NCBI GenBank assembly: GCA_919901555.1
Contig: CAKKPG010000022.1
Span: 1-64,000 of the forward strand
Source of the DNA: Nitrospiria bacterium
GTDB taxonomy: Bacteria > Nitrospirota > UBA9217
Reading direction: 5' to 3'
DNA length: 64,000 nt
The notes beneath the pieces are model-generated. The model saw nothing but the letters and a program-made list of their open reading frames with translations. It made no database searches and was not told the origin of the DNA. Positions 1-64,000 of the stretch are shown piece after piece (within the stretch, counting starts at the first letter, position 1; each line of letters opens with the position of its first letter). Made by a program: the position numbers and the translations under genes.

Positions 1-38
1 CTTACGCATTTTCTCCTCCGTTATTGCCGCTCAATTTT

Positions 39-620
39 TCATCTATCAAAGCCAAGTGCTTTGCTTTCTTTATCAACTAATTTTTGAAGAAGCGGAACTT
101 TTTCTATATAAAATATATCCACTGAAGCCAAGGTTGATCTTCTTTCTGCAAAAGTTTTATGTTTTCCCAGTTTTATAGCGTTATATTTTTTTTTATCCCT
201 AAATTCTTGTCCAGTAAAACCAGGCATCTTAGCCTTTCTTTCTTCAAATGTCGCCCCTGTTGGCGGATATGAAAGATAACCTGGCTTAAACACGGTAAAT
301 CTTCCTACGCCCATTTTAGTAAAAGGCCACCAGTGAAAGCAAGACGCTCTCGGCACCTCAAATTCACCATTCTTGCCTGTCACTGTTTCCTGTGCATCAC
401 AGTATGGCTCTGAAGGTGCAGCAGGCCCTCCATAAGCCTCAAGCCTCCACATCCCGACCACTACTGCTCCTTCAATCGGTTGCCCTGTATCAGCATCAGT
501 TACTTTTCCCCTGTATGGCCCATCTGTATAAAAAATCCAGCCAGTCCCCCAAATATTAGAAACTAATATTATGAGAAAGAGCACTGCGCTAAAAATAATG
601 ATGATGGCTTTCTTTTTCAT
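39..620 (-). CDS. Secreted/membrane-anchored protein with carboxypeptidase-regulatory-like domain
   Basis: ORF with N-terminal hydrophobic segment MKKKAIIIIFSAVLFLIILVSN and GKVTDADTGQPIEGAVVVG motif. Confidence 0.6.
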   Translation of the reverse strand: MKKKAIIIIFSAVLFLIILVSNIWGTGWIFYTDGPYRGKVTDADTGQPIEGAVVVGMWRLEAYGGPAAPSEPYCDAQETVTGKNGEFEVPRASCFHWWPFTKMGVGRFTVFKPGYLSYPPTGATFEERKAKMPGFTGQEFRDKKKYNAIKLGKHKTFAERRSTLASVDIFYIEKVPLLQKLVDKESKALGFDR

Positions 621-661
621 ATTGATCTCCTTTATCTTATTTCTTGTCAAGGAGAAAATAT

Positions 662-1906
662 TTAAAAATCACGGATTTTCCAAATTCCATCTTCATCCTT
701 TATAAAGTAGATGAAATAACTTATATCTGTTCCTCTCTGAAAGCGTTTTATATAATACTCTGCAACATTTTCTCTAACCCCCATCATGGTTATTTCGCTC
801 ATTCCAGAAACTAAAGACGACAACTTCGGAGAAAGCAGTTCAAATATTTCTCGATATTCCATCTTCGAGTCTTTTGCAAAATAATTTAATGCATCAGTTA
901 TTTTCTCATGACTGAGTTTCCCCTTCATGCCATCCCACTTACCTTTAAGAATGACATCTATTTCTTCTTTGGAGAGAACATTAACAATGGTTGTCTCACT
1001 GTACGTATTGTTCTTTGTATCAGTAATGGTCACTTTGGGAAAGTAGAGGCCGGGATTTTGGTAGCTAACTGTAATTTTTGAGAGTGTTGATCCTGTCTGG
1101 TCCGGGGTGCCGTCTCCATTTGTGTCCCATGAATAGCTTGATACAGGATTGGGCGGATACGCCTCTGCTTCAAGGGTTACACTTAGGGGGGGAATTCCAC
1201 TGCTCGGATTGGCCGTGAGGCTTATCTTTTCTTCGAGCGTCTCTGTATTTACGATTATGGTGTCTGTGGTTTTATACCCGCAGGCGTCGGTAGCGGTGGC
1301 AGTTATGGTGTTCTGGCCCTGTTGGAGCGGTATGACGCCGGCAAAGTTCGCTCCCCGGGTTTGGGCCAATGCGGAAGCTTTGCCGCCGGGACCGGAGGAT
1401 TGAAGGACGACTCCGGTTTCGCCGAAGGCATTGTAAAGGTCGCCTTTGATTATTGTTTGAGATTTGTTAACGTTAGTTCCGCTTGCGGGAGAGGCTATCT
1501 TTACTTCGAGACAGTTCGAAACGCAATAAACGCTTATTTTGATAAAGCCGCCCGGTCCGCTCGCCAGTTTTATCTCCAAGGTGTTTTCCTGCTGAAGAGT
1601 TGCGGCTTTTTCAATTTTATCTATCTTTTGGGAGAAATCATTTTGTTTGACTATTTCTTGCCCGTTGAGCGTAATGAATGCCGAGCTTATCCTGTTTTTG
1701 TCCCCTTCGCCGTTCTCTACGACGAGTTTATAAGTAGCCCCTGTATTGCAGCTTTGAAATGAAGCGGTATAGGTATTAGGTGCGCCAGTTGTTCTTACGT
1801 ATTTATTGGGGCCGAAGACAGGCAGGGATTGGGTAAAACCAGGTGTTTGGAAGCAAAAAACGAAGAATACTGTGGCCATAAAACTGAGGATTCTTTTTGC
1901 CATCAC
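662..1906 (-). CDS. Secreted PKD-domain protein
   Basis: Signal peptide; PKD-like YSWDTNGDGTPDQTG...VSYQNPGLYFPKVTITD. Confidence 0.7.
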   Translation of the reverse strand: MMAKRILSFMATVFFVFCFQTPGFTQSLPVFGPNKYVRTTGAPNTYTASFQSCNTGATYKLVVENGEGDKNRISSAFITLNGQEIVKQNDFSQKIDKIEKAATLQQENTLEIKLASGPGGFIKISVYCVSNCLEVKIASPASGTNVNKSQTIIKGDLYNAFGETGVVLQSSGPGGKASALAQTRGANFAGVIPLQQGQNTITATATDACGYKTTDTIIVNTETLEEKISLTANPSSGIPPLSVTLEAEAYPPNPVSSYSWDTNGDGTPDQTGSTLSKITVSYQNPGLYFPKVTITDTKNNTYSETTIVNVLSKEEIDVILKGKWDGMKGKLSHEKITDALNYFAKDSKMEYREIFELLSPKLSSLVSGMSEITMMGVRENVAEYYIKRFQRGTDISYFIYFIKDEDGIWKIRDF

Positions 1907-1975
1907 TCGATACCTCCTTCAGAGGCTATTAAGTTGTAACATTAGAAAATGGTTGGAATGCAATCTTGATGGTCT

Positions 1976-2102
1976 CGTAAAAAGTCACAAAACGTGTCTT
2001 TGCGAGCGAAGCGAAGCAATCTCGCCGTTCATAACCACTTGAAAAATCAAGATTGCCACGTCGCTTCGCTCCTCGCAATGACAGAACTGGGGACTTTTTA
2101 CG
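1976..2102. repeat. Inverted-repeat element with perfect 11-bp termini CGTAAAAAGTC/GACTTTTTACG and inner TTGCGAGCGAAGCGAAGCAATCTC palindrome
   Basis: Read directly: 1976-1986 is the reverse complement of 2092-2102. Confidence 0.85.
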
Positions 2103-2183
2103 TGTACATCAATTATAGGATAGCAAATTTTAGCTGTCAAGGTGCGATAGGCGAGCAATTTGTATTTCCGTCCAATCACAAAA

Positions 2184-2208
2184 AGGGCAGCCGTTGAGGG
2201 CTGCCCCT
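2184..2208 (-). terminator. Rho-independent terminator downstream of pilY1-like gene
   Basis: Minus strand GGGGCAGCCCTCAACGGCTGCCCTTTTTG: GC stem followed by T run, just after the stop at 2214. Confidence 0.75.
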
Positions 2209-2213
2209 GACTC

Positions 2214-5200
2214 TTACTTTTTCAGCCAGTGCATGATCTTGTTTGACAGCGAATATGCTGTTTCATCTTCCGCCTCTACGATCACGCCGGTGGCTACCTG
2301 TATCTTCTTTTTGAACTTGTCTTTCTGGGCATCCCCTTCCTTTGGAGGCGGTATGATGATGGCCTCTCCGGTCGGCGGCGCGCCAGGTCCCAGCTTGATC
2401 CCCTTTGCCACCGTCACGGAGCCGGCAGTTACGCCGCCGGTTGTGTCGGGGTGCATGATTGCGACGTTCTCCGGGGCAACCCCTGTGGTATACGCCAGTG
2501 AATAGAGATAAGAGTCTCCACCGGCGGCGCACGGGTCGGCATTCGGCTTGTATGACAGAAAATCAACGAGCCCGCCGATTGCAAGCGGCCTCGAAATGAC
2601 CCGCTCCGCCGTAGGTGAGGTAGCAAGGTTTACGTACCAGCCGTTGGCAGGGGTCAGCACTGCTGCAGAGGTGCGGCTGATCGAGGTCACCATAGTCGTT
2701 ATTGCAAAATCAGGGGGGCTCGCTTTTGTATCATATATGCATGCCTGGGTCGTTCCCGTGACAGTGCCTGTTGTGGGTACATTCGTTCTGTTATCCAGGC
2801 CGGCCGTTGTCAGCGGATAAGCTATGCCGGAGACATGCTTTATGCCCAGGAATATCTGCTGTGATGAATCGGTTTCATCCACATCACTGTAATACTTGCC
2901 CGAGCCTTGATAGACCCAGACCTGTCGTTTCTCGTCCAGGACCGCGTCCGGGGAAGCGGTAAAGGGATAGTTGTCCGAAACCAGGTACGTAACTGCGGTC
3001 GCCTCGTTCGTCCAGGTTTGCGACAGATCCTGGTCCGGTATCGCTATGCTTACGAGTTTCCCTTTCCACGTCGTATCTTTATATGCGGTGCCGAAATAGA
3101 CTTTCTCCGATTTGTAATCTCTATTGGCATCCACAGCCAGGATGTCTCCGACGATTGCATTATGGTCGAGGAGTATCCTCTTCACACGCGTACCGGCCTT
3201 CAAATCAAGGATATATATATAACTTGGAGTAGTTCTGTTTATGTCCTGACCGCTCTTGGGCAGTTGTTTTGAGCCGGAGCCGATGACGGCATACCAGTAG
3301 CCGTTCAGGTTCTTGTCCCCTGTTCTCAGGACCGCCGGGTACGTTGTGGCATAACCCAGATCGGGATCGGTAAACTCCCACATCGGCACCGGGTTTTCAG
3401 GATCCGTAATATCCAGTGCATAGAAGGAAGAGAACCCTACGTTGGCGGGCGCGCCCGTGGGCGGGCCGGTGGGGCTTATACCGCCTGAACAGGCGGCGCC
3501 GAACCGCATGCCGCCGATAAGGACCGTTTTCCAACTGTCTGCCGTCTTCGTGCACAGCGAAGTGTCCGTTTCTGTGCACCCTGTCGGAGCCGCTATGCTT
3601 ACGTCAAGCAGGTTCACCGTAAGATCGTTATAGTAAATATGGCAGTAAGTGGGGTCAGCGAGGTACTTGAGATAAGGGAAGGCATTGAACGGGATGTAAG
3701 CCCATGCCTCTTCTCCGAGCTTGTCGGTGCCTGTGTCGCCGGAAAAGAAATTCTGGAAAAGCGCCTTTACATCGGCAGCAAGATCAGCTGCGGAAAAATC
3801 CTTTTCCTTCAGATATCCGACCCTGATTGCATGGAGCATGCCGTCGTTTGCCCCTATGAACCCCATGGAAGATATCGTGGAAGATCGTTTTCTATAGGCA
3901 TCACTCGATACAAAGCTTGTATACGTGCCGTCACCATAGGCCATGTGATAGGCATTTAATGCCGTAGCGGAGAAGACTTTGGGCGTGGAACTTATGATGT
4001 CCCCAAGTTTCCATACATTGCCGTTGGTATCGCCTCCGCTCACGGTCACGCGCCGGTCCCTGTACGTTGAACTCGCCGTACTGTTGCAGGGAGCATCCTC
4101 GCTCAAAACCCCTGTCTCCAGGCATTCCCCTCTGATATACCGTATGATATTGTCCGCCGTATAGGTCGCATCCGCGTTGAGCGCGGGCTTAAGGGTGGCA
4201 GCGTCCATGGTGGTAGCAAAAACCGGCTGCTTAGGCAGGGTCGTGCCGTCCAAGGTGGTCGTTGTAGTCCCCACGATGGACTTCTTGGATGTAAATATGG
4301 AACGCATTGAAGGCCGTTTCAATGCAAGCTTTTTCCCGCCTTCCCAAAGGTATGTAATTTCCGAAAACTTCTTCGTACTCTCCGGGTCGCACGAGGCCAA
4401 TGTCCCCGGCGAACCATCGCTGTTCCCGTCGGCGTCCGTACTAAAACTGGCAGCCATTGTCTCGCTGTTCAGTGTGTCAAAGTAAAGCTTTATCGCCTTG
4501 TCCTGAACTAATTGGAGTTTGGAATCGTTATTCGTGTCTTCCCGCAGATTATCCTGCAGGTCCAGCCAGATATTCTGGGTGCTGCCCGTCCAGGTAACCT
4601 CCCTGGTCCCTTCCTGTCTCACCGGCAGAAAGTATGCCTGGAGCATTGACCCTACGCCCCGTGAAGAGGTTGTAAGCACTGAAACTGCCGTACCTGATGC
4701 CGCTCGCCTCAAAATACTCGTGATCGCTTCGGTAATGTTTTTTTGAAGTGCATACCCGTCGTCCCCTTCAAAATAGGTAATGGGCAAGTCGCTCGAATTG
4801 AGAGTACCGTCGTTGTTCGTTTCCCGGTAGCATTCCCTCGGGTTTGAGCAGTCAGGCAGATTATTCCCATTCAGGTCCTCAAATCCGCCGTTGATGGCGG
4901 CGTCTTTCAATAATTGTGAGCCGCTGCCGAACATAAACACGCTGTAAGTAACAATATTCTGATTCCCGGGAATGCACGGTTGCGTCCATGCGGATTGAGT
5001 AGTACCGGAACACGTGCCCGGCCGGACGTCCGCTGTCCGCGCCCAGAGAGCGACGTCGGCGAGATAATTCGAACCGTAATTGGGGTAAGAACCGGGGCTG
5101 TTATTTAATCCGTCATAATTGGTGAGAGTTTTGCTTGCCGGCACGCCGGTCGCCGTGGCTGGTATGTTCAAGTCCTGGGTCGACTCTCCGTCCGTGAGCA

Positions 5201-6743
5201 AAAGAATAAAGGACTTGACACACGGCACAAGCTGATCGGACGGGGGGCTTGAAGCATAGTCGAAGTAATAAGGGTCTTTGTAATCATAGCTGCCGGTGCT
5301 CACATTATAGCCTACGGTAAAATCCTGTGTTCTATAAAATGGCGGATCCTGCCTGAAATACCTGACCATCTCGAACAGGGTCTCCGCCAGCGGTGTCCAG
5401 GTATCGGGAGTCAGGGTCTGGATCGTCACGATCATGTTTGTCGGCTGACTGAAGTTAACGTAATTCGCAATGTATGCCCCGTCGTTGCTGGCAGTGGTGC
5501 CATTATAGAAGGCCAGGCCGAAACGGGCTTCGTCGCCCAAGTTGTAGAGAATGCCGTTCTTCATGGCCCAGTCGTCATACAGGGAGTTGATCTTGATTGT
5601 GTACGGCCCTCCTGAGGGCGCTGAAAGAGCGACGGAGAGCTCGCTCCAGGTGACCTTGGGATAGAGCGTGGCAGTGGGGTTCGTTACGTTGTACACGCCG
5701 AAGGCGCTCAGGTAATTGGCGCTCAGCGTATCGGTCAAATCAGCCACTGTCCAGGCCACGTTTGTGCGTGGATTTACGGTCCAGGTAAACTGATAGGTCT
5801 CCCAATTTGTGGACAGATTGGTATAGTTGGAATGCTGATATTCTGTCCCGCCGACAAGAATTGTTGCTTTAATGCGGCTAGTGGCGTTATCGGTCTTTTT
5901 CGCGCGGAAACGGACGGTGACGGACTCAATCGTCGCACCTGCTAGAATGTCTGCAGGAGGGTCGCCTTTCGTGAACGCCGTATAATTGAAAAGCTGAGAA
6001 GCTGTAGTAGTTGTATTATATATATAGTCTAAATCATCGTTGATCGTCTTGTCGTCCACGGTCCTGTATTGAGTGGTTTGGCCATAGTACGACCACGTCT
6101 CGTTATAGTTCGATTTCGGAACTTTTGTAGGATCTGTAGTTGTAGTTAAATTCGGGACAACGTACAGTCGAGCTCCCCGCATCTCATAATTGTAAGTGCC
6201 TGCGGGAAAACCGCCCATCCTCCCGCCGGCGTCTGTCTTGGCAAAATCCCAGGTCGGCGTGGTAGAGCTCTCACCCAGAAGCGCCACCGTATCGCCGGGA
6301 TTGGGAGAGGTGGGAAGCGATTTGCCGCCCATCAGGAGCTTTTTTGCCACGTCGATCCTGCGCATGGTGGCCCAGTTCAGGAAGTCGCCTGTCGCGATCG
6401 GATTTGCCGTCGTGCCTGTGGTCAGCGTCGTCTCCTCCCACAGCACGCCGGTATAACGGTAGTTTTTGGAAGGTTCGAAATATCCGTAGTATCCCGGCTT
6501 AGTCGGATCCCCGGCAACATAGCGCGTAGGGTCGTATGCGGTAGAGTATGCCCAGTCGTTCATGCTCCCCGAGTTGTCGAGCACGATCAAGACGTTCGGC
6601 GGAACGGTGTTGCTCGTGAAGGGCGGAGTCGAACAATATTCCATAGGCACGGCGCTGAAAGCCGAAGACGGCGCCCATATGGCCGGCATAACCAGGATGC
6701 CGAGGATAACAATCGATTTAAGAATGTCTTTTCGGCGCTTCAT
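2214..6743 (-). CDS. pilY1: PilY1-like type IV pilus adhesin/assembly protein (vWA + C-terminal beta-propeller)
   Basis: 1509 aa; vWA MIDAS VLDNSGSMNDW; C-terminal GSGKYYSDVDETDSSQ; adjacent minor pilins. Confidence 0.88.
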   Translation of the reverse strand: MKRRKDILKSIVILGILVMPAIWAPSSAFSAVPMEYCSTPPFTSNTVPPNVLIVLDNSGSMNDWAYSTAYDPTRYVAGDPTKPGYYGYFEPSKNYRYTGVLWEETTLTTGTTANPIATGDFLNWATMRRIDVAKKLLMGGKSLPTSPNPGDTVALLGESSTTPTWDFAKTDAGGRMGGFPAGTYNYEMRGARLYVVPNLTTTTDPTKVPKSNYNETWSYYGQTTQYRTVDDKTINDDLDYIYNTTTTASQLFNYTAFTKGDPPADILAGATIESVTVRFRAKKTDNATSRIKATILVGGTEYQHSNYTNLSTNWETYQFTWTVNPRTNVAWTVADLTDTLSANYLSAFGVYNVTNPTATLYPKVTWSELSVALSAPSGGPYTIKINSLYDDWAMKNGILYNLGDEARFGLAFYNGTTASNDGAYIANYVNFSQPTNMIVTIQTLTPDTWTPLAETLFEMVRYFRQDPPFYRTQDFTVGYNVSTGSYDYKDPYYFDYASSPPSDQLVPCVKSFILLLTDGESTQDLNIPATATGVPASKTLTNYDGLNNSPGSYPNYGSNYLADVALWARTADVRPGTCSGTTQSAWTQPCIPGNQNIVTYSVFMFGSGSQLLKDAAINGGFEDLNGNNLPDCSNPRECYRETNNDGTLNSSDLPITYFEGDDGYALQKNITEAITSILRRAASGTAVSVLTTSSRGVGSMLQAYFLPVRQEGTREVTWTGSTQNIWLDLQDNLREDTNNDSKLQLVQDKAIKLYFDTLNSETMAASFSTDADGNSDGSPGTLASCDPESTKKFSEITYLWEGGKKLALKRPSMRSIFTSKKSIVGTTTTTLDGTTLPKQPVFATTMDAATLKPALNADATYTADNIIRYIRGECLETGVLSEDAPCNSTASSTYRDRRVTVSGGDTNGNVWKLGDIISSTPKVFSATALNAYHMAYGDGTYTSFVSSDAYRKRSSTISSMGFIGANDGMLHAIRVGYLKEKDFSAADLAADVKALFQNFFSGDTGTDKLGEEAWAYIPFNAFPYLKYLADPTYCHIYYNDLTVNLLDVSIAAPTGCTETDTSLCTKTADSWKTVLIGGMRFGAACSGGISPTGPPTGAPANVGFSSFYALDITDPENPVPMWEFTDPDLGYATTYPAVLRTGDKNLNGYWYAVIGSGSKQLPKSGQDINRTTPSYIYILDLKAGTRVKRILLDHNAIVGDILAVDANRDYKSEKVYFGTAYKDTTWKGKLVSIAIPDQDLSQTWTNEATAVTYLVSDNYPFTASPDAVLDEKRQVWVYQGSGKYYSDVDETDSSQQIFLGIKHVSGIAYPLTTAGLDNRTNVPTTGTVTGTTQACIYDTKASPPDFAITTMVTSISRTSAAVLTPANGWYVNLATSPTAERVISRPLAIGGLVDFLSYKPNADPCAAGGDSYLYSLAYTTGVAPENVAIMHPDTTGGVTAGSVTVAKGIKLGPGAPPTGEAIIIPPPKEGDAQKDKFKKKIQVATGVIVEAEDETAYSLSNKIMHWLKK

Positions 6744-6800
6744 GTTAATTCACCTCTCTTCATCGTCACTGCTCGCCTCAACTTCGTCACCCTTGCCGCT

Positions 6801-7094
6801 CTACTGCGGGATTTCCTTAATCAATCTGATCACCGGGCCGTCTTGCGCTTGCTCAAATTCAAAGTAAACCCTGGCGGGGAGGCTGAACTTGCTTAGAGAG
6901 ACAGAGAACTTTCTCCAGTCTAATATCTGGGCCGAGAAGGAAACCGTATACCTTTTTCCGCCAATAATGACGGCTCCGTCTGATTCGATGGAGGTCAGCA
7001 TTCCGCCGCCTTTCACCGGTTTCTCCTCTGCGACGGCATTTCCTGCAACACTGAGAAACACCAGCACCGCCAGCAATATTCCAGACAGTTTCAT
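6801..7094 (-). CDS. Small exported protein in pilus cluster
   Basis: 97 aa ORF with signal peptide, between pilY1 and pilX-like genes. Confidence 0.55.
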   Translation of the reverse strand: MKLSGILLAVLVFLSVAGNAVAEEKPVKGGGMLTSIESDGAVIIGGKRYTVSFSAQILDWRKFSVSLSKFSLPARVYFEFEQAQDGPVIRLIKEIPQ

Positions 7095-7123
7095 GTCATA
7101 TCCTCCGCATATATTCCTGACTC

Positions 7124-7657
7124 TTAGCCTGTAAACCTGTACAGGACCGAATTTTCCGCTGAGGTATTCTTTTTCGTATCTCTTACGATTGTCGTAATCT
7201 TGTAGTAAAGACCGACGCCAGACATGCCGCCGACGAACCTGGGCGGGAATTCTATCCTGCTCCCTGCCTGGCCCGCACTGTATAAGTATACAATCGTGAC
7301 CGTTGCCTTATAGTATTCATTCATGGTGCCGGGGAGCGTGATGGTTTTTGTACAGGGGCTGTTCAGATTTTGAACAGCATAGGAAAGGTCGTAAGATGGC
7401 CCCCCTTCGCAAGCGCCGGTTGGAATTATGGAAGGTAGATCTTCTATTCTCCAAGTCAGAGATATAGTATCCTTCGCCAGTTCCACAGCGCCGTCCGCCG
7501 CCTCCGATGCAGTGGCATATCTTTTTCCCGCGCCTGAAATACTCGTTGAACTGGTAATAACGTAAAGCGAACTCATAATCAGCAGGAACACCACCGCGGT
7601 AATGATAAGCGCCGTGACGAGCGCGACGCCTCCGTCAGCTTTAAGCTTCGAGTTCAT
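7124..7657 (-). CDS. PilX-like pilus assembly protein
   Basis: GGVALVTALIITAVVFLLIMSSLYVITS N-terminal segment; start placed at MNSKLKADGG; position in cluster. Confidence 0.75.
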   Translation of the reverse strand: MNSKLKADGGVALVTALIITAVVFLLIMSSLYVITSSTSISGAGKRYATASEAADGAVELAKDTISLTWRIEDLPSIIPTGACEGGPSYDLSYAVQNLNSPCTKTITLPGTMNEYYKATVTIVYLYSAGQAGSRIEFPPRFVGGMSGVGLYYKITTIVRDTKKNTSAENSVLYRFTG

Positions 7658-7686
7658 GGTCCGTTCTCCTGTTTCCCTGTCTGATC

Positions 7687-8805
7687 TCATCTCGTATTCC
7701 TCGGCGTCACGGCAAAGGTGACGACTTTCCACCGGTACTTCCGCTGTTCCGGCGTAAGCTGAACGTCTCTTCCCGTTGCTCCGTTTTTCAAATAGAGGTC
7801 CCCCACCCTGATCTTGTCAGGCGTGCTCGCATATGCCGGATCGGGATTGGAGTAGGTGTAGCCCTGGTCCCGGTTCCCCGCTTGAACAAGGGCGTATGCC
7901 CGCACCTGTTTCAACCGCTTGTTGAGGTCCTTTGAAGCATACCCCTGCGCCGTAACCCCCCCATTGTCCCATGAATCTATCGTCCCGTCTTCGTCCGTAT
8001 CGAGACCCAGGGCGACCTGAAAGTCAAGGACGCAGTTCAGCATGGGTTCTCCGCCGGCCGGAGAAGCGCTCGTCTTGCTTTCTGCCCGTAAAAGATTTCT
8101 CGTTCCTGGTGCGCAGAGCGCTGGAGGGGGGGATGAAACAGCATCCGGCGAATAATATCTGACGGCATAGTAAGGCTGGGCAATGTCCGCTGTGGCGCCG
8201 TTATGACTGATCCCGTATACCGTCATCCCTACGAATGATTGTGTAAACGCTGCACCGTCCGAACCGTCGGTCGCGAGGAGGACAATTTTCGGGGTCGTGG
8301 TCCTGTATTTGAACCGCCATTCCGCTCCGTCTCCGACCAGGGCTTTTGTGTTGGGGTCCATAATGATAATTCTGTCATTTGGAAAGACATCCTCACGGGC
8401 ATCATTAAATGTTAAGAATGACGGCACGTTGCCGGCAACTGACTGCGCAGGCGCCCAGCCCTGTGCCGCCCGGGAAGCCAGACCGAGGGCTGTTCCCATC
8501 AGCGTTAACGTATCAGGATTGTCATCAGTTGCGCCTGCCGCCCGCGGAGTGAAATTCGGCGTGCCATCATCGTCAAAATCATAGTCATCCATGAGGCCGT
8601 AGCCCGCCATACCGATGTCCCGCTCAATTATATTTTTCGATATTCCGAGCTCCATCTCCGATTCCGCAAGGCGGTATTCCTTTACTCCTTCCCGCAACTG
8701 TACGCTGGTGGCGGCATAGAGCCCTGCCATGACCACTGAAAAGATGGCCATTACGATCAAAAGCTCTACTAATGAAAACCCATATTTGTTTTTCATGTGC
8801 TTCAT
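7687..8805 (-). CDS. PilW-like minor pilin
   Basis: Prepilin motif GFSLVELLIVMAIFSVVMAGLYAA. Confidence 0.8.
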   Translation of the reverse strand: MKHMKNKYGFSLVELLIVMAIFSVVMAGLYAATSVQLREGVKEYRLAESEMELGISKNIIERDIGMAGYGLMDDYDFDDDGTPNFTPRAAGATDDNPDTLTLMGTALGLASRAAQGWAPAQSVAGNVPSFLTFNDAREDVFPNDRIIIMDPNTKALVGDGAEWRFKYRTTTPKIVLLATDGSDGAAFTQSFVGMTVYGISHNGATADIAQPYYAVRYYSPDAVSSPPPALCAPGTRNLLRAESKTSASPAGGEPMLNCVLDFQVALGLDTDEDGTIDSWDNGGVTAQGYASKDLNKRLKQVRAYALVQAGNRDQGYTYSNPDPAYASTPDKIRVGDLYLKNGATGRDVQLTPEQRKYRWKVVTFAVTPRNTR

Positions 8806-9254
8806 ATCACCTTATGCTTGTAAATTACGGCCGTATTTGTATACGGCTTGTTTCTGGACGTATAACTCACGGTAATCGTGATCTCTTTTACGTTTGTCGT
8901 TCGCGAGACAACCGCCCATTGGATCGTGTACGTCTGCCGGCTGCCCCGAACGGTCTGCGCCGTGAGCGGAAAACCCTTTTCGTTCTGTGTCGTATTCCCC
9001 GCGATCCTTGAGTGGGATCCGTCGGTCAGTTCCGGGTCTATCGTCGGATGTATCGAAAGGGCCAGCAACGCCTCCGCGGTCTGATTCGTGACTCTTATCG
9101 CGGTATTCCGCAAGTCGTTCTCCAGGTTGGTTCTCACGGAGGTCACGATCGCCGTCAGCAGCGCAAGCATGGAGATCATGATGAATACGACGGCAATCAT
9201 GAGCTCAATGAGAGAAAAGCCTTTACTGGCGCGTACATGTGTTCGTACTGCCAT
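8802..9254 (-). CDS. PilV-like minor pilin
   Basis: Prepilin motif GFSLIELMIAVVFIMISMLALLTAIV; start chosen at MAVRTHVRASKG. Confidence 0.8.
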   Translation of the reverse strand: MAVRTHVRASKGFSLIELMIAVVFIMISMLALLTAIVTSVRTNLENDLRNTAIRVTNQTAEALLALSIHPTIDPELTDGSHSRIAGNTTQNEKGFPLTAQTVRGSRQTYTIQWAVVSRTTNVKEITITVSYTSRNKPYTNTAVIYKHKVI

Positions 9255-9834
9255 TCCACGAGCCCTCCCGTATACTGTTGGAATCAATTATGATGCATTT
9301 TGCATGTCCGGCACTCTGATGTCGCACTACGATGGTGAAGCCTGAAACCCTGTTCCACTCATACGTTCTCGGCATACCGAGTCTGTCGAATATTAATATG
9401 TCGGTTGCGGTAACGTTGGCGGGATCGACAAGCACGTTACTCGCATCCAACCGCTTCGCCTCGATTGATGAGGGCAACGCGACTGTCCGCGCCTCAGCCT
9501 CTTCCCGCGCCGGTCCGGGACACCCGTCCACATCATACGTATAATCCTGATCACAGTCGTTAAACTTGAAAACGACAAATGATGTGGGCGAAACAAGCCG
9601 TATCCCCGCTCCTCTCATTTGCTGTATAGTAGTCGTCGGGCCCACGGTCATTGCTTCTACCCTTGCCTGCTGAATGTCGGCCAGAAGCTCTTTTGTCCTG
9701 CTCGAGACTTGTTCTTTGCGGATAAGGTCCACACTCAATGCGGCAATCCCGGCAAGAATGGAGATAATGGCTATCACCACCATAAGTTCGATGAGGGTAA
9801 AACCACGCATTTTTTTTGACCTGTGCCTCATCAT
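9223..9834 (-). CDS. GspH/FimT-family pseudopilin
   Basis: Prepilin motif GFTLIELMVVIAIISILAGIAALSV; C-terminal FTIVVRHQSAGHAKCIIID. Confidence 0.8.
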   Translation of the reverse strand: MMRHRSKKMRGFTLIELMVVIAIISILAGIAALSVDLIRKEQVSSRTKELLADIQQARVEAMTVGPTTTIQQMRGAGIRLVSPTSFVVFKFNDCDQDYTYDVDGCPGPAREEAEARTVALPSSIEAKRLDASNVLVDPANVTATDILIFDRLGMPRTYEWNRVSGFTIVVRHQSAGHAKCIIIDSNSIREGSWNGSTNTCTRQ

Positions 9835-9845
9835 AGCCGGTTCCC

Positions 9846-10133
9846 TCAGTTGACAGCCTCTACGGTCACAGCAGAGGTGAAAGGCGATTCCTGCTCTGCC
9901 GGGAATACATCCGACATCAAGGCGTCATAAAGGTCCCATACATGGCGCCGGCAATGGGGGCAAGTTTCCCAGATGGCCCCTTCGGGAGACCGGGTGATGA
10001 GCGTTGCGCCGCATTCCGGGCATATGATCCTGAACCTGATCACTGGTTCCACCTTTGTGTTTATGCCTGCCGTAAACATATTCGACAAGATAGTATGCAA
10101 CACCTGTACCAGTATAATATTATTATATTTCAA
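9846..10133 (-). CDS. Small zinc-ribbon-like protein
   Basis: CPECG...CPHC motif; start uncertain. Confidence 0.5.
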   Translation of the reverse strand: MKYNNIILVQVLHTILSNMFTAGINTKVEPVIRFRIICPECGATLITRSPEGAIWETCPHCRRHVWDLYDALMSDVFPAEQESPFTSAVTVEAVN

Positions 10134-10217
10134 TTGGTTAAATATTTATTTTCTGGCAAAAAGGAGGGGACTGTTCTCAGGTATGTAATCTGTTACATAC
10201 TGGAGTGTTTGGGAGTT

Positions 10218-10793
10218 TTACTGCTCTATACATGTATCGCGGCGCTCTTTCTTGTCCCATCCCCACAGGCCCTCACGTATCCTGTTCGTGCTTACGCTGA
10301 CGCATTTTATCAACCCTGAGTCCGGCTCGTTTTTCACGACAATAGTCATCATCCCCAGTCCGCCGGTGTCGCGCCGGGGGAGCCCGAACCTGTCGAATAT
10401 CAGAACTTTATTATCGCAATCGGTAGACGGGTTCGTTTTTTTAAGCTCCACTGAGGAAGGCATGTTTTTCGTCATCAGAGGTATCTCCTCCCTGCCACCG
10501 CCGGCGCAGGTGTTGGAATCGTAATTATAGTCTCCATTGCAGTCGTTGAACTGGAAGATCGTGTATGCATTGGATGATTCGAACCTCACGCCGAACCCCT
10601 GCGAATCCTTTGTCATGGAATCCAGCCTCGCCCGCTGGAGGTCGGCGTACAGTTCTCTCGTTATGCTCGCGACCCGCTCCCTCCGGATAAGGTCCTTGCT
10701 CACGGACACGAACCCCGCCATAATAGCGATGATGACGATGACCGTTAAAAGCTCTATCAAACTCATTCCCCGCTCCGTGCCGTATATGCGCAT
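10218..10793 (-). CDS. GspH/FimT-family pseudopilin (paralog)
   Basis: Prepilin motif GMSLIELLTVIVIIAIMAGFVSVS; similar to ORF 9223-9834. Confidence 0.8.
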   Translation of the reverse strand: MRIYGTERGMSLIELLTVIVIIAIMAGFVSVSKDLIRRERVASITRELYADLQRARLDSMTKDSQGFGVRFESSNAYTIFQFNDCNGDYNYDSNTCAGGGREEIPLMTKNMPSSVELKKTNPSTDCDNKVLIFDRFGLPRRDTGGLGMMTIVVKNEPDSGLIKCVSVSTNRIREGLWGWDKKERRDTCIEQ

Positions 10794-10973
10794 GATATGC
10801 CTCCTGAAGGATTTTTTCAGGCGGCACTATAACCGAGCGTCATTGCACGGGGATTGCGGGATCCATGCCGGATGCAGGAATTATTTGTTGAGACAGGTTT
10901 TTGTACTGAGCAGACAGGGAAAGTCACCCATCAAATGGAGCAAACGGGTGTTTTTTTGATACTGATACTTTGA

Positions 10974-11100
10974 AGCCTGTTGCAAGAATGCCATTTTAGC
11001 CAATTCTGTCATTCTGAGCCTTTCGCGGGTCATTTTGAGCGGAGCGAAGAATCTCGCTTTCCCGGCTCAGGGTGACAAAATCGAGGTTGTGCAACAGCCT
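10974..11100. repeat. Nested inverted-repeat element
   Basis: Outer GCCTGTTGCA (10975-10984) / TGCAACAGCC (11090-11099); inner GTCATTCTGAGC...GCTCAGGGTGAC. Confidence 0.7.
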
Positions 11101-11133
11101 CTTATCTGCGTCCAACTGCTGAATGCAGGATTA

Positions 11134-11688
11134 TCAGATTCTGAAAATATCCTTGAGGTCTATTTCCAGGCCGGCAAGCAGTATGGATTTTGCAACCCCT
11201 GTTTCATCGCACTTGGACGATAATTCAAATTCGCCTTTTGGAGTCGGAATGAATATTTCCACCCCTTTCATCTCAGGGTCGACAATCCAATACTCCTTCA
11301 CACCGTATCTCTCATAAACTTTGAATTTCTTTTTTATATCATAGTACGCCGTGGAAGGCGAAAGTATCTCGATCACCATATCGGGTGCGCCGTAAATACC
11401 GTCTTGTTTGATGATATCCTGCCGCATTTTTGAGATGAAAACGATATCGGGTTGAAAGGCGTTCTCTTCTTCAAGATACACGTCTACGGGAGAATAAAGA
11501 GCCATTCCCGCCTGTTTCTCATCGGTAAACTGTGACAGTCGCTTAAAGATGTTGGCGGAAATAATTTGATGCCTTGGATTCGGCGCAGGTGTCATAATAA
11601 GCTCTCCTTCAATAAGCTGATAGGGCGCACCTTCCGGTAAAAGCTTGTAGTCTTTTATATCATGGGTTTTCTCTTTAATTCCAAGCAT
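11134..11688 (-). CDS. Uma2-family (DUF820) putative endonuclease
   Basis: FQPDIVFIS, GAPDMVIEILSPST, YGVKEYWIVDPE motifs. Confidence 0.85.
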   Translation of the reverse strand: MLGIKEKTHDIKDYKLLPEGAPYQLIEGELIMTPAPNPRHQIISANIFKRLSQFTDEKQAGMALYSPVDVYLEEENAFQPDIVFISKMRQDIIKQDGIYGAPDMVIEILSPSTAYYDIKKKFKVYERYGVKEYWIVDPEMKGVEIFIPTPKGEFELSSKCDETGVAKSILLAGLEIDLKDIFRI

Positions 11689-11788
11689 GATCGTAAGCAC
11701 CTCCCTCCTCTGACGCCTTGACAATATTAACTTTACCATATATTTTAAAGCGCGGCAACCAGCATATTGTTATGTTTTTCCATGGTGC

Positions 11789-11844
11789 GGTCCGTTCGGG
11801 GAACGGACCCTACTCCTTTGTAGGGCGCGTTTCCCAAACGCGCC
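11789..11844. repeat. Multi-hairpin intergenic repeat
   Basis: GGTCCGTTC/GAACGGACC, CCCTA/TAGGG and GGCGCGTTT/AAACGCGCC consecutive hairpins. Confidence 0.75.
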
Positions 11845-11862
11845 GAACAAACTTCACAAGTA

Positions 11863-12771
11863 TTAGAAAACCACGATCCCCGCGTATCCCACAACCTGGT
11901 CGTAGTCGCCGCTCACCTCGCCGGAGTTTGCGTATTTGATCAGTTCTGCCTTGGCGGCGCCGAGGGCCTTGCTTGCCGCGAGCATGGCGACCGCGGGGCC
12001 GTATCCGCACATGGTGATGCCATGCTCCCTCACGACATGGTAAAGTCCTTCCGCGTCGAGCTTGAGAATTTGCTCGATGGCTTTAAAGTCTTTCTCTTTC
12101 GCCGCGGCGGCGGGTTCATAATGGCTCATGTCCGAGCTCGCTACGATGAGCACGTCATGAATTGCGGATTGCGGATTGCCTGCCTGTGCGCTGCACGCAG
12201 ACAGGCGGATTGCGGAATTTTGATCTTTGTCCCCTATCGTCTGTCCTCCGTCCTCCGTCCTCTGTCTTCTCTCTTTAATCGCCTCCGCCACTGCGCGCCC
12301 CACCTCAAGGCAGGTCTCAAGCCTGGTGTCGAGCATCTGGATCGGGACGATTTTGAAGGCATCCTTGAAATACTGGATGAAGGGGAGCTGTACTTCGAGA
12401 GAATGCTCCTGAAGATGGGCGAGCAAGTCTTCGCGGATGCGCGTGGACTTGGAGAGAATGAGAGCTGCGAGGGCTTCGTCGATGTCCACCGTGCCGAGGG
12501 GCGTCTCCCAGGAGCCGCTTGCCATGAGCGAGACCGGCGCACCCAGGCCGGTGTGGTTCGGCCCGATGAGAACAAAGGTGTCCGGCAGTTCAACCTTTGA
12601 ATACACGGCGCCTGCCACGGAGCCGGAATACATCAGGCCCGCGTGAGGTGAAAGGATGCCGATGGCCTTTATCTTTTCAGCACCGGAGACGACGAACCCC
12701 TCGACTTGTTTCCTGAGCGATTCCGCGGAACCGGGATAAAAAAATCCCGCTACTGCCGGCTGACGGTGCAT
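11863..12771 (-). CDS. amrB: AmmeMemoRadiSam system protein B (Memo-like), with internal repeat-derived segment
   Basis: HRQPAVAGFFYPG, SPHAGLMYSGSVAG, IGPNHTG, VASSDMSHYEP motifs. Confidence 0.88.
   Translation of the reverse strand: MHRQPAVAGFFYPGSAESLRKQVEGFVVSGAEKIKAIGILSPHAGLMYSGSVAGAVYSKVELPDTFVLIGPNHTGLGAPVSLMASGSWETPLGTVDIDEALAALILSKSTRIREDLLAHLQEHSLEVQLPFIQYFKDAFKIVPIQMLDTRLETCLEVGRAVAEAIKERRQRTEDGGQTIGDKDQNSAIRLSACSAQAGNPQSAIHDVLIVASSDMSHYEPAAAAKEKDFKAIEQILKLDAEGLYHVVREHGITMCGYGPAVAMLAASKALGAAKAELIKYANSGEVSGDYDQVVGYAGIVVF
12159..12275. repeat. Compound heptamer array + palindrome inside the Memo-like CDS
   Basis: GATTGCG GATTGCG ... CCTGCCTGTGCGCTGCACGCAGACAGG ... GGATTGCGGA ... 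CCTCCGT CCTCCGT. Confidence 0.75.
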
Positions 12772-12785
12772 AGGCCCCTCCCCCG

Positions 12786-13574
12786 TCACACGTTCGTTGC
12801 CTGAATTTTTTCGATCGTTCCCTTGGCCCGCATTTCCGAATACTGCCGGAGCACTTCGAGGACGTGCGGTCTCCGGGTAATCAACTCCCGGAGCTTATCC
12901 TCTTCCACCTCCAGAATATTGGAGTCTTCCCGCGCCTCCACCGTGGCCGTCCTGGCTTTGCCGGTGAGAAACGACATCTCGCCGAAGAAATCGCCGGGCC
13001 ACAGCACCGCAAGGTCCACCTGCTCTCCTGAAAGAAGCGCGGTATAGACCCTGACGGAGCCGTTGGCGATGATATACACCGACTTTCCCCGGTCGTCCTG
13101 GCGGACGATCGCCTGGCCGGGCGGCATCGTGTGCACGACCATCATCTTGGTAAAGTCGTAGAACTCCTCTTTGGTGAAACCCGCGAACAGAGGGATGACG
13201 CTGTTCGCCGGTTTTTGCTTCCCTTCCTCCACGGGCTCCGCCTTCTTTTCCACGACGGTCTTGTTGGAGTAAAGCGCCGCCATTTTATCCAGGGCCGACC
13301 GGTGATAGGGATCGAGACGCAGGGCCAGCTTGTACTGCGCCAGGGCCCGGACGACCGCCCCCTGCACGGCAAAGAGATCAGCGGCACGCACGTACTCCTT
13401 CACCGCCTCGGCCTTCTGGTTCAGCTTCTGGTACGCATCGCCGATGCGTACGCGGATCATGGGGTCGGGGTCCAGGGCAAAGAGCTTTTCCATCTCCGGG
13501 ATGGCCGCTTTCCAGTCGCCTTTACTCACGTGCTTCTGTATCGTATCGATAAGCTGCGCCTTTTCCGATGCCAC
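12786..13574 (-). CDS. TPR + cyclic-nucleotide-binding domain protein
   Basis: TPR-like N-terminus; GDFFGEMSFLTGKARTATVEA cNMP-binding motif. Confidence 0.8.
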   Translation of the reverse strand: MASEKAQLIDTIQKHVSKGDWKAAIPEMEKLFALDPDPMIRVRIGDAYQKLNQKAEAVKEYVRAADLFAVQGAVVRALAQYKLALRLDPYHRSALDKMAALYSNKTVVEKKAEPVEEGKQKPANSVIPLFAGFTKEEFYDFTKMMVVHTMPPGQAIVRQDDRGKSVYIIANGSVRVYTALLSGEQVDLAVLWPGDFFGEMSFLTGKARTATVEAREDSNILEVEEDKLRELITRRPHVLEVLRQYSEMRAKGTIEKIQATNV

Positions 13575-13602
13575 CGGCTGCCTCCCCTAACCCGCATAAA
13601 GC

Positions 13603-13640
13603 GGAATTGAAAATTGGAAATTGGAAATTGCAAAATTGCG
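13603..13640. repeat. 7-bp-period array (ATTGGAA-type)
   Basis: ATTGGAA ATTGGAA ATTGCAA between the two paralogs. Confidence 0.75.
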
Positions 13641-13703
13641 GTAAAAATCGAGACATTGAAGAAATATTCTTCCCCTGTTGAAAAGAATTTGATTTGTAAC
13701 TGA

Positions 13704-14489
13704 CTAAGGGCTGATCCCTTTGACCTTCTCAATCGTGCTCCGGACCCGCATCTCGTAATACTTCTGCAGGACTTCCTTGATTCGCGGACGCCGGGAAATA
13801 AGGTCCATCAGCTCTTCTTCCGGGACCTCGAGGAGGTCCGTTTCTTCCGCCGCTTCCACTGTGGCCGTCCGGGGCTTGCCCGTAAGGAACGCGATCTCGC
13901 CGAAGAAGTCGCTCGGCCTGAGCTCGGCGAGATCAACCCGCTTGCCGCTGAAGGATGTGTATACCTTCACCGAACCCCGCGTGATCAGGAAGATAGAGTT
14001 GCCGGCCTCGCCTTCATGGATTATCACCTTGCCCGGAGGCGTGGTCTGAATGACCATCTTTTTGACGAAATCGTTGAACTCGTCCGGAGTAAAGTCGGAA
14101 AAGAGCGGGATAACGCTCCTGGTGGGCGCCGCTGCCCCGGCCTCCTCCGGCTCTTTCTTGTTGACCGAAACGGCGGTATTGGAATGGAGCGCTTCCATCT
14201 TCTCCTGGGCATGCTTATTCGCCGGGTCCAGCCGCAGGGCGACTTTGTACAGGGCCAGCGCCTTGACCACAAACCCCTTTTCCGCGTGCAGGTCGGCGGC
14301 GCGCACGTACTCTTTCACGGCCTCGGCCTTCTGGTTCAGCTTCTGCCGGGCATCGCCGATGCGCACCCGTACCTGGGGATCGGGGTCAACGGCGAAAAGC
14401 TTTTCCATCTCCGTAATCGCGGACTTCCAGTCGGATTTGTCAAGGTACTTCTGTACGTTTTCCGTGAGTTTAACTTTTTCCGCGGACAC
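13704..14489 (-). CDS. TPR + cyclic-nucleotide-binding domain protein (tandem paralog)
   Basis: DFFGEIAFLTGKPRTATVEA; co-linear with ORF 12786-13574. Confidence 0.8.
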   Translation of the reverse strand: MSAEKVKLTENVQKYLDKSDWKSAITEMEKLFAVDPDPQVRVRIGDARQKLNQKAEAVKEYVRAADLHAEKGFVVKALALYKVALRLDPANKHAQEKMEALHSNTAVSVNKKEPEEAGAAAPTRSVIPLFSDFTPDEFNDFVKKMVIQTTPPGKVIIHEGEAGNSIFLITRGSVKVYTSFSGKRVDLAELRPSDFFGEIAFLTGKPRTATVEAAEETDLLEVPEEELMDLISRRPRIKEVLQKYYEMRVRSTIEKVKGISP

Positions 14490-14552
14490 CAGTCACCTCC
14501 CGGACAGGCCGGAACCAAATATGCCACGAAGACGCGAAGGCGCGAAGTCTGA

Positions 14553-14672
14553 TGAATGCAAAATGCAGAGTGCAAAATGCAAAAGTCAAAATGAAGGAAT
14601 ATAAATCATGGCCTGGGGCCATACCGCAATTTTACAATTTGCATTTTGCAATTTGACTTTTGCATTGCCTTT
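14553..14672. repeat. Two-armed 7-bp-period array
   Basis: TGCAAAA TGCAGAG TGCAAAA TGCAAAA ... TTTGCAT TTTGCAA TTTGACT TTTGCAT. Confidence 0.8.
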
Positions 14673-14724
14673 TTCGTGTCTTGGCGCCTTCGTGTCTGAA
14701 TTTTGTTTCCATTACTGCTATGGG

Positions 14725-16128
14725 TTAAAACCGTTTCTCCGAGTTTTCGAACCTCGTGAACTTGCTTATGAACGTCATGTTCACGAACCCCACCGGGCCG
14801 TTCCTCTGCTTACCGATAATGACCTCGGCCACGCCTCTCCTGCCGCAGGTGCATTCCCCGTCGTGGAGGCACTCGCATTTGTTATACACCTCGTCGCGGT
14901 AGATAAAGAAGATCACATCGGCGTCCTGCTCAATGGCGCCCGACTCGCGCAGGTCGGCGAGCATGGGCCGCTTGTCCTTGCCCCGCGTTTCGACGGCGCG
15001 GTTAAGCTGCGAGAGCGCGATGACCGGCACCTGGAGCTCCTTGGCAAGGGCCTTGAGAGAACGGGAGATGGTCGATATTTCCTGCTCGCGGTTGTCCGCG
15101 CTTGCGTGACCGCGCATGAGCTGGAGGTAATCCACGATGATGAGGTCGAGGCCGTGCTCGGCCTTGAGCCTGCGGGCCTTGGCGCGCATTTCGAGAACGG
15201 AGATCGCGGCGGTATCGTCGATGAAAATGGGCGCCTCGGACAGTCTGCCCGCGGCCATGGTGAGCTTGGGCCAGTCCGACTCGGACAAATACCCCGTCCT
15301 GAGCCGGTGCGCGTCCACCCGCGCTTCGGAGCAGAGCATGCGGATCACCAGCTGTTCCCTGGCCATTTCGAGGCTGAAGACGGCAACGCCCTTTCCGTGA
15401 TCGAGAGCGGCATGCGCCGCGATGTTCAGACAGAACGCCGTCTTTCCCATGGACGGCCTTCCTGCCACAATGATGAGGTCGCTCGGCTGGAGTCCCGAGG
15501 TCATCTTGTCCAGGTCCACAAAACCCGTGGGGAGGCCGGTGACCATCTCCTTGCGCTCGTAGAGGCGCTCAATGGTCTCGAAACTGCCCTTGACGATGTC
15601 CCTGACGTGAATGAAGGAGTCCCGGATCTTGTTCTGGGTGATCTCGAAGATGGACTTTTCGGCCTGGTCAAGGATCTCTTCGACCCCGCCGTTCGCCGCC
15701 GCCGACCCATCGTAGCTCTGGGTTATGATGTCCGTGGCAGTATGAATGAGCTTGCGCAGGACGGACTTCTCGCGCACGATCCGCGCGTGGTTCTTGATAT
15801 TGGCCGCCGTGGGGACGAGGCTGACGAGATAGGATACATACGATGCGTCACCGGAGCTTTCAACGCCCGTCTTGCCGCGGAGCGCCTCGGTGAGCGTGAT
15901 GAGGTCGATGGCCTCCCCCCGCTCGAACATGTCGAGCATGACGGAGAAAATCCTGCGGTGGGAATCTTTGTAAAAGTCGCCGGGCGAGAGGATTTCTACG
16001 ATCTTATTGAGGGAGTCGTTCTCGATCAGAACGGCGCCGAGGACCACCTGCTCCGCTTCGACGTTCTGCGGCGGAAGTTTCTGGAGAGACAGGTCTGCCT
16101 GGATCCCTGAGGGCGTCTGCATGGACAT
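14725..16128 (-). CDS. dnaB: Replicative DNA helicase DnaB
   Basis: PQNVEAEQVVLGA, GRPSMGKTAFCLNIA, DYLQLM, ESGAIEQDADVI motifs. Confidence 0.96.
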   Translation of the reverse strand: MSMQTPSGIQADLSLQKLPPQNVEAEQVVLGAVLIENDSLNKIVEILSPGDFYKDSHRRIFSVMLDMFERGEAIDLITLTEALRGKTGVESSGDASYVSYLVSLVPTAANIKNHARIVREKSVLRKLIHTATDIITQSYDGSAAANGGVEEILDQAEKSIFEITQNKIRDSFIHVRDIVKGSFETIERLYERKEMVTGLPTGFVDLDKMTSGLQPSDLIIVAGRPSMGKTAFCLNIAAHAALDHGKGVAVFSLEMAREQLVIRMLCSEARVDAHRLRTGYLSESDWPKLTMAAGRLSEAPIFIDDTAAISVLEMRAKARRLKAEHGLDLIIVDYLQLMRGHASADNREQEISTISRSLKALAKELQVPVIALSQLNRAVETRGKDKRPMLADLRESGAIEQDADVIFFIYRDEVYNKCECLHDGECTCGRRGVAEVIIGKQRNGPVGFVNMTFISKFTRFENSEKRF

Positions 16129-16159
16129 GATTATACCTCAGACAGGGGTATTATGGAAA

Positions 16160-16192
16160 CGAAAAAACAGAGGCTGGTGAATTCACCAGCCT
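16160..16192 (-). terminator. Putative rho-independent terminator downstream of rplI
   Basis: Perfect palindrome AGGCTGGTGAATTCACCAGCCT followed on minus strand by CTGTTTTTTCG. Confidence 0.65.
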
Positions 16193-16208
16193 TCTGCGCA
16201 GCGTGTTT

Positions 16209-16259
16209 CAAATTCGATGTTCAATCCGCATTCCGCAATCCGAAATCAGAAATCAGGGC
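16209..16259. repeat. 7-bp-period array (AATCCGC/AATCCGA-type)
   Basis: AATCCGC ATTCCGC AATCCGA AATCAGA AATCAGG. Confidence 0.75.
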
Positions 16260-16277
16260 AGCCACAAAGGGCTGCCC

Positions 16278-16721
16278 CTACTCAGCTACCACCGAGACTT
16301 TCAGTTCAGCGGCAATGTCGGCATGGAGCTTCACCACGACGGTAAAATCACCGAGCCGTTTGATGGGTTCGGCAAGGACGATCTTGCGCTTGTCGATCAC
16401 CACGCCCTGGGCCTTGGCGGCCTCGGCAATGTCCATGGACGTGACGGAGCCGAAAAGCTTCCCTTCTTCTCCGGTCTTGGCCTTGATCGTAATGGAAAGG
16501 CCCTTGATCTTGTCGGCCTCCGAGGTCGCCTCTTTCTTGAGCTTGCGAAGCCGGTCGGAAACCATCTTCCTTGCATGCTCCATGGCATGGAGGTTCTTGG
16601 GCGTGGCCTCGATGGCCTTTTTCGTGGGAACGAGGAAATTCCTGGCATACCCGTCGGCCACCTTCACGAGATCGCCGATTTTGCCCAACTTTTCAATATC
16701 TTCCCGTAAGATTACCTGCAT
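16278..16721 (-). CDS. rplI: 50S ribosomal protein L9
   Basis: MQVILREDIEKLGKIGDLVKVADGYARNFLVPTKKA. Confidence 0.96.
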   Translation of the reverse strand: MQVILREDIEKLGKIGDLVKVADGYARNFLVPTKKAIEATPKNLHAMEHARKMVSDRLRKLKKEATSEADKIKGLSITIKAKTGEEGKLFGSVTSMDIAEAAKAQGVVIDKRKIVLAEPIKRLGDFTVVVKLHADIAAELKVSVVAE

Positions 16722-16969
16722 TGCTGATACGACTCCTTTCAAGCTTTTGTGGTAGGTCGTGATAATACCAAAAATCGGGCCACGGTGTCAACTAAGAAAA
16801 ATTGTAACTATTCAGGCCTGCTGCCGAGCACAGGCGCAAAAAAGCGCGCCGTGACCGTCATGGCTGCCCGAGTAATTATGAAACATACATGAACTACGCT
16901 CACAAAGAGGAATGAAAATTGATATTTATTCGGCTACCTGACCATCACCCTCCCCAACCCAATACAACT

Positions 16970-17088
16970 CCCCTCACCCCTACCCCTCTCCCCCAGTGGG
17001 AGAGGGAAAAAGGGAGAGGGGGCTTATCATTGGAGGGGCTACGACGTACTCCCTCTCCCCTCCGAGGGAGAGGGCTGGGGTGAGGGGG
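16970..17088. repeat. Inverted repeat CCCCTCACCCCTACCCCTCTCCC...GGGAGAGGGCTGGGGTGAGGGGG
   Basis: About 23-bp imperfect arms at 16970-16992 and 17066-17088. Confidence 0.8.
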
Positions 17089-17125
17089 ATTTTCAGATGA
17101 AAAATGCCTGATCCGAAAGCCGGCT

Positions 17126-19792
17126 CTATGATTTATCCTCCGCTTTTTTTTTCAGTTCCGCCAATCTGTTCATCGCATCCAGGGGAGTCATGGCGTCGAG
17201 GTCCAGACTTGCAAGCTCTTGGGCGAGCAGGCCTTCCCGGCTTGCAAAAAGGCCGAGTTGAGGTTCGGGAGCATCAGCCGCCGCAGCCGCTCCTGGTTTT
17301 ACTCCGCCGCTCCCCTCCCCATCACGATGTCGAATAGTCGGCGAGGCAGCGGGTTCTCCCCGTTCATTGAACTCCGCTTTTTCGAGGTTCGCAAGCACCT
17401 CACGGGCGCGGCTGATCACCTCTGCCGGAAGCCCGGCAAGCCTCGCGACCTGGATCCCGTAGGACTTGTCCGCGCCGCCTTCGACGACTTTCCGGAGGAA
17501 GATGATCTGGTCGTTCCACTCCTTGATGGCCACATTGTAATTCTTCACGCGGTCCATGGTAAGGGAAAGGTCCGCGAGCTCGTGGTAGTGCGTGGCAAAG
17601 AGCGTCCTGGCCTTCACCTTGGAATGGATGTACTCCGCGACGGCCCAGGCAATGCTGATGCCGTCGAAGGTGCTCGTGCCCCTGCCGATCTCGTCGAGGA
17701 CGATGAGGCTCCTGTCCGTGGCGTTGTTCAGAATATTCGCCGTTTCGTTCATTTCCACCATGAAGGTGCTCTGGCCCCGGGCGATGAAGTCCGACGCTCC
17801 CACGCGCGTGAAGATCCTGTCAACAAGACCGATGGAGGCTTCCCCGGCAGGAACGAAACTGCCCATCTGGGCCATCAGGGTGATAAGGGCCACCTGACGC
17901 ATATACGTTGATTTTCCCGCCATGTTCGGCCCCGTGAGGATCAAGAGCTGATGCTCGCCTCCGTTCAGGAGCGTGTCGTTCGGCACGAACCGCTCCTCGG
18001 TGAGCTGCTCGAGCACCGGGTGCCTGCCGTCGACGATCCTGATGGCATCACCGTCGTCTACAACGGGCCTGCGGTAATTATTTTTCGCCGCCGCTTCTGC
18101 CAGGGACGCGATAACGTCCAGTACCGCGAGCCTCCGCGCCATCTCCTGGATCCTCACGGTCCGGGCGGCCACCTGCTCCCGCACCTCCTGGAACAGGCGG
18201 TACTCCAGGTCGAGGATCTTCTCTTCCGCGCCGAGCACCTTTTCCTCGTACTCCTTGAGCTCGGGCGTTATAAAGCGCTCCGCATTCGACAGGGTCTGTT
18301 TCCGGATATAATCCTGCGGCACATTCGAAAGGTTCGTCTTCGTCACTTCGATGTAGTATCCGAATACCCTGTTATAGCTTACCTTGAGGGAGCTGATGCC
18401 CGTGCGTTCACGCTCGCGCTGCTCGATGGCCGCTATCCACCCCTTGCCTTCGGAGCTGATGGAGCGAAGTCCGTCCAATTCGGCGTTCTGTCCCTTTTTG
18501 ATGAGCCTTCCTTCCCGCAGCGTGTACGGAGGGTCATCGTGAATGGATCGCTCAAGGAGCTGGAACACGTCCTGCAGGTCGTCCCAGCCTTCGGCCAGGT
18601 CTTTCAACAAGGCCGCGCTGCAATCAGCAAGAAGAGCTCTTATATCCGGCAGGACGGTAAAGGACTGCTTGAGCGCCAGCAGGTCCCGCGCATTGGCCGC
18701 GCCGAGAGACACGCGGCTGATGAGCCGCTCGAGATCGTAGACCTTTTCGAAGGACGCCCTGAGGTCCGCCCTGCGCTGATGGCTCTCCTTCAGTTCACCC
18801 ACGGCCTCAAGCCGTGAATCGAGCTCCCCTGCGTCCATGAGCGGGTTCAAAAGCCACCCCCGCAGTTTTCTTCCCGCCATGGACGTGACCGTGTGATCGA
18901 GCACCGAAAGGAGTGTGCCTCTCGCGGAGCCGTCGTAAATGTTCTTGACGAGTTCCAGGTTCCGCTGACAGGCCCCGTCGAGGACCATATAGGATTGAGC
19001 AAGGAACGGCTTTATGCGCCTGATGTTGCTCAGCGCCGTCTTCTGGGTCTCTTCGATGTACCGGAGCGCCGCGCCGGCGGCCGAAACGCCGATCGTCATG
19101 TTCTCGCAGCCGAACCCCTCAAGGGACGAGACCTTGAAGTGTTCCAGGAGCGTCTTCTTCGCCGTTTCGCGGTCAAAGGTCCAGTCGTCGCAGGTATGGA
19201 CCGCCTGGGTATACTGCCGGAGCAGCGCCGGGAGCGCCCCGTCAGGATTATGTCCTTTGGGCAGCACGATCTCCCGGGGATTGAACCGCGAGAGGAGCGT
19301 ATCGAGCTCCGTGAGGTTGTTCGCCCCCGAAACCTCGGCCAGAAAAAAATCTCCCGTCGAGATGTCGAGGAAGGAAAGGCCGTACCCTTCGTTCGAGGGG
19401 TAGAGAGAGGCGAGGTAGTTATTATCTTTTGCGTCGAGCAGGTTTGAATCGAGCACCGTGCCCGGCGTCACGACGCGTATCACCTCGCGCTTCACGATAC
19501 CCTTGGCGAGCTTGGGGTCCTCGACCTGTTCGCAGACAGCCACTTTAAAGCCCCGCCGGATAAGCTTGGCAATATACCCGTCAACCGCATGATAGGGGAA
19601 CCCGCAGAGCGGCGTCTCGATGCCTTTCGACTTGTTCCGCGCCGTAAGCGTGATCTCGAGCACCTTGGACGCCGTCACCGCGTCCTGGTCGAACATCTCG
19701 TAGAAGTCGCCCATGCGGAACAGGAGAATAGCGTCAAGGTGCCGGCGCTTGATCTCGCGGTACTGTTTCATGAGGGGGGTCAGGTCGGTCAT
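17126..19792 (-). CDS. mutS: DNA mismatch repair protein MutS
   Basis: TPLMKQYREIK, GPNMAGKSTYMRQVALI, DEIGRGTSTFDG; start set at MTDLTPLMKQ. Confidence 0.96.
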   Translation of the reverse strand: MTDLTPLMKQYREIKRRHLDAILLFRMGDFYEMFDQDAVTASKVLEITLTARNKSKGIETPLCGFPYHAVDGYIAKLIRRGFKVAVCEQVEDPKLAKGIVKREVIRVVTPGTVLDSNLLDAKDNNYLASLYPSNEGYGLSFLDISTGDFFLAEVSGANNLTELDTLLSRFNPREIVLPKGHNPDGALPALLRQYTQAVHTCDDWTFDRETAKKTLLEHFKVSSLEGFGCENMTIGVSAAGAALRYIEETQKTALSNIRRIKPFLAQSYMVLDGACQRNLELVKNIYDGSARGTLLSVLDHTVTSMAGRKLRGWLLNPLMDAGELDSRLEAVGELKESHQRRADLRASFEKVYDLERLISRVSLGAANARDLLALKQSFTVLPDIRALLADCSAALLKDLAEGWDDLQDVFQLLERSIHDDPPYTLREGRLIKKGQNAELDGLRSISSEGKGWIAAIEQRERERTGISSLKVSYNRVFGYYIEVTKTNLSNVPQDYIRKQTLSNAERFITPELKEYEEKVLGAEEKILDLEYRLFQEVREQVAARTVRIQEMARRLAVLDVIASLAEAAAKNNYRRPVVDDGDAIRIVDGRHPVLEQLTEERFVPNDTLLNGGEHQLLILTGPNMAGKSTYMRQVALITLMAQMGSFVPAGEASIGLVDRIFTRVGASDFIARGQSTFMVEMNETANILNNATDRSLIVLDEIGRGTSTFDGISIAWAVAEYIHSKVKARTLFATHYHELADLSLTMDRVKNYNVAIKEWNDQIIFLRKVVEGGADKSYGIQVARLAGLPAEVISRAREVLANLEKAEFNERGEPAASPTIRHRDGEGSGGVKPGAAAAADAPEPQLGLFASREGLLAQELASLDLDAMTPLDAMNRLAELKKKAEDKS

Positions 19793-19806
19793 GAGGTATG
19801 GTTTTG

Positions 19807-19955
19807 GCCACGAATTAACACGAATTTTCACGAATTAATATAAAGGAATAAAAAACAAAAAACGGAAGAGAACGAGAACAATATCTTTTCTCGTTTTGAC
19901 TTCTTCTTCATTTATTCCATTTCTTCATTCGTGTTAATTCGTGAAAATTCGTGGC
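19807..19955. repeat. Two-armed 10-bp-period array CACGAATTAACACGAATTTTCACGAATT
   Basis: Arms at about 19807-19839 and 19927-19955 in inverted orientation; fills mutS/HIT spacer. Confidence 0.8.
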
Positions 19956-20446
19956 TAAATACTCAGCTTTTCAAAATACGGTTTCAATTTCTCGTAGGTG
20001 TCGTCCAGCGATTCAGGTATTACGCGCGTGTTGTCGAAGACGGTGATGTAGCTCGTGTCGCCGTTCCAGCGCGGCACGATCTGGACATGCATGTGCTCGG
20101 GGAGGCCGGCGCCCGCGGCCTTCCCGAAGTTGATCCCCACGTTCATGCCCTCGGGGTTCATAGCGCGCTTCAGGATGTTCACCGACGCCTGTGTGGTCTT
20201 CATGAGGTCGGTGAGCTCTTCCGGTTTTAACCCGTCCGTGTCGGGGACATGCCCATAGGGGACCACAAGGAGATGGCCGTTGTTGTACGGGTAGATGTTC
20301 ATGATGACATAGGAGTGCTTCCCGCGGAAGAGGATATGGTTCTTCCGGTCGTTGTCTTCTTTGATCTCAGAGCAGAGAAAACAGCCCTTTTTCTTCTCAG
20401 CGTTCAAGATGTATCTCATCCTCCACGGCGCCCAGAGTTCGTCCAT
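19955..20446 (-). CDS. HIT-family hydrolase
   Basis: NGHLLVVPYGHVPD; GLPEHMHVQIVPRWNGD (HIT triad H.H.Q). Confidence 0.88.
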   Translation of the reverse strand: MDELWAPWRMRYILNAEKKKGCFLCSEIKEDNDRKNHILFRGKHSYVIMNIYPYNNGHLLVVPYGHVPDTDGLKPEELTDLMKTTQASVNILKRAMNPEGMNVGINFGKAAGAGLPEHMHVQIVPRWNGDTSYITVFDNTRVIPESLDDTYEKLKPYFEKLSI

Positions 20447-20522
20447 ATGATCCAGCGATAAAATCGAGGGAAGGAGGTTCTTTTGCGTCCCTCTTCCGTC
20501 TTCCGTCATCCCTCGAGTTTTT

Positions 20523-21326
20523 TCATCCTTTCTGCATTTTCCCCATCTCCGCCATCACCAGCTTGATGTCCTTCCAGACCAGGGACTTGTCCCTCGGGTT
20601 TCTGAGCAGGTATGCCGGGTGGAAGGTCGGCATAAGGGGGATGCCATGGTACGTCTTCCATTTCCCGCGAAGCATCGTGATCCCCTCCGTGGTTTTCAGG
20701 AGCGTTTTACAGGCAACATTGCCCAGCCCCACGATCACCTTCGGCTTGATCGCCAGGAGCTGCTTCATCAGAAAGGGCTCGCACGCTTCGATCTCGTCGG
20801 GCTCGGGATTCCGGTTCTCCGGCGGCCGGCACTTTACGATATTGCAGATGTATACGTCCTCCCGCCGAAGTCCCATACCCTTGACGATGATGTCCGTCAG
20901 AAGCTGGCCTGCCGCTCCCACGAACGGTCTTCCCTGCTCGTCTTCTTCAGCGCCGGGCCCCTCCCCGATGAATACGAGGGAAGCGCGGGTGTCCCCCTCG
21001 CCGAAAACGATGGTCTTTCTTCCTTGGTGAAGCTTGCACCGGGCGCAGTCCCCCATTTCCTCACGCACGGCCGAGAGAGTTGTCGATCGGGAGGAAAGTG
21101 GTTCCTCCTCCACCCCCTTTGGCAAAGGGGGGTTGGGGGGGATTTGATATCCGCTTTGAAGGACAGATGCCGGAGAGAGATTTCCCGATTTCTCCGCTGT
21201 TCGAGTCGGTTCATATCGTACGTCGGAAGGCATCTCGATCATCCTGACGCCGAGGGCCTTCTGGTACTCCACGTGCGCCCGGAGGTCGGCAAGAATATCC
21301 AGGAATTCTCGCTCAACTTCGTTCAT
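20523..21326 (-). CDS. Uracil-DNA glycosylase, type 4 (Fe-S) family, with internal repeat-derived linker
   Basis: CARCKLHQGRKTIVFGEGD, GEGPGAEEDEQGRPFVGAAGQLL, NIVKCRPPENRNP, TFHPAYLLRNP. Confidence 0.9.
   Translation of the reverse strand: MNEVEREFLDILADLRAHVEYQKALGVRMIEMPSDVRYEPTRTAEKSGNLSPASVLQSGYQIPPNPPLPKGVEEEPLSSRSTTLSAVREEMGDCARCKLHQGRKTIVFGEGDTRASLVFIGEGPGAEEDEQGRPFVGAAGQLLTDIIVKGMGLRREDVYICNIVKCRPPENRNPEPDEIEACEPFLMKQLLAIKPKVIVGLGNVACKTLLKTTEGITMLRGKWKTYHGIPLMPTFHPAYLLRNPRDKSLVWKDIKLVMAEMGKMQKG
21100..21150. repeat. Palindromic repeat ATCCCCCCCAACCCCCCTTTGCCAAAGGGGG inside UDG CDS
   Basis: CCCCCTTTGGCAAAGGGGG inverted repeat plus C/G-rich tract; translates as IPPNPPLPKGV. Confidence 0.75.
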
Positions 21327-21375
21327 GGATTTTTCCCCCAATTCCCCGATTCACCCATTCTCCGATCCGAGCTTT

Positions 21376-22230
21376 TCAATTTCCCCATCCGAGCTTTGTT
21401 CTGAGGATATCATAATAGGTCTTCGCCGGGTGCTTCATGAGTTTCACTCGGTACGCCGCCCTTTTGACCTCCACGATATCATATCGCTCAAGCGGGCACC
21501 CAAGCTGCCCGTCGAGCGTGAGCGTCACCTCCTCGCTCCGGGAGAGAAGCTGGGCCGTCACGGTAACCGTGTCGGGCAATGCAATGGGCCTGTTCGCCAG
21601 CGTGTGGGGGCAGATGGGCGTGAGCACAAAGCAGTGGAGCGCGGGATGGATGATCGGCCCGCCCGCGGAGAGGGAATAGGCCGTGGAGCCCGTGGGTGTG
21701 GCGAGGATGAGGCCGTCCGCCTTTACCGTGGTCAGGTGGCTCTCGTCCACGGAGACCTTGAGTTCCATCATCCGGGCGAGGGCCCCCTTGTTGATGACGG
21801 CGTCGTTGAGCACGGTATACCGCGAAACACGTTTCCCGTCGCGAATCACGCTTGCCGTGAGCATCATCCGCTCTTCGACCTCGAGTTTGCCCGCGAGGGC
21901 CTTCTGGAGAACATCGTACAGCTCATCCAGCGTCACCTCAGCCATGAATCCCAGGCTCCCGAGGTTCACGCCGAGGACCGGGACGTTCCGCTTCCTATCA
22001 GCGACAAGCCTTGCCGCGGACAGGAGCGTACCGTCTCCGCCGAGCACGATGATCATATCGACGAGTGCCGCAAGGTCCGCCGGATCATGGCCCTCTGTTT
22101 TGATAACCGCGGCGGTATTGGCGTCGATGAATACCTTTCTGCCCCTGGTGGAAAGCCATTTCGACAGGTCCTTGGCCGCACGGCGCGCCTTGGGTATGTC
22201 TTTTGCGATAATGCCGATTTTTTTCATCAT
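21376..22230 (-). CDS. nadK: NAD kinase
   Basis: VLGGDGTLLSAARL, GFMAEV, ATPTGSTAYSLSAGGPI. Confidence 0.95.
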   Translation of the reverse strand: MMKKIGIIAKDIPKARRAAKDLSKWLSTRGRKVFIDANTAAVIKTEGHDPADLAALVDMIIVLGGDGTLLSAARLVADRKRNVPVLGVNLGSLGFMAEVTLDELYDVLQKALAGKLEVEERMMLTASVIRDGKRVSRYTVLNDAVINKGALARMMELKVSVDESHLTTVKADGLILATPTGSTAYSLSAGGPIIHPALHCFVLTPICPHTLANRPIALPDTVTVTAQLLSRSEEVTLTLDGQLGCPLERYDIVEVKRAAYRVKLMKHPAKTYYDILRTKLGWGN

Positions 22231-22275
22231 AAGCCCGGTCCGCGCCTTACCACAGCCCTGTCAGCGCACTGGCAT

Positions 22276-22755
22276 TCATGCAACCGTCCTCGTTTCTTTC
22301 TTGAATTCCTCGAGCAGCTTCTCGTACCGCTCCCCTTCCGCAAGGAAGCCGAGCTCCCGGCTGTGTTCATCGACGTAGGAGAGATAGACGCTCAACCGCT
22401 CTTCCGGCAGTTCATCTTCGGCCCGTTCGGCCCATTCTATCACCGTCACGCCGTCGGAAGCAATATACTCCTCGAATCCGATGCCTTCAAGCTCAGAGGG
22501 GTCCTTAAGACGATAAAGATCAATATGGTACAACGGGACCCTGCCCGCATATTCATTCACGAACGTAAAGGTCGGGCTCGTGATATACTGCTCACGCACC
22601 GCGAGCCCCCTGGCGATCCCGAAGGCGAAGTTCGTCTTGCCGGCGCCCAGCTCGCCGTAGAGACAAAGGAGATCACCGGGACCCAGCAGCGACCCGAGGA
22701 TTTCGCCGATGCGGCGGGTCTGTTCGGGGCTGGAGGTAATGATGCTGAACATCAC
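22276..22755 (-). CDS. tsaE: tRNA threonylcarbamoyladenosine biosynthesis ATPase TsaE
   Basis: GELGAGKTNFAFGIARGL, SPTFTFVNEY, VIEWAERAEDELPEERL. Confidence 0.94.
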   Translation of the reverse strand: MMFSIITSSPEQTRRIGEILGSLLGPGDLLCLYGELGAGKTNFAFGIARGLAVREQYITSPTFTFVNEYAGRVPLYHIDLYRLKDPSELEGIGFEEYIASDGVTVIEWAERAEDELPEERLSVYLSYVDEHSRELGFLAEGERYEKLLEEFKKETRTVA

Positions 22756-23210
22756 TCCATCTGCTGCGCAGCGGCCCTGAGGACGTCGCGCTTTCCGACG
22801 ATCCCGACAACCTTCTCCGCCTTGACCACCGGGAGCAGGTGCACCTTTTTCTCCGACATGATGGTCGCGATATCCGCCACCGTCGCGTCCTCGGTGATCG
22901 TCAGCACCTTGCGGACGCTGATGTCGCCCACCTTCGTTGCCGCCATGCGCTTGAGTTCCTGCTCGAACTTCTTCGAACTCTCGAGGTAAATGGCCGCATC
23001 GAGGAAACTGACGACCGTGGGAATGTGGAGCCGCTTGTTCTGGCTGATGAGGTCATTCTCGGTCACGATGCCGACGAGCTTGCCGGCATCGTCAAGAACG
23101 GGCGCGCCGCTGATCCCGTGCTTCATAAGGAGCGCCGCAAGGTCCTGGATCGATGTCTCGGGTTTTACGGTTATTACGTTCTTTGTCATGATGTCTTTCG
23201 CAGTAAGCAT
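22752..23210 (-). CDS. CBS-domain pair protein
   Basis: AKDIMTKNVITVKPETSIQDLAALLMKHGISGAPVLD... Confidence 0.92.
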   Translation of the reverse strand: MLTAKDIMTKNVITVKPETSIQDLAALLMKHGISGAPVLDDAGKLVGIVTENDLISQNKRLHIPTVVSFLDAAIYLESSKKFEQELKRMAATKVGDISVRKVLTITEDATVADIATIMSEKKVHLLPVVKAEKVVGIVGKRDVLRAAAQQME

Positions 23211-23261
23211 GGTTTCACCGCCATCGTTTTGAATTTTTCATTTCGAATTTTGAATTCGAGA

Positions 23262-24803
23262 CTATTTCATAGTCTCGCGTATCGCTTCCGGTATCTTCTC
23301 GATGACATCACCGGCGATCATCCCGGCCTCTCCCTTTTCTTTGGCCGCAAGGTCTCCGGCAAGGCCGTGGAGGTATACGCCGAGGCAGGCGGCCTGTGTT
23401 GCCGTGTACCCCTGCGCCAGGAGGCTGCCGATCATGCCGGTGAGGACGTCCCCTGTCCCGCCCGTGGCCATACCGGGGTTTCCCGTCGTATTGACGAAGA
23501 TCTCGCCGCCTGAAGCTGCTATGATTGTGCCGGCGCCCTTGAGCACCAGCGTCACCTTATACTTTGCCGCGAAATCAGCGGCAATGCCGATCCGGTCTTT
23601 CTGGATTTCCCCGGAAGGGATGGACAGCAGCCTTCCCATTTCGCCGGGGTGGGGCGTCATGACAACGGGCGCCTTTGCCCGTTTGAGGAGGTCGAGGGAA
23701 CCCACAAGGGCATTAATCCCGTCGGCATCGATGACCATGGGGATGGTCAGTCTCTGGATAAGATTGCGAATAACCTGGACCGTTTCGTAGTGTGTCGAAA
23801 GCCCCGGCCCCATGGCGCAGGCGGTCATCTTTCCCGCGGCCTTGAAAAGCTCATCTTCCGCTCCCATTCCGATCGTACCGTCGATGCTCTCCGCCGCGGG
23901 GATGCACATGGCTTCAAAGACCTGCTGCTGAATGATCGGGACAAGCCCCAGGGGCGCGGCAACGCTCACCAGCCCCGCCCCCGTCCTGAGCGCGGCTTTC
24001 CCCGCCATCACGGCCGCCCCGGCCTTGCCGAGGGAGCCGGCGATGACCATGAGGCGCCCAAAGTCGCCCTTGTGCGCGTCCGGCTTCCGGTGTTTGACAA
24101 CGCCCCACGCAGAGTCCCGATCGAGCAGGCCCGTGTTGATCTTTTCCTTTTCAACGGCCTCCGGCGGAATGCCGATGTCCGCAACCCGCACCTCGCCGGC
24201 GTATGCCGCGCCGGGATGGAGCACAAGGCCGCGCTTCGGCAGCGCCATCGTCACGGTGAGGTCAGCCCTCACGGCCGCTCCCATCACTGCGCCGGTGTCT
24301 GCGTTGATCCCCGTGGGGACATCCACGGCGACCACGGGCCTTCCCGACAGGTTCATCATCTCCACGGCCTGGGCATAGGCCCCTTTGAGCGGCGATGACA
24401 GGCCTACGCCGAGGAGGGCGTCCACGAGAATATCAGACCATGCGATCAGCTCGGCAAGGGCTCGCGCAGAGGCGCTCGGAAGGACCTCCACATCGGTCTT
24501 GCGCAGGATGGAAAGGTTGACTTTCGCCTCGCCCCCCAGCGCGGCAAAGGGGGCGAGGAGCGCAACGCGCACGGGCACGCCGCGGATACGGAGCCTCCGG
24601 GCGAGCGCCAGACCGTCGCCGCCGTTATTTCCCTTGCCGCAGATGACGCCGACTTTTACGCCCGCCAGTCCGTCGAAAAAGCGCTCCATCTCCGTGAGGA
24701 CCGCCGCTGCGGCGTTCTCCATCAATACCGGTCCGGGAATGCCGAGTTCCTTGATCGCCCGCCGGTCGATATTGCCTATCTGTTCTGCTGTGACGATCTT
24801 CAT
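23262..24803 (-). CDS. nnr: Bifunctional NAD(P)H-hydrate epimerase/dehydratase
   Basis: VGVICGKGNNGGDGLALARRL; VMTPHPGEMGRLL; NTTGNPGMATGGTGDVLTGMI. Confidence 0.94.
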   Translation of the reverse strand: MKIVTAEQIGNIDRRAIKELGIPGPVLMENAAAAVLTEMERFFDGLAGVKVGVICGKGNNGGDGLALARRLRIRGVPVRVALLAPFAALGGEAKVNLSILRKTDVEVLPSASARALAELIAWSDILVDALLGVGLSSPLKGAYAQAVEMMNLSGRPVVAVDVPTGINADTGAVMGAAVRADLTVTMALPKRGLVLHPGAAYAGEVRVADIGIPPEAVEKEKINTGLLDRDSAWGVVKHRKPDAHKGDFGRLMVIAGSLGKAGAAVMAGKAALRTGAGLVSVAAPLGLVPIIQQQVFEAMCIPAAESIDGTIGMGAEDELFKAAGKMTACAMGPGLSTHYETVQVIRNLIQRLTIPMVIDADGINALVGSLDLLKRAKAPVVMTPHPGEMGRLLSIPSGEIQKDRIGIAADFAAKYKVTLVLKGAGTIIAASGGEIFVNTTGNPGMATGGTGDVLTGMIGSLLAQGYTATQAACLGVYLHGLAGDLAAKEKGEAGMIAGDVIEKIPEAIRETMK

Positions 24804-24878
24804 GTCCGCATTTCAACCGGGAATCGGCATGTGCCGCTTTTTATTGAAGGCTTCTAACATCGCCTGCACCGCCGCCAT

Positions 24879-25259
24879 CTACGATTCCCCTACCAGGATC
24901 GCCTGTGCCACGGCGTACCCCTTGTCATGGGAATAGCTGAGGAGTATCTGCTTGACCCCTTTCAGGTCGGCAAGGTCCTTCACTCTGCCGGAGATATTCA
25001 CGATGGGACCGCCCCCTTCACCATGGAGCACCTCGATATCGGTCCACTTCACGCCGGCGCTCCAGCCGGTGCCGAAGGCCTTGAGCAGCGCCTCCTTGGC
25101 CGCGAACCTGCCGGCGAAGTGCTGTGCCGGATATTTCTGCCGTTCACAGTATTCCCGTTCACGCGCCGTGAACACCCGCTCCAAAAATGTGGTATGACTT
25201 TGTCCGGCCTTGTCCATCCGGTCGATCTTCACCAGGTCGATTCCGATGCCGATGATCAT
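24879..25259 (-). CDS. acpS: Holo-[acyl-carrier-protein] synthase
   Basis: IIGIGIDLVKIDRM, RFAAKEALLKAFGTG; start set at MIIGIGID. Confidence 0.93.
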   Translation of the reverse strand: MIIGIGIDLVKIDRMDKAGQSHTTFLERVFTAREREYCERQKYPAQHFAGRFAAKEALLKAFGTGWSAGVKWTDIEVLHGEGGGPIVNISGRVKDLADLKGVKQILLSYSHDKGYAVAQAILVGES

Positions 25260-25269
25260 GAGAACCCCC

Positions 25270-25405
25270 ATAACCGCCAAATTCCAAATGACAATCACAA
25301 ATCCCCAATAATATCCAAATTCAAAACCTCAATTTCCGAAACGTTTGTAATTTGGTATTTGGCTTTTGGAATTTATTTGAAATTTGGCGCTTGTTAATTG
25401 GAGCT
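25270..25405. repeat. Two-armed 7-bp-period array (CCAAATN/NATTTGG)
   Basis: CCAAATTCCAAATGACAATCACAAATC...TTTGTAATTTGGTATTTGGCTTTTGGAATT...AAATTTGG. Confidence 0.75.
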
Positions 25406-26113
25406 TGTTAAATCTACCATTTCCCTCACTGCCCGCTCCATGCCCACAAGGGCCGCGTGGGAAATGATGCTGTGGCCGATGTTCAGCTCTTCCACTTCCG
25501 GGATGTCCGCTATCCGCTTTACGTTCACGTAGTTGAGGCCGTGGCCTGCGCCGACGCGCAGCCCCAGACTTGCAGCGAGCTTCGCCGCTTCAAGGATCTT
25601 GTGAAATTCACGGTCCCTCTTCGTCTCGTTCTCCGCATTGGCGTAGGCGCCGGTGTGGAGCTCCACCCATCGGGCCCCTGTTTTTTTCGATGCCGCGATC
25701 TGCTTCTCATCGGGGTCAACGAACAGGCTCACGGGGATGCCGGCATTCTGGATCCTCTGAACATAATCGTGGAGAGCGGAAGCGCGCGCTGCCACGTCCA
25801 GGCCGCCCTCGGTGGTGAGCTCTTCCCGCTTTTCCGGAACAAGGGTAACGATGTCGGGCTTCACTTCAAGGGAAATGCGCTGCATCTCGTCCGTGGCCGC
25901 CATCTCAAGGTTCAGCCTGGTCTGCACGGTCTGGCGGAGCAGACGCAGGTCCCGGTCCTGGATATGCCTCCGGTCTTCCCGAAGGTGCACGATGATGCCG
26001 GCCGCGCCGGCGAGCTCGGCGATCACTGCCGCCGCTACCGGTTCGGGCTCAGCGCCTTTTCTCGCCTGCCTGAGCGTAGCGATATGATCGATATTCACCG
26101 ACAACCTGGGCAC
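25394..26113 (-). CDS. pdxJ: Pyridoxine 5'-phosphate synthase
   Basis: [19 protein letters not shown]; probable GTG start at 26113 preceded by AGGAGGAGATCGAA; C-terminal [19 protein letters not shown]. Confidence 0.93.
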
Positions 26114-26286
26114 TTCGATCTCCTCCTGGAACAATGTAATTTTGTTTGATTTTATCATCTCTTCCGCAAAATATCCAGAAAATTAATGTGAAAATTACCG
26201 CGCATTCACGGTATCATTACCTTGACCGTGGTTTCTCCCTCTGGTATATTTGCTCTATCAATTCACTTAATCCAGGAGGTGGTCCC

Positions 26287-27465
26287 ATGATTCGTTTTGC
26301 AAGGCTTCTCGTCATGCTGTCTTTATTGGTGCTCGCTGCCGCGTACACAGCGGCGGCGCAGGAAAGCAGGACCGTGGCTGCCGAGGGCGTGGCCATGGTG
26401 CAGCAGGGCGCCCTGGACATTGCCCGGGACGCAGCGGTGGAAGACGCCCAGAAAAGGGCGGTAGAACAGGCCATCGGGATCCTCATCGACTCCCAGACCC
26501 AGGTTGAGAACTATCAGGTCATCAGCGATAAGATCCTGTCGCAGACCAAAGGCTACATCAAGCGGTACAGCATCGCCGGCGAGGTGAACGAAGGCTCGCT
26601 CCTTCGGGTGCGCATCAATGCGGAAGTGGCGCTCGGGAAGCTGGGTGACGACCTCTCCGCCATCGGCATCCTCCTCGGCCAGATGCACAAGCCCCGGACC
26701 ATGATCATGATCGCGGAGCAGAACATCGGGCAAGAGCTCTACGCCTGGTGGTGGGGCGCCCATGGACAGCAGACGGACCTGAGCGTGGTGGAAAACACCA
26801 TCATCGACAAATTCACCGAAAAGGGCTTTGAATTCGTGGACCACCAGGTGGCCGCCAAAGAGATAAAAGTGACGGCAGGCTATAAAGTCCAGGACCTTAC
26901 CGCGGACCAGGCCCGGACCCTCGGCAACCAGGCTGACGCCGAAGTGGTGATCGTGGGCAAGGCGATTGCCAAACTCCAGGGAGAGATCGGGGGCGGCATG
27001 AAATCAGCCCAGGCCGATCTGTCCGCCAGGGCGGTCCGAACCGACACCGGCCAGGTCATTGCGTCCGCTTCGACCCACGGTGCGGCGGTGCATATCAGCG
27101 AAATGACCGCGGGAAATGAAGCGCTCAAGAAGGCCGCGGCCGAAGCGGCGGACCAGATGCTGACCAAGATCCTTGCCGTCTACTCCAAGGAGGTCGGCGG
27201 CACCCGTTCAATCGCCATCACGGTGAACGGGCTGACCAAGACCCAGTTCGTGAAGTTCAAGGACGTTCTCCGGAACCAGGTGCGCGGGATCAAAGACCTC
27301 CACGAGCGCAGCTTCGCCGGCGCCACGGCAAAGATCGCCGTTGACTCCAAGAGCAGCGCCCAGGTGTTGTCCGACGAGCTGACCATGAGGAACTTCGGCA
27401 CCTTCGCCGTCGAAGTCACCGGCTCGACCGCCAATTCTCTCGAGCTTAAAGTCGTTCCCAAGTAA
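26287..27465 (+). CDS. Secreted FlgT-N/LPP20-like domain protein
   Basis: Signal peptide MIRFARLLVMLSLLVLAAAYTAAA; TVAAEGVAMVQQGALDIARDAAVEDAQKRAVEQAIG; RBS CCAGGAGGTGG. Confidence 0.65.
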   Translation: MIRFARLLVMLSLLVLAAAYTAAAQESRTVAAEGVAMVQQGALDIARDAAVEDAQKRAVEQAIGILIDSQTQVENYQVISDKILSQTKGYIKRYSIAGEVNEGSLLRVRINAEVALGKLGDDLSAIGILLGQMHKPRTMIMIAEQNIGQELYAWWWGAHGQQTDLSVVENTIIDKFTEKGFEFVDHQVAAKEIKVTAGYKVQDLTADQARTLGNQADAEVVIVGKAIAKLQGEIGGGMKSAQADLSARAVRTDTGQVIASASTHGAAVHISEMTAGNEALKKAAAEAADQMLTKILAVYSKEVGGTRSIAITVNGLTKTQFVKFKDVLRNQVRGIKDLHERSFAGATAKIAVDSKSSAQVLSDELTMRNFGTFAVEVTGSTANSLELKVVPK

Positions 27466-27478
27466 TCCCCTCATTGCC

Positions 27479-27510
27479 GTCCCTGCCCCTCGATGACGAG
27501 GGGCAGGGAC
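27479..27510 (+). terminator. Strong hairpin downstream of the plus-strand gene
   Basis: GTCCCTGCCCCTCG ATGA CGAGGGGCAGGGAC, perfect 14-bp stem 14 bp after the stop; T run weak. Confidence 0.65.
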
Positions 27511-27577
27511 ACCCTCTTGTCTTGGATGATTCCGGCATGGCTCTGGCCCGGGCGGGTGCGGAAGATCATCTTTTGAG

Positions 27578-27609
27578 GCAACTGCTCAGGTCAGCCGCTG
27601 AGCAGTTAC
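27578..27609. mobile_element. Minimal (32 bp) copy of TIR family A
   Basis: GCAACTGCTCAGGTC/GCTGAGCAGTTAC termini; abutted by direct repeats CTTTTGAG (27570-27577 and 27610-27617). Confidence 0.7.
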
Positions 27610-30335
27610 CTTTTGAGATATATCTTCTGGTCCGGGAAAATCAGGTCAGGGTTCGCTATTTTATTGTCCCGCGCCACCCGTGGATAATTGAAAGGGTTCC
27701 CGGTGAACCGTTTGGATATGGCCCAGAGCGTGTCGCCCTTTTTCACGATATACAAATCGGCATCCAGAGGCATTTCCGGCGGAACGGTCAGCGTGAGGGG
27801 CTCCGGCGGAGCAGCGGGCGCCGGTTTCTGCTTTGGCGCCTTCGGCTCGGCAACCGGTTTTTTCTCCGCGGCAGCGGTCTCAACAGGTTTACTTTTCCCG
27901 GCATCTTCCCTGCTCGATTTTATACCGATGCTTAATAGATACAGGACGACAAGTACCACGGCGGCGATCCCGGCATATTTCAGCCAGTTCCTGCCCTCTT
28001 TCTCCGCAATGGATTCAGGATAACCTTGCCGGCGCTCTGCGGGCTTCGGTGCGTATTCCTTCCGTTCCTCGCGAGGAGCAGCCTCCTCCAATGATTCCGC
28101 CGCCTCTTCGGACCCCGTTGCTCGTGACTCGTAAGCGCCTTGAAGCGCCGGATGCTCCTGTTCTTCCGGCCCCTCTTCAGCGGCACTCGCGTCGTGTCCG
28201 GAATCACCCGGGACTTCCGGTTCCGGTGACGGACCTGCCGGCTCCTGCTCTTCCTTCTCTGCTGTTCGGAAAATTGTGGGCTCCTCAGGCTTGCTGATCT
28301 CTGTTTCTTGTGAAGTTTCCTGAACAGCCTCCGGCCGCAGCTCTTCCGTCTGTTGCCGCTCCTCAGTGGATTCCCGGAATACCGCAGGTTCTTCCGTCAT
28401 CACAGATTCTTCCGTCCGCGCGGGCTCTTCAGCCTCAAGAGGTTCAGCAGGTTTCAGCTCTTCCGGGACAACGGGTTCACGATGTTCCGCTGCCGTCGGG
28501 ACAACGTCCTCTGATGATGTGACTTCAGGCTGAGGCTCGATTACCGCTTCCGGCTCAGGCGCTGCTTCGGACGTTGATATGCTCTCCGGTGGAGGAGCGG
28601 AGACGTGGTCTGCATCCGGATCCCTATGCACATCGAGCATTTGAACATCCGCAGGCAGCGTACCGAACTGAACCGTTGCTTCCGGTTCAGATAGCGCAGC
28701 CGCAGGTTTTTCAAAGCTTCCGGCTTCTTCGAGAGTTTTCTGGATCTCTTCGGCCTTTTTCCCGGCATCCACGGACGCCGCGTCCAGGGAAGCCGGAGAA
28801 GCCGTTGCTTCAACGGCCTCCTGCTGCGGAACGGCTATGGGCTGTCCCTCCCCTTCGGCCATTTCAGGCGCGGCCTCCGGCTCGATGAGCGAAGGAACGA
28901 GCTCCGACGGGGCTGCTTCCATCTCCTTCGAAATGGCCCTCAGGAATCCCTTGACGAGGGCCCTGTCGAAATGCACGGCAAGGGCTTCCACGTTCAAAAT
29001 AAGCCGCACTGAACTCGCTTCGGGATAGCACCCGTACACAACGTGATGGGGCAGCACAATGGGTACGCCGCGCTGCGCCTCCAACCCCACCCGGCGCGGC
29101 CCGTAAATGGCCTCGGTAATGACCAGGGCGCGAAAGTCGCCGTTCTTCACGAGAAGCATGCGCCACTCCGGCGTCACCAGGGACCTTCTGCCGAAGACCA
29201 TGGCAAGATCAAGCACGGGCAGCAGCTCCCCCTCATGCTCGGTCACACCGGCCACAATGGGCTGCACGTTCGGCACCCGGCGGTAGGGCTTGAAGTCGAG
29301 CGTATCCTGCACTTCCGACCGCGGAAGGGCATGGCGCGCCCCAAGGAGGGAAAACTCCGTCACCTCCACCTCTTCACTGCCGAAGAGGGAAAAGAACCGG
29401 GAGTCGGGAGAATACCGCTCCGGCAAGGGCTTATCGTCCTTGTCGCCGGGCTGCGCGGACAACAGCGCTCCCAGGTCAACAAGGGGCAGGATCTCTCCGT
29501 GACGCACGGCAGCAACGCGCATCCAGCGCGACAGGGCTATGGGAGGAAGCGGCTTGAGATGGAAATCCTTGCTGAAAAGGGCGCCCTGGTCGGCGTCGAT
29601 GAGGAACCCGAAGCCCGCGCCCCCGATCTCCGCCGGAAGCATACGGGTCACCGTCCCCTGCTGCGGCAGCTTCATGGTCTGCGCCAGATGGATGACGGGT
29701 ATCACCGTTCCCCGGTGAAAGGCGATGCCGCGCACATACTGGGGGATGAGGGCAAGGCCCGACACCCTGCCGGGCTTCACCGAGTCTTTTTCAATTCCCG
29801 CCGCCGCTGCGGCAAAGGGTTCGCCGCCGCTTTCAAAAACCCTGATGGCGTTTATGGACGAGACATCCAGGCGCCGTGGAGCCGATACGAGAAATTCCGC
29901 CATGGGCGGCTCACGGTCGGCCTTCTGCACCCGGGTATAGAGAAGGGAAATATTGATCACCGGAATGAGATGGGAAGCATGGACGACGCAGGTATCCAGA
30001 ACGGGCGTTTTCAGGTATCCGGGCATGGGATAGACGGCGTCATCAGGAACGGTGACAGGGGCGATGTCACCGGCTACGACGAAGCCCGTGATCGTTTCCT
30101 GCTCCGACATGATCAGGATATGGCCTTTCATCTGCCGGGACATGGGCGCAAGGCCGATGCAGACCGAGAGGTCCGCCAGGGTCGCCGTGCGGCCGTCAAG
30201 GATCGACATGCCGGCAATACACGTGGGAGACAGGGGCAGGCGATGAATGGTCTGGACGTCCTTAACGGACAGAACATCGTCTTTCCAGACGCCGTAGTTC
30301 ATGCCGCCCAGGTTGAGCAGCAGCAATTCTCTCAT
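27606..30335 (-). CDS. Triple CheW-like / Glu-Pro-rich linker / TM / C-terminal LysM protein
   Basis: Three CheW-like units (about aa 1-470), acidic linker, TM WLKYAGIAAVVLVVLYLLSIGI, LysM LYIVKKGDTLWAISKRFTGNPFNYPRVARDNKIANPDLIFPDQKIYL. Confidence 0.8.
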   Translation of the reverse strand: MRELLLLNLGGMNYGVWKDDVLSVKDVQTIHRLPLSPTCIAGMSILDGRTATLADLSVCIGLAPMSRQMKGHILIMSEQETITGFVVAGDIAPVTVPDDAVYPMPGYLKTPVLDTCVVHASHLIPVINISLLYTRVQKADREPPMAEFLVSAPRRLDVSSINAIRVFESGGEPFAAAAAGIEKDSVKPGRVSGLALIPQYVRGIAFHRGTVIPVIHLAQTMKLPQQGTVTRMLPAEIGGAGFGFLIDADQGALFSKDFHLKPLPPIALSRWMRVAAVRHGEILPLVDLGALLSAQPGDKDDKPLPERYSPDSRFFSLFGSEEVEVTEFSLLGARHALPRSEVQDTLDFKPYRRVPNVQPIVAGVTEHEGELLPVLDLAMVFGRRSLVTPEWRMLLVKNGDFRALVITEAIYGPRRVGLEAQRGVPIVLPHHVVYGCYPEASSVRLILNVEALAVHFDRALVKGFLRAISKEMEAAPSELVPSLIEPEAAPEMAEGEGQPIAVPQQEAVEATASPASLDAASVDAGKKAEEIQKTLEEAGSFEKPAAALSEPEATVQFGTLPADVQMLDVHRDPDADHVSAPPPESISTSEAAPEPEAVIEPQPEVTSSEDVVPTAAEHREPVVPEELKPAEPLEAEEPARTEESVMTEEPAVFRESTEERQQTEELRPEAVQETSQETEISKPEEPTIFRTAEKEEQEPAGPSPEPEVPGDSGHDASAAEEGPEEQEHPALQGAYESRATGSEEAAESLEEAAPREERKEYAPKPAERRQGYPESIAEKEGRNWLKYAGIAAVVLVVLYLLSIGIKSSREDAGKSKPVETAAAEKKPVAEPKAPKQKPAPAAPPEPLTLTVPPEMPLDADLYIVKKGDTLWAISKRFTGNPFNYPRVARDNKIANPDLIFPDQKIYLKR

Positions 30336-30467
30336 AGAGCTATATTGTGAGTCCTCATTCGGATTTTGTCAAGGGAAGCGCGCTCATAAAATTTTCGACG
30401 AACAGCGTCCCGTGCGTCGGTTTTTCCCTTTTTTCTTCGTTCTTCCCTCGTCCGCGACGGTCCTTCC

Positions 30468-31367
30468 TCACCCCACACCCACCATTCGCTTTGCGGAAAT
30501 GACGGTGTTCTTGAGCAGGATCGCTATGGTAACGGGTCCTACGCCTGTCGGCACGGGCGTAATGAGCGACGCCTTTTTTGAGACTGGTTCGAAATCGACG
30601 TCACCCACGGTCACGCCGTTGGGCAGCACGTTGATCCCGATGTCCACCACCACCGCCCCCTCTTTCACCATATCAGCCTTGATCAGCCCCGGCCGGCCCG
30701 TGGCCGTGCAAAGGATGTCGGCCTGCACCGTCTCGGCTCTGAGATCCGCCGTTTCGCGGTGGCAGACCGTGACCGTGGCTTCCCGGACCAGGAGCATCAT
30801 CGCCAGGGGTTTTCCTACTGCCAGGCTCTTGCCCACGACGACCGCCTTCTTGCCGCGGGGATCGATGCCGTAGTGTTCGAGCAGCCGCATCACCCCGTAG
30901 GGTGTGCACGGAAGGAACGTGGAGCGGACTGAGAAGGTATTGCCCGGCGCGAAAAGCTGGACCGTCGATTCGTCGGCCGAAAGTCTGCCGACGGATATGG
31001 CTCCCAGGCCGTCTACGTCCTTCTCGGGCGCAATGGCGTTCACGACCTTTCTGGTATCGATATGCTTCGGCAGCGGCATGAACATGAGGATGCCGTTCAC
31101 CCGTTCATCGTTGTTCAGGGTCTTGATCAGGTTCAGGAGCTCGTTCAGGGTCACCGCGGGCGGCATGGCGTGGTTGAAAATATCGATCCCGGCACGAACC
31201 GCGGCGTTCTGGATGGCCTGATAGTACATATAGGAGGACCGGTCCTCACCGACGAGCACCAGCGCCAAACCGGCCCTGATGCCGTGCTTCGCCAGCCGCT
31301 CGGTTTCGTCCTTGACCGCTGCTATGATTGTCGAGGCCAGCTCGCGGCCGTTCATGAGTTTCTTCAT
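30468..31367 (-). CDS. folD: Methylenetetrahydrofolate dehydrogenase/cyclohydrolase
   Basis: VGEDRSSYMYYQAI, KDVDGLG, VVGKSLAVGKPLAMMLL, VVDIGIN. Confidence 0.94.
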   Translation of the reverse strand: MKKLMNGRELASTIIAAVKDETERLAKHGIRAGLALVLVGEDRSSYMYYQAIQNAAVRAGIDIFNHAMPPAVTLNELLNLIKTLNNDERVNGILMFMPLPKHIDTRKVVNAIAPEKDVDGLGAISVGRLSADESTVQLFAPGNTFSVRSTFLPCTPYGVMRLLEHYGIDPRGKKAVVVGKSLAVGKPLAMMLLVREATVTVCHRETADLRAETVQADILCTATGRPGLIKADMVKEGAVVVDIGINVLPNGVTVGDVDFEPVSKKASLITPVPTGVGPVTIAILLKNTVISAKRMVGVG

Positions 31368-31430
31368 CGTACCATTCCCTCAACGCAATAGTGTGGTTTC
31401 GGCGCGATCTCCCGCGGTCTTCAGGTGCCT

Positions 31431-33032
31431 TCAGAAACCCCTGTCTTTTCTCAGCGTCTCAGTGAACTCCTGCACCCGGTGTTGCCGTTCCTCCTTGCTC
31501 CACCGCAGTTCTTTTCCGGCGATCTCCGCGATCATTGCTGCGGAGGACTCGCCGCGGGACGCGGTGATGCCCAGGTGCATTCGCCGGAGGACGATGTCGG
31601 AAAGGGTCTTTGCTCCTTCTTCGATCACGCTGTACGCCACCTGGGCGTACAGGTCTCTGCTCTCCGGAGAGATCGCCTTTCCCAGGCGCGGCTCCTGCTG
31701 CGCCATGTCCAGGACCCTCTCGGCACGGGAACCATAACAGCGGACCAGGTGGCCCACCGTTTCGGCGTCCATATGATATCGCGCTGAAAGCTCGGGCACA
31801 GCTTCCCGCATATAGGCGTCATAGCTCAGCGGCAACCCGCCGGGGAACGGTTTTTTGTCCGAGCTGCAGAATGTCCTGACTCCCAGCGCCTTACACGCCG
31901 CATCAACGGTATCCTTTGCCATATTTCGATAGGTCGTGTACTTTCCTCCGGCGATGGTGATGATCCTGCCCGTTCTGCCTTCTCTGATCACGCGGTGCTT
32001 GCGGGAAATCCTGCTTTCCCGCGCTCCCGAGAAGGCCAGCGGCCGTATGCCGGCATAGGTATAGAGGATCGCCTCTTTCGTAAGGTTCAGCCTGGGCAGG
32101 ATGCGCCTGCTTTCCGAGAGCAGGTAATTCACGTCGTCCCGGTCGGCGTGTACCTCGTCCAGGTCGCCGTCGTACTTTGTGTCCGTGGTCCCGATGAGGG
32201 AATAGGCGCTCAGGGGGATAATGAAGAACATCCGTCCGTCCCGGGAGGTTACGAACAGCGCCTGATCGGAGAGCTTCGGAAGAACCAGGTGGATGCCCTT
32301 TGTGGGATAAATGATCTTTTTTTGATCAATGCCGCCCATGGCTCTCACGCCGTCGACCCAGGGGCCCGCGGCATTAATAAGGACTTTTGAGCGGAACCGA
32401 AGCCTCTCCCCGGTGAGCACGTTCCTGGCCGAGACCGACACGACGGAGTTCTTCTCCTCTATCTTCTCCACCCGGTGATAATTGAGCACCGTCGCTCCCG
32501 CCTCGCGCGCCGAGACGATATTTTCTATCACAAGGCGTTCAGGCAGAAGGATCTGGTGGTCATAGAACAGGGCGCTTCCTTTGAGCCCATCGGCATTCAG
32601 GCGTGGTTCGAATGCGAGTGTCTTCTCCCTGCCCGACGTGAAGTAGTGCGGAATATCTTTTTCGTGGGACAGGATGTCGTAGAGATGGATCCCGGCAGAG
32701 ATCACCAGCCTCCCATGAGGGTCGTGCCGGTAAATGGGGATCAAAATCGGCATGGGATGGATGAGGTAGGGCGCGAGTCTGCGCAGAATGGCGCGTTCCC
32801 TGAGGGACTCGGCCACGAGGTCCATCTCAAAATTAGCGAGATACCGGAGGCCGCCGTGGATGAGCCGGGTGGACTTGGAACTTACGCCCGATGAGAAGTC
32901 CGCCTTTTCGAGAAGGAGGGTCGAGAGCCCGCGGAGCGCGGCATCACGGGCGACGCCGGCCCCGGTGATGCCCCCGCCCACAACGGTGAGGTCGAACACC
33001 TGATCACGACTGTTTTCCCCTGTGGTGGACAT
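31431..33032 (-). CDS. glpD: Glycerol-3-phosphate dehydrogenase, FAD-dependent
   Basis: DLTVVGGGITGAGVARDAALRGL; SSKSTRLIHGGLRYL; GGKYTTYRNMA. Confidence 0.93.
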   Translation of the reverse strand: MSTTGENSRDQVFDLTVVGGGITGAGVARDAALRGLSTLLLEKADFSSGVSSKSTRLIHGGLRYLANFEMDLVAESLRERAILRRLAPYLIHPMPILIPIYRHDPHGRLVISAGIHLYDILSHEKDIPHYFTSGREKTLAFEPRLNADGLKGSALFYDHQILLPERLVIENIVSAREAGATVLNYHRVEKIEEKNSVVSVSARNVLTGERLRFRSKVLINAAGPWVDGVRAMGGIDQKKIIYPTKGIHLVLPKLSDQALFVTSRDGRMFFIIPLSAYSLIGTTDTKYDGDLDEVHADRDDVNYLLSESRRILPRLNLTKEAILYTYAGIRPLAFSGARESRISRKHRVIREGRTGRIITIAGGKYTTYRNMAKDTVDAACKALGVRTFCSSDKKPFPGGLPLSYDAYMREAVPELSARYHMDAETVGHLVRCYGSRAERVLDMAQQEPRLGKAISPESRDLYAQVAYSVIEEGAKTLSDIVLRRMHLGITASRGESSAAMIAEIAGKELRWSKEERQHRVQEFTETLRKDRGF

Positions 33033-33081
33033 GGTGCGCTCTCCGCTGCAGCAATAGGATCAGGATGTTCCCTATGAAAGC

Positions 33082-33247
33082 GTCACTACTCAGGGCTTAA
33101 AAAAGACCATACAAGAGAGGGACTATTCATGCAAAGGCGCAAAGGTCGCAAAGAAAATCTAATCGTTCGTTCTTAAAAAACCCTTTGCGTACTTTGCGTC
33201 TTTGCGCGAGAAGCCTTTGTTTCGTCTTTTTTGACCTGAGCAGTTAC
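33082..33247. mobile_element. Family A TIR element (about 166 bp)
   Basis: GTCACTACTCAGGGC ... GACCTGAGCAGTTAC; flanks ATGAAAGC/ATGAAATC. Confidence 0.6.
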
Positions 33248-33376
33248 ATGAAATCATGGTATGGCGAACGGCCGGGCGCTTGCCCCGTTCCCGGTCTTTC
33301 GCGGCGGCGCTCGGAAAAAGATCGTGTCCCTCGGGAGCACGCCCCCCTGCCGGTCCGGCCCGTTGTTGTGCGGCAG

Positions 33377-34072
33377 TTAACTTCGGCTTCCCAGAAGGTT
33401 CTTGAGCAGGACCGGTTTATTGGTATAGATGCCGTCCACACCCGAGGCGGCAAGCTTTCTCATGTCCTCTTCTTCGTCCACGGTCCATACATACACTTTT
33501 ATCTTCTTTGCACGGCAGGCCGCGATCAACTCCTCGTTCACGGCCTTTTTTTTCACGCTGACGATGTTGTAGCCCTTGGCCTTGTATCCATTCAGCTCCT
33601 GAGGCGTAAGCTCCTCGAATATCTGGGCCGTATGGGCGCTCGGCATGATCCGGCGAACTTCCGTGACCTCCCGCTCTTTGAAGGAGGAAACGAGAACCGG
33701 ACCTTTGTATCCCGAGCCGAGGATGTGGGCCGCGCAGAGCCCTCCCGCGCCGTCGCTTTTGATTTCGAAGTTCAGGACCGTCTTGCCGGCAACCTCCTTC
33801 AGAACATCCGCGAGCGTGGGGATGGGCTCGCCGTTCTTGAGCCGTACGAGCGCAATTTCTTCGGCCGTCGACTGTTCGATGTCGATGGGGGCATCGGCGG
33901 TCCTGCCCGTGTCCTTGTCGTGCATGACGTAGAGCCGGTTGTCCCGGCTCTTCCGGATGTCGACCTCGATCATATCGACGGGAACGGCCAGGGCGAGGCG
34001 TACCGCCTCCAGGGAATTTTCGAGGGCGCGGGAAGAGTCGCCGCGATGGGCAATGGCTATGATCTTTCGCAT
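33377..34072 (-). CDS. Glycerophosphodiester phosphodiesterase
   Basis: IAIAHRGDSSRALENSLEAVRLAL, DMIEVDIRKSRDNRLYVMHD. Confidence 0.92.
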   Translation of the reverse strand: MRKIIAIAHRGDSSRALENSLEAVRLALAVPVDMIEVDIRKSRDNRLYVMHDKDTGRTADAPIDIEQSTAEEIALVRLKNGEPIPTLADVLKEVAGKTVLNFEIKSDGAGGLCAAHILGSGYKGPVLVSSFKEREVTEVRRIMPSAHTAQIFEELTPQELNGYKAKGYNIVSVKKKAVNEELIAACRAKKIKVYVWTVDEEEDMRKLAASGVDGIYTNKPVLLKNLLGSRS

Positions 34073-34415
34073 TGTCTAATTATACCCAAATTTATAAAAA
34101 CCGCAACCAGGGGACATGAGAAAAGCGTTCCGCACAGCCGCTCCGACGCATGATGAAGAAGTGAAAGGGCCCGTTGAAATCGTCACCAACAGGTCGTGAG
34201 AGAGATTCAGTATCGACGGGGAAAGCCGAAAGCGGTCGCTCAGGACGTTCCGTAAAACCTGCATGAGCATAAGGGCCAACGCCCGGAGACAGCGGTTTAT
34301 AACGCCGACTCCGGGGATCACGTGCGCCGCCGCCGGAGTTGGCGGATTGTTCATCCGGCCCGGTGGTCTGCCGTGAATGCATCAGGCAAGGCGAGCAGCC
34401 GCGCGTTTTTGCCTG

Positions 34416-35384
34416 CTATTTCGCTCCGGTCACCTTCTCGACGATCCTGTCCTTGATGGTCTTGATGTGTTCAACCAGGGTTTTTGGCTGCAATTCCGTC
34501 GGATGCAGCCCGGCACGGTGGATGGCCGATCTGACGGCCATCAGCTTTTCGAGCCCGGCAATTTCCCCCTGCCTGAACAGCTCCCGGGGGTTGCTGAAGT
34601 CCGCCCAGTGACGCGCCCCCACGTCAGGGTGGATGATCACATCGGCTTCCTGGAGCAGGATATCGTTCAAATACACCCTCGTGACGGCGTCGGCGCGAAG
34701 AACGATATCAAGGCCGGAATGATCTTCGAATCTCCCCATCTCGCTCGCCACATCCACCGCGATCACCACGTCTGCCCCCATCTCCCGCGCGCAGCGGACC
34801 GGGACGCGCTCAACCCATCCTCCGTCAACGAGCAGCATGTCGTCGTCCTTCACCGGAGGAAAGATGCCCGGGAGAGCGCAGCTCGCACTGACCGCTTTCC
34901 GGAGCGATCCGCTGGTGTAGAACATCCGTTTTCCGTGCTGGATGTCCGTGGCCACGCAGCCGAAGGGGATCTTGGTCTGCTCGATGGAAATATCGGGTAT
35001 AAGCGGATAGATGAACTCTTCGTATTCCTGCTCCGATATGAACGCCGGTTTCGTCGCGGTAACGCCCCAGAAGTATCCCTTCCGGATCAAGTTTGCCATA
35101 TCGGAAAAAAAACCCCGGCGATTGTTGGTCGGCTGCTCCAGCCTGCGGATGAATTCGAGGCGTGTCTTGCGGGAACGGAAGCTCCTGAGGAACTGCTCCA
35201 CCCGTGTCGTCCAGTACGAGGCATCGGGATTGGAAGCGTACAGTCCGCCGATCAGCGCCCCGAGGCTCGTACCGGTTATCATGTCAATGGTGACCCTGGC
35301 GTCTTCGAGGACTTTGAGCACTCCGAGGTGGGCAAGCCCCCTCGCCGCCCCACCGCCCAGCGCCAAGCATACCTTCGGTTCCAT
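34416..35384 (-). CDS. Patatin-like phospholipase (RssA-type)
   Basis: LALGGGAARGLAHLGVL, GTSLGAL, VDGGWVERVPV. Confidence 0.9.
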   Translation of the reverse strand: MEPKVCLALGGGAARGLAHLGVLKVLEDARVTIDMITGTSLGALIGGLYASNPDASYWTTRVEQFLRSFRSRKTRLEFIRRLEQPTNNRRGFFSDMANLIRKGYFWGVTATKPAFISEQEYEEFIYPLIPDISIEQTKIPFGCVATDIQHGKRMFYTSGSLRKAVSASCALPGIFPPVKDDDMLLVDGGWVERVPVRCAREMGADVVIAVDVASEMGRFEDHSGLDIVLRADAVTRVYLNDILLQEADVIIHPDVGARHWADFSNPRELFRQGEIAGLEKLMAVRSAIHRAGLHPTELQPKTLVEHIKTIKDRIVEKVTGAK

Positions 35385-35483
35385 CTGCGCTCCTTGCGAG
35401 AGAAAAGTATCCAAAAGCCCCGAGGACTTATCTGCTATGATAGCATTAGAACTATGGAGTGTAAAGGATTTTCCTGAACCTGC

Positions 35484-35933
35484 CTAGGTTCTCTCAAACT
35501 TTCGGTACCGTATAATCGCGACATAAAACAGAGCATAGGAAACCGCCGCCCCCACGAGGCCCGCAACAAGTGTTCCGGCGACAAAGGGCCAGAGGTAGGG
35601 TCTGAGTACAAGGTACACGTTGCCCAGGGTGAGGTCATGCCAGGCAATCTCCGGAGCCGTTGCGCCGGCGCCGGTCAATTTTATGCCGAACCAGAGACAG
35701 AAGCCGTACAAGGGAACGATGGTCCAGGGGTTGTTGAGAAAGGATCCGGTGATGATCACCAGTTTGCTCAGGCGAAGCGCCCATGCCAGGAGCAGGCAGC
35801 TGATGAGATGCAGCCCGATGGTAGGGGTGAACGCAATAAACACGCCGAGAGAGAATGCGAGCGCAAGCTTGTGGGGAGGATCATCAAGCTGCAGAATGGA
35901 ACGGATGCGATCGCGAATATACCGGTATTTCAC
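35484..35933 (-). CDS. DUF2062-family membrane protein
   Basis: DPPHKLALAFSLGVFIAFTPTIGLH; NNPWTIVPLYGFCLWFG. Confidence 0.85.
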   Translation of the reverse strand: MKYRYIRDRIRSILQLDDPPHKLALAFSLGVFIAFTPTIGLHLISCLLLAWALRLSKLVIITGSFLNNPWTIVPLYGFCLWFGIKLTGAGATAPEIAWHDLTLGNVYLVLRPYLWPFVAGTLVAGLVGAAVSYALFYVAIIRYRKFERT

Positions 35934-36021
35934 GGAAAGTCCTCTGCTGGTTTATCACGAATTATGGCGCAACGCGTTGGGAGGCGGCAGCTTCGAAGCG
36001 ACAGGCTCACAGGAGCATGCC

Positions 36022-37047
36022 TCACCTTCGGCGAAAGTGATCGTATCCCTGAGGCGTAAGCGGCTTCTTTTTGCCGTCGGCGCCGACAAGAGCTATCCCC
36101 CGGGCCTTTGTTACAATGCCGATTTCCGTTGCCTGAATCTTGAGGCCCCTGAGGCATTTCAGCTTCCGGGGAGGCGCCGTGAAAAGGAGTTCGTAGTCTT
36201 CTCCGCCCGCCAGCGCATAATCCAGGACTGGCCCGGTTAAGGCCCCTGCTGATCCGCGAAGCGCATTCGACAAGGGTATCTTCCCGGAGAATATCTGCGC
36301 TCCGGCGCCGCTCTCATCGCACAGGTGGGATAGATCAAGAGTGAGGCCGTCGCTGACATCGATCATCGAGGTGGCGCAGCCGGAGCGGGCGATCTTCAGC
36401 CCTTCCGCGACACGCGGAACCGGACGCAGATGACGCTCGGCAAGTCGTCCGATTGCGGATTTCGGATTGCGGATTTCGGATTTTTTATTCCGCATTCCCC
36501 ATTCCGCATTCCGCAATAACTCCAGCCCCGCCGCGGAATCCCCCAGGGTCCCCGTGACGAATATCCTGTCCCCCGGCCGGGCCCCTGAGCGCCTGAGAAG
36601 GAGGGCCTTTTCCGTCTCCCCGAGCGCGGTGACGGTGATAATGAATCCCTTGCCGGAACTGCACGTGTCGCCGCCGACGAGCAGCACCGCGTGTTCCCGC
36701 AGTACGGCTCCGAAACCCTTGTAGAAGTCGGCAATCTGTTCCGACCCGATCCCCTGCGGAATGGCAAGGGCGGTGAGACAGAAACGGGGGATCCCGCCCA
36801 TGGCGGCTATATCACTGAGGTTTACGGCGGCGGATTTCCATCCCAGCGAAAAAAAATCGGTGAAGGAAAGATCGAAGTGGACGCCTTCGACCAGCATGTC
36901 CGTGGTGGCCAGGAGCATCGAGGACGGAGAAACTGCGAGCGCCGCGGCATCGTCTCCGATACTCAGCGGCGCTCGTGGAGATTTCACGGAAAAAGATCGC
37001 CGGATTTTCTCGATGAGGCCGAATTCGCCCAGCTCTGATAATCTCAT
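36022..37047 (-). CDS. thiL: Thiamine-monophosphate kinase with in-frame repeat-derived segment
   Basis: GDDAAAL, LLATTDMLVEGVHFD, GWKSAAVNLSDIAAMGG, MIDVSDGLTLDLSHL, ALAGGEDYELLFT. Confidence 0.93.
   Translation of the reverse strand: MRLSELGEFGLIEKIRRSFSVKSPRAPLSIGDDAAALAVSPSSMLLATTDMLVEGVHFDLSFTDFFSLGWKSAAVNLSDIAAMGGIPRFCLTALAIPQGIGSEQIADFYKGFGAVLREHAVLLVGGDTCSSGKGFIITVTALGETEKALLLRRSGARPGDRIFVTGTLGDSAAGLELLRNAEWGMRNKKSEIRNPKSAIGRLAERHLRPVPRVAEGLKIARSGCATSMIDVSDGLTLDLSHLCDESGAGAQIFSGKIPLSNALRGSAGALTGPVLDYALAGGEDYELLFTAPPRKLKCLRGLKIQATEIGIVTKARGIALVGADGKKKPLTPQGYDHFRRR
36451..36517. repeat. Two-armed 7-bp-period array inside thiL
   Basis: GATTGCG GATTTCG GATTGCG GATTTCG GATTTTT TATTCCG CATTCCC CATTCCG CATTCCG. 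Confidence 0.85.
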
Positions 37048-37093
37048 CTATTCATTCTGCCGCCGATGCACAGAGAAAAACCTTGTCAAGAGG

Positions 37094-37127
37094 GGCTTCC
37101 GTCTTCCGTCTTCTGTCTTCTGTCTAC
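37094..37127. repeat. 7-bp-period array (CTTCCGT/CTTCTGT)
   Basis: CTTCCGT CTTCCGT CTTCTGT CTTCTGT upstream of thiL. Confidence 0.75.
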
Positions 37128-37134
37128 TTCAGCA

Positions 37135-39600
37135 TCAGTGCGTGGCCCGGGACCGGCCGGGAAGTTTCACCCGCGCGGCGCGGTGCGGGAGGCTCTTTTT
37201 AAGCGCGCTGGAAATCACCTCGTCCATGGTCTCGACAAAAATGAATTTCATGTCTTTTCTGACGTTCTTCGGGATGTCGTCCAGGTCCTTTTCGTTCTGC
37301 TTGGGGATGATTATGGTCCTGATCCCCGCCCTTCTGGCGGCGAGCGTCTTTTCTTTAAGCCCGCCGATGGGCAGCACCCTTCCGCGCAGCGTGACCTCTC
37401 CCGTCATGGCAAGGTCCTTTTTGACCGGGGAATTGGTGAAAACCGAGGCCAGGGCAGTGGCCATCGTGACGCCCGCCGAGGGGCCATCCTTGGGAATGGC
37501 GCCTGCGGGCACATGGATGTGAACGTCGGTCTTTCCGAAGAGATCGTCCTTGATGCCGAGGGTCTTTGCCCGTGAGCGCACATAGGTCAGCGCCGCATGG
37601 GCCGACTCTTTCATGACATCGCCAAGATGTCCCGTAAGGGTGAGCGTGCCCTTGCCGAGCATGGTGGTGGCTTCGATATAGAGAATATCGCCGCCCGTCT
37701 CGGTCCACGCAAGCCCGGTCACCACGCCGATCTCGTCCTTTTCTCGCTCCTCCTCGGGGAGGAACTTCGGAGCGCCCAGGTATTTATGCAGATTGGCCGG
37801 CGTGATCGTAAACAGACCTGTTTCGCCTTCGGCAACCTTGCGCGCCACCTTGCGGCAAAGGTGGGCGATCTCGCGCTCAAGGTTCCGGACGCCGGCCTCG
37901 CGCGTATACTGAGCGATGATCTCGAGCACGGTCTTCTCCGGGATATGGATCTGTTTCTCCGTGATCCCGTGCTCCTTCAACTGCCGGGGAATGAGGTAGT
38001 TATTGGCGATACCGAGCTTTTCCTGCTCCGTATATCCCGAGAGGCGGATGATCTCCATCCTGTCCTTGAGCGGCGACGGGATGGGATCGGTCATGTTCGC
38101 CGTGGTGATGAACATCACGCTCGACAAATCGAAAGGCAGAGCAATATAGTGGTCGCTGAAGGAGTTGTTCTGCTCCGGGTCGAGCACCTCGAGCAGGGCC
38201 GCCGACGGGTCGCCCCGGAAATCGGCTCCGATCTTGTCGATCTCATCGAGCATGAAAACGGGATTGTTCGACCCTGCGGTCTTGATGCCCTGGATAATCC
38301 TGCCCGGGAGCGCGCCCACGTAGGTCCTGCGATGTCCGCGGATCTCCGCCTCGTCGCGCACGCCGCCCAGGGAAATACGGACGAATTCACGGCCGAGGGA
38401 GCGGGCTATGGATTTCCCGAGGGACGTCTTGCCGACGCCCGGCGGCCCCACGAAACAGAGGATGGGACCTTTCATCTTGTCCTTGAGCTTGCGCACGGCG
38501 AGGTATTCAAGGATCCGTTCCTTGACCTTTTCCAGGTCGTAGTGGTCTTCTTCAAGCACCTTGTGCGCCGCCTTCAGGTCCAGATTGTCCTTGGTGGCTT
38601 TGGACCACGGCAGTTCCGTGAGCCATTCGATGTACGTCCGCGTCATGGACGCCTCGGCCGCGTCGGGGTGCATGCGCTCGAGACGCCGGAGCTGCTTCTC
38701 CGCTTCCTTGGCGCCCTTCTCCGGCATCTTCGCCTCTTTGATCTTGTCACGAAGTTCGCGGATATCTTCGGAACGGTCGTCCGTATCCCCGAGCTCGCGT
38801 TGGATCGCCTTGAGCTGTTCGCGCAGGAAATACTCCCTCTGCGTCTTGTCGATCTCGCCCCGGACGTCGGCCTGGATCTTCTGCTGCATGGAAAGGAGCT
38901 CGATCTCTTTGCTGAGGGCCTCGTTGATGCGCTTGATCCGCTGGACCGGGTCGGTGATCTCGAGGATCTCCTGGGCCTGCTCCACTTTGAGCCCCATGTT
39001 CGCCACCGCCAGATCGGCGAGCTTGCCCGGATCGTCGACGTTCTCGATGACGACCATGATGTCCGGGAGAATGACTTTTCCGAACGACACGAGCCGCTCA
39101 AGCTGCTCCTTGACGTTGCGCATGAGCGCCTCGGTCTCGAGGCTCACCGGCGCGGCCGTTTCCACGAAGGGTTTTACCTCGACCTGGTAGTAGGGCTCCT
39201 TCTGGAGGAACTTCACGGTCTTTGCCCTGGCAACGCCCTGGACGAGTATCTTGATGCGGCCGTCGGGCAGCTTGAGCATCCGCATGATGACGCCCACGGT
39301 GCCCATGGAATAGAGGTCCGAAGGCGTGGGGTTTTCCACGTTGATGTCTTTCTGCGAGGTAAGAAAGATCATCCGGTTCCCTTCGAGCGCCACTTCGATG
39401 GCCTTGATGGACATCTCCCTGCCCACGAAAAGCGGCAGCACCATATACGGGAAGACCACGATGTCCCGGATGGGGAGCAGCGGCAGCTTCCTGGGGATCT
39501 CGATGGACTGCTGAATGTCACTGTTTTTTGCTTCGGTCTTGGCCAAGCGGTCCTCCTTGCATACGTCCCAATTATACCTTAGTTTCAGCTCCCCAATCAA
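37135..39600 (-). CDS. lon: ATP-dependent protease Lon (5' end uncertain)
   Basis: [60 protein letters not shown]. Confidence 0.95.
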
Positions 39601-39610
39601 TACCGGTGGT

Positions 39611-40480
39611 TCATAATTTCAACTTTTTCAAATAATCCCTGAATTCCGAACCGAATTCGGTATTTTTCAGTCCAAACTCCACGGTCGCCTTCAAAAACCC
39701 GAGTTTATCGCCGGCGTCATAGCGTTTCCCTTTGAATTCGAAGGCGTAAATGGGCTGCTTCCCCATGAGGAGCTTGAGGCCGTCCGTGAGCTGGATCTCG
39801 CCGCCTTTGCCGGGCCGGGTATGTTCAAGGGCGGTGAATATCTCGGGCGTCAGGATATAGCGCCCGATGATGGCGAGATTGGACGGTGCGGCGGACGGTG
39901 ACGGCTTTTCCACCAGGTCTTTGACGAGGTATACGCCGTCCTCGATCTTTTTTGCATCGATGATGCCGTACTGACCGGTTTGTGCATGGGGCACCTTCTG
40001 GATGGCCAGGATCGTTGCGGGATAGCGGGCATGGACGTCCATCATCTGTTTGAGCACCGGAACATCGTTGTCGATGATGTCGTCGCCCAGGAGCACGGCA
40101 AAGGCCTCCTCGCCCACCACCCGCTTGGCCGTGAGCACGGCATGACCGAGCCCGAGGGCCTTCTTCTGCCTGATATAGCAGAACGTGACGAGGTCGGCAA
40201 TGCGCTGCACCTCGGACAGAAGCTCGTGCTTGCCTTTGGACTTGAGGTCTTCCTCCAGTTCAAAGGCCACATCGAAGTGGTCCTCGATGGCGCGCTTGCC
40301 CCGTCCGGTGATGAGCACCACCTCTTCGATGCCGGACGCCACGGCCTCTTCCACCACGTACTGTATGAGCGGCTTATCAACGAGCGCGAGCATCTCCTTG
40401 GGAGACGCTTTGGTCGCCGGTAAAAAACGGGTCCCCAGACCCGCCGCAGGAAAGACCGCTTTGGTAATACCTTTCGGCAC
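39611..40480 (-). CDS. galU: UTP-glucose-1-phosphate uridylyltransferase
   Basis: [40 protein letters not shown]. Confidence 0.95.
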
Positions 40481-40549
40481 GTCCGTCTCCTTTTCACCGG
40501 CATTGTAGGGGACTGGTTCTGAAAAGTCAAGGTGCGTTCTCGGTTCCCC

Positions 40550-41962
40550 TTACTTGGGCACCGGAACGCTCCCGAGGAGGTATTTCAGGTCATCGTCGTC
40601 GAACCGAAGGCCGACGCCCACGAAAGCTGCCGCCCGGTCCGAGTTCAGGAAGTTGTCGTATCCTGCATTCAGCAACAGCAGCTTGTTGATGGTGTAGTTA
40701 AGCGATGCCTTCATATGGGTATTCAGATTGCCCGGTTCCGTGCTGCTGAAGTTCCATGCATCGAGGCTGAACTTCACCCGGTCGTCAAAGGCAAAGTAGT
40801 CGGCGCCGATGCCGCCCCTGGACTCGATGAGCCCCATGCGGAGGGCCAGGTTTCCCCAGCGCTTGGCGAACTCGACGCTGAACCTGAGGCGGTCTTCGTA
40901 GGTTTCGCTCACCGTCGTCGTGCCCGGCGGCGTGGTCACGACCTCAGACCGCGTGTACTTGGCGTAGGGGTCCGAGGCGACCTCGAGGATGTAGTACTTG
41001 TCCGGCTTGGGCTTGAGCTCCAGGGTAAAGTAAGTCTTGGACTGGGGGAACATATACTCGCTCCGGAAGGCCACGATGGTCTTCATCCTCTCTATGCGCG
41101 ACGTGTAGTCGCTGATCCCCTTTGCGGCGCTGTCGATATTATTGTACATGCTGTCGTCGCTCACGAGCTTGCCGAGCGTTCCTTCTCCGCGGTCGATCTT
41201 CTTGGTCACGTTCTCGATGGAGGCGAGGGCCAGCTCGGCGCTCCGCGACGCTTCGCGCGCGTTCTCCAACGTCACCTTGAGATTGTCGCGATTATCGTTC
41301 ACCACACCGTTGAGATTCGTTGCAAGCTCGTTCAGCCGCATGACCAGTTCGCTGCCGTCGCTCCGCAGGGCGTAGGAAAACTCCCGGATGTTCGACGTGG
41401 TGCCGCGCAGGTCCGCAAGGATGTCTTCCATGGAGCGGGCGCCCCGTTCGGTGCCGAAGACCTGACGAAGCGACGCGGTCACCTGCTTGATGTCGTCGGC
41501 GATGCCGCTCAGTTGACTGACAAGCTTGTCCACATCGCTCGGGGACGTCGTCGTCTCGATCCGCTCTCCTTCCCGGTAGAACGCCGATTGCTCGGGAGAC
41601 TCGGCGCCGTACTCGGTCTTTCGTCTCGGGTTGATCTCCACGAATTTATCGCCCAAAAGCCCCATGGTCTTGACTCCCGCCTCGGAGCCCCGGGCGATCT
41701 TGACCCCGGGATCGATCCGCAGGACCAGCTTGGCCCGGCTGTCCTCCAGCACCACCTTCTCGACCGTGCCGATCTTCACGCCCGCCATCCGGACCGCGGC
41801 CTTGTCGTCGAGCCCCGCAACCGAGTCGAACGTGGCCTCGACCACATAGCCCTTCTTCGCCCCGAACTCGTATTTTCCGACAGCAAAGGTCATGTACAGA
41901 AGGATGACCGATCCTCCCAACACCAGCAGCCCCACCTTTGCCTCTGCGCTCAGCTTCGCCAT
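40550..41962 (-). CDS. MCE/MlaD protein with long coiled-coil and barrel-like C-terminal region
   Basis: MlaD-like N-terminus VGLLVLGG...ATFDSVAGLDDKAAVRMAGVKIGTVEKV; C-terminal alternating amphipathic strands. Confidence 0.82.
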   Translation of the reverse strand: MAKLSAEAKVGLLVLGGSVILLYMTFAVGKYEFGAKKGYVVEATFDSVAGLDDKAAVRMAGVKIGTVEKVVLEDSRAKLVLRIDPGVKIARGSEAGVKTMGLLGDKFVEINPRRKTEYGAESPEQSAFYREGERIETTTSPSDVDKLVSQLSGIADDIKQVTASLRQVFGTERGARSMEDILADLRGTTSNIREFSYALRSDGSELVMRLNELATNLNGVVNDNRDNLKVTLENAREASRSAELALASIENVTKKIDRGEGTLGKLVSDDSMYNNIDSAAKGISDYTSRIERMKTIVAFRSEYMFPQSKTYFTLELKPKPDKYYILEVASDPYAKYTRSEVVTTPPGTTTVSETYEDRLRFSVEFAKRWGNLALRMGLIESRGGIGADYFAFDDRVKFSLDAWNFSSTEPGNLNTHMKASLNYTINKLLLLNAGYDNFLNSDRAAAFVGVGLRFDDDDLKYLLGSVPVPK

Positions 41963-41974
41963 GAGAACCCCTGT

Positions 41975-42072
41975 GAATTGGAAATTGGAAATTGGAAATT
42001 GGAAATTTTAAAAGTCATTATATAATCTTTTTATTTACGATTTGACATTTACGATTTGCAATTTCCAATGCC
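41975..42072. repeat. Two-armed 7-bp-period array between mlaF- and mlaD-like genes
   Basis: ATTGGAA x4 ... TTTACGA TTTGACA TTTACGA TTTGCAA TTTCCAA. Confidence 0.8.
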
Positions 42073-42081
42073 TCTTCGTTT

Positions 42082-42834
42082 TTAATCCGCCGTTATCGGC
42101 CCCACCGCGCTGCCGGTGATGAACTGTTTCACGATGGGGTTCGTCGTGTTCCTGATCTCGTCCGGCGTGCCGATCTCCTGGATCTCTCCTTTATAGAGCA
42201 TGGCTATCCGGTCCGAGATCTTGTACGCGCTCTGCATATCGTGCGTGATGGCCACGGACGTGACGCCGAGCTTCTTCCGGAGGTCCACGATCAGATCGTT
42301 GATTGCGTCCGCGGTGATGGGGTCCAGACCGGTCGTGGGCTCGTCGTACAGAATGATCTCCGCATCCATGGCAATGGCCCGGGCAAGCCCAACCCTCTTC
42401 CTCATGCCGCCCGAGAGGTCGGACGGCATCTTGTCCTCCACGCCCTTGAGCCCCACGAGTGCCAGTTTCTCGGTCGCGGCGTCCCGTATCTCCCTGTCGG
42501 ACATTCTGGTATGCTGCTTCAGGCTGAAACCCACGTTCTCCCCCACCGTGAGCGAGTCGAAGAGCGCCGCGCCCTGAAACAGCATGCCGAACTTTTTCCG
42601 TATGTCGTTCAGGCCCCGTTCGTCAAGGGTGTTCAGGTCCTGGCCGTCCACGACCACCCGACCCCTGTCCGGGAACAGCAGCCCGATGATATGCTTGATC
42701 AGCACGCTCTTGCCGCTGCCGCTCCCGCCGATCACGGTCATGCTCTCGCCCTTTTCGACCGAAAGGTTCACGCCGCGGAGCACGTGGTGGCCGCCGAAGT
42801 TTTTGTGGAGGTCCGTGATCTCGATCATCGCCAT
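42082..42834 (-). CDS. MlaF-like ABC transporter ATPase
   Basis: GGSGSGKSVLIKHIIGL, LSGGMRKRVGLARA, ILYDEPTTGLDP. Confidence 0.92.
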   Translation of the reverse strand: MAMIEITDLHKNFGGHHVLRGVNLSVEKGESMTVIGGSGSGKSVLIKHIIGLLFPDRGRVVVDGQDLNTLDERGLNDIRKKFGMLFQGAALFDSLTVGENVGFSLKQHTRMSDREIRDAATEKLALVGLKGVEDKMPSDLSGGMRKRVGLARAIAMDAEIILYDEPTTGLDPITADAINDLIVDLRKKLGVTSVAITHDMQSAYKISDRIAMLYKGEIQEIGTPDEIRNTTNPIVKQFITGSAVGPITAD

Positions 42835-42838
42835 GGGC

Positions 42839-43609
42839 TCACCACAACAGCGCGGACAGGAAATAATCCAGGATCAGGATCAGCATGCACGACACCACGA
42901 CCGCGCCGGTCGTGGCCTTTCCCACGCCCTCGGCTCCGCCCTCGGTGTTGAACCCCTTGTAGCAGCCGATCAGCCCGACCACCGCCCCGAACACGAGCGA
43001 CTTGATCAGGCCGTACCAGATGTCCGTCACCTCGGTGTTGTTGATGCTCTGGTTGATGTAGGTGACCGGGTTGGTCCCGAGCACCTTCACGCCCACGAAG
43101 TACCCGCCCGCGATGCCGACGTACATCCCGAGCGCGGTGAGGAAGAACATCATGATCGTGCTCGCCAGAAACCGGGGGACCACCAGGTATTTCATGGGGT
43201 TCGTTGCAAGCGTATAGAGCGCGTCGATCTGCTCGGTCACGCGCATGGTGCCGAGCTCTGCCGCCATGGAGGCCCCTGCCCTGCCCGCCACCATGAGGCC
43301 GGTCAGGACCGGCCCCAGTTCCCGCGTCATCGAGAGCGACACCACCGTGCCGATGAGCGACTCGGCCCCGAACCGTTTGAACCCGGTATAGCTCTGGAGC
43401 GCCAGCACCATGCCGGTGGAGATGGCCGTGGTCAGCACCACGGGCACGGAGTTCACGCCGATCTGTTCCATCTGCTTCAACAGGTTCTTGAAATAGAACG
43501 GCCTGCTCGTGCACCAGCGGAGCGTCTGGATGAGGAACATGACCACTTTCCCCATCTCGATCATGACCGCGGTGGTCCTGCTGCCCAGCAGTTCAAGCCA
43601 GTTGATCAT
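42839..43609 (-). CDS. MlaE-like ABC transporter permease
   Basis: MTRELGPVLTGLMVAGRAGASMAAELGTMRVTEQIDAL. Confidence 0.93.
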   Translation of the reverse strand: MINWLELLGSRTTAVMIEMGKVVMFLIQTLRWCTSRPFYFKNLLKQMEQIGVNSVPVVLTTAISTGMVLALQSYTGFKRFGAESLIGTVVSLSMTRELGPVLTGLMVAGRAGASMAAELGTMRVTEQIDALYTLATNPMKYLVVPRFLASTIMMFFLTALGMYVGIAGGYFVGVKVLGTNPVTYINQSINNTEVTDIWYGLIKSLVFGAVVGLIGCYKGFNTEGGAEGVGKATTGAVVVSCMLILILDYFLSALLW

Positions 43610-43624
43610 AGGGCACATCCGTTC

Positions 43625-43708
43625 AATGCAAAATGCAGAATGCAAATTTCAAATTTTAAAATAAAAAACATACATTTTACCTTTTGCACTTTTCATTCTG
43701 CATTTTGC
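43625..43708. repeat. Two-armed array: 12 contiguous in-phase heptamers
   Basis: AATGCAA AATGCAG AATGCAA ATTTCAA ATTTTAA AATAAAA AACATAC ATTTTAC CTTTTGC ACTTTTC ATTCTGC ATTTTGC. Confidence 0.88.
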
Positions 43709-43714
43709 CTTGAG

Positions 43715-44893
43715 TTATACGTACACCCTCGGCACCCGGCTGCTGATCCCGCAGAGCACCTCGTAGGCAATGGTCCCGGTTTTCTTTGCAAGGTCGTCAG
43801 CCGTGATCTCTTCATTCCCCTGTCGCCCGATGAGCACCACGTCGTCCCCCTCCGATACGCCGGGAACGCCGGTCACGTCGAGCATGGTCATGTCCATGCA
43901 GACCCGCCCCGCCACGGGAACGCGCGTCCCCCGGACAAGGGCCTCTCCCCGGTTCGACAGGGCCCGGCTGAAGCCGTCGGCATACCCGATGGGGATCGTG
44001 GCGATGCGGCTCTCCCGCTTGGTGACAAACGTCCTGCCGTAGCTGATGGGCGCCCCTGCTGGAACGGTTTTAACAAAGGCGATTCGCGTCACCAGGGACA
44101 GGACAGGACGCACATCGGCATCCCCGGGACGGGCCTCCAGCGGACTGTATCCGTAGAGCATGAGACCGGGCCTGACCATGGTGAACAGCGCGCGGCGGTA
44201 ATCAAGCACCGCCGCGCTGTTGGCGGCGTGGCGAAGGGGAATCGAGAGCCCCCGGGCATCGAGCGCCTTCATGAGCGCTTCGAACCGCTCCATCTGCTTC
44301 GAGGCGAACTGTTTGTCCGCAAGATCGGCATCGGCAAAATGGGTCATGAGCCCTTCTACGTATATTCCGGGAAGATTGAAAACACGGGCGATAGTATCAG
44401 CCGCATGTTCCGGAGCAAGCCCGATGCGTCCCATGCCCGTGTCGATCTTGATATGAACGTTCACGGTCTTTCCCTGCTTGCGAGCAGCCTGTGAGAGCGC
44501 CTCCGCAAGCTTCACGGAATAAACGATGGGCGTCAGGGACAGCTCCGTGATCGTTTCCGCCTGTTCGGGGAAAACAGCGCCCATGACCAGGACGGGCGCC
44601 CCGATGCCCGCGGCACGGAGTTCGGCGCCTTCTTCGACAAGAGCAACGCCGAGCATGTCTGCGCCGAGCGTCAACAGACGGCGTGAAACCTCAAGGGCGC
44701 CGTGGCCATATGCCTGCGCTTTGACAACGGCGAGTACTTTTCTGCCTTCCACCCTGAGCAGGACTTCCTGAAAATTATGGGAGAGCGCCGCGAGGTCTAT
44801 GAAGGCCGCTGTCGGCCTGCCGGAACCGGCAGCACGTCCGGCGGACAGGGCAAAAGACCGTGAATGCGTCGCTTCAGTGGATGGTGCTCTCAT
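43715..44893 (-). CDS. alr: Alanine racemase
   Basis: VLAVVKAQAYGHGALEVSRRL; HIKIDTGMGRIGL; VRPGLMLYGYSP; GRVCMDMTMLDV. Confidence 0.95.
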   Translation of the reverse strand: MRAPSTEATHSRSFALSAGRAAGSGRPTAAFIDLAALSHNFQEVLLRVEGRKVLAVVKAQAYGHGALEVSRRLLTLGADMLGVALVEEGAELRAAGIGAPVLVMGAVFPEQAETITELSLTPIVYSVKLAEALSQAARKQGKTVNVHIKIDTGMGRIGLAPEHAADTIARVFNLPGIYVEGLMTHFADADLADKQFASKQMERFEALMKALDARGLSIPLRHAANSAAVLDYRRALFTMVRPGLMLYGYSPLEARPGDADVRPVLSLVTRIAFVKTVPAGAPISYGRTFVTKRESRIATIPIGYADGFSRALSNRGEALVRGTRVPVAGRVCMDMTMLDVTGVPGVSEGDDVVLIGRQGNEEITADDLAKKTGTIAYEVLCGISSRVPRVYV

Positions 44894-45071
44894 TATTGAT
44901 TTCCTCAAACGTGTCGGAGGTGGGCAGTATTTCTATCTTGTCGAAGGACTGGCCGCAGTCCATGCAGTCCCAGTGATGCACTGTCCAGTACTCAAGGTCC
45001 AACTCGAGGCTGTAATCATCCTCCTGATAGAGGTTTGTCCCTCCGCAATAGGGGCACATGATCGGTTCCAT
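44874..45071 (-). CDS. Small zinc-ribbon protein
   Basis: MCPYCGG...HWDCMDCGQSF; short, start uncertain. Confidence 0.5.
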   Translation of the reverse strand: MEPIMCPYCGGTNLYQEDDYSLELDLEYWTVHHWDCMDCGQSFDKIEILPTSDTFEEINNESTIH

Positions 45072-45224
45072 CGCTGTTCCTCCGACTTTCATCCCTTTCC
45101 TGACTGTCATCGCCGGATGAAAATCACTCACTCCCTGCCGAAAACAGATCACAACGCAGCGCGCAACAAAAAAAAGCGGCAATCGTGCGGCGACCGTGAT
45201 TTTCCCTGCCGGCCTTTCATTTTT

Positions 45225-45285
45225 ACTCCGTTGGAGAAAGCCGCCATCTTTACCTCCGTTAGAGAGCTCTGTTCTCCAACGGAGT
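45225..45285. repeat. Inverted-repeat element with three copies of CTCCGTTGGAGAA-like arm
   Basis: ACTCCGTTGGAGAA (45225-45238) / TTCTCCAACGGAGT (45272-45285), middle CTCCGTTAGAGA. Confidence 0.8.
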
Positions 45286-45337
45286 TTACTTTATCATAGC
45301 GGGGCGCCTTTTGCAAAATATTTTTTGGCGGCCGTCG

Positions 45338-46408
45338 TCAGCGGATGAGAATGTTCCGGAGCGTCTGCACGAGCCGGTCGTTTTCCCTTCGGGTTCTCAC
45401 GGCAATTCTTACGAACCGGTTGCCGAGTCCGGAAAATGATGAACAGTCGCGGATAAGGATGCCCCGGAACCCCAGCGATTCCGTGAGCGTCGGCGCGTCG
45501 ATGGAGGCAAGTTTCACGAAGATGAAGTTCGCCGGGGACGGGAACGGTTCCACGCCCGGCAGGATCCGCAGCTCCGAGAGCAGGCGCTCCCGCTCCTGGG
45601 CAATGAGCTTTCGGGTCTTTTGAATCCGTCCCCAATCGTTCAACGCTGCAACAGCGGCGCGTTCCGCCGGAACGCTCACCGTCCACGGCTCGCGGCCCGC
45701 GGCAAGCGTCTCGATGGTCCTTTCGTCCGAGACGGCATAGCCGATGCGGAGACCCGGCAGGCCGAAGAATTTCGTGAAGGCCCGGATGCAGATGAGGTGC
45801 GTTGACTGGACGGCCTCTTTGATAAGGGAGTCCGTTTCCACGAAATCCATGAACGCCTCATCCACCACGAGCCTCACGTTTTCCCGGAGCGCGTATTTCA
45901 CGATCTCCATCATCTCTTCCTTGGGAATGAGCTGGGCCGTGGGGTTGTTCGGATTGCACAGGAAGGCCATGTCCGCGCCCTTGAGCGCAAAGGCGATCTC
46001 CACAGGATCGACGCGAAAGCCGTCCTTCTCCGCGAGCCGGAACGGGACTACTTCGCCTCCGGCGTCCTCTACCGCCGCCGCATACTCCGTGAAGGTCGGG
46101 ACAGGGATGAGAACTTTTTTCGGCCGGAACACCCGCGGGATGAGATGGATGACGGCGATGGAACCGTTGCCGCAGATGACCTGTTCCGGTTTGATGCCGA
46201 AGTACCGCGCTATGGCCTTTCTCAGCTCCGGCGTTTCAGGGTCCGGATACCGGTCAATAGAGGAAAGCGACTTCCTGATTGCGCGCGTTACCGCCCGCGA
46301 AGGACCGAGGGGGTTAACGTTCGAGCTGAAGTCGAGGACCGTCCTGCCTTCCAGGCCGTAACGCTTGATTGCTTCATTGATATTGCCGCCATGGATTCGC
46401 GTGGTCAT
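45338..46408 (-). CDS. Class I/II aminotransferase, CobD (threonine-phosphate decarboxylase)-like
   Basis: RIHGGNINEAIKRYG...LDFSSNVNPLGPS; CNPNNPTAQLIP; RAFTKFFGLPGLRIGY. Confidence 0.82.
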   Translation of the reverse strand: MTTRIHGGNINEAIKRYGLEGRTVLDFSSNVNPLGPSRAVTRAIRKSLSSIDRYPDPETPELRKAIARYFGIKPEQVICGNGSIAVIHLIPRVFRPKKVLIPVPTFTEYAAAVEDAGGEVVPFRLAEKDGFRVDPVEIAFALKGADMAFLCNPNNPTAQLIPKEEMMEIVKYALRENVRLVVDEAFMDFVETDSLIKEAVQSTHLICIRAFTKFFGLPGLRIGYAVSDERTIETLAAGREPWTVSVPAERAAVAALNDWGRIQKTRKLIAQERERLLSELRILPGVEPFPSPANFIFVKLASIDAPTLTESLGFRGILIRDCSSFSGLGNRFVRIAVRTRRENDRLVQTLRNILIR

Positions 46409-46474
46409 GCCAACCTTTTCTTTTTCAAACCAAACTGCCTGTCGCGCAAAAATAAAGGCACAAAGAAAGCAAGG

Positions 46475-46590
46475 CAAAAGTCAAATTTCAGAATGCAAAT
46501 TGCAAAATGACGGTATGGCCTTTGGCCATGGTTTCTATTCTTCATTTTGACTTTTGCATTTTGCACTCTGCATTTTGCATTCATCAGACT
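46475..46590. repeat. Two-armed 7-bp-period array
   Basis: GTCAAAT TTCAGAA TGCAAAT TGCAAAA TGACGGT ... TTTGACT TTTGCAT TTTGCAC TCTGCAT TTTGCAT. Confidence 0.8.
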
Positions 46591-46619
46591 CCGTTGGGGT
46601 TTCAAGTAGGAGAGAAATT

Positions 46620-48374
46620 TTACAGTTCCGCCATGAGATCGGGGAAACGGTCATGCATAAACGTTTCCGCCGTTTTTCTCGCGTGCGCCGCCGTCGGTTG
46701 ACGCATCACGAGCGCGGCGAGCTCCACGGCGTCCTCCATGCGGACCGACCTGACCACCTTCTTGACCCACGGAATGGACGCAACGTTCATACTGAGATGC
46801 TGAAAACCCATGCCGAGGAGAATGGACGCGTAGAGCGGGTCTCCGGCCATCTCTCCGCACATGGCCAGGGGAATGCGGGCCTCGTGGGCCGCCTGGGAAA
46901 CGCGCTGGAGAAGACGAAGAACAGCGGGATCGAGGGGCTCATACAGATATGCCACGTGTTCGTTCGCCCGGTCGATCGCAAGGGTGTACTGGATCAGGTC
47001 GTTCGTACCCACGCTGAAAAAATCCGCTTCTTTCGCGAGGAGGTCGGAGATCATGGCCGCCGACGGTATTTCGATCATGATCCCGACCTTTACGTTTTCA
47101 TCGAAGGGAACATCTTCGGTCCTCAGGTCGTTTTTTACCTCTTCGAGAACCATCTTCGCCTCACGCAGCTCGGCAAGGCCGGAGATCATGGGAAAAAGAA
47201 TTTTTACGTTGCCGTGGACACTGGCCCTCAGGATGCCCCGGAGCTGGGCCTTGAAGACATCCTTCCTCTGAAGCAGAAAGCGGATCGCCCGCAGCCCGAG
47301 GGCGGGGTTTGCCTCTTTCTCGGAGACCCCGCCAAATCCGATCTTGTCTCCGCCGACGTCGAGGGTCCGGATGACCACTTCCTGGGGGGACGCCCGTTCC
47401 GCCACGTGGCGACAGGCCTGGTAGTGCTGCTCCTCCGTCGGCAGGTCCGGCCTGTTGAGGAACAGAAACTCCGTGCGGTAAAGGCCGATGCCGGTCCCGC
47501 CGTGCTCAGCCACGGATGCGACTTCTTCAGGCAACTCAATGTTCCCCTCAAGGTGGACGACGTCTCCGTCGAGGGTCACGGCCGGGAGCAGCCTGAGTTT
47601 TTCGAGCTCCTGCTCGAAATACTTATACCGGCGCTGCTTTTTGAGATACTCGAGGAACGTCTCCTCGTCCGGGTCCACGATGACCACACCATGGATGCCG
47701 TCGACGATCACCACATCGCCGGTCTTGACGGCGCCCGTGATCCGCTCGAGGCCGACGGCCGCGGGGATTCCCAGGGAGCGCGCAAGAATGGCGGTATGAG
47801 AGGTGCGGCTTCCCGCGTCCGTGGCGAAGCCGAGGATCTTGTCCTTGCGCATCATGAGGGTGTCGGTGGGGGCGAGGTCGTGCGCGATGATCACCGCCTC
47901 GTCGCTTATGTCGGCAAGGCTCTCCTGCTTGTGACCCGTGAGGTTTCTGAGGATGCGCTCGCCCACCTGCTCGATATCGTGTTTCCGTTCGCGCAGGTAC
48001 TCATCCTCGATCGCATCGAACTTGAGCCCTATGGCGTCGATGGTCTCTTTGAGCGCGCCTTCCGCGTTCACACGCAGGTCCTTGATCCGCTTGACCGTTC
48101 CGTCGACGAGCATCTTGTCTTCCAGCAGCATGATGAGCGTCTCAAGAATGTAGGCGTGGGATTTTCCAAGGCCTTTGCTGAACCGCTTCTTGAGCTCTTC
48201 GAGCTGTGCCTTCGAGATCTCGACGGCCTTTTTAAAGCGCGCCACCTCGTCCTTGACCTTGACCTCTTCAATCCGCTGGCCCGCGACGACCACCTTCCGG
48301 CGGTCGAGGAGGTAGGCCCTGCCGATCACAACGCCGGGAGAGGCCCCGATGCCGTTGAATGCTTTTTCGTTCAT
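46620..48374 (-). CDS. ptsI: Phosphoenolpyruvate-protein phosphotransferase (EI)
   Basis: GIGASPGVVIGRAYLL, TDAGSRTSHTAILARSLGIPAAVG, GTGIGLYRTEFLFL, CGEMAGDP. Confidence 0.95.
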   Translation of the reverse strand: MNEKAFNGIGASPGVVIGRAYLLDRRKVVVAGQRIEEVKVKDEVARFKKAVEISKAQLEELKKRFSKGLGKSHAYILETLIMLLEDKMLVDGTVKRIKDLRVNAEGALKETIDAIGLKFDAIEDEYLRERKHDIEQVGERILRNLTGHKQESLADISDEAVIIAHDLAPTDTLMMRKDKILGFATDAGSRTSHTAILARSLGIPAAVGLERITGAVKTGDVVIVDGIHGVVIVDPDEETFLEYLKKQRRYKYFEQELEKLRLLPAVTLDGDVVHLEGNIELPEEVASVAEHGGTGIGLYRTEFLFLNRPDLPTEEQHYQACRHVAERASPQEVVIRTLDVGGDKIGFGGVSEKEANPALGLRAIRFLLQRKDVFKAQLRGILRASVHGNVKILFPMISGLAELREAKMVLEEVKNDLRTEDVPFDENVKVGIMIEIPSAAMISDLLAKEADFFSVGTNDLIQYTLAIDRANEHVAYLYEPLDPAVLRLLQRVSQAAHEARIPLAMCGEMAGDPLYASILLGMGFQHLSMNVASIPWVKKVVRSVRMEDAVELAALVMRQPTAAHARKTAETFMHDRFPDLMAEL

Positions 48375-48462
48375 TGCTCGACTCCCGCTTGATGCTTCAG
48401 ACGCAGAACGCCGATGCCGGGCGCATCAATACGCATAGTCCAGGTCGCAAGCGCCATTCTCC

Positions 48463-48729
48463 TCACTCCTTTTCGCCGAACTTGTCCTTGAACAGTTTTT
48501 CCAATCCGGCCAGGGCCGCTTCTTCGTCCCCGCCCTCCACGCGGACCAGAATGTTCGTCCCCTTTGCCGCGGCAAGCATCATGATCCCCATGATGCTCTT
48601 CCCGTCCACCTCAAGATCGTCCTTGACCAGGGTTATCCTGGATGAATAGGCGCTCGCCGCCTTGACGATCTGGGCCGCTGCCCTCGCGTGCAAACCGAGC
48701 CTGTTCTCAATGAGCAGCTCCTTTTTCAT
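48463..48729 (-). CDS. ptsH: Phosphocarrier protein HPr
   Basis: NRLGLHARAAAQIVKAAS (active His), GKSIMGIMMLAA (regulatory Ser region). Confidence 0.92.
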   Translation of the reverse strand: MKKELLIENRLGLHARAAAQIVKAASAYSSRITLVKDDLEVDGKSIMGIMMLAAAKGTNILVRVEGGDEEAALAGLEKLFKDKFGEKE

Positions 48730-49508
48730 CATCCTCCAACTCCTCCGTACGCCAGCGCCAGGCAGGCCGCGGCCAGCCCGAGCATGAGTTTGAGCGGCGA
48801 AAACCCCTTCCGCAGGGCCACGACCATGGCGAGCGTGAGAACCAGGCCCGCCGCGGCCATTCCCGGTCCGGTGAAGAGACCTTCCGGCCGGAACTCCGGT
48901 TTCCAGAGGGAAATCGCGCCTACGAGGCCTCCGAGCAGCGAGAGTGAAATCGCCTTGAACAACCGCGCCATCTTCGTAAAGCTGTACGTGTCCAGCAGTG
49001 CCGCAGCATCTCCGGCGGTCCTGTACCCCGCAAGGAAGACGCCCGCCCTGATGACCAGATGAAATGTGTTGTACACGACCAGGAACAGAAGCGGGGCCCA
49101 CCATGCACCCGCCATGAGCACCGCCACAGCGACCGTTGCCGCAAGGGGTTTGAGCGATCCCCAGAAGAAGCTGTCGCCGAGCGCCCCCAGGGGGGCCATG
49201 AGGGCCGATTTGAGCGCCGATACGTCCCCCGTCCCCCGTCCCGCCGCCCGCTCCTGCTCGAGCCGCGCCGCCGCACCCAGGATAAAGGCCGCGAGGTACG
49301 GCTGGGTATTGAAATACTCCATATGCACTTTCAGCCGTGAGGCGCGCTCCGCCCCGTCGGGATAGAGCCTCCTGAGCACCGGCAGCATGGCATAGGCAAA
49401 GCCGAGGGTCTGCATCCGGTCAAAGCTCCACGACGCCTGGATGAGAAAAGACCTCCAGAGGACGCCGAGCAGATCAGCGGTTCTGACCTTTTTTTCGCCG
49501 TCGTTCAT
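48729..49508 (-). CDS. PTS mannose-family EIID
   Basis: FLIQASWSFDRMQTLGFAYAMLPVLRRLYP; HMEYFNTQPYLAAFILGA. Confidence 0.92.
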   Translation of the reverse strand: MNDGEKKVRTADLLGVLWRSFLIQASWSFDRMQTLGFAYAMLPVLRRLYPDGAERASRLKVHMEYFNTQPYLAAFILGAAARLEQERAAGRGTGDVSALKSALMAPLGALGDSFFWGSLKPLAATVAVAVLMAGAWWAPLLFLVVYNTFHLVIRAGVFLAGYRTAGDAAALLDTYSFTKMARLFKAISLSLLGGLVGAISLWKPEFRPEGLFTGPGMAAAGLVLTLAMVVALRKGFSPLKLMLGLAAACLALAYGGVGG

Positions 49509-49568
49509 TCCCGATCACTCCCCCTGCCGCGGTCCGCGCAAGAGCTCCGCGAACCGGGACCCGTCCTG

Positions 49569-50336
49569 TTACCGGTCGCTGTACCGGACTCCGACCCACC
49601 CCGCGCTTATCACCATAAGCGTGATGACAAGCATCGAAACGCCGAATGCCAGGGCGCTTACCGCTGCGATCAAAAACCCGGCCAGCAGAAACCGGTCCAC
49701 GGTGCTTACCGACAGCTTACACGCCACCGAAGCCGCTCCCAGGAGGGGAAGAAGCTTTACGAACAGGGCCATGGCGTTATGGAACTGGCCGGGCATGCGA
49801 AAAAACAGGTGCATTCCCGCCAGCCCGGCAGGCACGAACAGAAGGTACAGAACAAAGTATTTCAGAAAAAAAGCGACCAGACCCGCACGGTGTGCGCGCT
49901 CGAGGTTCCTGTCGGCCTTCTCCGCCTCACCCGCTGCGGCCAGTTCGGCAAGCCGTTCATTTCGCTTTCTCAGGATGCCGTCCGCCACCATGGTAAGGGG
50001 CGCCATGAACACCGTGAGGAAGATGCTGAACCCCACGACGGAAAGCGGCGCGTTGCCCTGACCTGCCAGCGCAGCAATGGCCGTTGCCGAAACCGCGGCC
50101 ACGGTGGAGTCCGCAGGGACAAAGTTGCCGACGGGCATATCCATCACCCAGATGAGCTCGAGCACCGCGCCGATGACAAAACCGGCATTGACGTCGCCCA
50201 GGAGCCATCCCGTCAGCGGCCCCGCCACGATAGGCTGGGAAATCATGAACTGCCCCACGGCGGTCCGGTCGAGTCCGACCACGCCTCCGATGACGGCGAT
50301 CAAAAGAACATGGACGACTGTCTGGAGATCAACCAT
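49569..50336 (-). CDS. PTS mannose-family EIIC
   Basis: VGQFMISQPIVAGPLTGWLLGDVNAGFVIGAVLELIWVMDMPVG. Confidence 0.9.
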   Translation of the reverse strand: MVDLQTVVHVLLIAVIGGVVGLDRTAVGQFMISQPIVAGPLTGWLLGDVNAGFVIGAVLELIWVMDMPVGNFVPADSTVAAVSATAIAALAGQGNAPLSVVGFSIFLTVFMAPLTMVADGILRKRNERLAELAAAGEAEKADRNLERAHRAGLVAFFLKYFVLYLLFVPAGLAGMHLFFRMPGQFHNAMALFVKLLPLLGAASVACKLSVSTVDRFLLAGFLIAAVSALAFGVSMLVITLMVISAGWVGVRYSDR

Positions 50337-50425
50337 AGCCTGCCTTCAATCCTTCCGCAGAGGACGGCAGGCGAACGCCAGCGCCGCCCTCCACGCCTGT
50401 TCTCCGTTCCTGCTTCGCACTCTTG

Positions 50426-50929
50426 TCATTGGCCGCGGTCCGCGGCCCGGAGACAGATTTTAAAGACCTTCTCAAGCGGCAACGGCCGCTCCGTGGGAAC
50501 CGTCTGGACGTCGACCTTGACGCCCATGGCAACGATCTCCTGGAGCGCCTTCAGGTCCCCCTCATCAACGGCGAGAACATCGAGCAGTTTGCGCTTGCCC
50601 GGCACATAGTGCATTCCGCCGATATTGAGCGCCGGACAGGGAAGCCCCGCCTTCAGCGCCCGCAGCGCATCGAAGGGGTTCGAGAACAGGAGAATCATCC
50701 GTTCCGCGCTCAGCGTCGCCGACCGGACCTGCTCGCTTATGTCGGCGACGGCGCCGATGAACACCTTGAGCCCGTGAGGGACGGATATTTCCATGATGGA
50801 CCGCTGAAGGGCATTCGCCGCGACCTTATCGTCGGCCACAAGGATACAGGTCGCCTTGAGATAATTCACCCAGCCTTCCACCACCTGCCCGTGGATCAAA
50901 CGGTCATCTATGCGCACGAAGACGAGCAC
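50426..50929 (-). CDS. PTS mannose-family EIIB
   Basis: FVRIDDRLIHGQVVEGWV. Confidence 0.92.
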   Translation of the reverse strand: MLVFVRIDDRLIHGQVVEGWVNYLKATCILVADDKVAANALQRSIMEISVPHGLKVFIGAVADISEQVRSATLSAERMILLFSNPFDALRALKAGLPCPALNIGGMHYVPGKRKLLDVLAVDEGDLKALQEIVAMGVKVDVQTVPTERPLPLEKVFKICLRAADRGQ

Positions 50930-50932
50930 GTG

Positions 50933-51334
50933 CTATTTCGTCCCTTTCAGCATCTGGCTCGCGATGACGATGCTCTTCTGGCCGGCCTCCTGCACCAGTT
51001 TTGCAAGCTCCGCGAGCTTCTTGTCGTCGCGGTGATTCGCAAACTTGATGAGCATCGAGAGGTTCACGCCGGTCACGACCTCTGCCGACTCGCCGAGGAA
51101 CGCAAGGGCGATGTTGGAGGGGGTCCCGCCGAACATGTCGGTAAACAGCATGACGCCGTTCTTCCGGTCCACTTTCTTTATGGCCTTCTGGATCTCGTCC
51201 CTGAGCGTTTCCGGCGCACTGTCCTGTTTCACGCTCACCGATTCGACAGCGTCTACCCGTCCAACGATCATTTCCACGGCCTTGACGAGCTCCGCTCCCA
51301 TATCGCCGTGGCACACAATTACCAGTCCAACCAT
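50933..51334 (-). CDS. PTS mannose-family EIIA
   Basis: VGLVIVCHGDMGAELVKAVEMIVG; FTDMFGGTPSNIALAFL. Confidence 0.92.
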   Translation of the reverse strand: MVGLVIVCHGDMGAELVKAVEMIVGRVDAVESVSVKQDSAPETLRDEIQKAIKKVDRKNGVMLFTDMFGGTPSNIALAFLGESAEVVTGVNLSMLIKFANHRDDKKLAELAKLVQEAGQKSIVIASQMLKGTK

Positions 51335-51345
51335 GTTCGTCTCCT

Positions 51346-51408
51346 TGCAATTGCGGAATGCGAATTGCGAAAATCCGAAATCTGAAATCCCCGATCCGAA
51401 TTTGCGTC
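51346..51408. repeat. 7-bp-period array (TTGCGGA/AATCCGA)
   Basis: TTGCGGA ATGCGAA TTGCGAA AATCCGA AATCTGA AATCCCC GATCCGA. Confidence 0.75.
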
Positions 51409-51410
51409 CT

Positions 51411-52274
51411 CTAGCTCCCCATGTCGCGATGCTTTACGTTCACCTCATACCCGATCCGCCTCAGGCGCTCGGCGACCATGAGCGACACCGCGACCGAGCG
51501 GTGCTTCCCGCCGGTGCATCCGAAGCCGATGGTGAGATAGCTCTTTCCTTCGCTCCGGTAGCGCGGCAGGAGGTATTCCAGAAAATCGAGGAGCCGGGAA
51601 AGAAACTCCTCGGAATCCGCCCTGCCCATGACGTAGTCCTTGACCCGGGAGTCTTCTCCGGTGTACGGCTTCAGTTCCGGCACAAAGTGCGGGTTGGGCA
51701 GGAACCGCAGATCGAAGAGCAGGTCCGTATCATAGGGCACCCCGAATTTGTACCCGAAGGTCGTGATGGTGATAACGAGCGGCCGGGCCGCGCCTCCCTG
51801 CGAGTAGTGGCGCTCCACGGCCTGACGCAGATCGTGCACCGTATAATCCGACGTTTCCACGATCCGATCAGCAAGCGTCCTGACGCTCCCGAGGGCGCCC
51901 CGCTCCTGTTTGATGGCATCAAGAAGCGGCGTCGTTCCCCGCGCAAAGGGATGGGGCCGCCTGGTTTCGCTGAACCGCCGTACGAGCGACTGGTCCGACG
52001 CTTCGAGGAAAAGGAGTTCCAGGGGCCGTCCGGCCGCCTTGAGCCCCGAGTAGAGGGGCGGAAATTGTTCCGGGAACCCTTTTTCCCTCACGTCGATGCC
52101 GATGGCTGACCGGCGCGTCTCGTCCGTCGTACCGGCAAAGTCCGTAAACGCGGGCAAGAGGGCAAGGGGCAGATTGTCGACGCAATAAAACCCCATGTCC
52201 TCGAAGGACTTGAGAGCGGCGCTCTTGCCCGAGCCGGAAAGCCCGGTGACGATCACCATGCGCAGGGCGCTCAT
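51411..52274 (-). CDS. rapZ: RapZ/YvcJ-family nucleotide-binding protein
   Basis: IVTGLSGSGKSAALKSFEDMGFYCVDNLP; IGFGCTGGKHRSVAV. Confidence 0.94.
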   Translation of the reverse strand: MSALRMVIVTGLSGSGKSAALKSFEDMGFYCVDNLPLALLPAFTDFAGTTDETRRSAIGIDVREKGFPEQFPPLYSGLKAAGRPLELLFLEASDQSLVRRFSETRRPHPFARGTTPLLDAIKQERGALGSVRTLADRIVETSDYTVHDLRQAVERHYSQGGAARPLVITITTFGYKFGVPYDTDLLFDLRFLPNPHFVPELKPYTGEDSRVKDYVMGRADSEEFLSRLLDFLEYLLPRYRSEGKSYLTIGFGCTGGKHRSVAVSLMVAERLRRIGYEVNVKHRDMGS

Positions 52275-53155
52275 GGGGCCATCCTTCCCTTCAGTGTGCG
52301 GTTCAGCTCACGGGCGGTATACACGCCTTTGTTCTTGAGGATCTGGTTCCGTGCCGCCACCTCGATGAGGGTGGCCATGTTCCGGCCGGGCTTCACCGGC
52401 AGCTTCAGGCAGGGAAGATTTATCCCCAGCAGTCTGCGGCGCCGCTCGCGCAGTCCGAGGAGGCTGTAGTGATGCCCTTTTGTCCACTCTTCAAGCTCTA
52501 CCACGAGACCCACGGCGCACTCGGGGGTTACCGCGGACTCGCCGTAGAGGGCGCGTACGTTGATGATCCCGAGGCCCCTGATCTCGAGAAGATCGACCCC
52601 CAGCTCGGTGGCCCTACCCGTGATGCGTCCGTCGGACCGCCTGAGAATCACGAGGTCATCAGCGGCCAGTTTGTGGCCCCGGAGAACGAGGTCGAGGGCC
52701 GCCTCGCTCTTGCCGATGGCGCTCTCCCCCGTGATAAGCGTGCCGAGCCCGAAGACTTCGACGAGAACGCCGTGCACACTGATCTTCGGCGTCAGTTTCT
52801 GGATGAGGAGCTTCGCCACTCCCGACAGGTTCCCGGTCTTGACAACGGGGATATGCGCGGACCCGGCCGCGCTCAGAAGCTCTTTGCTCACCGTGGAGCA
52901 GGTCACAACGATGCATGCGGGCTTCCGCTTAAAAAGCATCCCGACGACGCGGACCCGCTCGGACGCCGGAAGCGACCTCAGGTAGGCCGACTGGGCCGGA
53001 GCGACGTGGACCACTGCCGCGGCCAGGTCCTTCCAGGAAGCGGTCGACGAGAGCTCGGGAACGGCCACTTGCGGAGACGCGACCTCGCGGGCGAGGCCGG
53101 AACCGCCCGCAAGGACCGTCGCCCGTCCTATAACATCCCTCACGGTTACCTTCAT
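52271..53155 (-). CDS. hprK: HPr kinase/phosphorylase
   Basis: GVLVEVFGLGTLITGESAIGKSEAALDLVLRGHKLAADD; EIRGLGIINVRALYG. Confidence 0.95.
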   Translation of the reverse strand: MKVTVRDVIGRATVLAGGSGLAREVASPQVAVPELSSTASWKDLAAAVVHVAPAQSAYLRSLPASERVRVVGMLFKRKPACIVVTCSTVSKELLSAAGSAHIPVVKTGNLSGVAKLLIQKLTPKISVHGVLVEVFGLGTLITGESAIGKSEAALDLVLRGHKLAADDLVILRRSDGRITGRATELGVDLLEIRGLGIINVRALYGESAVTPECAVGLVVELEEWTKGHHYSLLGLRERRRRLLGINLPCLKLPVKPGRNMATLIEVAARNQILKNKGVYTARELNRTLKGRMAP

Positions 53156-53625
53156 CGCTGCGGATACTTGCCGTCTTCTTCCAGGATCATCCTTTGAAGT
53201 TCCTGCCTCTGCGGGGCGGACCGCAGTTTCTCGCGGAAGACCGGGTTCTTGAGGATCCGTGAAATCCGGGCAAGGATTTTCAGATGATCTCCCGGTCTGT
53301 CTTCGGGCGAAAGGAGCAGGAAAAAAAGATAAGCAGGCTTCCCGTCCATCGTATCGAAGTCCACGCCCTTCCTGGACCGGCCGAAGGCGATCACCGCGTC
53401 GCGGAGGTTGCGGACCTTTCCATGAGGGATGGCCACGCCGTCACCGATGCCCGTGCTTCCGAGCGACTCGCGCTCGGCGAGCACCCGGATGATCTCCTCT
53501 TCACGGTGGATCGTGCCGGAGGCCTTCAGCAGCCCGGCAAACTCCCGGAGCACGCCGTCCTTGTCCGTCGCCTTGATATCGTCGATCACGAAGTTTTCCT
53601 GTAAAAGTTCGCTGATTCTGACCAT
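53152..53625 (-). CDS. ptsN: PTS EIIA (nitrogen/fructose type, PtsN-like)
   Basis: LGSTGIGDGVAIPHGKVRNL. Confidence 0.92.
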   Translation of the reverse strand: MVRISELLQENFVIDDIKATDKDGVLREFAGLLKASGTIHREEEIIRVLAERESLGSTGIGDGVAIPHGKVRNLRDAVIAFGRSRKGVDFDTMDGKPAYLFFLLLSPEDRPGDHLKILARISRILKNPVFREKLRSAPQRQELQRMILEEDGKYPQR

Positions 53626-53708
53626 GCACGCAACCCGTTCTAAAGACAGGGCTCGATCAGCCCTGCGTTCCCGTCTTTCCGCACAGACTTTGAATCATGG
53701 GTGACCTG

Positions 53709-53742
53709 TGCATTTTTCATTTTGCGCTCTGCCTTTTGCATG
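53709..53742. repeat. 7-bp-period array (TGCATTT-type)
   Basis: TGCATTT TTCATTT TGCGCTC TGCCTTT TGCATGC. Confidence 0.65.
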
Positions 53743-53748
53743 CAGGCG

Positions 53749-55230
53749 TCACCCGCTCCTTTTCCGCACGCTCGTGGGCGGGATGCGCAATTCTTCGCGA
53801 TACTTTGCCACGGTCCTCCGGGCAATTTCAATGCCCCGCGCTTTCAGAGCATCAACGATCTGCTGGTCCTTGAGCGGCGTCGCCGGGTCCTCTTCCTTGA
53901 TCATTCTCTGGATCGCATCTTTTATGGTCAGGGAAGAGATCTCGGAACCGGCCCCGTCGGAGAAACCCGTCGTAAAGAAAAACTTCATGGAGAAGATGCC
54001 CTGGGGCGTATGCATGTGCTTGTTCGTCGTTACGCGGCTGATGGTGGACTCGTGCATGGAGATGTCCTCGGCCACGTCCTTGAGCACCATGGGCCTCAGG
54101 TGCGAGATCCCATGCTCCAGGAAATCATACTGGAACTTCACGATGCTCTCGGCCACCTTATAGATGGTTTTATTTCGCTGTTCCATGCCCTTGATGAGCC
54201 ACTGCGCGGAACGGAGCCGTTCTTCGATGTATTCCCGGGCCGCCTTATCGATGTCGTCTTTATGACTGAGCAGTTTCCGGTAATAGGGGTTGACCCGCAC
54301 CCGCGGCATCCCCTCTTCGTTCAGCTGGATCACATACCGCTCCTCCACCTTGACCACGTACACGTCGGGAACCACATAGTGCGTATCGGACTCGGCATAG
54401 GGACGGCCGGGCTTGGGATCGAGCTCATGGATGATGATCTGCGCCGCCTCCATCACGTCCTGGGGCGTGACGCTCAGCGCCTTGGCGATGGCCTCGTATT
54501 TCCTCTTTTCCAGGTCCGTGAGATGCTGGTCGATGATCTTCTCTACGAGGGTGCCGCCGAGATCGAGCTGTCTCGTCTGGATGAGAAGACATTCCCTGAG
54601 GTCCCTCGCTCCCACGCCGGCGGGATCGAAGTTCTGAATCAGTTCCAGCGCCCGCTCCAGGTCCTTGTGCGGCAGGCTCGCCTGTTGTTCCATCTCCTCG
54701 AGGGGAGAGCGGAGATATCCGTCATCATCGATGTTGCCGATGATCCATTCGCCGGCGTTCACCACGCCGGGGTCGGACGCTGAAAGCCTGAGCTGCCAGA
54801 GAAGGTGATCGCTCAGCGACGCGCGCCTCGTGAGCGTCTGGTCGTACGACGGGAGCTCCCTGTCATCGGCTTCGGCGGACCCGAAATCGCGCCCGTCGCC
54901 CATCTCGTTCAGGTATTCATCCCACTGGGGGCCGGACTCCAATACGCTTTTGAAGTCCGCCGCCGGTTCCTCGCTCCCCATCTCCCCCTGCTGTTCCGCG
55001 AGCGTTTCCGCAGATGCAGCGGCCTCCTGTGCTCCCTCGGCGTCGCTCCCCGGCGCTCCCTCTTCGGCAGCGTCCGCCGGGAGTTCCTCGAGCACGGGAT
55101 TCTCCATGAGTTCCTGGGAGATGGACTGGGAGAGTTCGAGCCGTGACAGCTGGAGCAGCTTGATGGCCTGCTGGAGCTGCGGCGTCATGATGAGCTTCTG
55201 GGAAAGTTTTAGTTCGAGTCGCGCTTCCAT
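53749..55230 (-). CDS. rpoN: RNA polymerase sigma-54 factor
   Basis: LELKLSQKLIMTPQLQQAIKLLQLSRLEL; RRTVAKYREELRIPPTSVRKR. Confidence 0.96.
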   Translation of the reverse strand: MEARLELKLSQKLIMTPQLQQAIKLLQLSRLELSQSISQELMENPVLEELPADAAEEGAPGSDAEGAQEAAASAETLAEQQGEMGSEEPAADFKSVLESGPQWDEYLNEMGDGRDFGSAEADDRELPSYDQTLTRRASLSDHLLWQLRLSASDPGVVNAGEWIIGNIDDDGYLRSPLEEMEQQASLPHKDLERALELIQNFDPAGVGARDLRECLLIQTRQLDLGGTLVEKIIDQHLTDLEKRKYEAIAKALSVTPQDVMEAAQIIIHELDPKPGRPYAESDTHYVVPDVYVVKVEERYVIQLNEEGMPRVRVNPYYRKLLSHKDDIDKAAREYIEERLRSAQWLIKGMEQRNKTIYKVAESIVKFQYDFLEHGISHLRPMVLKDVAEDISMHESTISRVTTNKHMHTPQGIFSMKFFFTTGFSDGAGSEISSLTIKDAIQRMIKEEDPATPLKDQQIVDALKARGIEIARRTVAKYREELRIPPTSVRKRSG

Positions 55231-55328
55231 AAAGAAATACCGGTTCCCACGGAATAAAAGGCAGATGACATTGATGCTATCTTAATCGGTGTAATCGCTT
55301 TGAAAATCCTCGTCATCACCTATGATTA

Positions 55329-56051
55329 TTATAGCCGAAATGCTTCCCCCAGGTAAAACTCCCGTACACGGGGACTCGCCGTAATCTCCGCGGGCGTGCC
55401 TGCTTCGATGATCTTCCCTTCGTTGATAATATAGGCCCGGTCGGTGATGGCGAGGGTTTCCCGCACGTTATGATCGGTGATAAGAATTCCGATCCCTTTC
55501 TGCTTGAGGATTGAAATGATGCCCTGAATATCCTGGACAGCGAGCGGGTCGATCCCGGCGAAGGGTTCGTCGAGGAGGATGAACTTGGGGGACAAGGTGA
55601 GGGCCCGGGCTATTTCCACACGCCTGCGCTCCCCCCCGGAGAGCGTATATGCCTTGCTGTCGGCCAGGTGCGCTATGCCGAACTCGGCAAGGAGCGAGTC
55701 TTTCCGCTCCTTGCGTTCAACGTCCGAAATGTCCAGGGTCTCGAGGACCGCCATGAGGTTCTCGGACGCCGTAAGCTTTCTGAAAACCGATGGTTCCTGG
55801 GACAGGTAGCCGATGCCGTTTTTTGCGCGCTGGTACATCGGCATCCGTGTAACATCGGCTCCATCGAGGATCACCCTTCCCTGATCAGGTTTGACAAGCC
55901 CCACGACCATATAAAAACTCGTGGTTTTTCCCGCTCCGTTCGGTCCGAGAAGCCCTACTACCTCGCCGTATTTTACCTGGAAGCTCACCCCCCGTACAAC
56001 CCGTCTTCCCCGGTAGGTTTTTTCCAGTTTTTTCGCCTCAAGCCCTTGCAT
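55329..56051 (-). CDS. lptB: LPS export ABC transporter ATPase
   Basis: [50 protein letters not shown]. Confidence 0.95.
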
Positions 56052-56211
56052 GCCGTGCGGGTGCCTCCCCTGCTCTACGATTTCCATTCATGGTCTACAC
56101 CGATCAAGCCGCTTCTGCATCGAGTTCCCGTCGTTCCGTCTGACAGGGCTACCGCCGGTCATCGGGTCTTCGGCCGGAACAAGAATCATTTCCGGCCTTC
56201 CCTTGCAGGCC

Positions 56212-56742
56212 TCATTTCCGCTCTTCCGCCTTGTCCTGCTTCGAATCGAATCTCTGCCTTCGTTCTTCCGGCTTATCCTGATAAAAGAGCACCCTGCCGC
56301 CTTCCACAATGCTCCGGTCGTCACGCACGAAGAGGGTGATCCTGTCGCCGCCGAGCTGATTTTCGTTCTCGAGAATACGGGCGTCTCCGGTCAACACGAT
56401 TTTTTCCTCACGGCTGTAGTAGATCGCCCTGTTTGCAGTCGCCACCCTGCCTTCCCTCCGCACCACCACGTTGCCGAGAGCCTCTATTTCCTTGACCCCT
56501 TTTGACCGCGCATCGTAAAAAACAATGAGCGAATCGGAATAGAGCGTGATATCTTCCTTCTTGAGCGTCACGTCGTCGCTGAACGTCACTTTATCCCCCA
56601 GCTTATCCGCCATCATGTGCCGGGACGTGATCACCACGGGCTCTCGCTTCCCTTCTTCGCGTTTTCCCGGAACGGACGCCGCGCCTGCAAGAAAAAGGGA
56701 AACGGCCGTCACGAGGCTATTCCTGAAGAACCGCTTTAACAT
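56212..56742 (-). CDS. lptA: LPS transport periplasmic protein LptA
   Basis: PVVITSRHMMADKLGDKVTFSDDVTLKKEDITLYSDSLIVFYD. Confidence 0.85.
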   Translation of the reverse strand: MLKRFFRNSLVTAVSLFLAGAASVPGKREEGKREPVVITSRHMMADKLGDKVTFSDDVTLKKEDITLYSDSLIVFYDARSKGVKEIEALGNVVVRREGRVATANRAIYYSREEKIVLTGDARILENENQLGGDRITLFVRDDRSIVEGGRVLFYQDKPEERRQRFDSKQDKAEERK

Positions 56743-57286
56743 TGTTTCTCACCTCGAACGTGCGCATGTCCACGTTCGCCGTTATGCCTCGGCCTTCGAG
56801 GTAAATCTCCCGACCGAGCAGTTTAAAGGGGTCCTCCGTCCGTACGAGGCGGTCGCCGGCTTTCCAGAACAGCGAGTCCGTGGTCAGAAGATATCCGTCG
56901 TGGGTCACGATCCGCACTTCACGGACACCGCGGCGCAGGGAGGCGTTCCCGCTTGCCGTGTCGAGCATGCCCGCTTCACCGAACATCTCCGCCGCATATC
57001 CATTCTGCGCGCCCGTATACGAAATTTCTATGTCTTTCAACTGTGCTTCCTTGTTTTCGTACAAATCGGCGCTTGCGGCGCGCATGCGCCAGGAAACCCT
57101 GCCGTCTTCAGACTGGGCGAACCTGAAGCCGTCCATGCTCATCAAAAGCCTGACGCCCTGTTTAGGCTGAAACAGAGAAGGCATGGTAATATCCCTTCCC
57201 CGCAGCAGATCGTAAATACCGGCAGCTGTCGCAAGGATGAGCAATGCAACGAGCAGCCTGTACGTCTTTTTATTTTTAAATTTCAT
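56717..57286 (-). CDS. lptC: LPS export protein LptC
   Basis: Single N-terminal TM, LptC-like repeats, overlaps lptA. Confidence 0.8.
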   Translation of the reverse strand: MKFKNKKTYRLLVALLILATAAGIYDLLRGRDITMPSLFQPKQGVRLLMSMDGFRFAQSEDGRVSWRMRAASADLYENKEAQLKDIEISYTGAQNGYAAEMFGEAGMLDTASGNASLRRGVREVRIVTHDGYLLTTDSLFWKAGDRLVRTEDPFKLLGREIYLEGRGITANVDMRTFEVRNNVKAVLQE

Positions 57287-57297
57287 ACGGAATAATG

Positions 57298-57465
57298 GTA
57301 ACTACTCAGGTCCCCTGTAGCGCCCTCATTTACCGAAGGCGACTAATCGTCGGGGATAAACCCCGTTAGAGATCGCGTCAAGCGAAAAATCTCTAACGGG
57401 GTAAACCCCGACGCTACAACCTTTTGTGACTTCTGCGTCTTTTTGCGGCTGACCTGAGTAGTTAC
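57298..57465. mobile_element. Family A TIR element, 168 bp (MITE-like)
   Basis: Perfect 15-bp TIRs GTAACTACTCAGGTC/GACCTGAGTAGTTAC flanked by direct repeat GGAATAATG (57289-57297; 57466-57474). Confidence 0.85.
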
Positions 57466-57615
57466 GGAATAATGAATAATTACGCCGGCCCCGATCTACC
57501 ACATGCATAATTTATACCATAGCTCCATTGGCATGTAAAGGTAAAAATCCCGAGGAAGGACCGAGTGCAAGCGCAGAGCGTATCAGGCGGCAGGTCGAGG
57601 CGCCGGTCAGGAGGG

Positions 57616-58884
57616 CTAACGGTTGATTTGCGTCCGCATCGCGGCGAGCTCAAGCTCTTTTTCTTCGAGCAGCTTCTCCAGTCGCGCATGGTCAGACATG
57701 TCACGGACAACGGCCTGGATGAACTTCTTGCCCATGAGCACCAGTTCCACGGCGCTGACGTCGACCAGAACCACCGTACCGTCGGCCCGTGTCAATTCTC
57801 CGTGCCGGAGTGACTGGCGGCCCTCGCGGACTTCCGTCAGAAGTCCCTGCATCCCGGCGGGATCGACAAAGAGTTCAATGAGGTTCTTGTGGAGCAGGTC
57901 GTATTTCTCATGGCCCGTCAGACGGGCGGCCTGTTCATTGGCAAAGACAATATCGCCGTTATCGGCAAGAACAAAAATTGACTCACAGGCGTTCTCCACC
58001 AGCGTCCGGTAGCGCTCCTCGGAGGCACGGAACTCCTCGGTCTTCTCGGTGATCCACTGTTCAAGCTCCACGTTCATCTTGCGGAGTTCCGCCTGGAGCT
58101 GTTCGTTCTGAATGGTCGTGGAAATGATGCCCGACAGCGTGGTGAAAAAATTGATCTCTTCGTCCGTAAAGTTCTTTGCTTTTCGATACAGGAGTTCGAT
58201 CACTCCCATGAGCGCGCCGCTGGAATAAACGTAGAGCGGCAGACAATACACGGCCGTGTAGTCCGCCAGCCCGAGATCGGGCCGGTCCCGGAACCGTGAG
58301 TCTCCCTGAAGTTTCTTGAGCAGCACCGGTTCCAGTCTTCTCCCGACCCACCCCTCGATCCCCTCGCCGAGGGGGACGCGGACGCTCCCGTCCGCCTTTC
58401 GCTGCCCGTCATTGGCCGCCGCAAGCATCAGCTCGTCGTTCTTCCGGTCGTAGAGAAAGATCAGACAGAGATCGGCTTCCATGACGCGCGCCGTTATGTC
58501 GGCGACATCCCTCAGCCGGTCGTTGAAGAGGCGTGGAGAGTTTGCCGCGTAGTTGACATCATAGATACCGAGGAACTTTATGAACAGATCGTCTTTGGTG
58601 TCGAGGAGCTCTTCCCGCTTGAGGTGAAGCTCGAGATTAGCGTCTTCGAGGCTTCGATAGTACGGGAAGATCGTCCTCTTATACAAAAGGTACGCCAGAA
58701 ACGGCATGCCGGAGAGGAGGGCAAGAGAAAGGAGAGAACCGAGACGGTCGCCCCGGGAAAGGCAGTAACCGGCGGCAACGCCCGTCAGGACCGCAGCTGC
58801 CAGCACGAAGGCAATGAGGGCGATGAGCGCTCCTTTTCCGGTGACGGCCTCGCGGCCGTGCGTCAAACCGATGTTCGGCATCAA
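57616..58884 (-). CDS. Membrane GAF-PAS sensor protein without obvious output domain
   Basis: Two N-terminal TM segments; GAF VPLGEGIEGWVGRR; PAS YRTLVENACESIFVLADNGDIVFANEQAARLTG; ends in short coiled coil. Confidence 0.8.
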   Translation of the reverse strand: MMPNIGLTHGREAVTGKGALIALIAFVLAAAVLTGVAAGYCLSRGDRLGSLLSLALLSGMPFLAYLLYKRTIFPYYRSLEDANLELHLKREELLDTKDDLFIKFLGIYDVNYAANSPRLFNDRLRDVADITARVMEADLCLIFLYDRKNDELMLAAANDGQRKADGSVRVPLGEGIEGWVGRRLEPVLLKKLQGDSRFRDRPDLGLADYTAVYCLPLYVYSSGALMGVIELLYRKAKNFTDEEINFFTTLSGIISTTIQNEQLQAELRKMNVELEQWITEKTEEFRASEERYRTLVENACESIFVLADNGDIVFANEQAARLTGHEKYDLLHKNLIELFVDPAGMQGLLTEVREGRQSLRHGELTRADGTVVLVDVSAVELVLMGKKFIQAVVRDMSDHARLEKLLEEKELELAAMRTQINR

Positions 58885-58930
58885 CTGGTACCTCCGTTAA
58901 TTCAATCCGGCATGCAGGGGCTCACGCCTG

Positions 58931-59761
58931 TCACTGCCGTATAAGGCGCACAAGGTCGTCCGCCGCCTGGTCCACGTGGGCGGGGATGTCAACGGCTATT
59001 CCCTCTTTCCTGAGCTTGAGAAAGAGCTCGGTCAGGACCGGCGGGTCGATGTTCGACGTCCTGAGGGCTTCAATCTGCATAAAGATGTCCGACGGCGTTC
59101 CGGCGGTAATAACGCCCCGGCCCTTGGCCAGCACGTATGCCTGGTCCGCGAAACTCCTCACGAGGTTGACGTCGTGGGTGGACATGATGATCGTCATCCC
59201 TTCCCGGTTCCTCCTGTTCAAGATCTCCACGAGCTCGGTGCGGGAACGGGTGTCAAGCCCCTCGAAGGGCTCGTCGAGGACGAGCAGTTCGGGACGCATC
59301 ACGAGCGCGCCGGCCAGGGCCACCTTCCGCTTCTCTCCTCCCGACAGGTAGTGGCAGATTCTGTCCCGGAGGTGCGCGATCCCCAGTTCCGCCATGACCT
59401 CCTCCACCATCCGGCCGGTCTTCTCCTTCGCGTAGCCGTAATTGCGCGGAGAAAAGGATATGTCTTCCCACACCGTGGGCGAGAGGATCTGCTCCTCGAC
59501 GTTCTGAAGGAGCACGCCGATCCGCTCCCGCAGGGCTTTATATTCCGAAGCCGGGTTTACGCCGAACACCGACACCTTTCCCTCGTCGGGCTTGAGAAGA
59601 CCGAGGATATGATAGAGGAGCGTGGTCTTGCCTGACCCGTTGCCGCCGAGGACGACCACTCGTTCACCGCGGTTCACCAGAAAATCGAGGCCGCAAATAT
59701 GGATCTCCGTGGTGTCCGGATAAATATGTTTCAGGCAGCTGACGGCGACGATGGTCTCCAT
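58931..59761 (-). CDS. cbiO: ECF/cobalt transporter ATPase CbiO
   Basis: VVLGGNGSGKTTLLYHILGLLKPDEG; YLSGGEKRKVALAGALVMRPELLVLDEPFEGLD. Confidence 0.92.
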   Translation of the reverse strand: METIVAVSCLKHIYPDTTEIHICGLDFLVNRGERVVVLGGNGSGKTTLLYHILGLLKPDEGKVSVFGVNPASEYKALRERIGVLLQNVEEQILSPTVWEDISFSPRNYGYAKEKTGRMVEEVMAELGIAHLRDRICHYLSGGEKRKVALAGALVMRPELLVLDEPFEGLDTRSRTELVEILNRRNREGMTIIMSTHDVNLVRSFADQAYVLAKGRGVITAGTPSDIFMQIEALRTSNIDPPVLTELFLKLRKEGIAVDIPAHVDQAADDLVRLIRQ

Positions 59762-59766
59762 AGGCT

Positions 59767-60474
59767 TCAGGGCTTCCACGCCAGTGCGAGCGCAAACACC
59801 GCGGCGCCCAGTGCGAGGGGGAGCCAGTCCTCTCTGCGGGGCCTGTCCGCCCCGGGCTCCGCCATGCTGCCGTTGTACCCTCGCACCGTCATGACGGCAT
59901 AGAGACGGGATGACCGCTCGACGGCCCTCACCAGCAGCATGCCGATGCCCCTTGATATATTCGAACCGTTCTTGTACAGGCTCCCCGGCGAAAAACCCCC
60001 GCGAAGCCGTATGGCCGCGCCGAAATTGTGCATCATGTCGAGCAGGATGAAAAACGTTCTGTAGGTCATGAACAGTCCCGCCGCAAGCACCTCGGGGAGG
60101 ACCGAGCTGAGCAGCGCGAACACCCTCGGGTACGGCGTGCTCACGATAAGCGTCAGCATGGCCAGCGCGGCGGTCAACGCCTTGAGGAGCAGGACCGCAA
60201 ACACCGCGGTCCCACCCTTCAAGCTTATCCCATAAAGGAGCGGAAAGACCGCGGCATAGAGCGAGAGCGCCAGCATCCGCAGCCAGGGGAGCCCCGCCGC
60301 CACTGCCGCAAGGATCATGACGACGTATCCCGCGGCGAGGGGGTACGGAGATTTTGCAACGATCGCCGATAGAATTGCGAGCATGAGAAACACAACCTTC
60401 GACAGAACCGATGCCCGATGAAGAGGCCCGGAACCGCTCGCCGCCCAGTAGTCTATCCTCGCAACATCGATCAC
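59767..60474 (-). CDS. cbiQ: ECF/cobalt transporter transmembrane protein CbiQ
   Basis: ASVLSKVVFLMLAILSAIV; AVERSSRLYAVMTVRGYNG. Confidence 0.88.
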   Translation of the reverse strand: MIDVARIDYWAASGSGPLHRASVLSKVVFLMLAILSAIVAKSPYPLAAGYVVMILAAVAAGLPWLRMLALSLYAAVFPLLYGISLKGGTAVFAVLLLKALTAALAMLTLIVSTPYPRVFALLSSVLPEVLAAGLFMTYRTFFILLDMMHNFGAAIRLRGGFSPGSLYKNGSNISRGIGMLLVRAVERSSRLYAVMTVRGYNGSMAEPGADRPRREDWLPLALGAAVFALALAWKP

Positions 60475-61184
60475 CGCTTTTCACCCGTCTTTGGCACGGA
60501 ACCACCGGCGCCGTGGAGCGCGTGGCGGAGGAGATCAGGCTTAACCTGAGCGATGAATTTCACGACGGCGCCGGTGATGGCGGCCTCGATGAGCCAGCCC
60601 AACGCGCCCAGCGAGAGCACCATGACCGCGAAGGTCGAAACGGAGACCCGCGCTTCGACGGATTGGCCGTGGTCCTCGTGATGATAAAAGAAATGTCCGG
60701 GCTCAAGGTTGGTTGCCGCAACGATCCCGATCAGGAGAACCGTGGTGATGAACAGCGTGAGCACCGTAGCCATGGCAGCCCGCCAGAAGAGGGGACGGAT
60801 TTTTTTAAAGAGGAAAAACAGCGAGTGACCCAGGACCGCCTCCGATCCGAGGAGGATGGTGTTAAGACCGACCACGGTGATGCCGCCGTGCCCCATCAGG
60901 GCGAGCATAACGTTCGCGATAAACGCCGCCGCAAATCCGAGCGCGGGACCCAGGAGAATGCCCGTGGTGACGGAGAGGTTTATGTGGTAAGCCGGCGGGA
61001 GAATGGGTATGCTCATGGCCACGAGCATGACGGCGGCCAGGGCGCCGAGCAAAGGGATCTTCTTTTTTCTGTCCATGGCCCTGACCCGGTAAAGGCTCAG
61101 CCCGAGGCTAAGGGCCATGACGATAAAGCCCGTCACCCAGAGCCAGACCGGCAGGACGCCGTCGGGAATGTGCATGTGCGTCAT
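60471..61184 (-). CDS. cbiM: Cobalt/nickel transport substrate-capture protein CbiM
   Basis: MHIPDGVLPVWLWVTGF; NLSVTTGILLGPALGFAAAFIANVMLALMGHGGITVVGLN. Confidence 0.92.
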   Translation of the reverse strand: MTHMHIPDGVLPVWLWVTGFIVMALSLGLSLYRVRAMDRKKKIPLLGALAAVMLVAMSIPILPPAYHINLSVTTGILLGPALGFAAAFIANVMLALMGHGGITVVGLNTILLGSEAVLGHSLFFLFKKIRPLFWRAAMATVLTLFITTVLLIGIVAATNLEPGHFFYHHEDHGQSVEARVSVSTFAVMVLSLGALGWLIEAAITGAVVKFIAQVKPDLLRHALHGAGGSVPKTGEKR

Positions 61185-61364
61185 TTTTTACCCTTGTTTA
61201 CTGTGCTGACTGGAATTACTTCAGTGGGATCAACTGCTCCATCGTCGAACACGTAACTTCGCCCTGCCGTCGGTAGAGGCATCTTCATTCCGCAATCCGC
61301 CTGCGCCCAGCGCTTACGAGTGCCCCGCGCGAGTGCAGGGTGAAATCCTCATTCCGCAATTGCC

Positions 61365-61757
61365 CTACCCCCCGTCTCCGTCTTTCTTCACCGTCTTGAT
61401 GAAAACCACCTTCCCGTTGCCGCTCACAAAGATGTTCAACAGCCAGCTGATCACGCTGATGAGAAGTGCGGCGAAAAATGCCGCGCCGAAGGTCTCGACG
61501 ATGAAGCCGGGAACCAGGGCGGCGACGATCTGAAGCATGGCCGCATTGATCACGAGGGTAAAGAGCCCGAGGGTCAGGAGGTTGATGGGAAGGGTGAAGA
61601 GGAGCGCCACCGGCCTGATCACCGCGTTGACGATGCCGAGGATGCCTGCCGCGAGAATGCCGGCGCTCACACTCTGGATCAGGACCCCGTTGATGAAGAT
61701 TCCCGCCGCCACCAGCGCCACCAGATTAATGGACCACCGCAAAAGAAAACCGAGCAT
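61365..61757 (-). CDS. Phage-holin-family (4-TM) membrane protein
   Basis: ILGIVNAVIRPVALLFTLPINLLTLGLFTLVINAAML. Confidence 0.85.
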   Translation of the reverse strand: MLGFLLRWSINLVALVAAGIFINGVLIQSVSAGILAAGILGIVNAVIRPVALLFTLPINLLTLGLFTLVINAAMLQIVAALVPGFIVETFGAAFFAALLISVISWLLNIFVSGNGKVVFIKTVKKDGDGG

Positions 61758-61923
61758 ACAACCCTCCACAACGAAAAAAGTTTATCACACTTCGCACCCA
61801 TTTGCAACCACGGAGTGCGCTCTTCAGCACAAGAAACCATTTGACTTTACACCGCCTATGTGCTAAAAATTCAAGGACTTATTCACGATGAGGGGCAACG
61901 CACAGAAAGGAACCGCACGACCG

Positions 61924-63126
61924 ATGGGGATCGCAAAAAGAGCTCAGGCAATAAAACCGTCGCCGACGCTGGCAACGGCGGCAAAGGCCAAGGCAATGAA
62001 GGCGCAGGGAATCGATGTGGTGGACTTCGGCGTAGGGGAGCCTGATTTCGATACGCCGGAAAACGTGAAGCAGGCGGGCATCAGGGCGATCCAGTCGGGA
62101 TTCACGAAATACACGCCCGCAGGCGGCACCGACGAGCTCAAAGAGGCGGTCATCGAGAAGTTCAAGAAGGACAACGGCCTCCTGTACGAGAAATCCCAGG
62201 TCCTCATCTCCTGCGGCGCGAAGCACAGTCTCTATAATATCGCCGAAGCCCTCTTCGACCCCGGAGACGAGGTCATCATCCCCTCCCCCTACTGGGTATC
62301 GTACCCTGATCAGGCGCTTCTGAACGACGCAATGCCGGTCATCGTTGAAACCACTCCCGAGGAAGGCTTCAAGCTGTCGGCAAAAAATCTGGCACAGGCC
62401 ATCACGAAGAAGACCAAGGCGCTCATCCTGAACAGCCCCTCGAACCCCACGGGACAGGCCTATGATAGGAATACGCTGGAAGAGATCGCGGCGCTCGCCG
62501 TCCAGCACGGTATCTATGTCGTTTCCGATGAAATTTACGAAAAGCTCATTTACGACGGCTTCAGCCATGTCAGCATCGCCTCCCTGGGGCAGAAGATCAA
62601 GGACCTCACCCTCGTGGTGAACGGCGTGTCCAAGTCCCATTCCATGACGGGTTGGCGCATCGGCTATGCCGCCGGGCCAAAGGACGTGATCACGGCCATG
62701 GCCAATATACAGAGCCAGAGCACCTCGAATCCGGCATCCATTTCTCAAAAGGCCGCGGTGGAAGCGCTCCGGGGGCCCCAGGACTTTGTCAGGACCATGA
62801 ATGTTGAGTTCGACAAGCGAAGGAAGTACATGGTCGAACGGCTCAACACGATACCAGGCGTCACCTGTCTCATGCCCGTAGGAGCTTTCTACGCGTTCCC
62901 CCGCGTCTCCGCGCTGTACGGCAGGGAGACTGCCGCCGGAAAGGCCGTCAGGAACTCTTCCGAGCTCGCGGCCTATCTGCTCGAGGATGCCAGGGTGGCG
63001 CTCGTGTCGGGCGACGCCTTCGGGGCCGACGCCTATATCCGGCTTTCCTATGCAACGTCCATGGAGAGCATCAAAAAGGGACTGGACAGGATCGAGGAAG
63101 CGGTGAAGAACCTGAAGAAACTGTAA
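61924..63126 (+). CDS. aspC: Pyridoxal-phosphate aminotransferase (aspartate aminotransferase-like)
   Basis: DVVDFGVGEPDFDTPENVKQAG; LNSPSNPTGQAYDR; VNGVSKSHSMTGWRIGYAAG. Confidence 0.92.
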   Translation: MGIAKRAQAIKPSPTLATAAKAKAMKAQGIDVVDFGVGEPDFDTPENVKQAGIRAIQSGFTKYTPAGGTDELKEAVIEKFKKDNGLLYEKSQVLISCGAKHSLYNIAEALFDPGDEVIIPSPYWVSYPDQALLNDAMPVIVETTPEEGFKLSAKNLAQAITKKTKALILNSPSNPTGQAYDRNTLEEIAALAVQHGIYVVSDEIYEKLIYDGFSHVSIASLGQKIKDLTLVVNGVSKSHSMTGWRIGYAAGPKDVITAMANIQSQSTSNPASISQKAAVEALRGPQDFVRTMNVEFDKRRKYMVERLNTIPGVTCLMPVGAFYAFPRVSALYGRETAAGKAVRNSSELAAYLLEDARVALVSGDAFGADAYIRLSYATSMESIKKGLDRIEEAVKNLKKL

Positions 63127-63136
63127 GGAGGGCCGC

Positions 63137-63934
63137 ATGAAGAGCGTTACGTACACCCTTCTCATCCTGCTCCTTGCCGGGATCGGAGGAGGCTCCTACT
63201 TCTACCTCACCGTGTACCAACCCATGGCTCTGGACTATGCCCGGATGAAGATCGGAATGCCGGAATTCGACAAGGCAAAAACTGAGCTGAAAAAATATAA
63301 AGACCGGGAAGCATGGATCAGACCGGCAATGGAATCGGTCAAAACGGGCCTGCTGGAGGAAACCGGGTCAGGAAAGGCCGAAATTGCCGCCGCAGACGGT
63401 ACGCTGGTCATCAACATCGCGGAAGCCGCGCTCTATACGCCCGGCTCCGTGACCTTTACGAAGGAGAGCGTGCCCACCCTCGAAAAACTTACGTCGCTGC
63501 TCGGGAACCTGAAGGACTTGAAGGACAAGGAGATATTCATCGGAAACGCCACCGTGCCTTCCGCCGCGCAGGGCACGGCCAGGCAAAGAGTGCCGGCAAA
63601 GGATGCGCTGGACCTTGCGGCGGACCGGTCCGTCGCCCTGGTGAAATATCTTGAGCGAAAAGGGGTGGCAAAGGAGTCGCTGATCGCCGTTGCCTACCCT
63701 GCCAAGCAGCCTGACCGGGGATTCAAGATCAAGGATCGGAAGGCCGTCATCATTATCCGCTCCCCTGAGACGCCTGTTCAGGAAGCGGCCGCGGCCAAAC
63801 CCGAGGCCCCGGCAGCGGCACAGCCTAAACCGGCGCCGAAACCGTCGGGAACGGAGGCTGCGCCTGCACGACCCTCGCCGCCGGAACAGCCGAAGCCGAT
63901 CCCGATTATGCCGGCAAAACCGAAAATGCCGTAA
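63137..63934 (+). CDS. Membrane-anchored OmpA/MotB-like periplasmic protein with Pro/Ala-rich tail
   Basis: N-terminal TM; VINIAEAALYTPGSVTFTKESVPTLEKLTSLL; DLAADRSVALVKYLERKGV. Confidence 0.65.
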   Translation: MKSVTYTLLILLLAGIGGGSYFYLTVYQPMALDYARMKIGMPEFDKAKTELKKYKDREAWIRPAMESVKTGLLEETGSGKAEIAAADGTLVINIAEAALYTPGSVTFTKESVPTLEKLTSLLGNLKDLKDKEIFIGNATVPSAAQGTARQRVPAKDALDLAADRSVALVKYLERKGVAKESLIAVAYPAKQPDRGFKIKDRKAVIIIRSPETPVQEAAAAKPEAPAAAQPKPAPKPSGTEAAPARPSPPEQPKPIPIMPAKPKMP

Positions 63935-64000
63935 CGGAAGCGCAGAGGGCAACGAGCTCCATGCCATGCCCGATGCTCTAAGCTCTGTGCGCCATGCGAA

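Follow-up and report, generated by a model that had tools for sequence, protein, structure and literature searches.

A CheW-LysM membrane protein of Nitrospirota and Desulfobacterota as a candidate tether between chemosensory arrays and the cell wall

The window, by which we mean the whole 64,000-nucleotide stretch of DNA analysed, contains a minus-strand gene at 27606-30335 whose 909-residue product joins three CheW units, a long low-complexity linker, a single transmembrane (TM) helix and a C-terminal LysM domain. This fusion protein is rare, and its layout is conserved across two phyla, Nitrospirota and Desulfobacterota, the latter being the name we use for a group of records labelled Deltaproteobacteria. 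We favour, at somewhat better than even confidence, the reading that it is an inner-membrane tether fixing a chemosensory array to the cell wall. The three CheW-fold units would bind CheA, MCPs or CheW by inserting into, or docking on, the cytoplasmic lattice of CheW, CheA-P5 and receptors; the long flexible linker would bridge array to membrane; the lone TM helix would span the inner membrane; and the LysM domain (OmpA in one relative) would grip peptidoglycan, holding the array at a polar or otherwise fixed place, with a ParA ATPase cooperating where one is present. One chain would then unite a ParP-like array insert with a wall-bound landmark (HubP, LysM), which are separate proteins in Vibrio. 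The observations behind this reading are the domain content, the CheW folds, the one TM helix, the conserved layout, linkage to che genes in two genomes, a natural swap of LysM for OmpA, and CheW units that lack the salt bridge needed for signalling.

The open reading frame list and translation bear out the gene described in the earlier note and place it on the minus strand, which that note left unstated; the CheW parts of orthologs are 31-61% identical with the reading frame conserved, which excludes a chance ORF. Searched one at a time, CheW units 1 (residues 3-131, 29943-30329), 2 (residues 166-294, 29454-29840) and 3 (residues 328-453, 28977-29354; these and the other parts of the protein lie on the minus strand) matched CheW (PF01584) with E = 3e-10, 2e-11 and 2e-13, respectively. 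Unit 2 is the most divergent of the three and unit 3, with its GELLPVLDLA segment, the most conserved. The AlphaFold check that had been proposed, run on residues 1-483 with a nine-sequence alignment, returned CheW folds (pLDDT 85.7, pTM 0.82); the nearest folds are CheW and CheA-P5, and all 18 PDB matches of the model at E<0.001 are CheW, CheA or complexes of these. By profile and by fold the protein belongs to PF01584, with the three N-terminal units originally proposed. The single TM helix and terminal LysM were likewise recovered: hydropathy of the window protein reveals one strong hydrophobic segment (residues 787-805, 27921-27977, mean Kyte-Doolittle 2.46), also a helix in AlphaFold, and none near the N-terminus, while Pfam places LysM (PF01476, E = 7e-10) at residues 862-907 (27615-27752). 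All CheW and LysM matches exceed Pfam's curated cut-offs. The C-terminal AlphaFold model consists of a 30-residue helix, a mostly disordered Pro/Ala/Lys-rich spacer (residues 806-861, 27753-27920), which we propose to be periplasmic together with the LysM, and a small domain whose helix-strand order fits LysM, so that profile and model agree.

Relatives were found in genome contigs using an ortholog alignment as query, a single-protein query having found none. The fusion gene is carried by 8 of the 14 genomes of the window's family (one copy is truncated by a contig end), and the same layout is full-length in seven family members and two Desulfobacterota-class genomes, a conservation that counts in favour of a tether. 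No further full-length relative was found among 396 genomes of the phylum, the one weaker match there being a 496-aa three-CheW protein that lacks TM helix and LysM (genome G448); in the class of SG8_13 a relative is present in 3 of 389 genomes. GTDB records in which a relative was seen include Nitrospirae bacterium GWC2_57_13 and GWC2_56_14 and 'Deltaproteobacteria' CSMAG_1936 and SG8_13, the last two with the full layout. Nearly all named carriers are metagenome-assembled genomes, in which misbinning may distort counts of presence and absence and leaves the architecture of a single ORF unaffected. Among the matches listed for the open-licence PMC literature none describes a CheW-LysM protein, and an earlier description elsewhere is possible.

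LysM is the best preserved part of the chain. Among nine LysM-bearing sequences, mean pairwise identity is 72% for LysM, above every other segment (38, 27 and 51% for CheW units 1, 2 and 3; 25% for the TM helix; 20% for the linker), and the excess of LysM over the CheW units (27-51%) again argues for a tether. The distant homolog in genome G337 (L137:2244-4802, minus strand) runs through CheW units, linker, TM helix and spacer and then ends in OmpA (PF00691, E = 2.4e-13), with LysM absent; none of the genes in the 10 kb examined around it is a che gene. OmpA and LysM are unrelated domains that both bind peptidoglycan, so finding them at the same place supports a periplasmic, wall-binding role, and the swap suggests that wall attachment itself matters, not a specific wall receptor. 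The linker preceding the helix (approximately residues 485-780, 27996-28883) is Glu/Pro/Ala-rich and of low complexity. Its description as an acidic stretch of about 300 residues suits the window protein (net charge -54) and does not extend to relatives: sequence, length (153-414 aa) and net charge (-62 to +6) vary across ten sequences, several relatives have coiled-coil-like stretches there, and we rejected acidity as a defining trait on account of that charge range.

Positive charge is greater on the N-terminal side of the TM helix in 7 of 10 orthologs, which, taken with the OmpA swap, suggests an N-in/C-out orientation; flanks are nearly balanced in the window protein itself, a result that counts against the tether. 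With this exception, LysM conservation, the OmpA swap and mostly N-in flanks favour the arrangement earlier envisaged, a cytoplasmic CheW array and a periplasmic peptidoglycan-binding end that reverse the HubP/FimV layout. Were LysM instead cytoplasmic, as in the potassium-binding protein Kbp, there would be no wall anchor at all. The domain does score against the Kbp model NF008399 and against Kbp structures, and the almost charge-balanced flanks of the window protein would suit such a topology, but a single TM helix between CheW units and LysM puts them on opposite sides, the charge bias of most orthologs runs the other way, and the OmpA found in its stead is an envelope domain. Moreover, when compared with the PDB the LysM region scores best against TsaP, a LysM protein belonging to the envelope machine of type IV pili. 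We regard the cytoplasmic topology as very improbable. The likeness to TsaP is confined to LysM: CheW domains are not known from TsaP, and the window's genome has a separate LysM protein of 411 aa (L055:2214-3449, minus strand, G000:C95) adjoining a PilT-family gene, which is possibly TsaP-like.

Individual residues of the CheW units bear on what they would do in an array. In CheW the E38-R62 pair (E. coli numbering) is reported to be required for signalling and dispensable for assembly (Ortega et al., PMC3828127). With E. coli and T. maritima residue numbers mapped onto the alignment manually from motif positions, this pair is complete in none of the 30 units of ten fusion proteins; the Arg62 equivalent is kept once, in unit 2 of the window protein, and unit 1 of that protein has Ser and Asp at the two positions. 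Both equivalents are retained in each of six ordinary CheWs taken from G041, G042 and the genome of the window. Judged by this conserved pair, the fusion units do not look like functional coupling proteins, and its loss in 30 of 30 units, beside its integrity in ordinary CheWs, counts for a tether. Pointing the opposite way, V27 of T. maritima CheW is part of the receptor groove (PMC5706961), and the equivalent position is charged in unit 1 of nine and unit 3 of seven of the ten sequences (unit 1 of the window protein among them), so that receptor binding may be lost. We read the units as kept for docking rather than signal transfer; the residue data equally allow repurposing.

The missing salt bridge also weighs on a sensory role, in which LysM would read the state or tension of peptidoglycan, pass a signal through TM helix and linker, and have the CheW units modulate CheA. 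Such a sensor would fit LysM being the best conserved part and the placement of the gene at che loci in two genomes. Set against it are the absence of the bridge in all 30 units, a low-complexity linker of 153-414 aa and 20% identity, which would conduct a conformational signal poorly, and the ability of an unrelated OmpA to stand in for LysM; we judge it quite unlikely.

Genomic neighbourhoods differ between the two phyla. In family carriers the fusion gene usually follows folD and precedes a convergent FlgT_N/FlgO-like gene, then pdxJ-acpS-nnrD; folD directly adjoins the FlgT-like gene in G006 and G007, both without the fusion, which marks the fusion as a discrete gain or loss at that site. 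In G003 this site too lacks the fusion, which is found on a different contig with an MCP gene as the first recognisable one downstream; apart from this neighbour, no che gene adjoins the fusion in the window's lineage, and flanks of folD and an unrelated conserved gene count against the tether. The same holds for CheA, of which the window's genome has four genes: fusion-less members also have CheAs, and a family-wide tie to one CheA type was rejected because CheAs occur in 14 of 14 family genomes, fusion present or not. The protein encoded by the FlgT_N/FlgO-like neighbour (26275-27465, plus strand) looks secreted and matches FlgT_N, FlgO and CsgG weakly. It is probably not flagellar, given that nearly all its family genomes lack FliP, and was dropped as a partner, since it occurs in 12 of 14 family genomes, some without fusion and without FliP.

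The picture is otherwise in the two Desulfobacterota-class genomes, G041 and G042, where every CheW match of the genome lies on a single contig, that of the fusion gene. The locus, as delineated by mechanical ORF picks checked in part against Pfam, encodes CheB, an MCP, CheW, a HAMP membrane protein, CheA, a second CheB and a zinc-ribbon ParA-type ATPase. In G042 the fusion gene follows parA on the same strand at a distance of 44 bp, and in G041 it lies at the opposite end of the che cluster, divergently oriented. The absence of cheA and mcp beside the gene, noted from the window, is therefore accurate for those 64 kb and fails at these two loci, as it does for the MCP neighbour in G003; its corollary of a 'stand-alone hub' has to be given up as a general statement, the gene sitting at the only che locus of both genomes with a ParA-type ATPase also there. 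This placement counts for a tether, and the ordinary CheW at both loci indicates that the fusion is not the only coupler there but an addition. The ATPases (L105:7104-8204, minus strand; L103:16299-17249, plus strand) are ParA/MinD-type proteins with an N-terminal Zn_ribbon_4, possibly dedicated to array positioning. When this zinc-ribbon ParA was sought in the window's family, strong matches spanned the ATPase part only, at the level of Soj/ParA, and the failure to find it in that family counts against the tether model.

Output appears to be other than flagellar. FliP is absent in 11 of 11 carriers (two family members are incomplete, at 74 and 83%) and PilT-family genes are present in 10 of the 11, G041 being the carrier with no PilT match at the threshold used. 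On this pattern the array, should one exist, probably works for type IV pili or some other output that is not flagellar. That the fusion and flagella exclude each other was considered and not upheld: the FliP-positive members, G006 and G012, both lack the fusion, and with n=14 the hypergeometric estimate of ~0.16 is not significant. The same genes could be taken to mean that the protein is a scaffold anchored in the wall and that its CheW-fold units now hold non-array cargo, such as the type IV pilus machine itself. Diverged CheW contact residues and the lack of adjoining che genes in most of the family speak for repurposing, as do FliP-less, PilT-bearing carriers; we nevertheless find it doubtful, because in two other genomes the gene lies at the sole che locus, in one of them beside parA, and because carrier G041 has no PilT match at that threshold.

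Array placement is known mainly from flagellated proteobacteria, via multi-protein chains. Comparison with those chains sets the proposed array tether in context, and the precedents of ParP and FimV count in its favour. In Vibrio, ParP integrates into arrays through a CheW-like domain and positions them with a ParA-like protein (PMC5706961), and the LysM of FimV binds peptidoglycan, FimV being needed for placement of a chemotaxis system (PMC12918733). The fusion resembles ParP/ParC in that a CheW/P5-like domain would hold an array at a particular place in the cell, with a ParA-like gene in the che locus of G041 and G042; in contrast, that ParA has a zinc ribbon, and no ParA-like gene shares a che locus with the fusion in the window's family. 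ParP has a ParC-binding N-terminus, a single C-terminal AIF domain and polar recruitment via ParC, whereas the fusion has three N-terminal CheW units, a TM helix and a wall-binding domain of its own, an order of parts that does not look like ParP. Shared with HubP/FimV are LysM, a single TM region and a long, unconserved, often acidic-rich cytoplasmic region; unlike them, the fusion has its LysM at the C-terminus, no evident signal peptide (those proteins pair an N-terminal one with a periplasmic LysM), and CheW units where they have a C-terminal FimV/TPR domain, for which no Pfam or NCBIfam model matched. By its predicted architecture it would fall in neither family, and it may work like both. 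We put at about even the chance that this is an undescribed form of array positioning, in which three signalling-dead CheW modules and an interchangeable LysM or OmpA, with zinc-ribbon ParA in Desulfobacterota, replace ParP-ParC-HubP. Such a tether would be a very short array-to-wall link, in bacteria without a FliP gene, and the fusion allows one to test cleanly whether units of the CheW fold can act as purely structural inserts that do not signal.

Some multi-CheW coupling proteins likewise carry three CheW domains in succession, among them those encoded by G448 and by a Synergistaceae MAG (L064); these differ from the fusion in being ~500 aa long, in keeping NLRG-type motifs and in having neither TM helix nor LysM. 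The G448 protein (L155:1477-2967, minus strand; NLRG/NLRD motifs) is encoded between MCP and CheB genes and is plausible as an ancestor-like form without membrane anchor. Elsewhere in the window's genome, L051:10976-16331 (minus strand, G000:C201) holds a chemosensory cluster of CheW, an ExeA-like AAA ATPase, CheA and a DUF4388-GAF protein, and G006 (L025) has an AAA-CheW pair like the one there.
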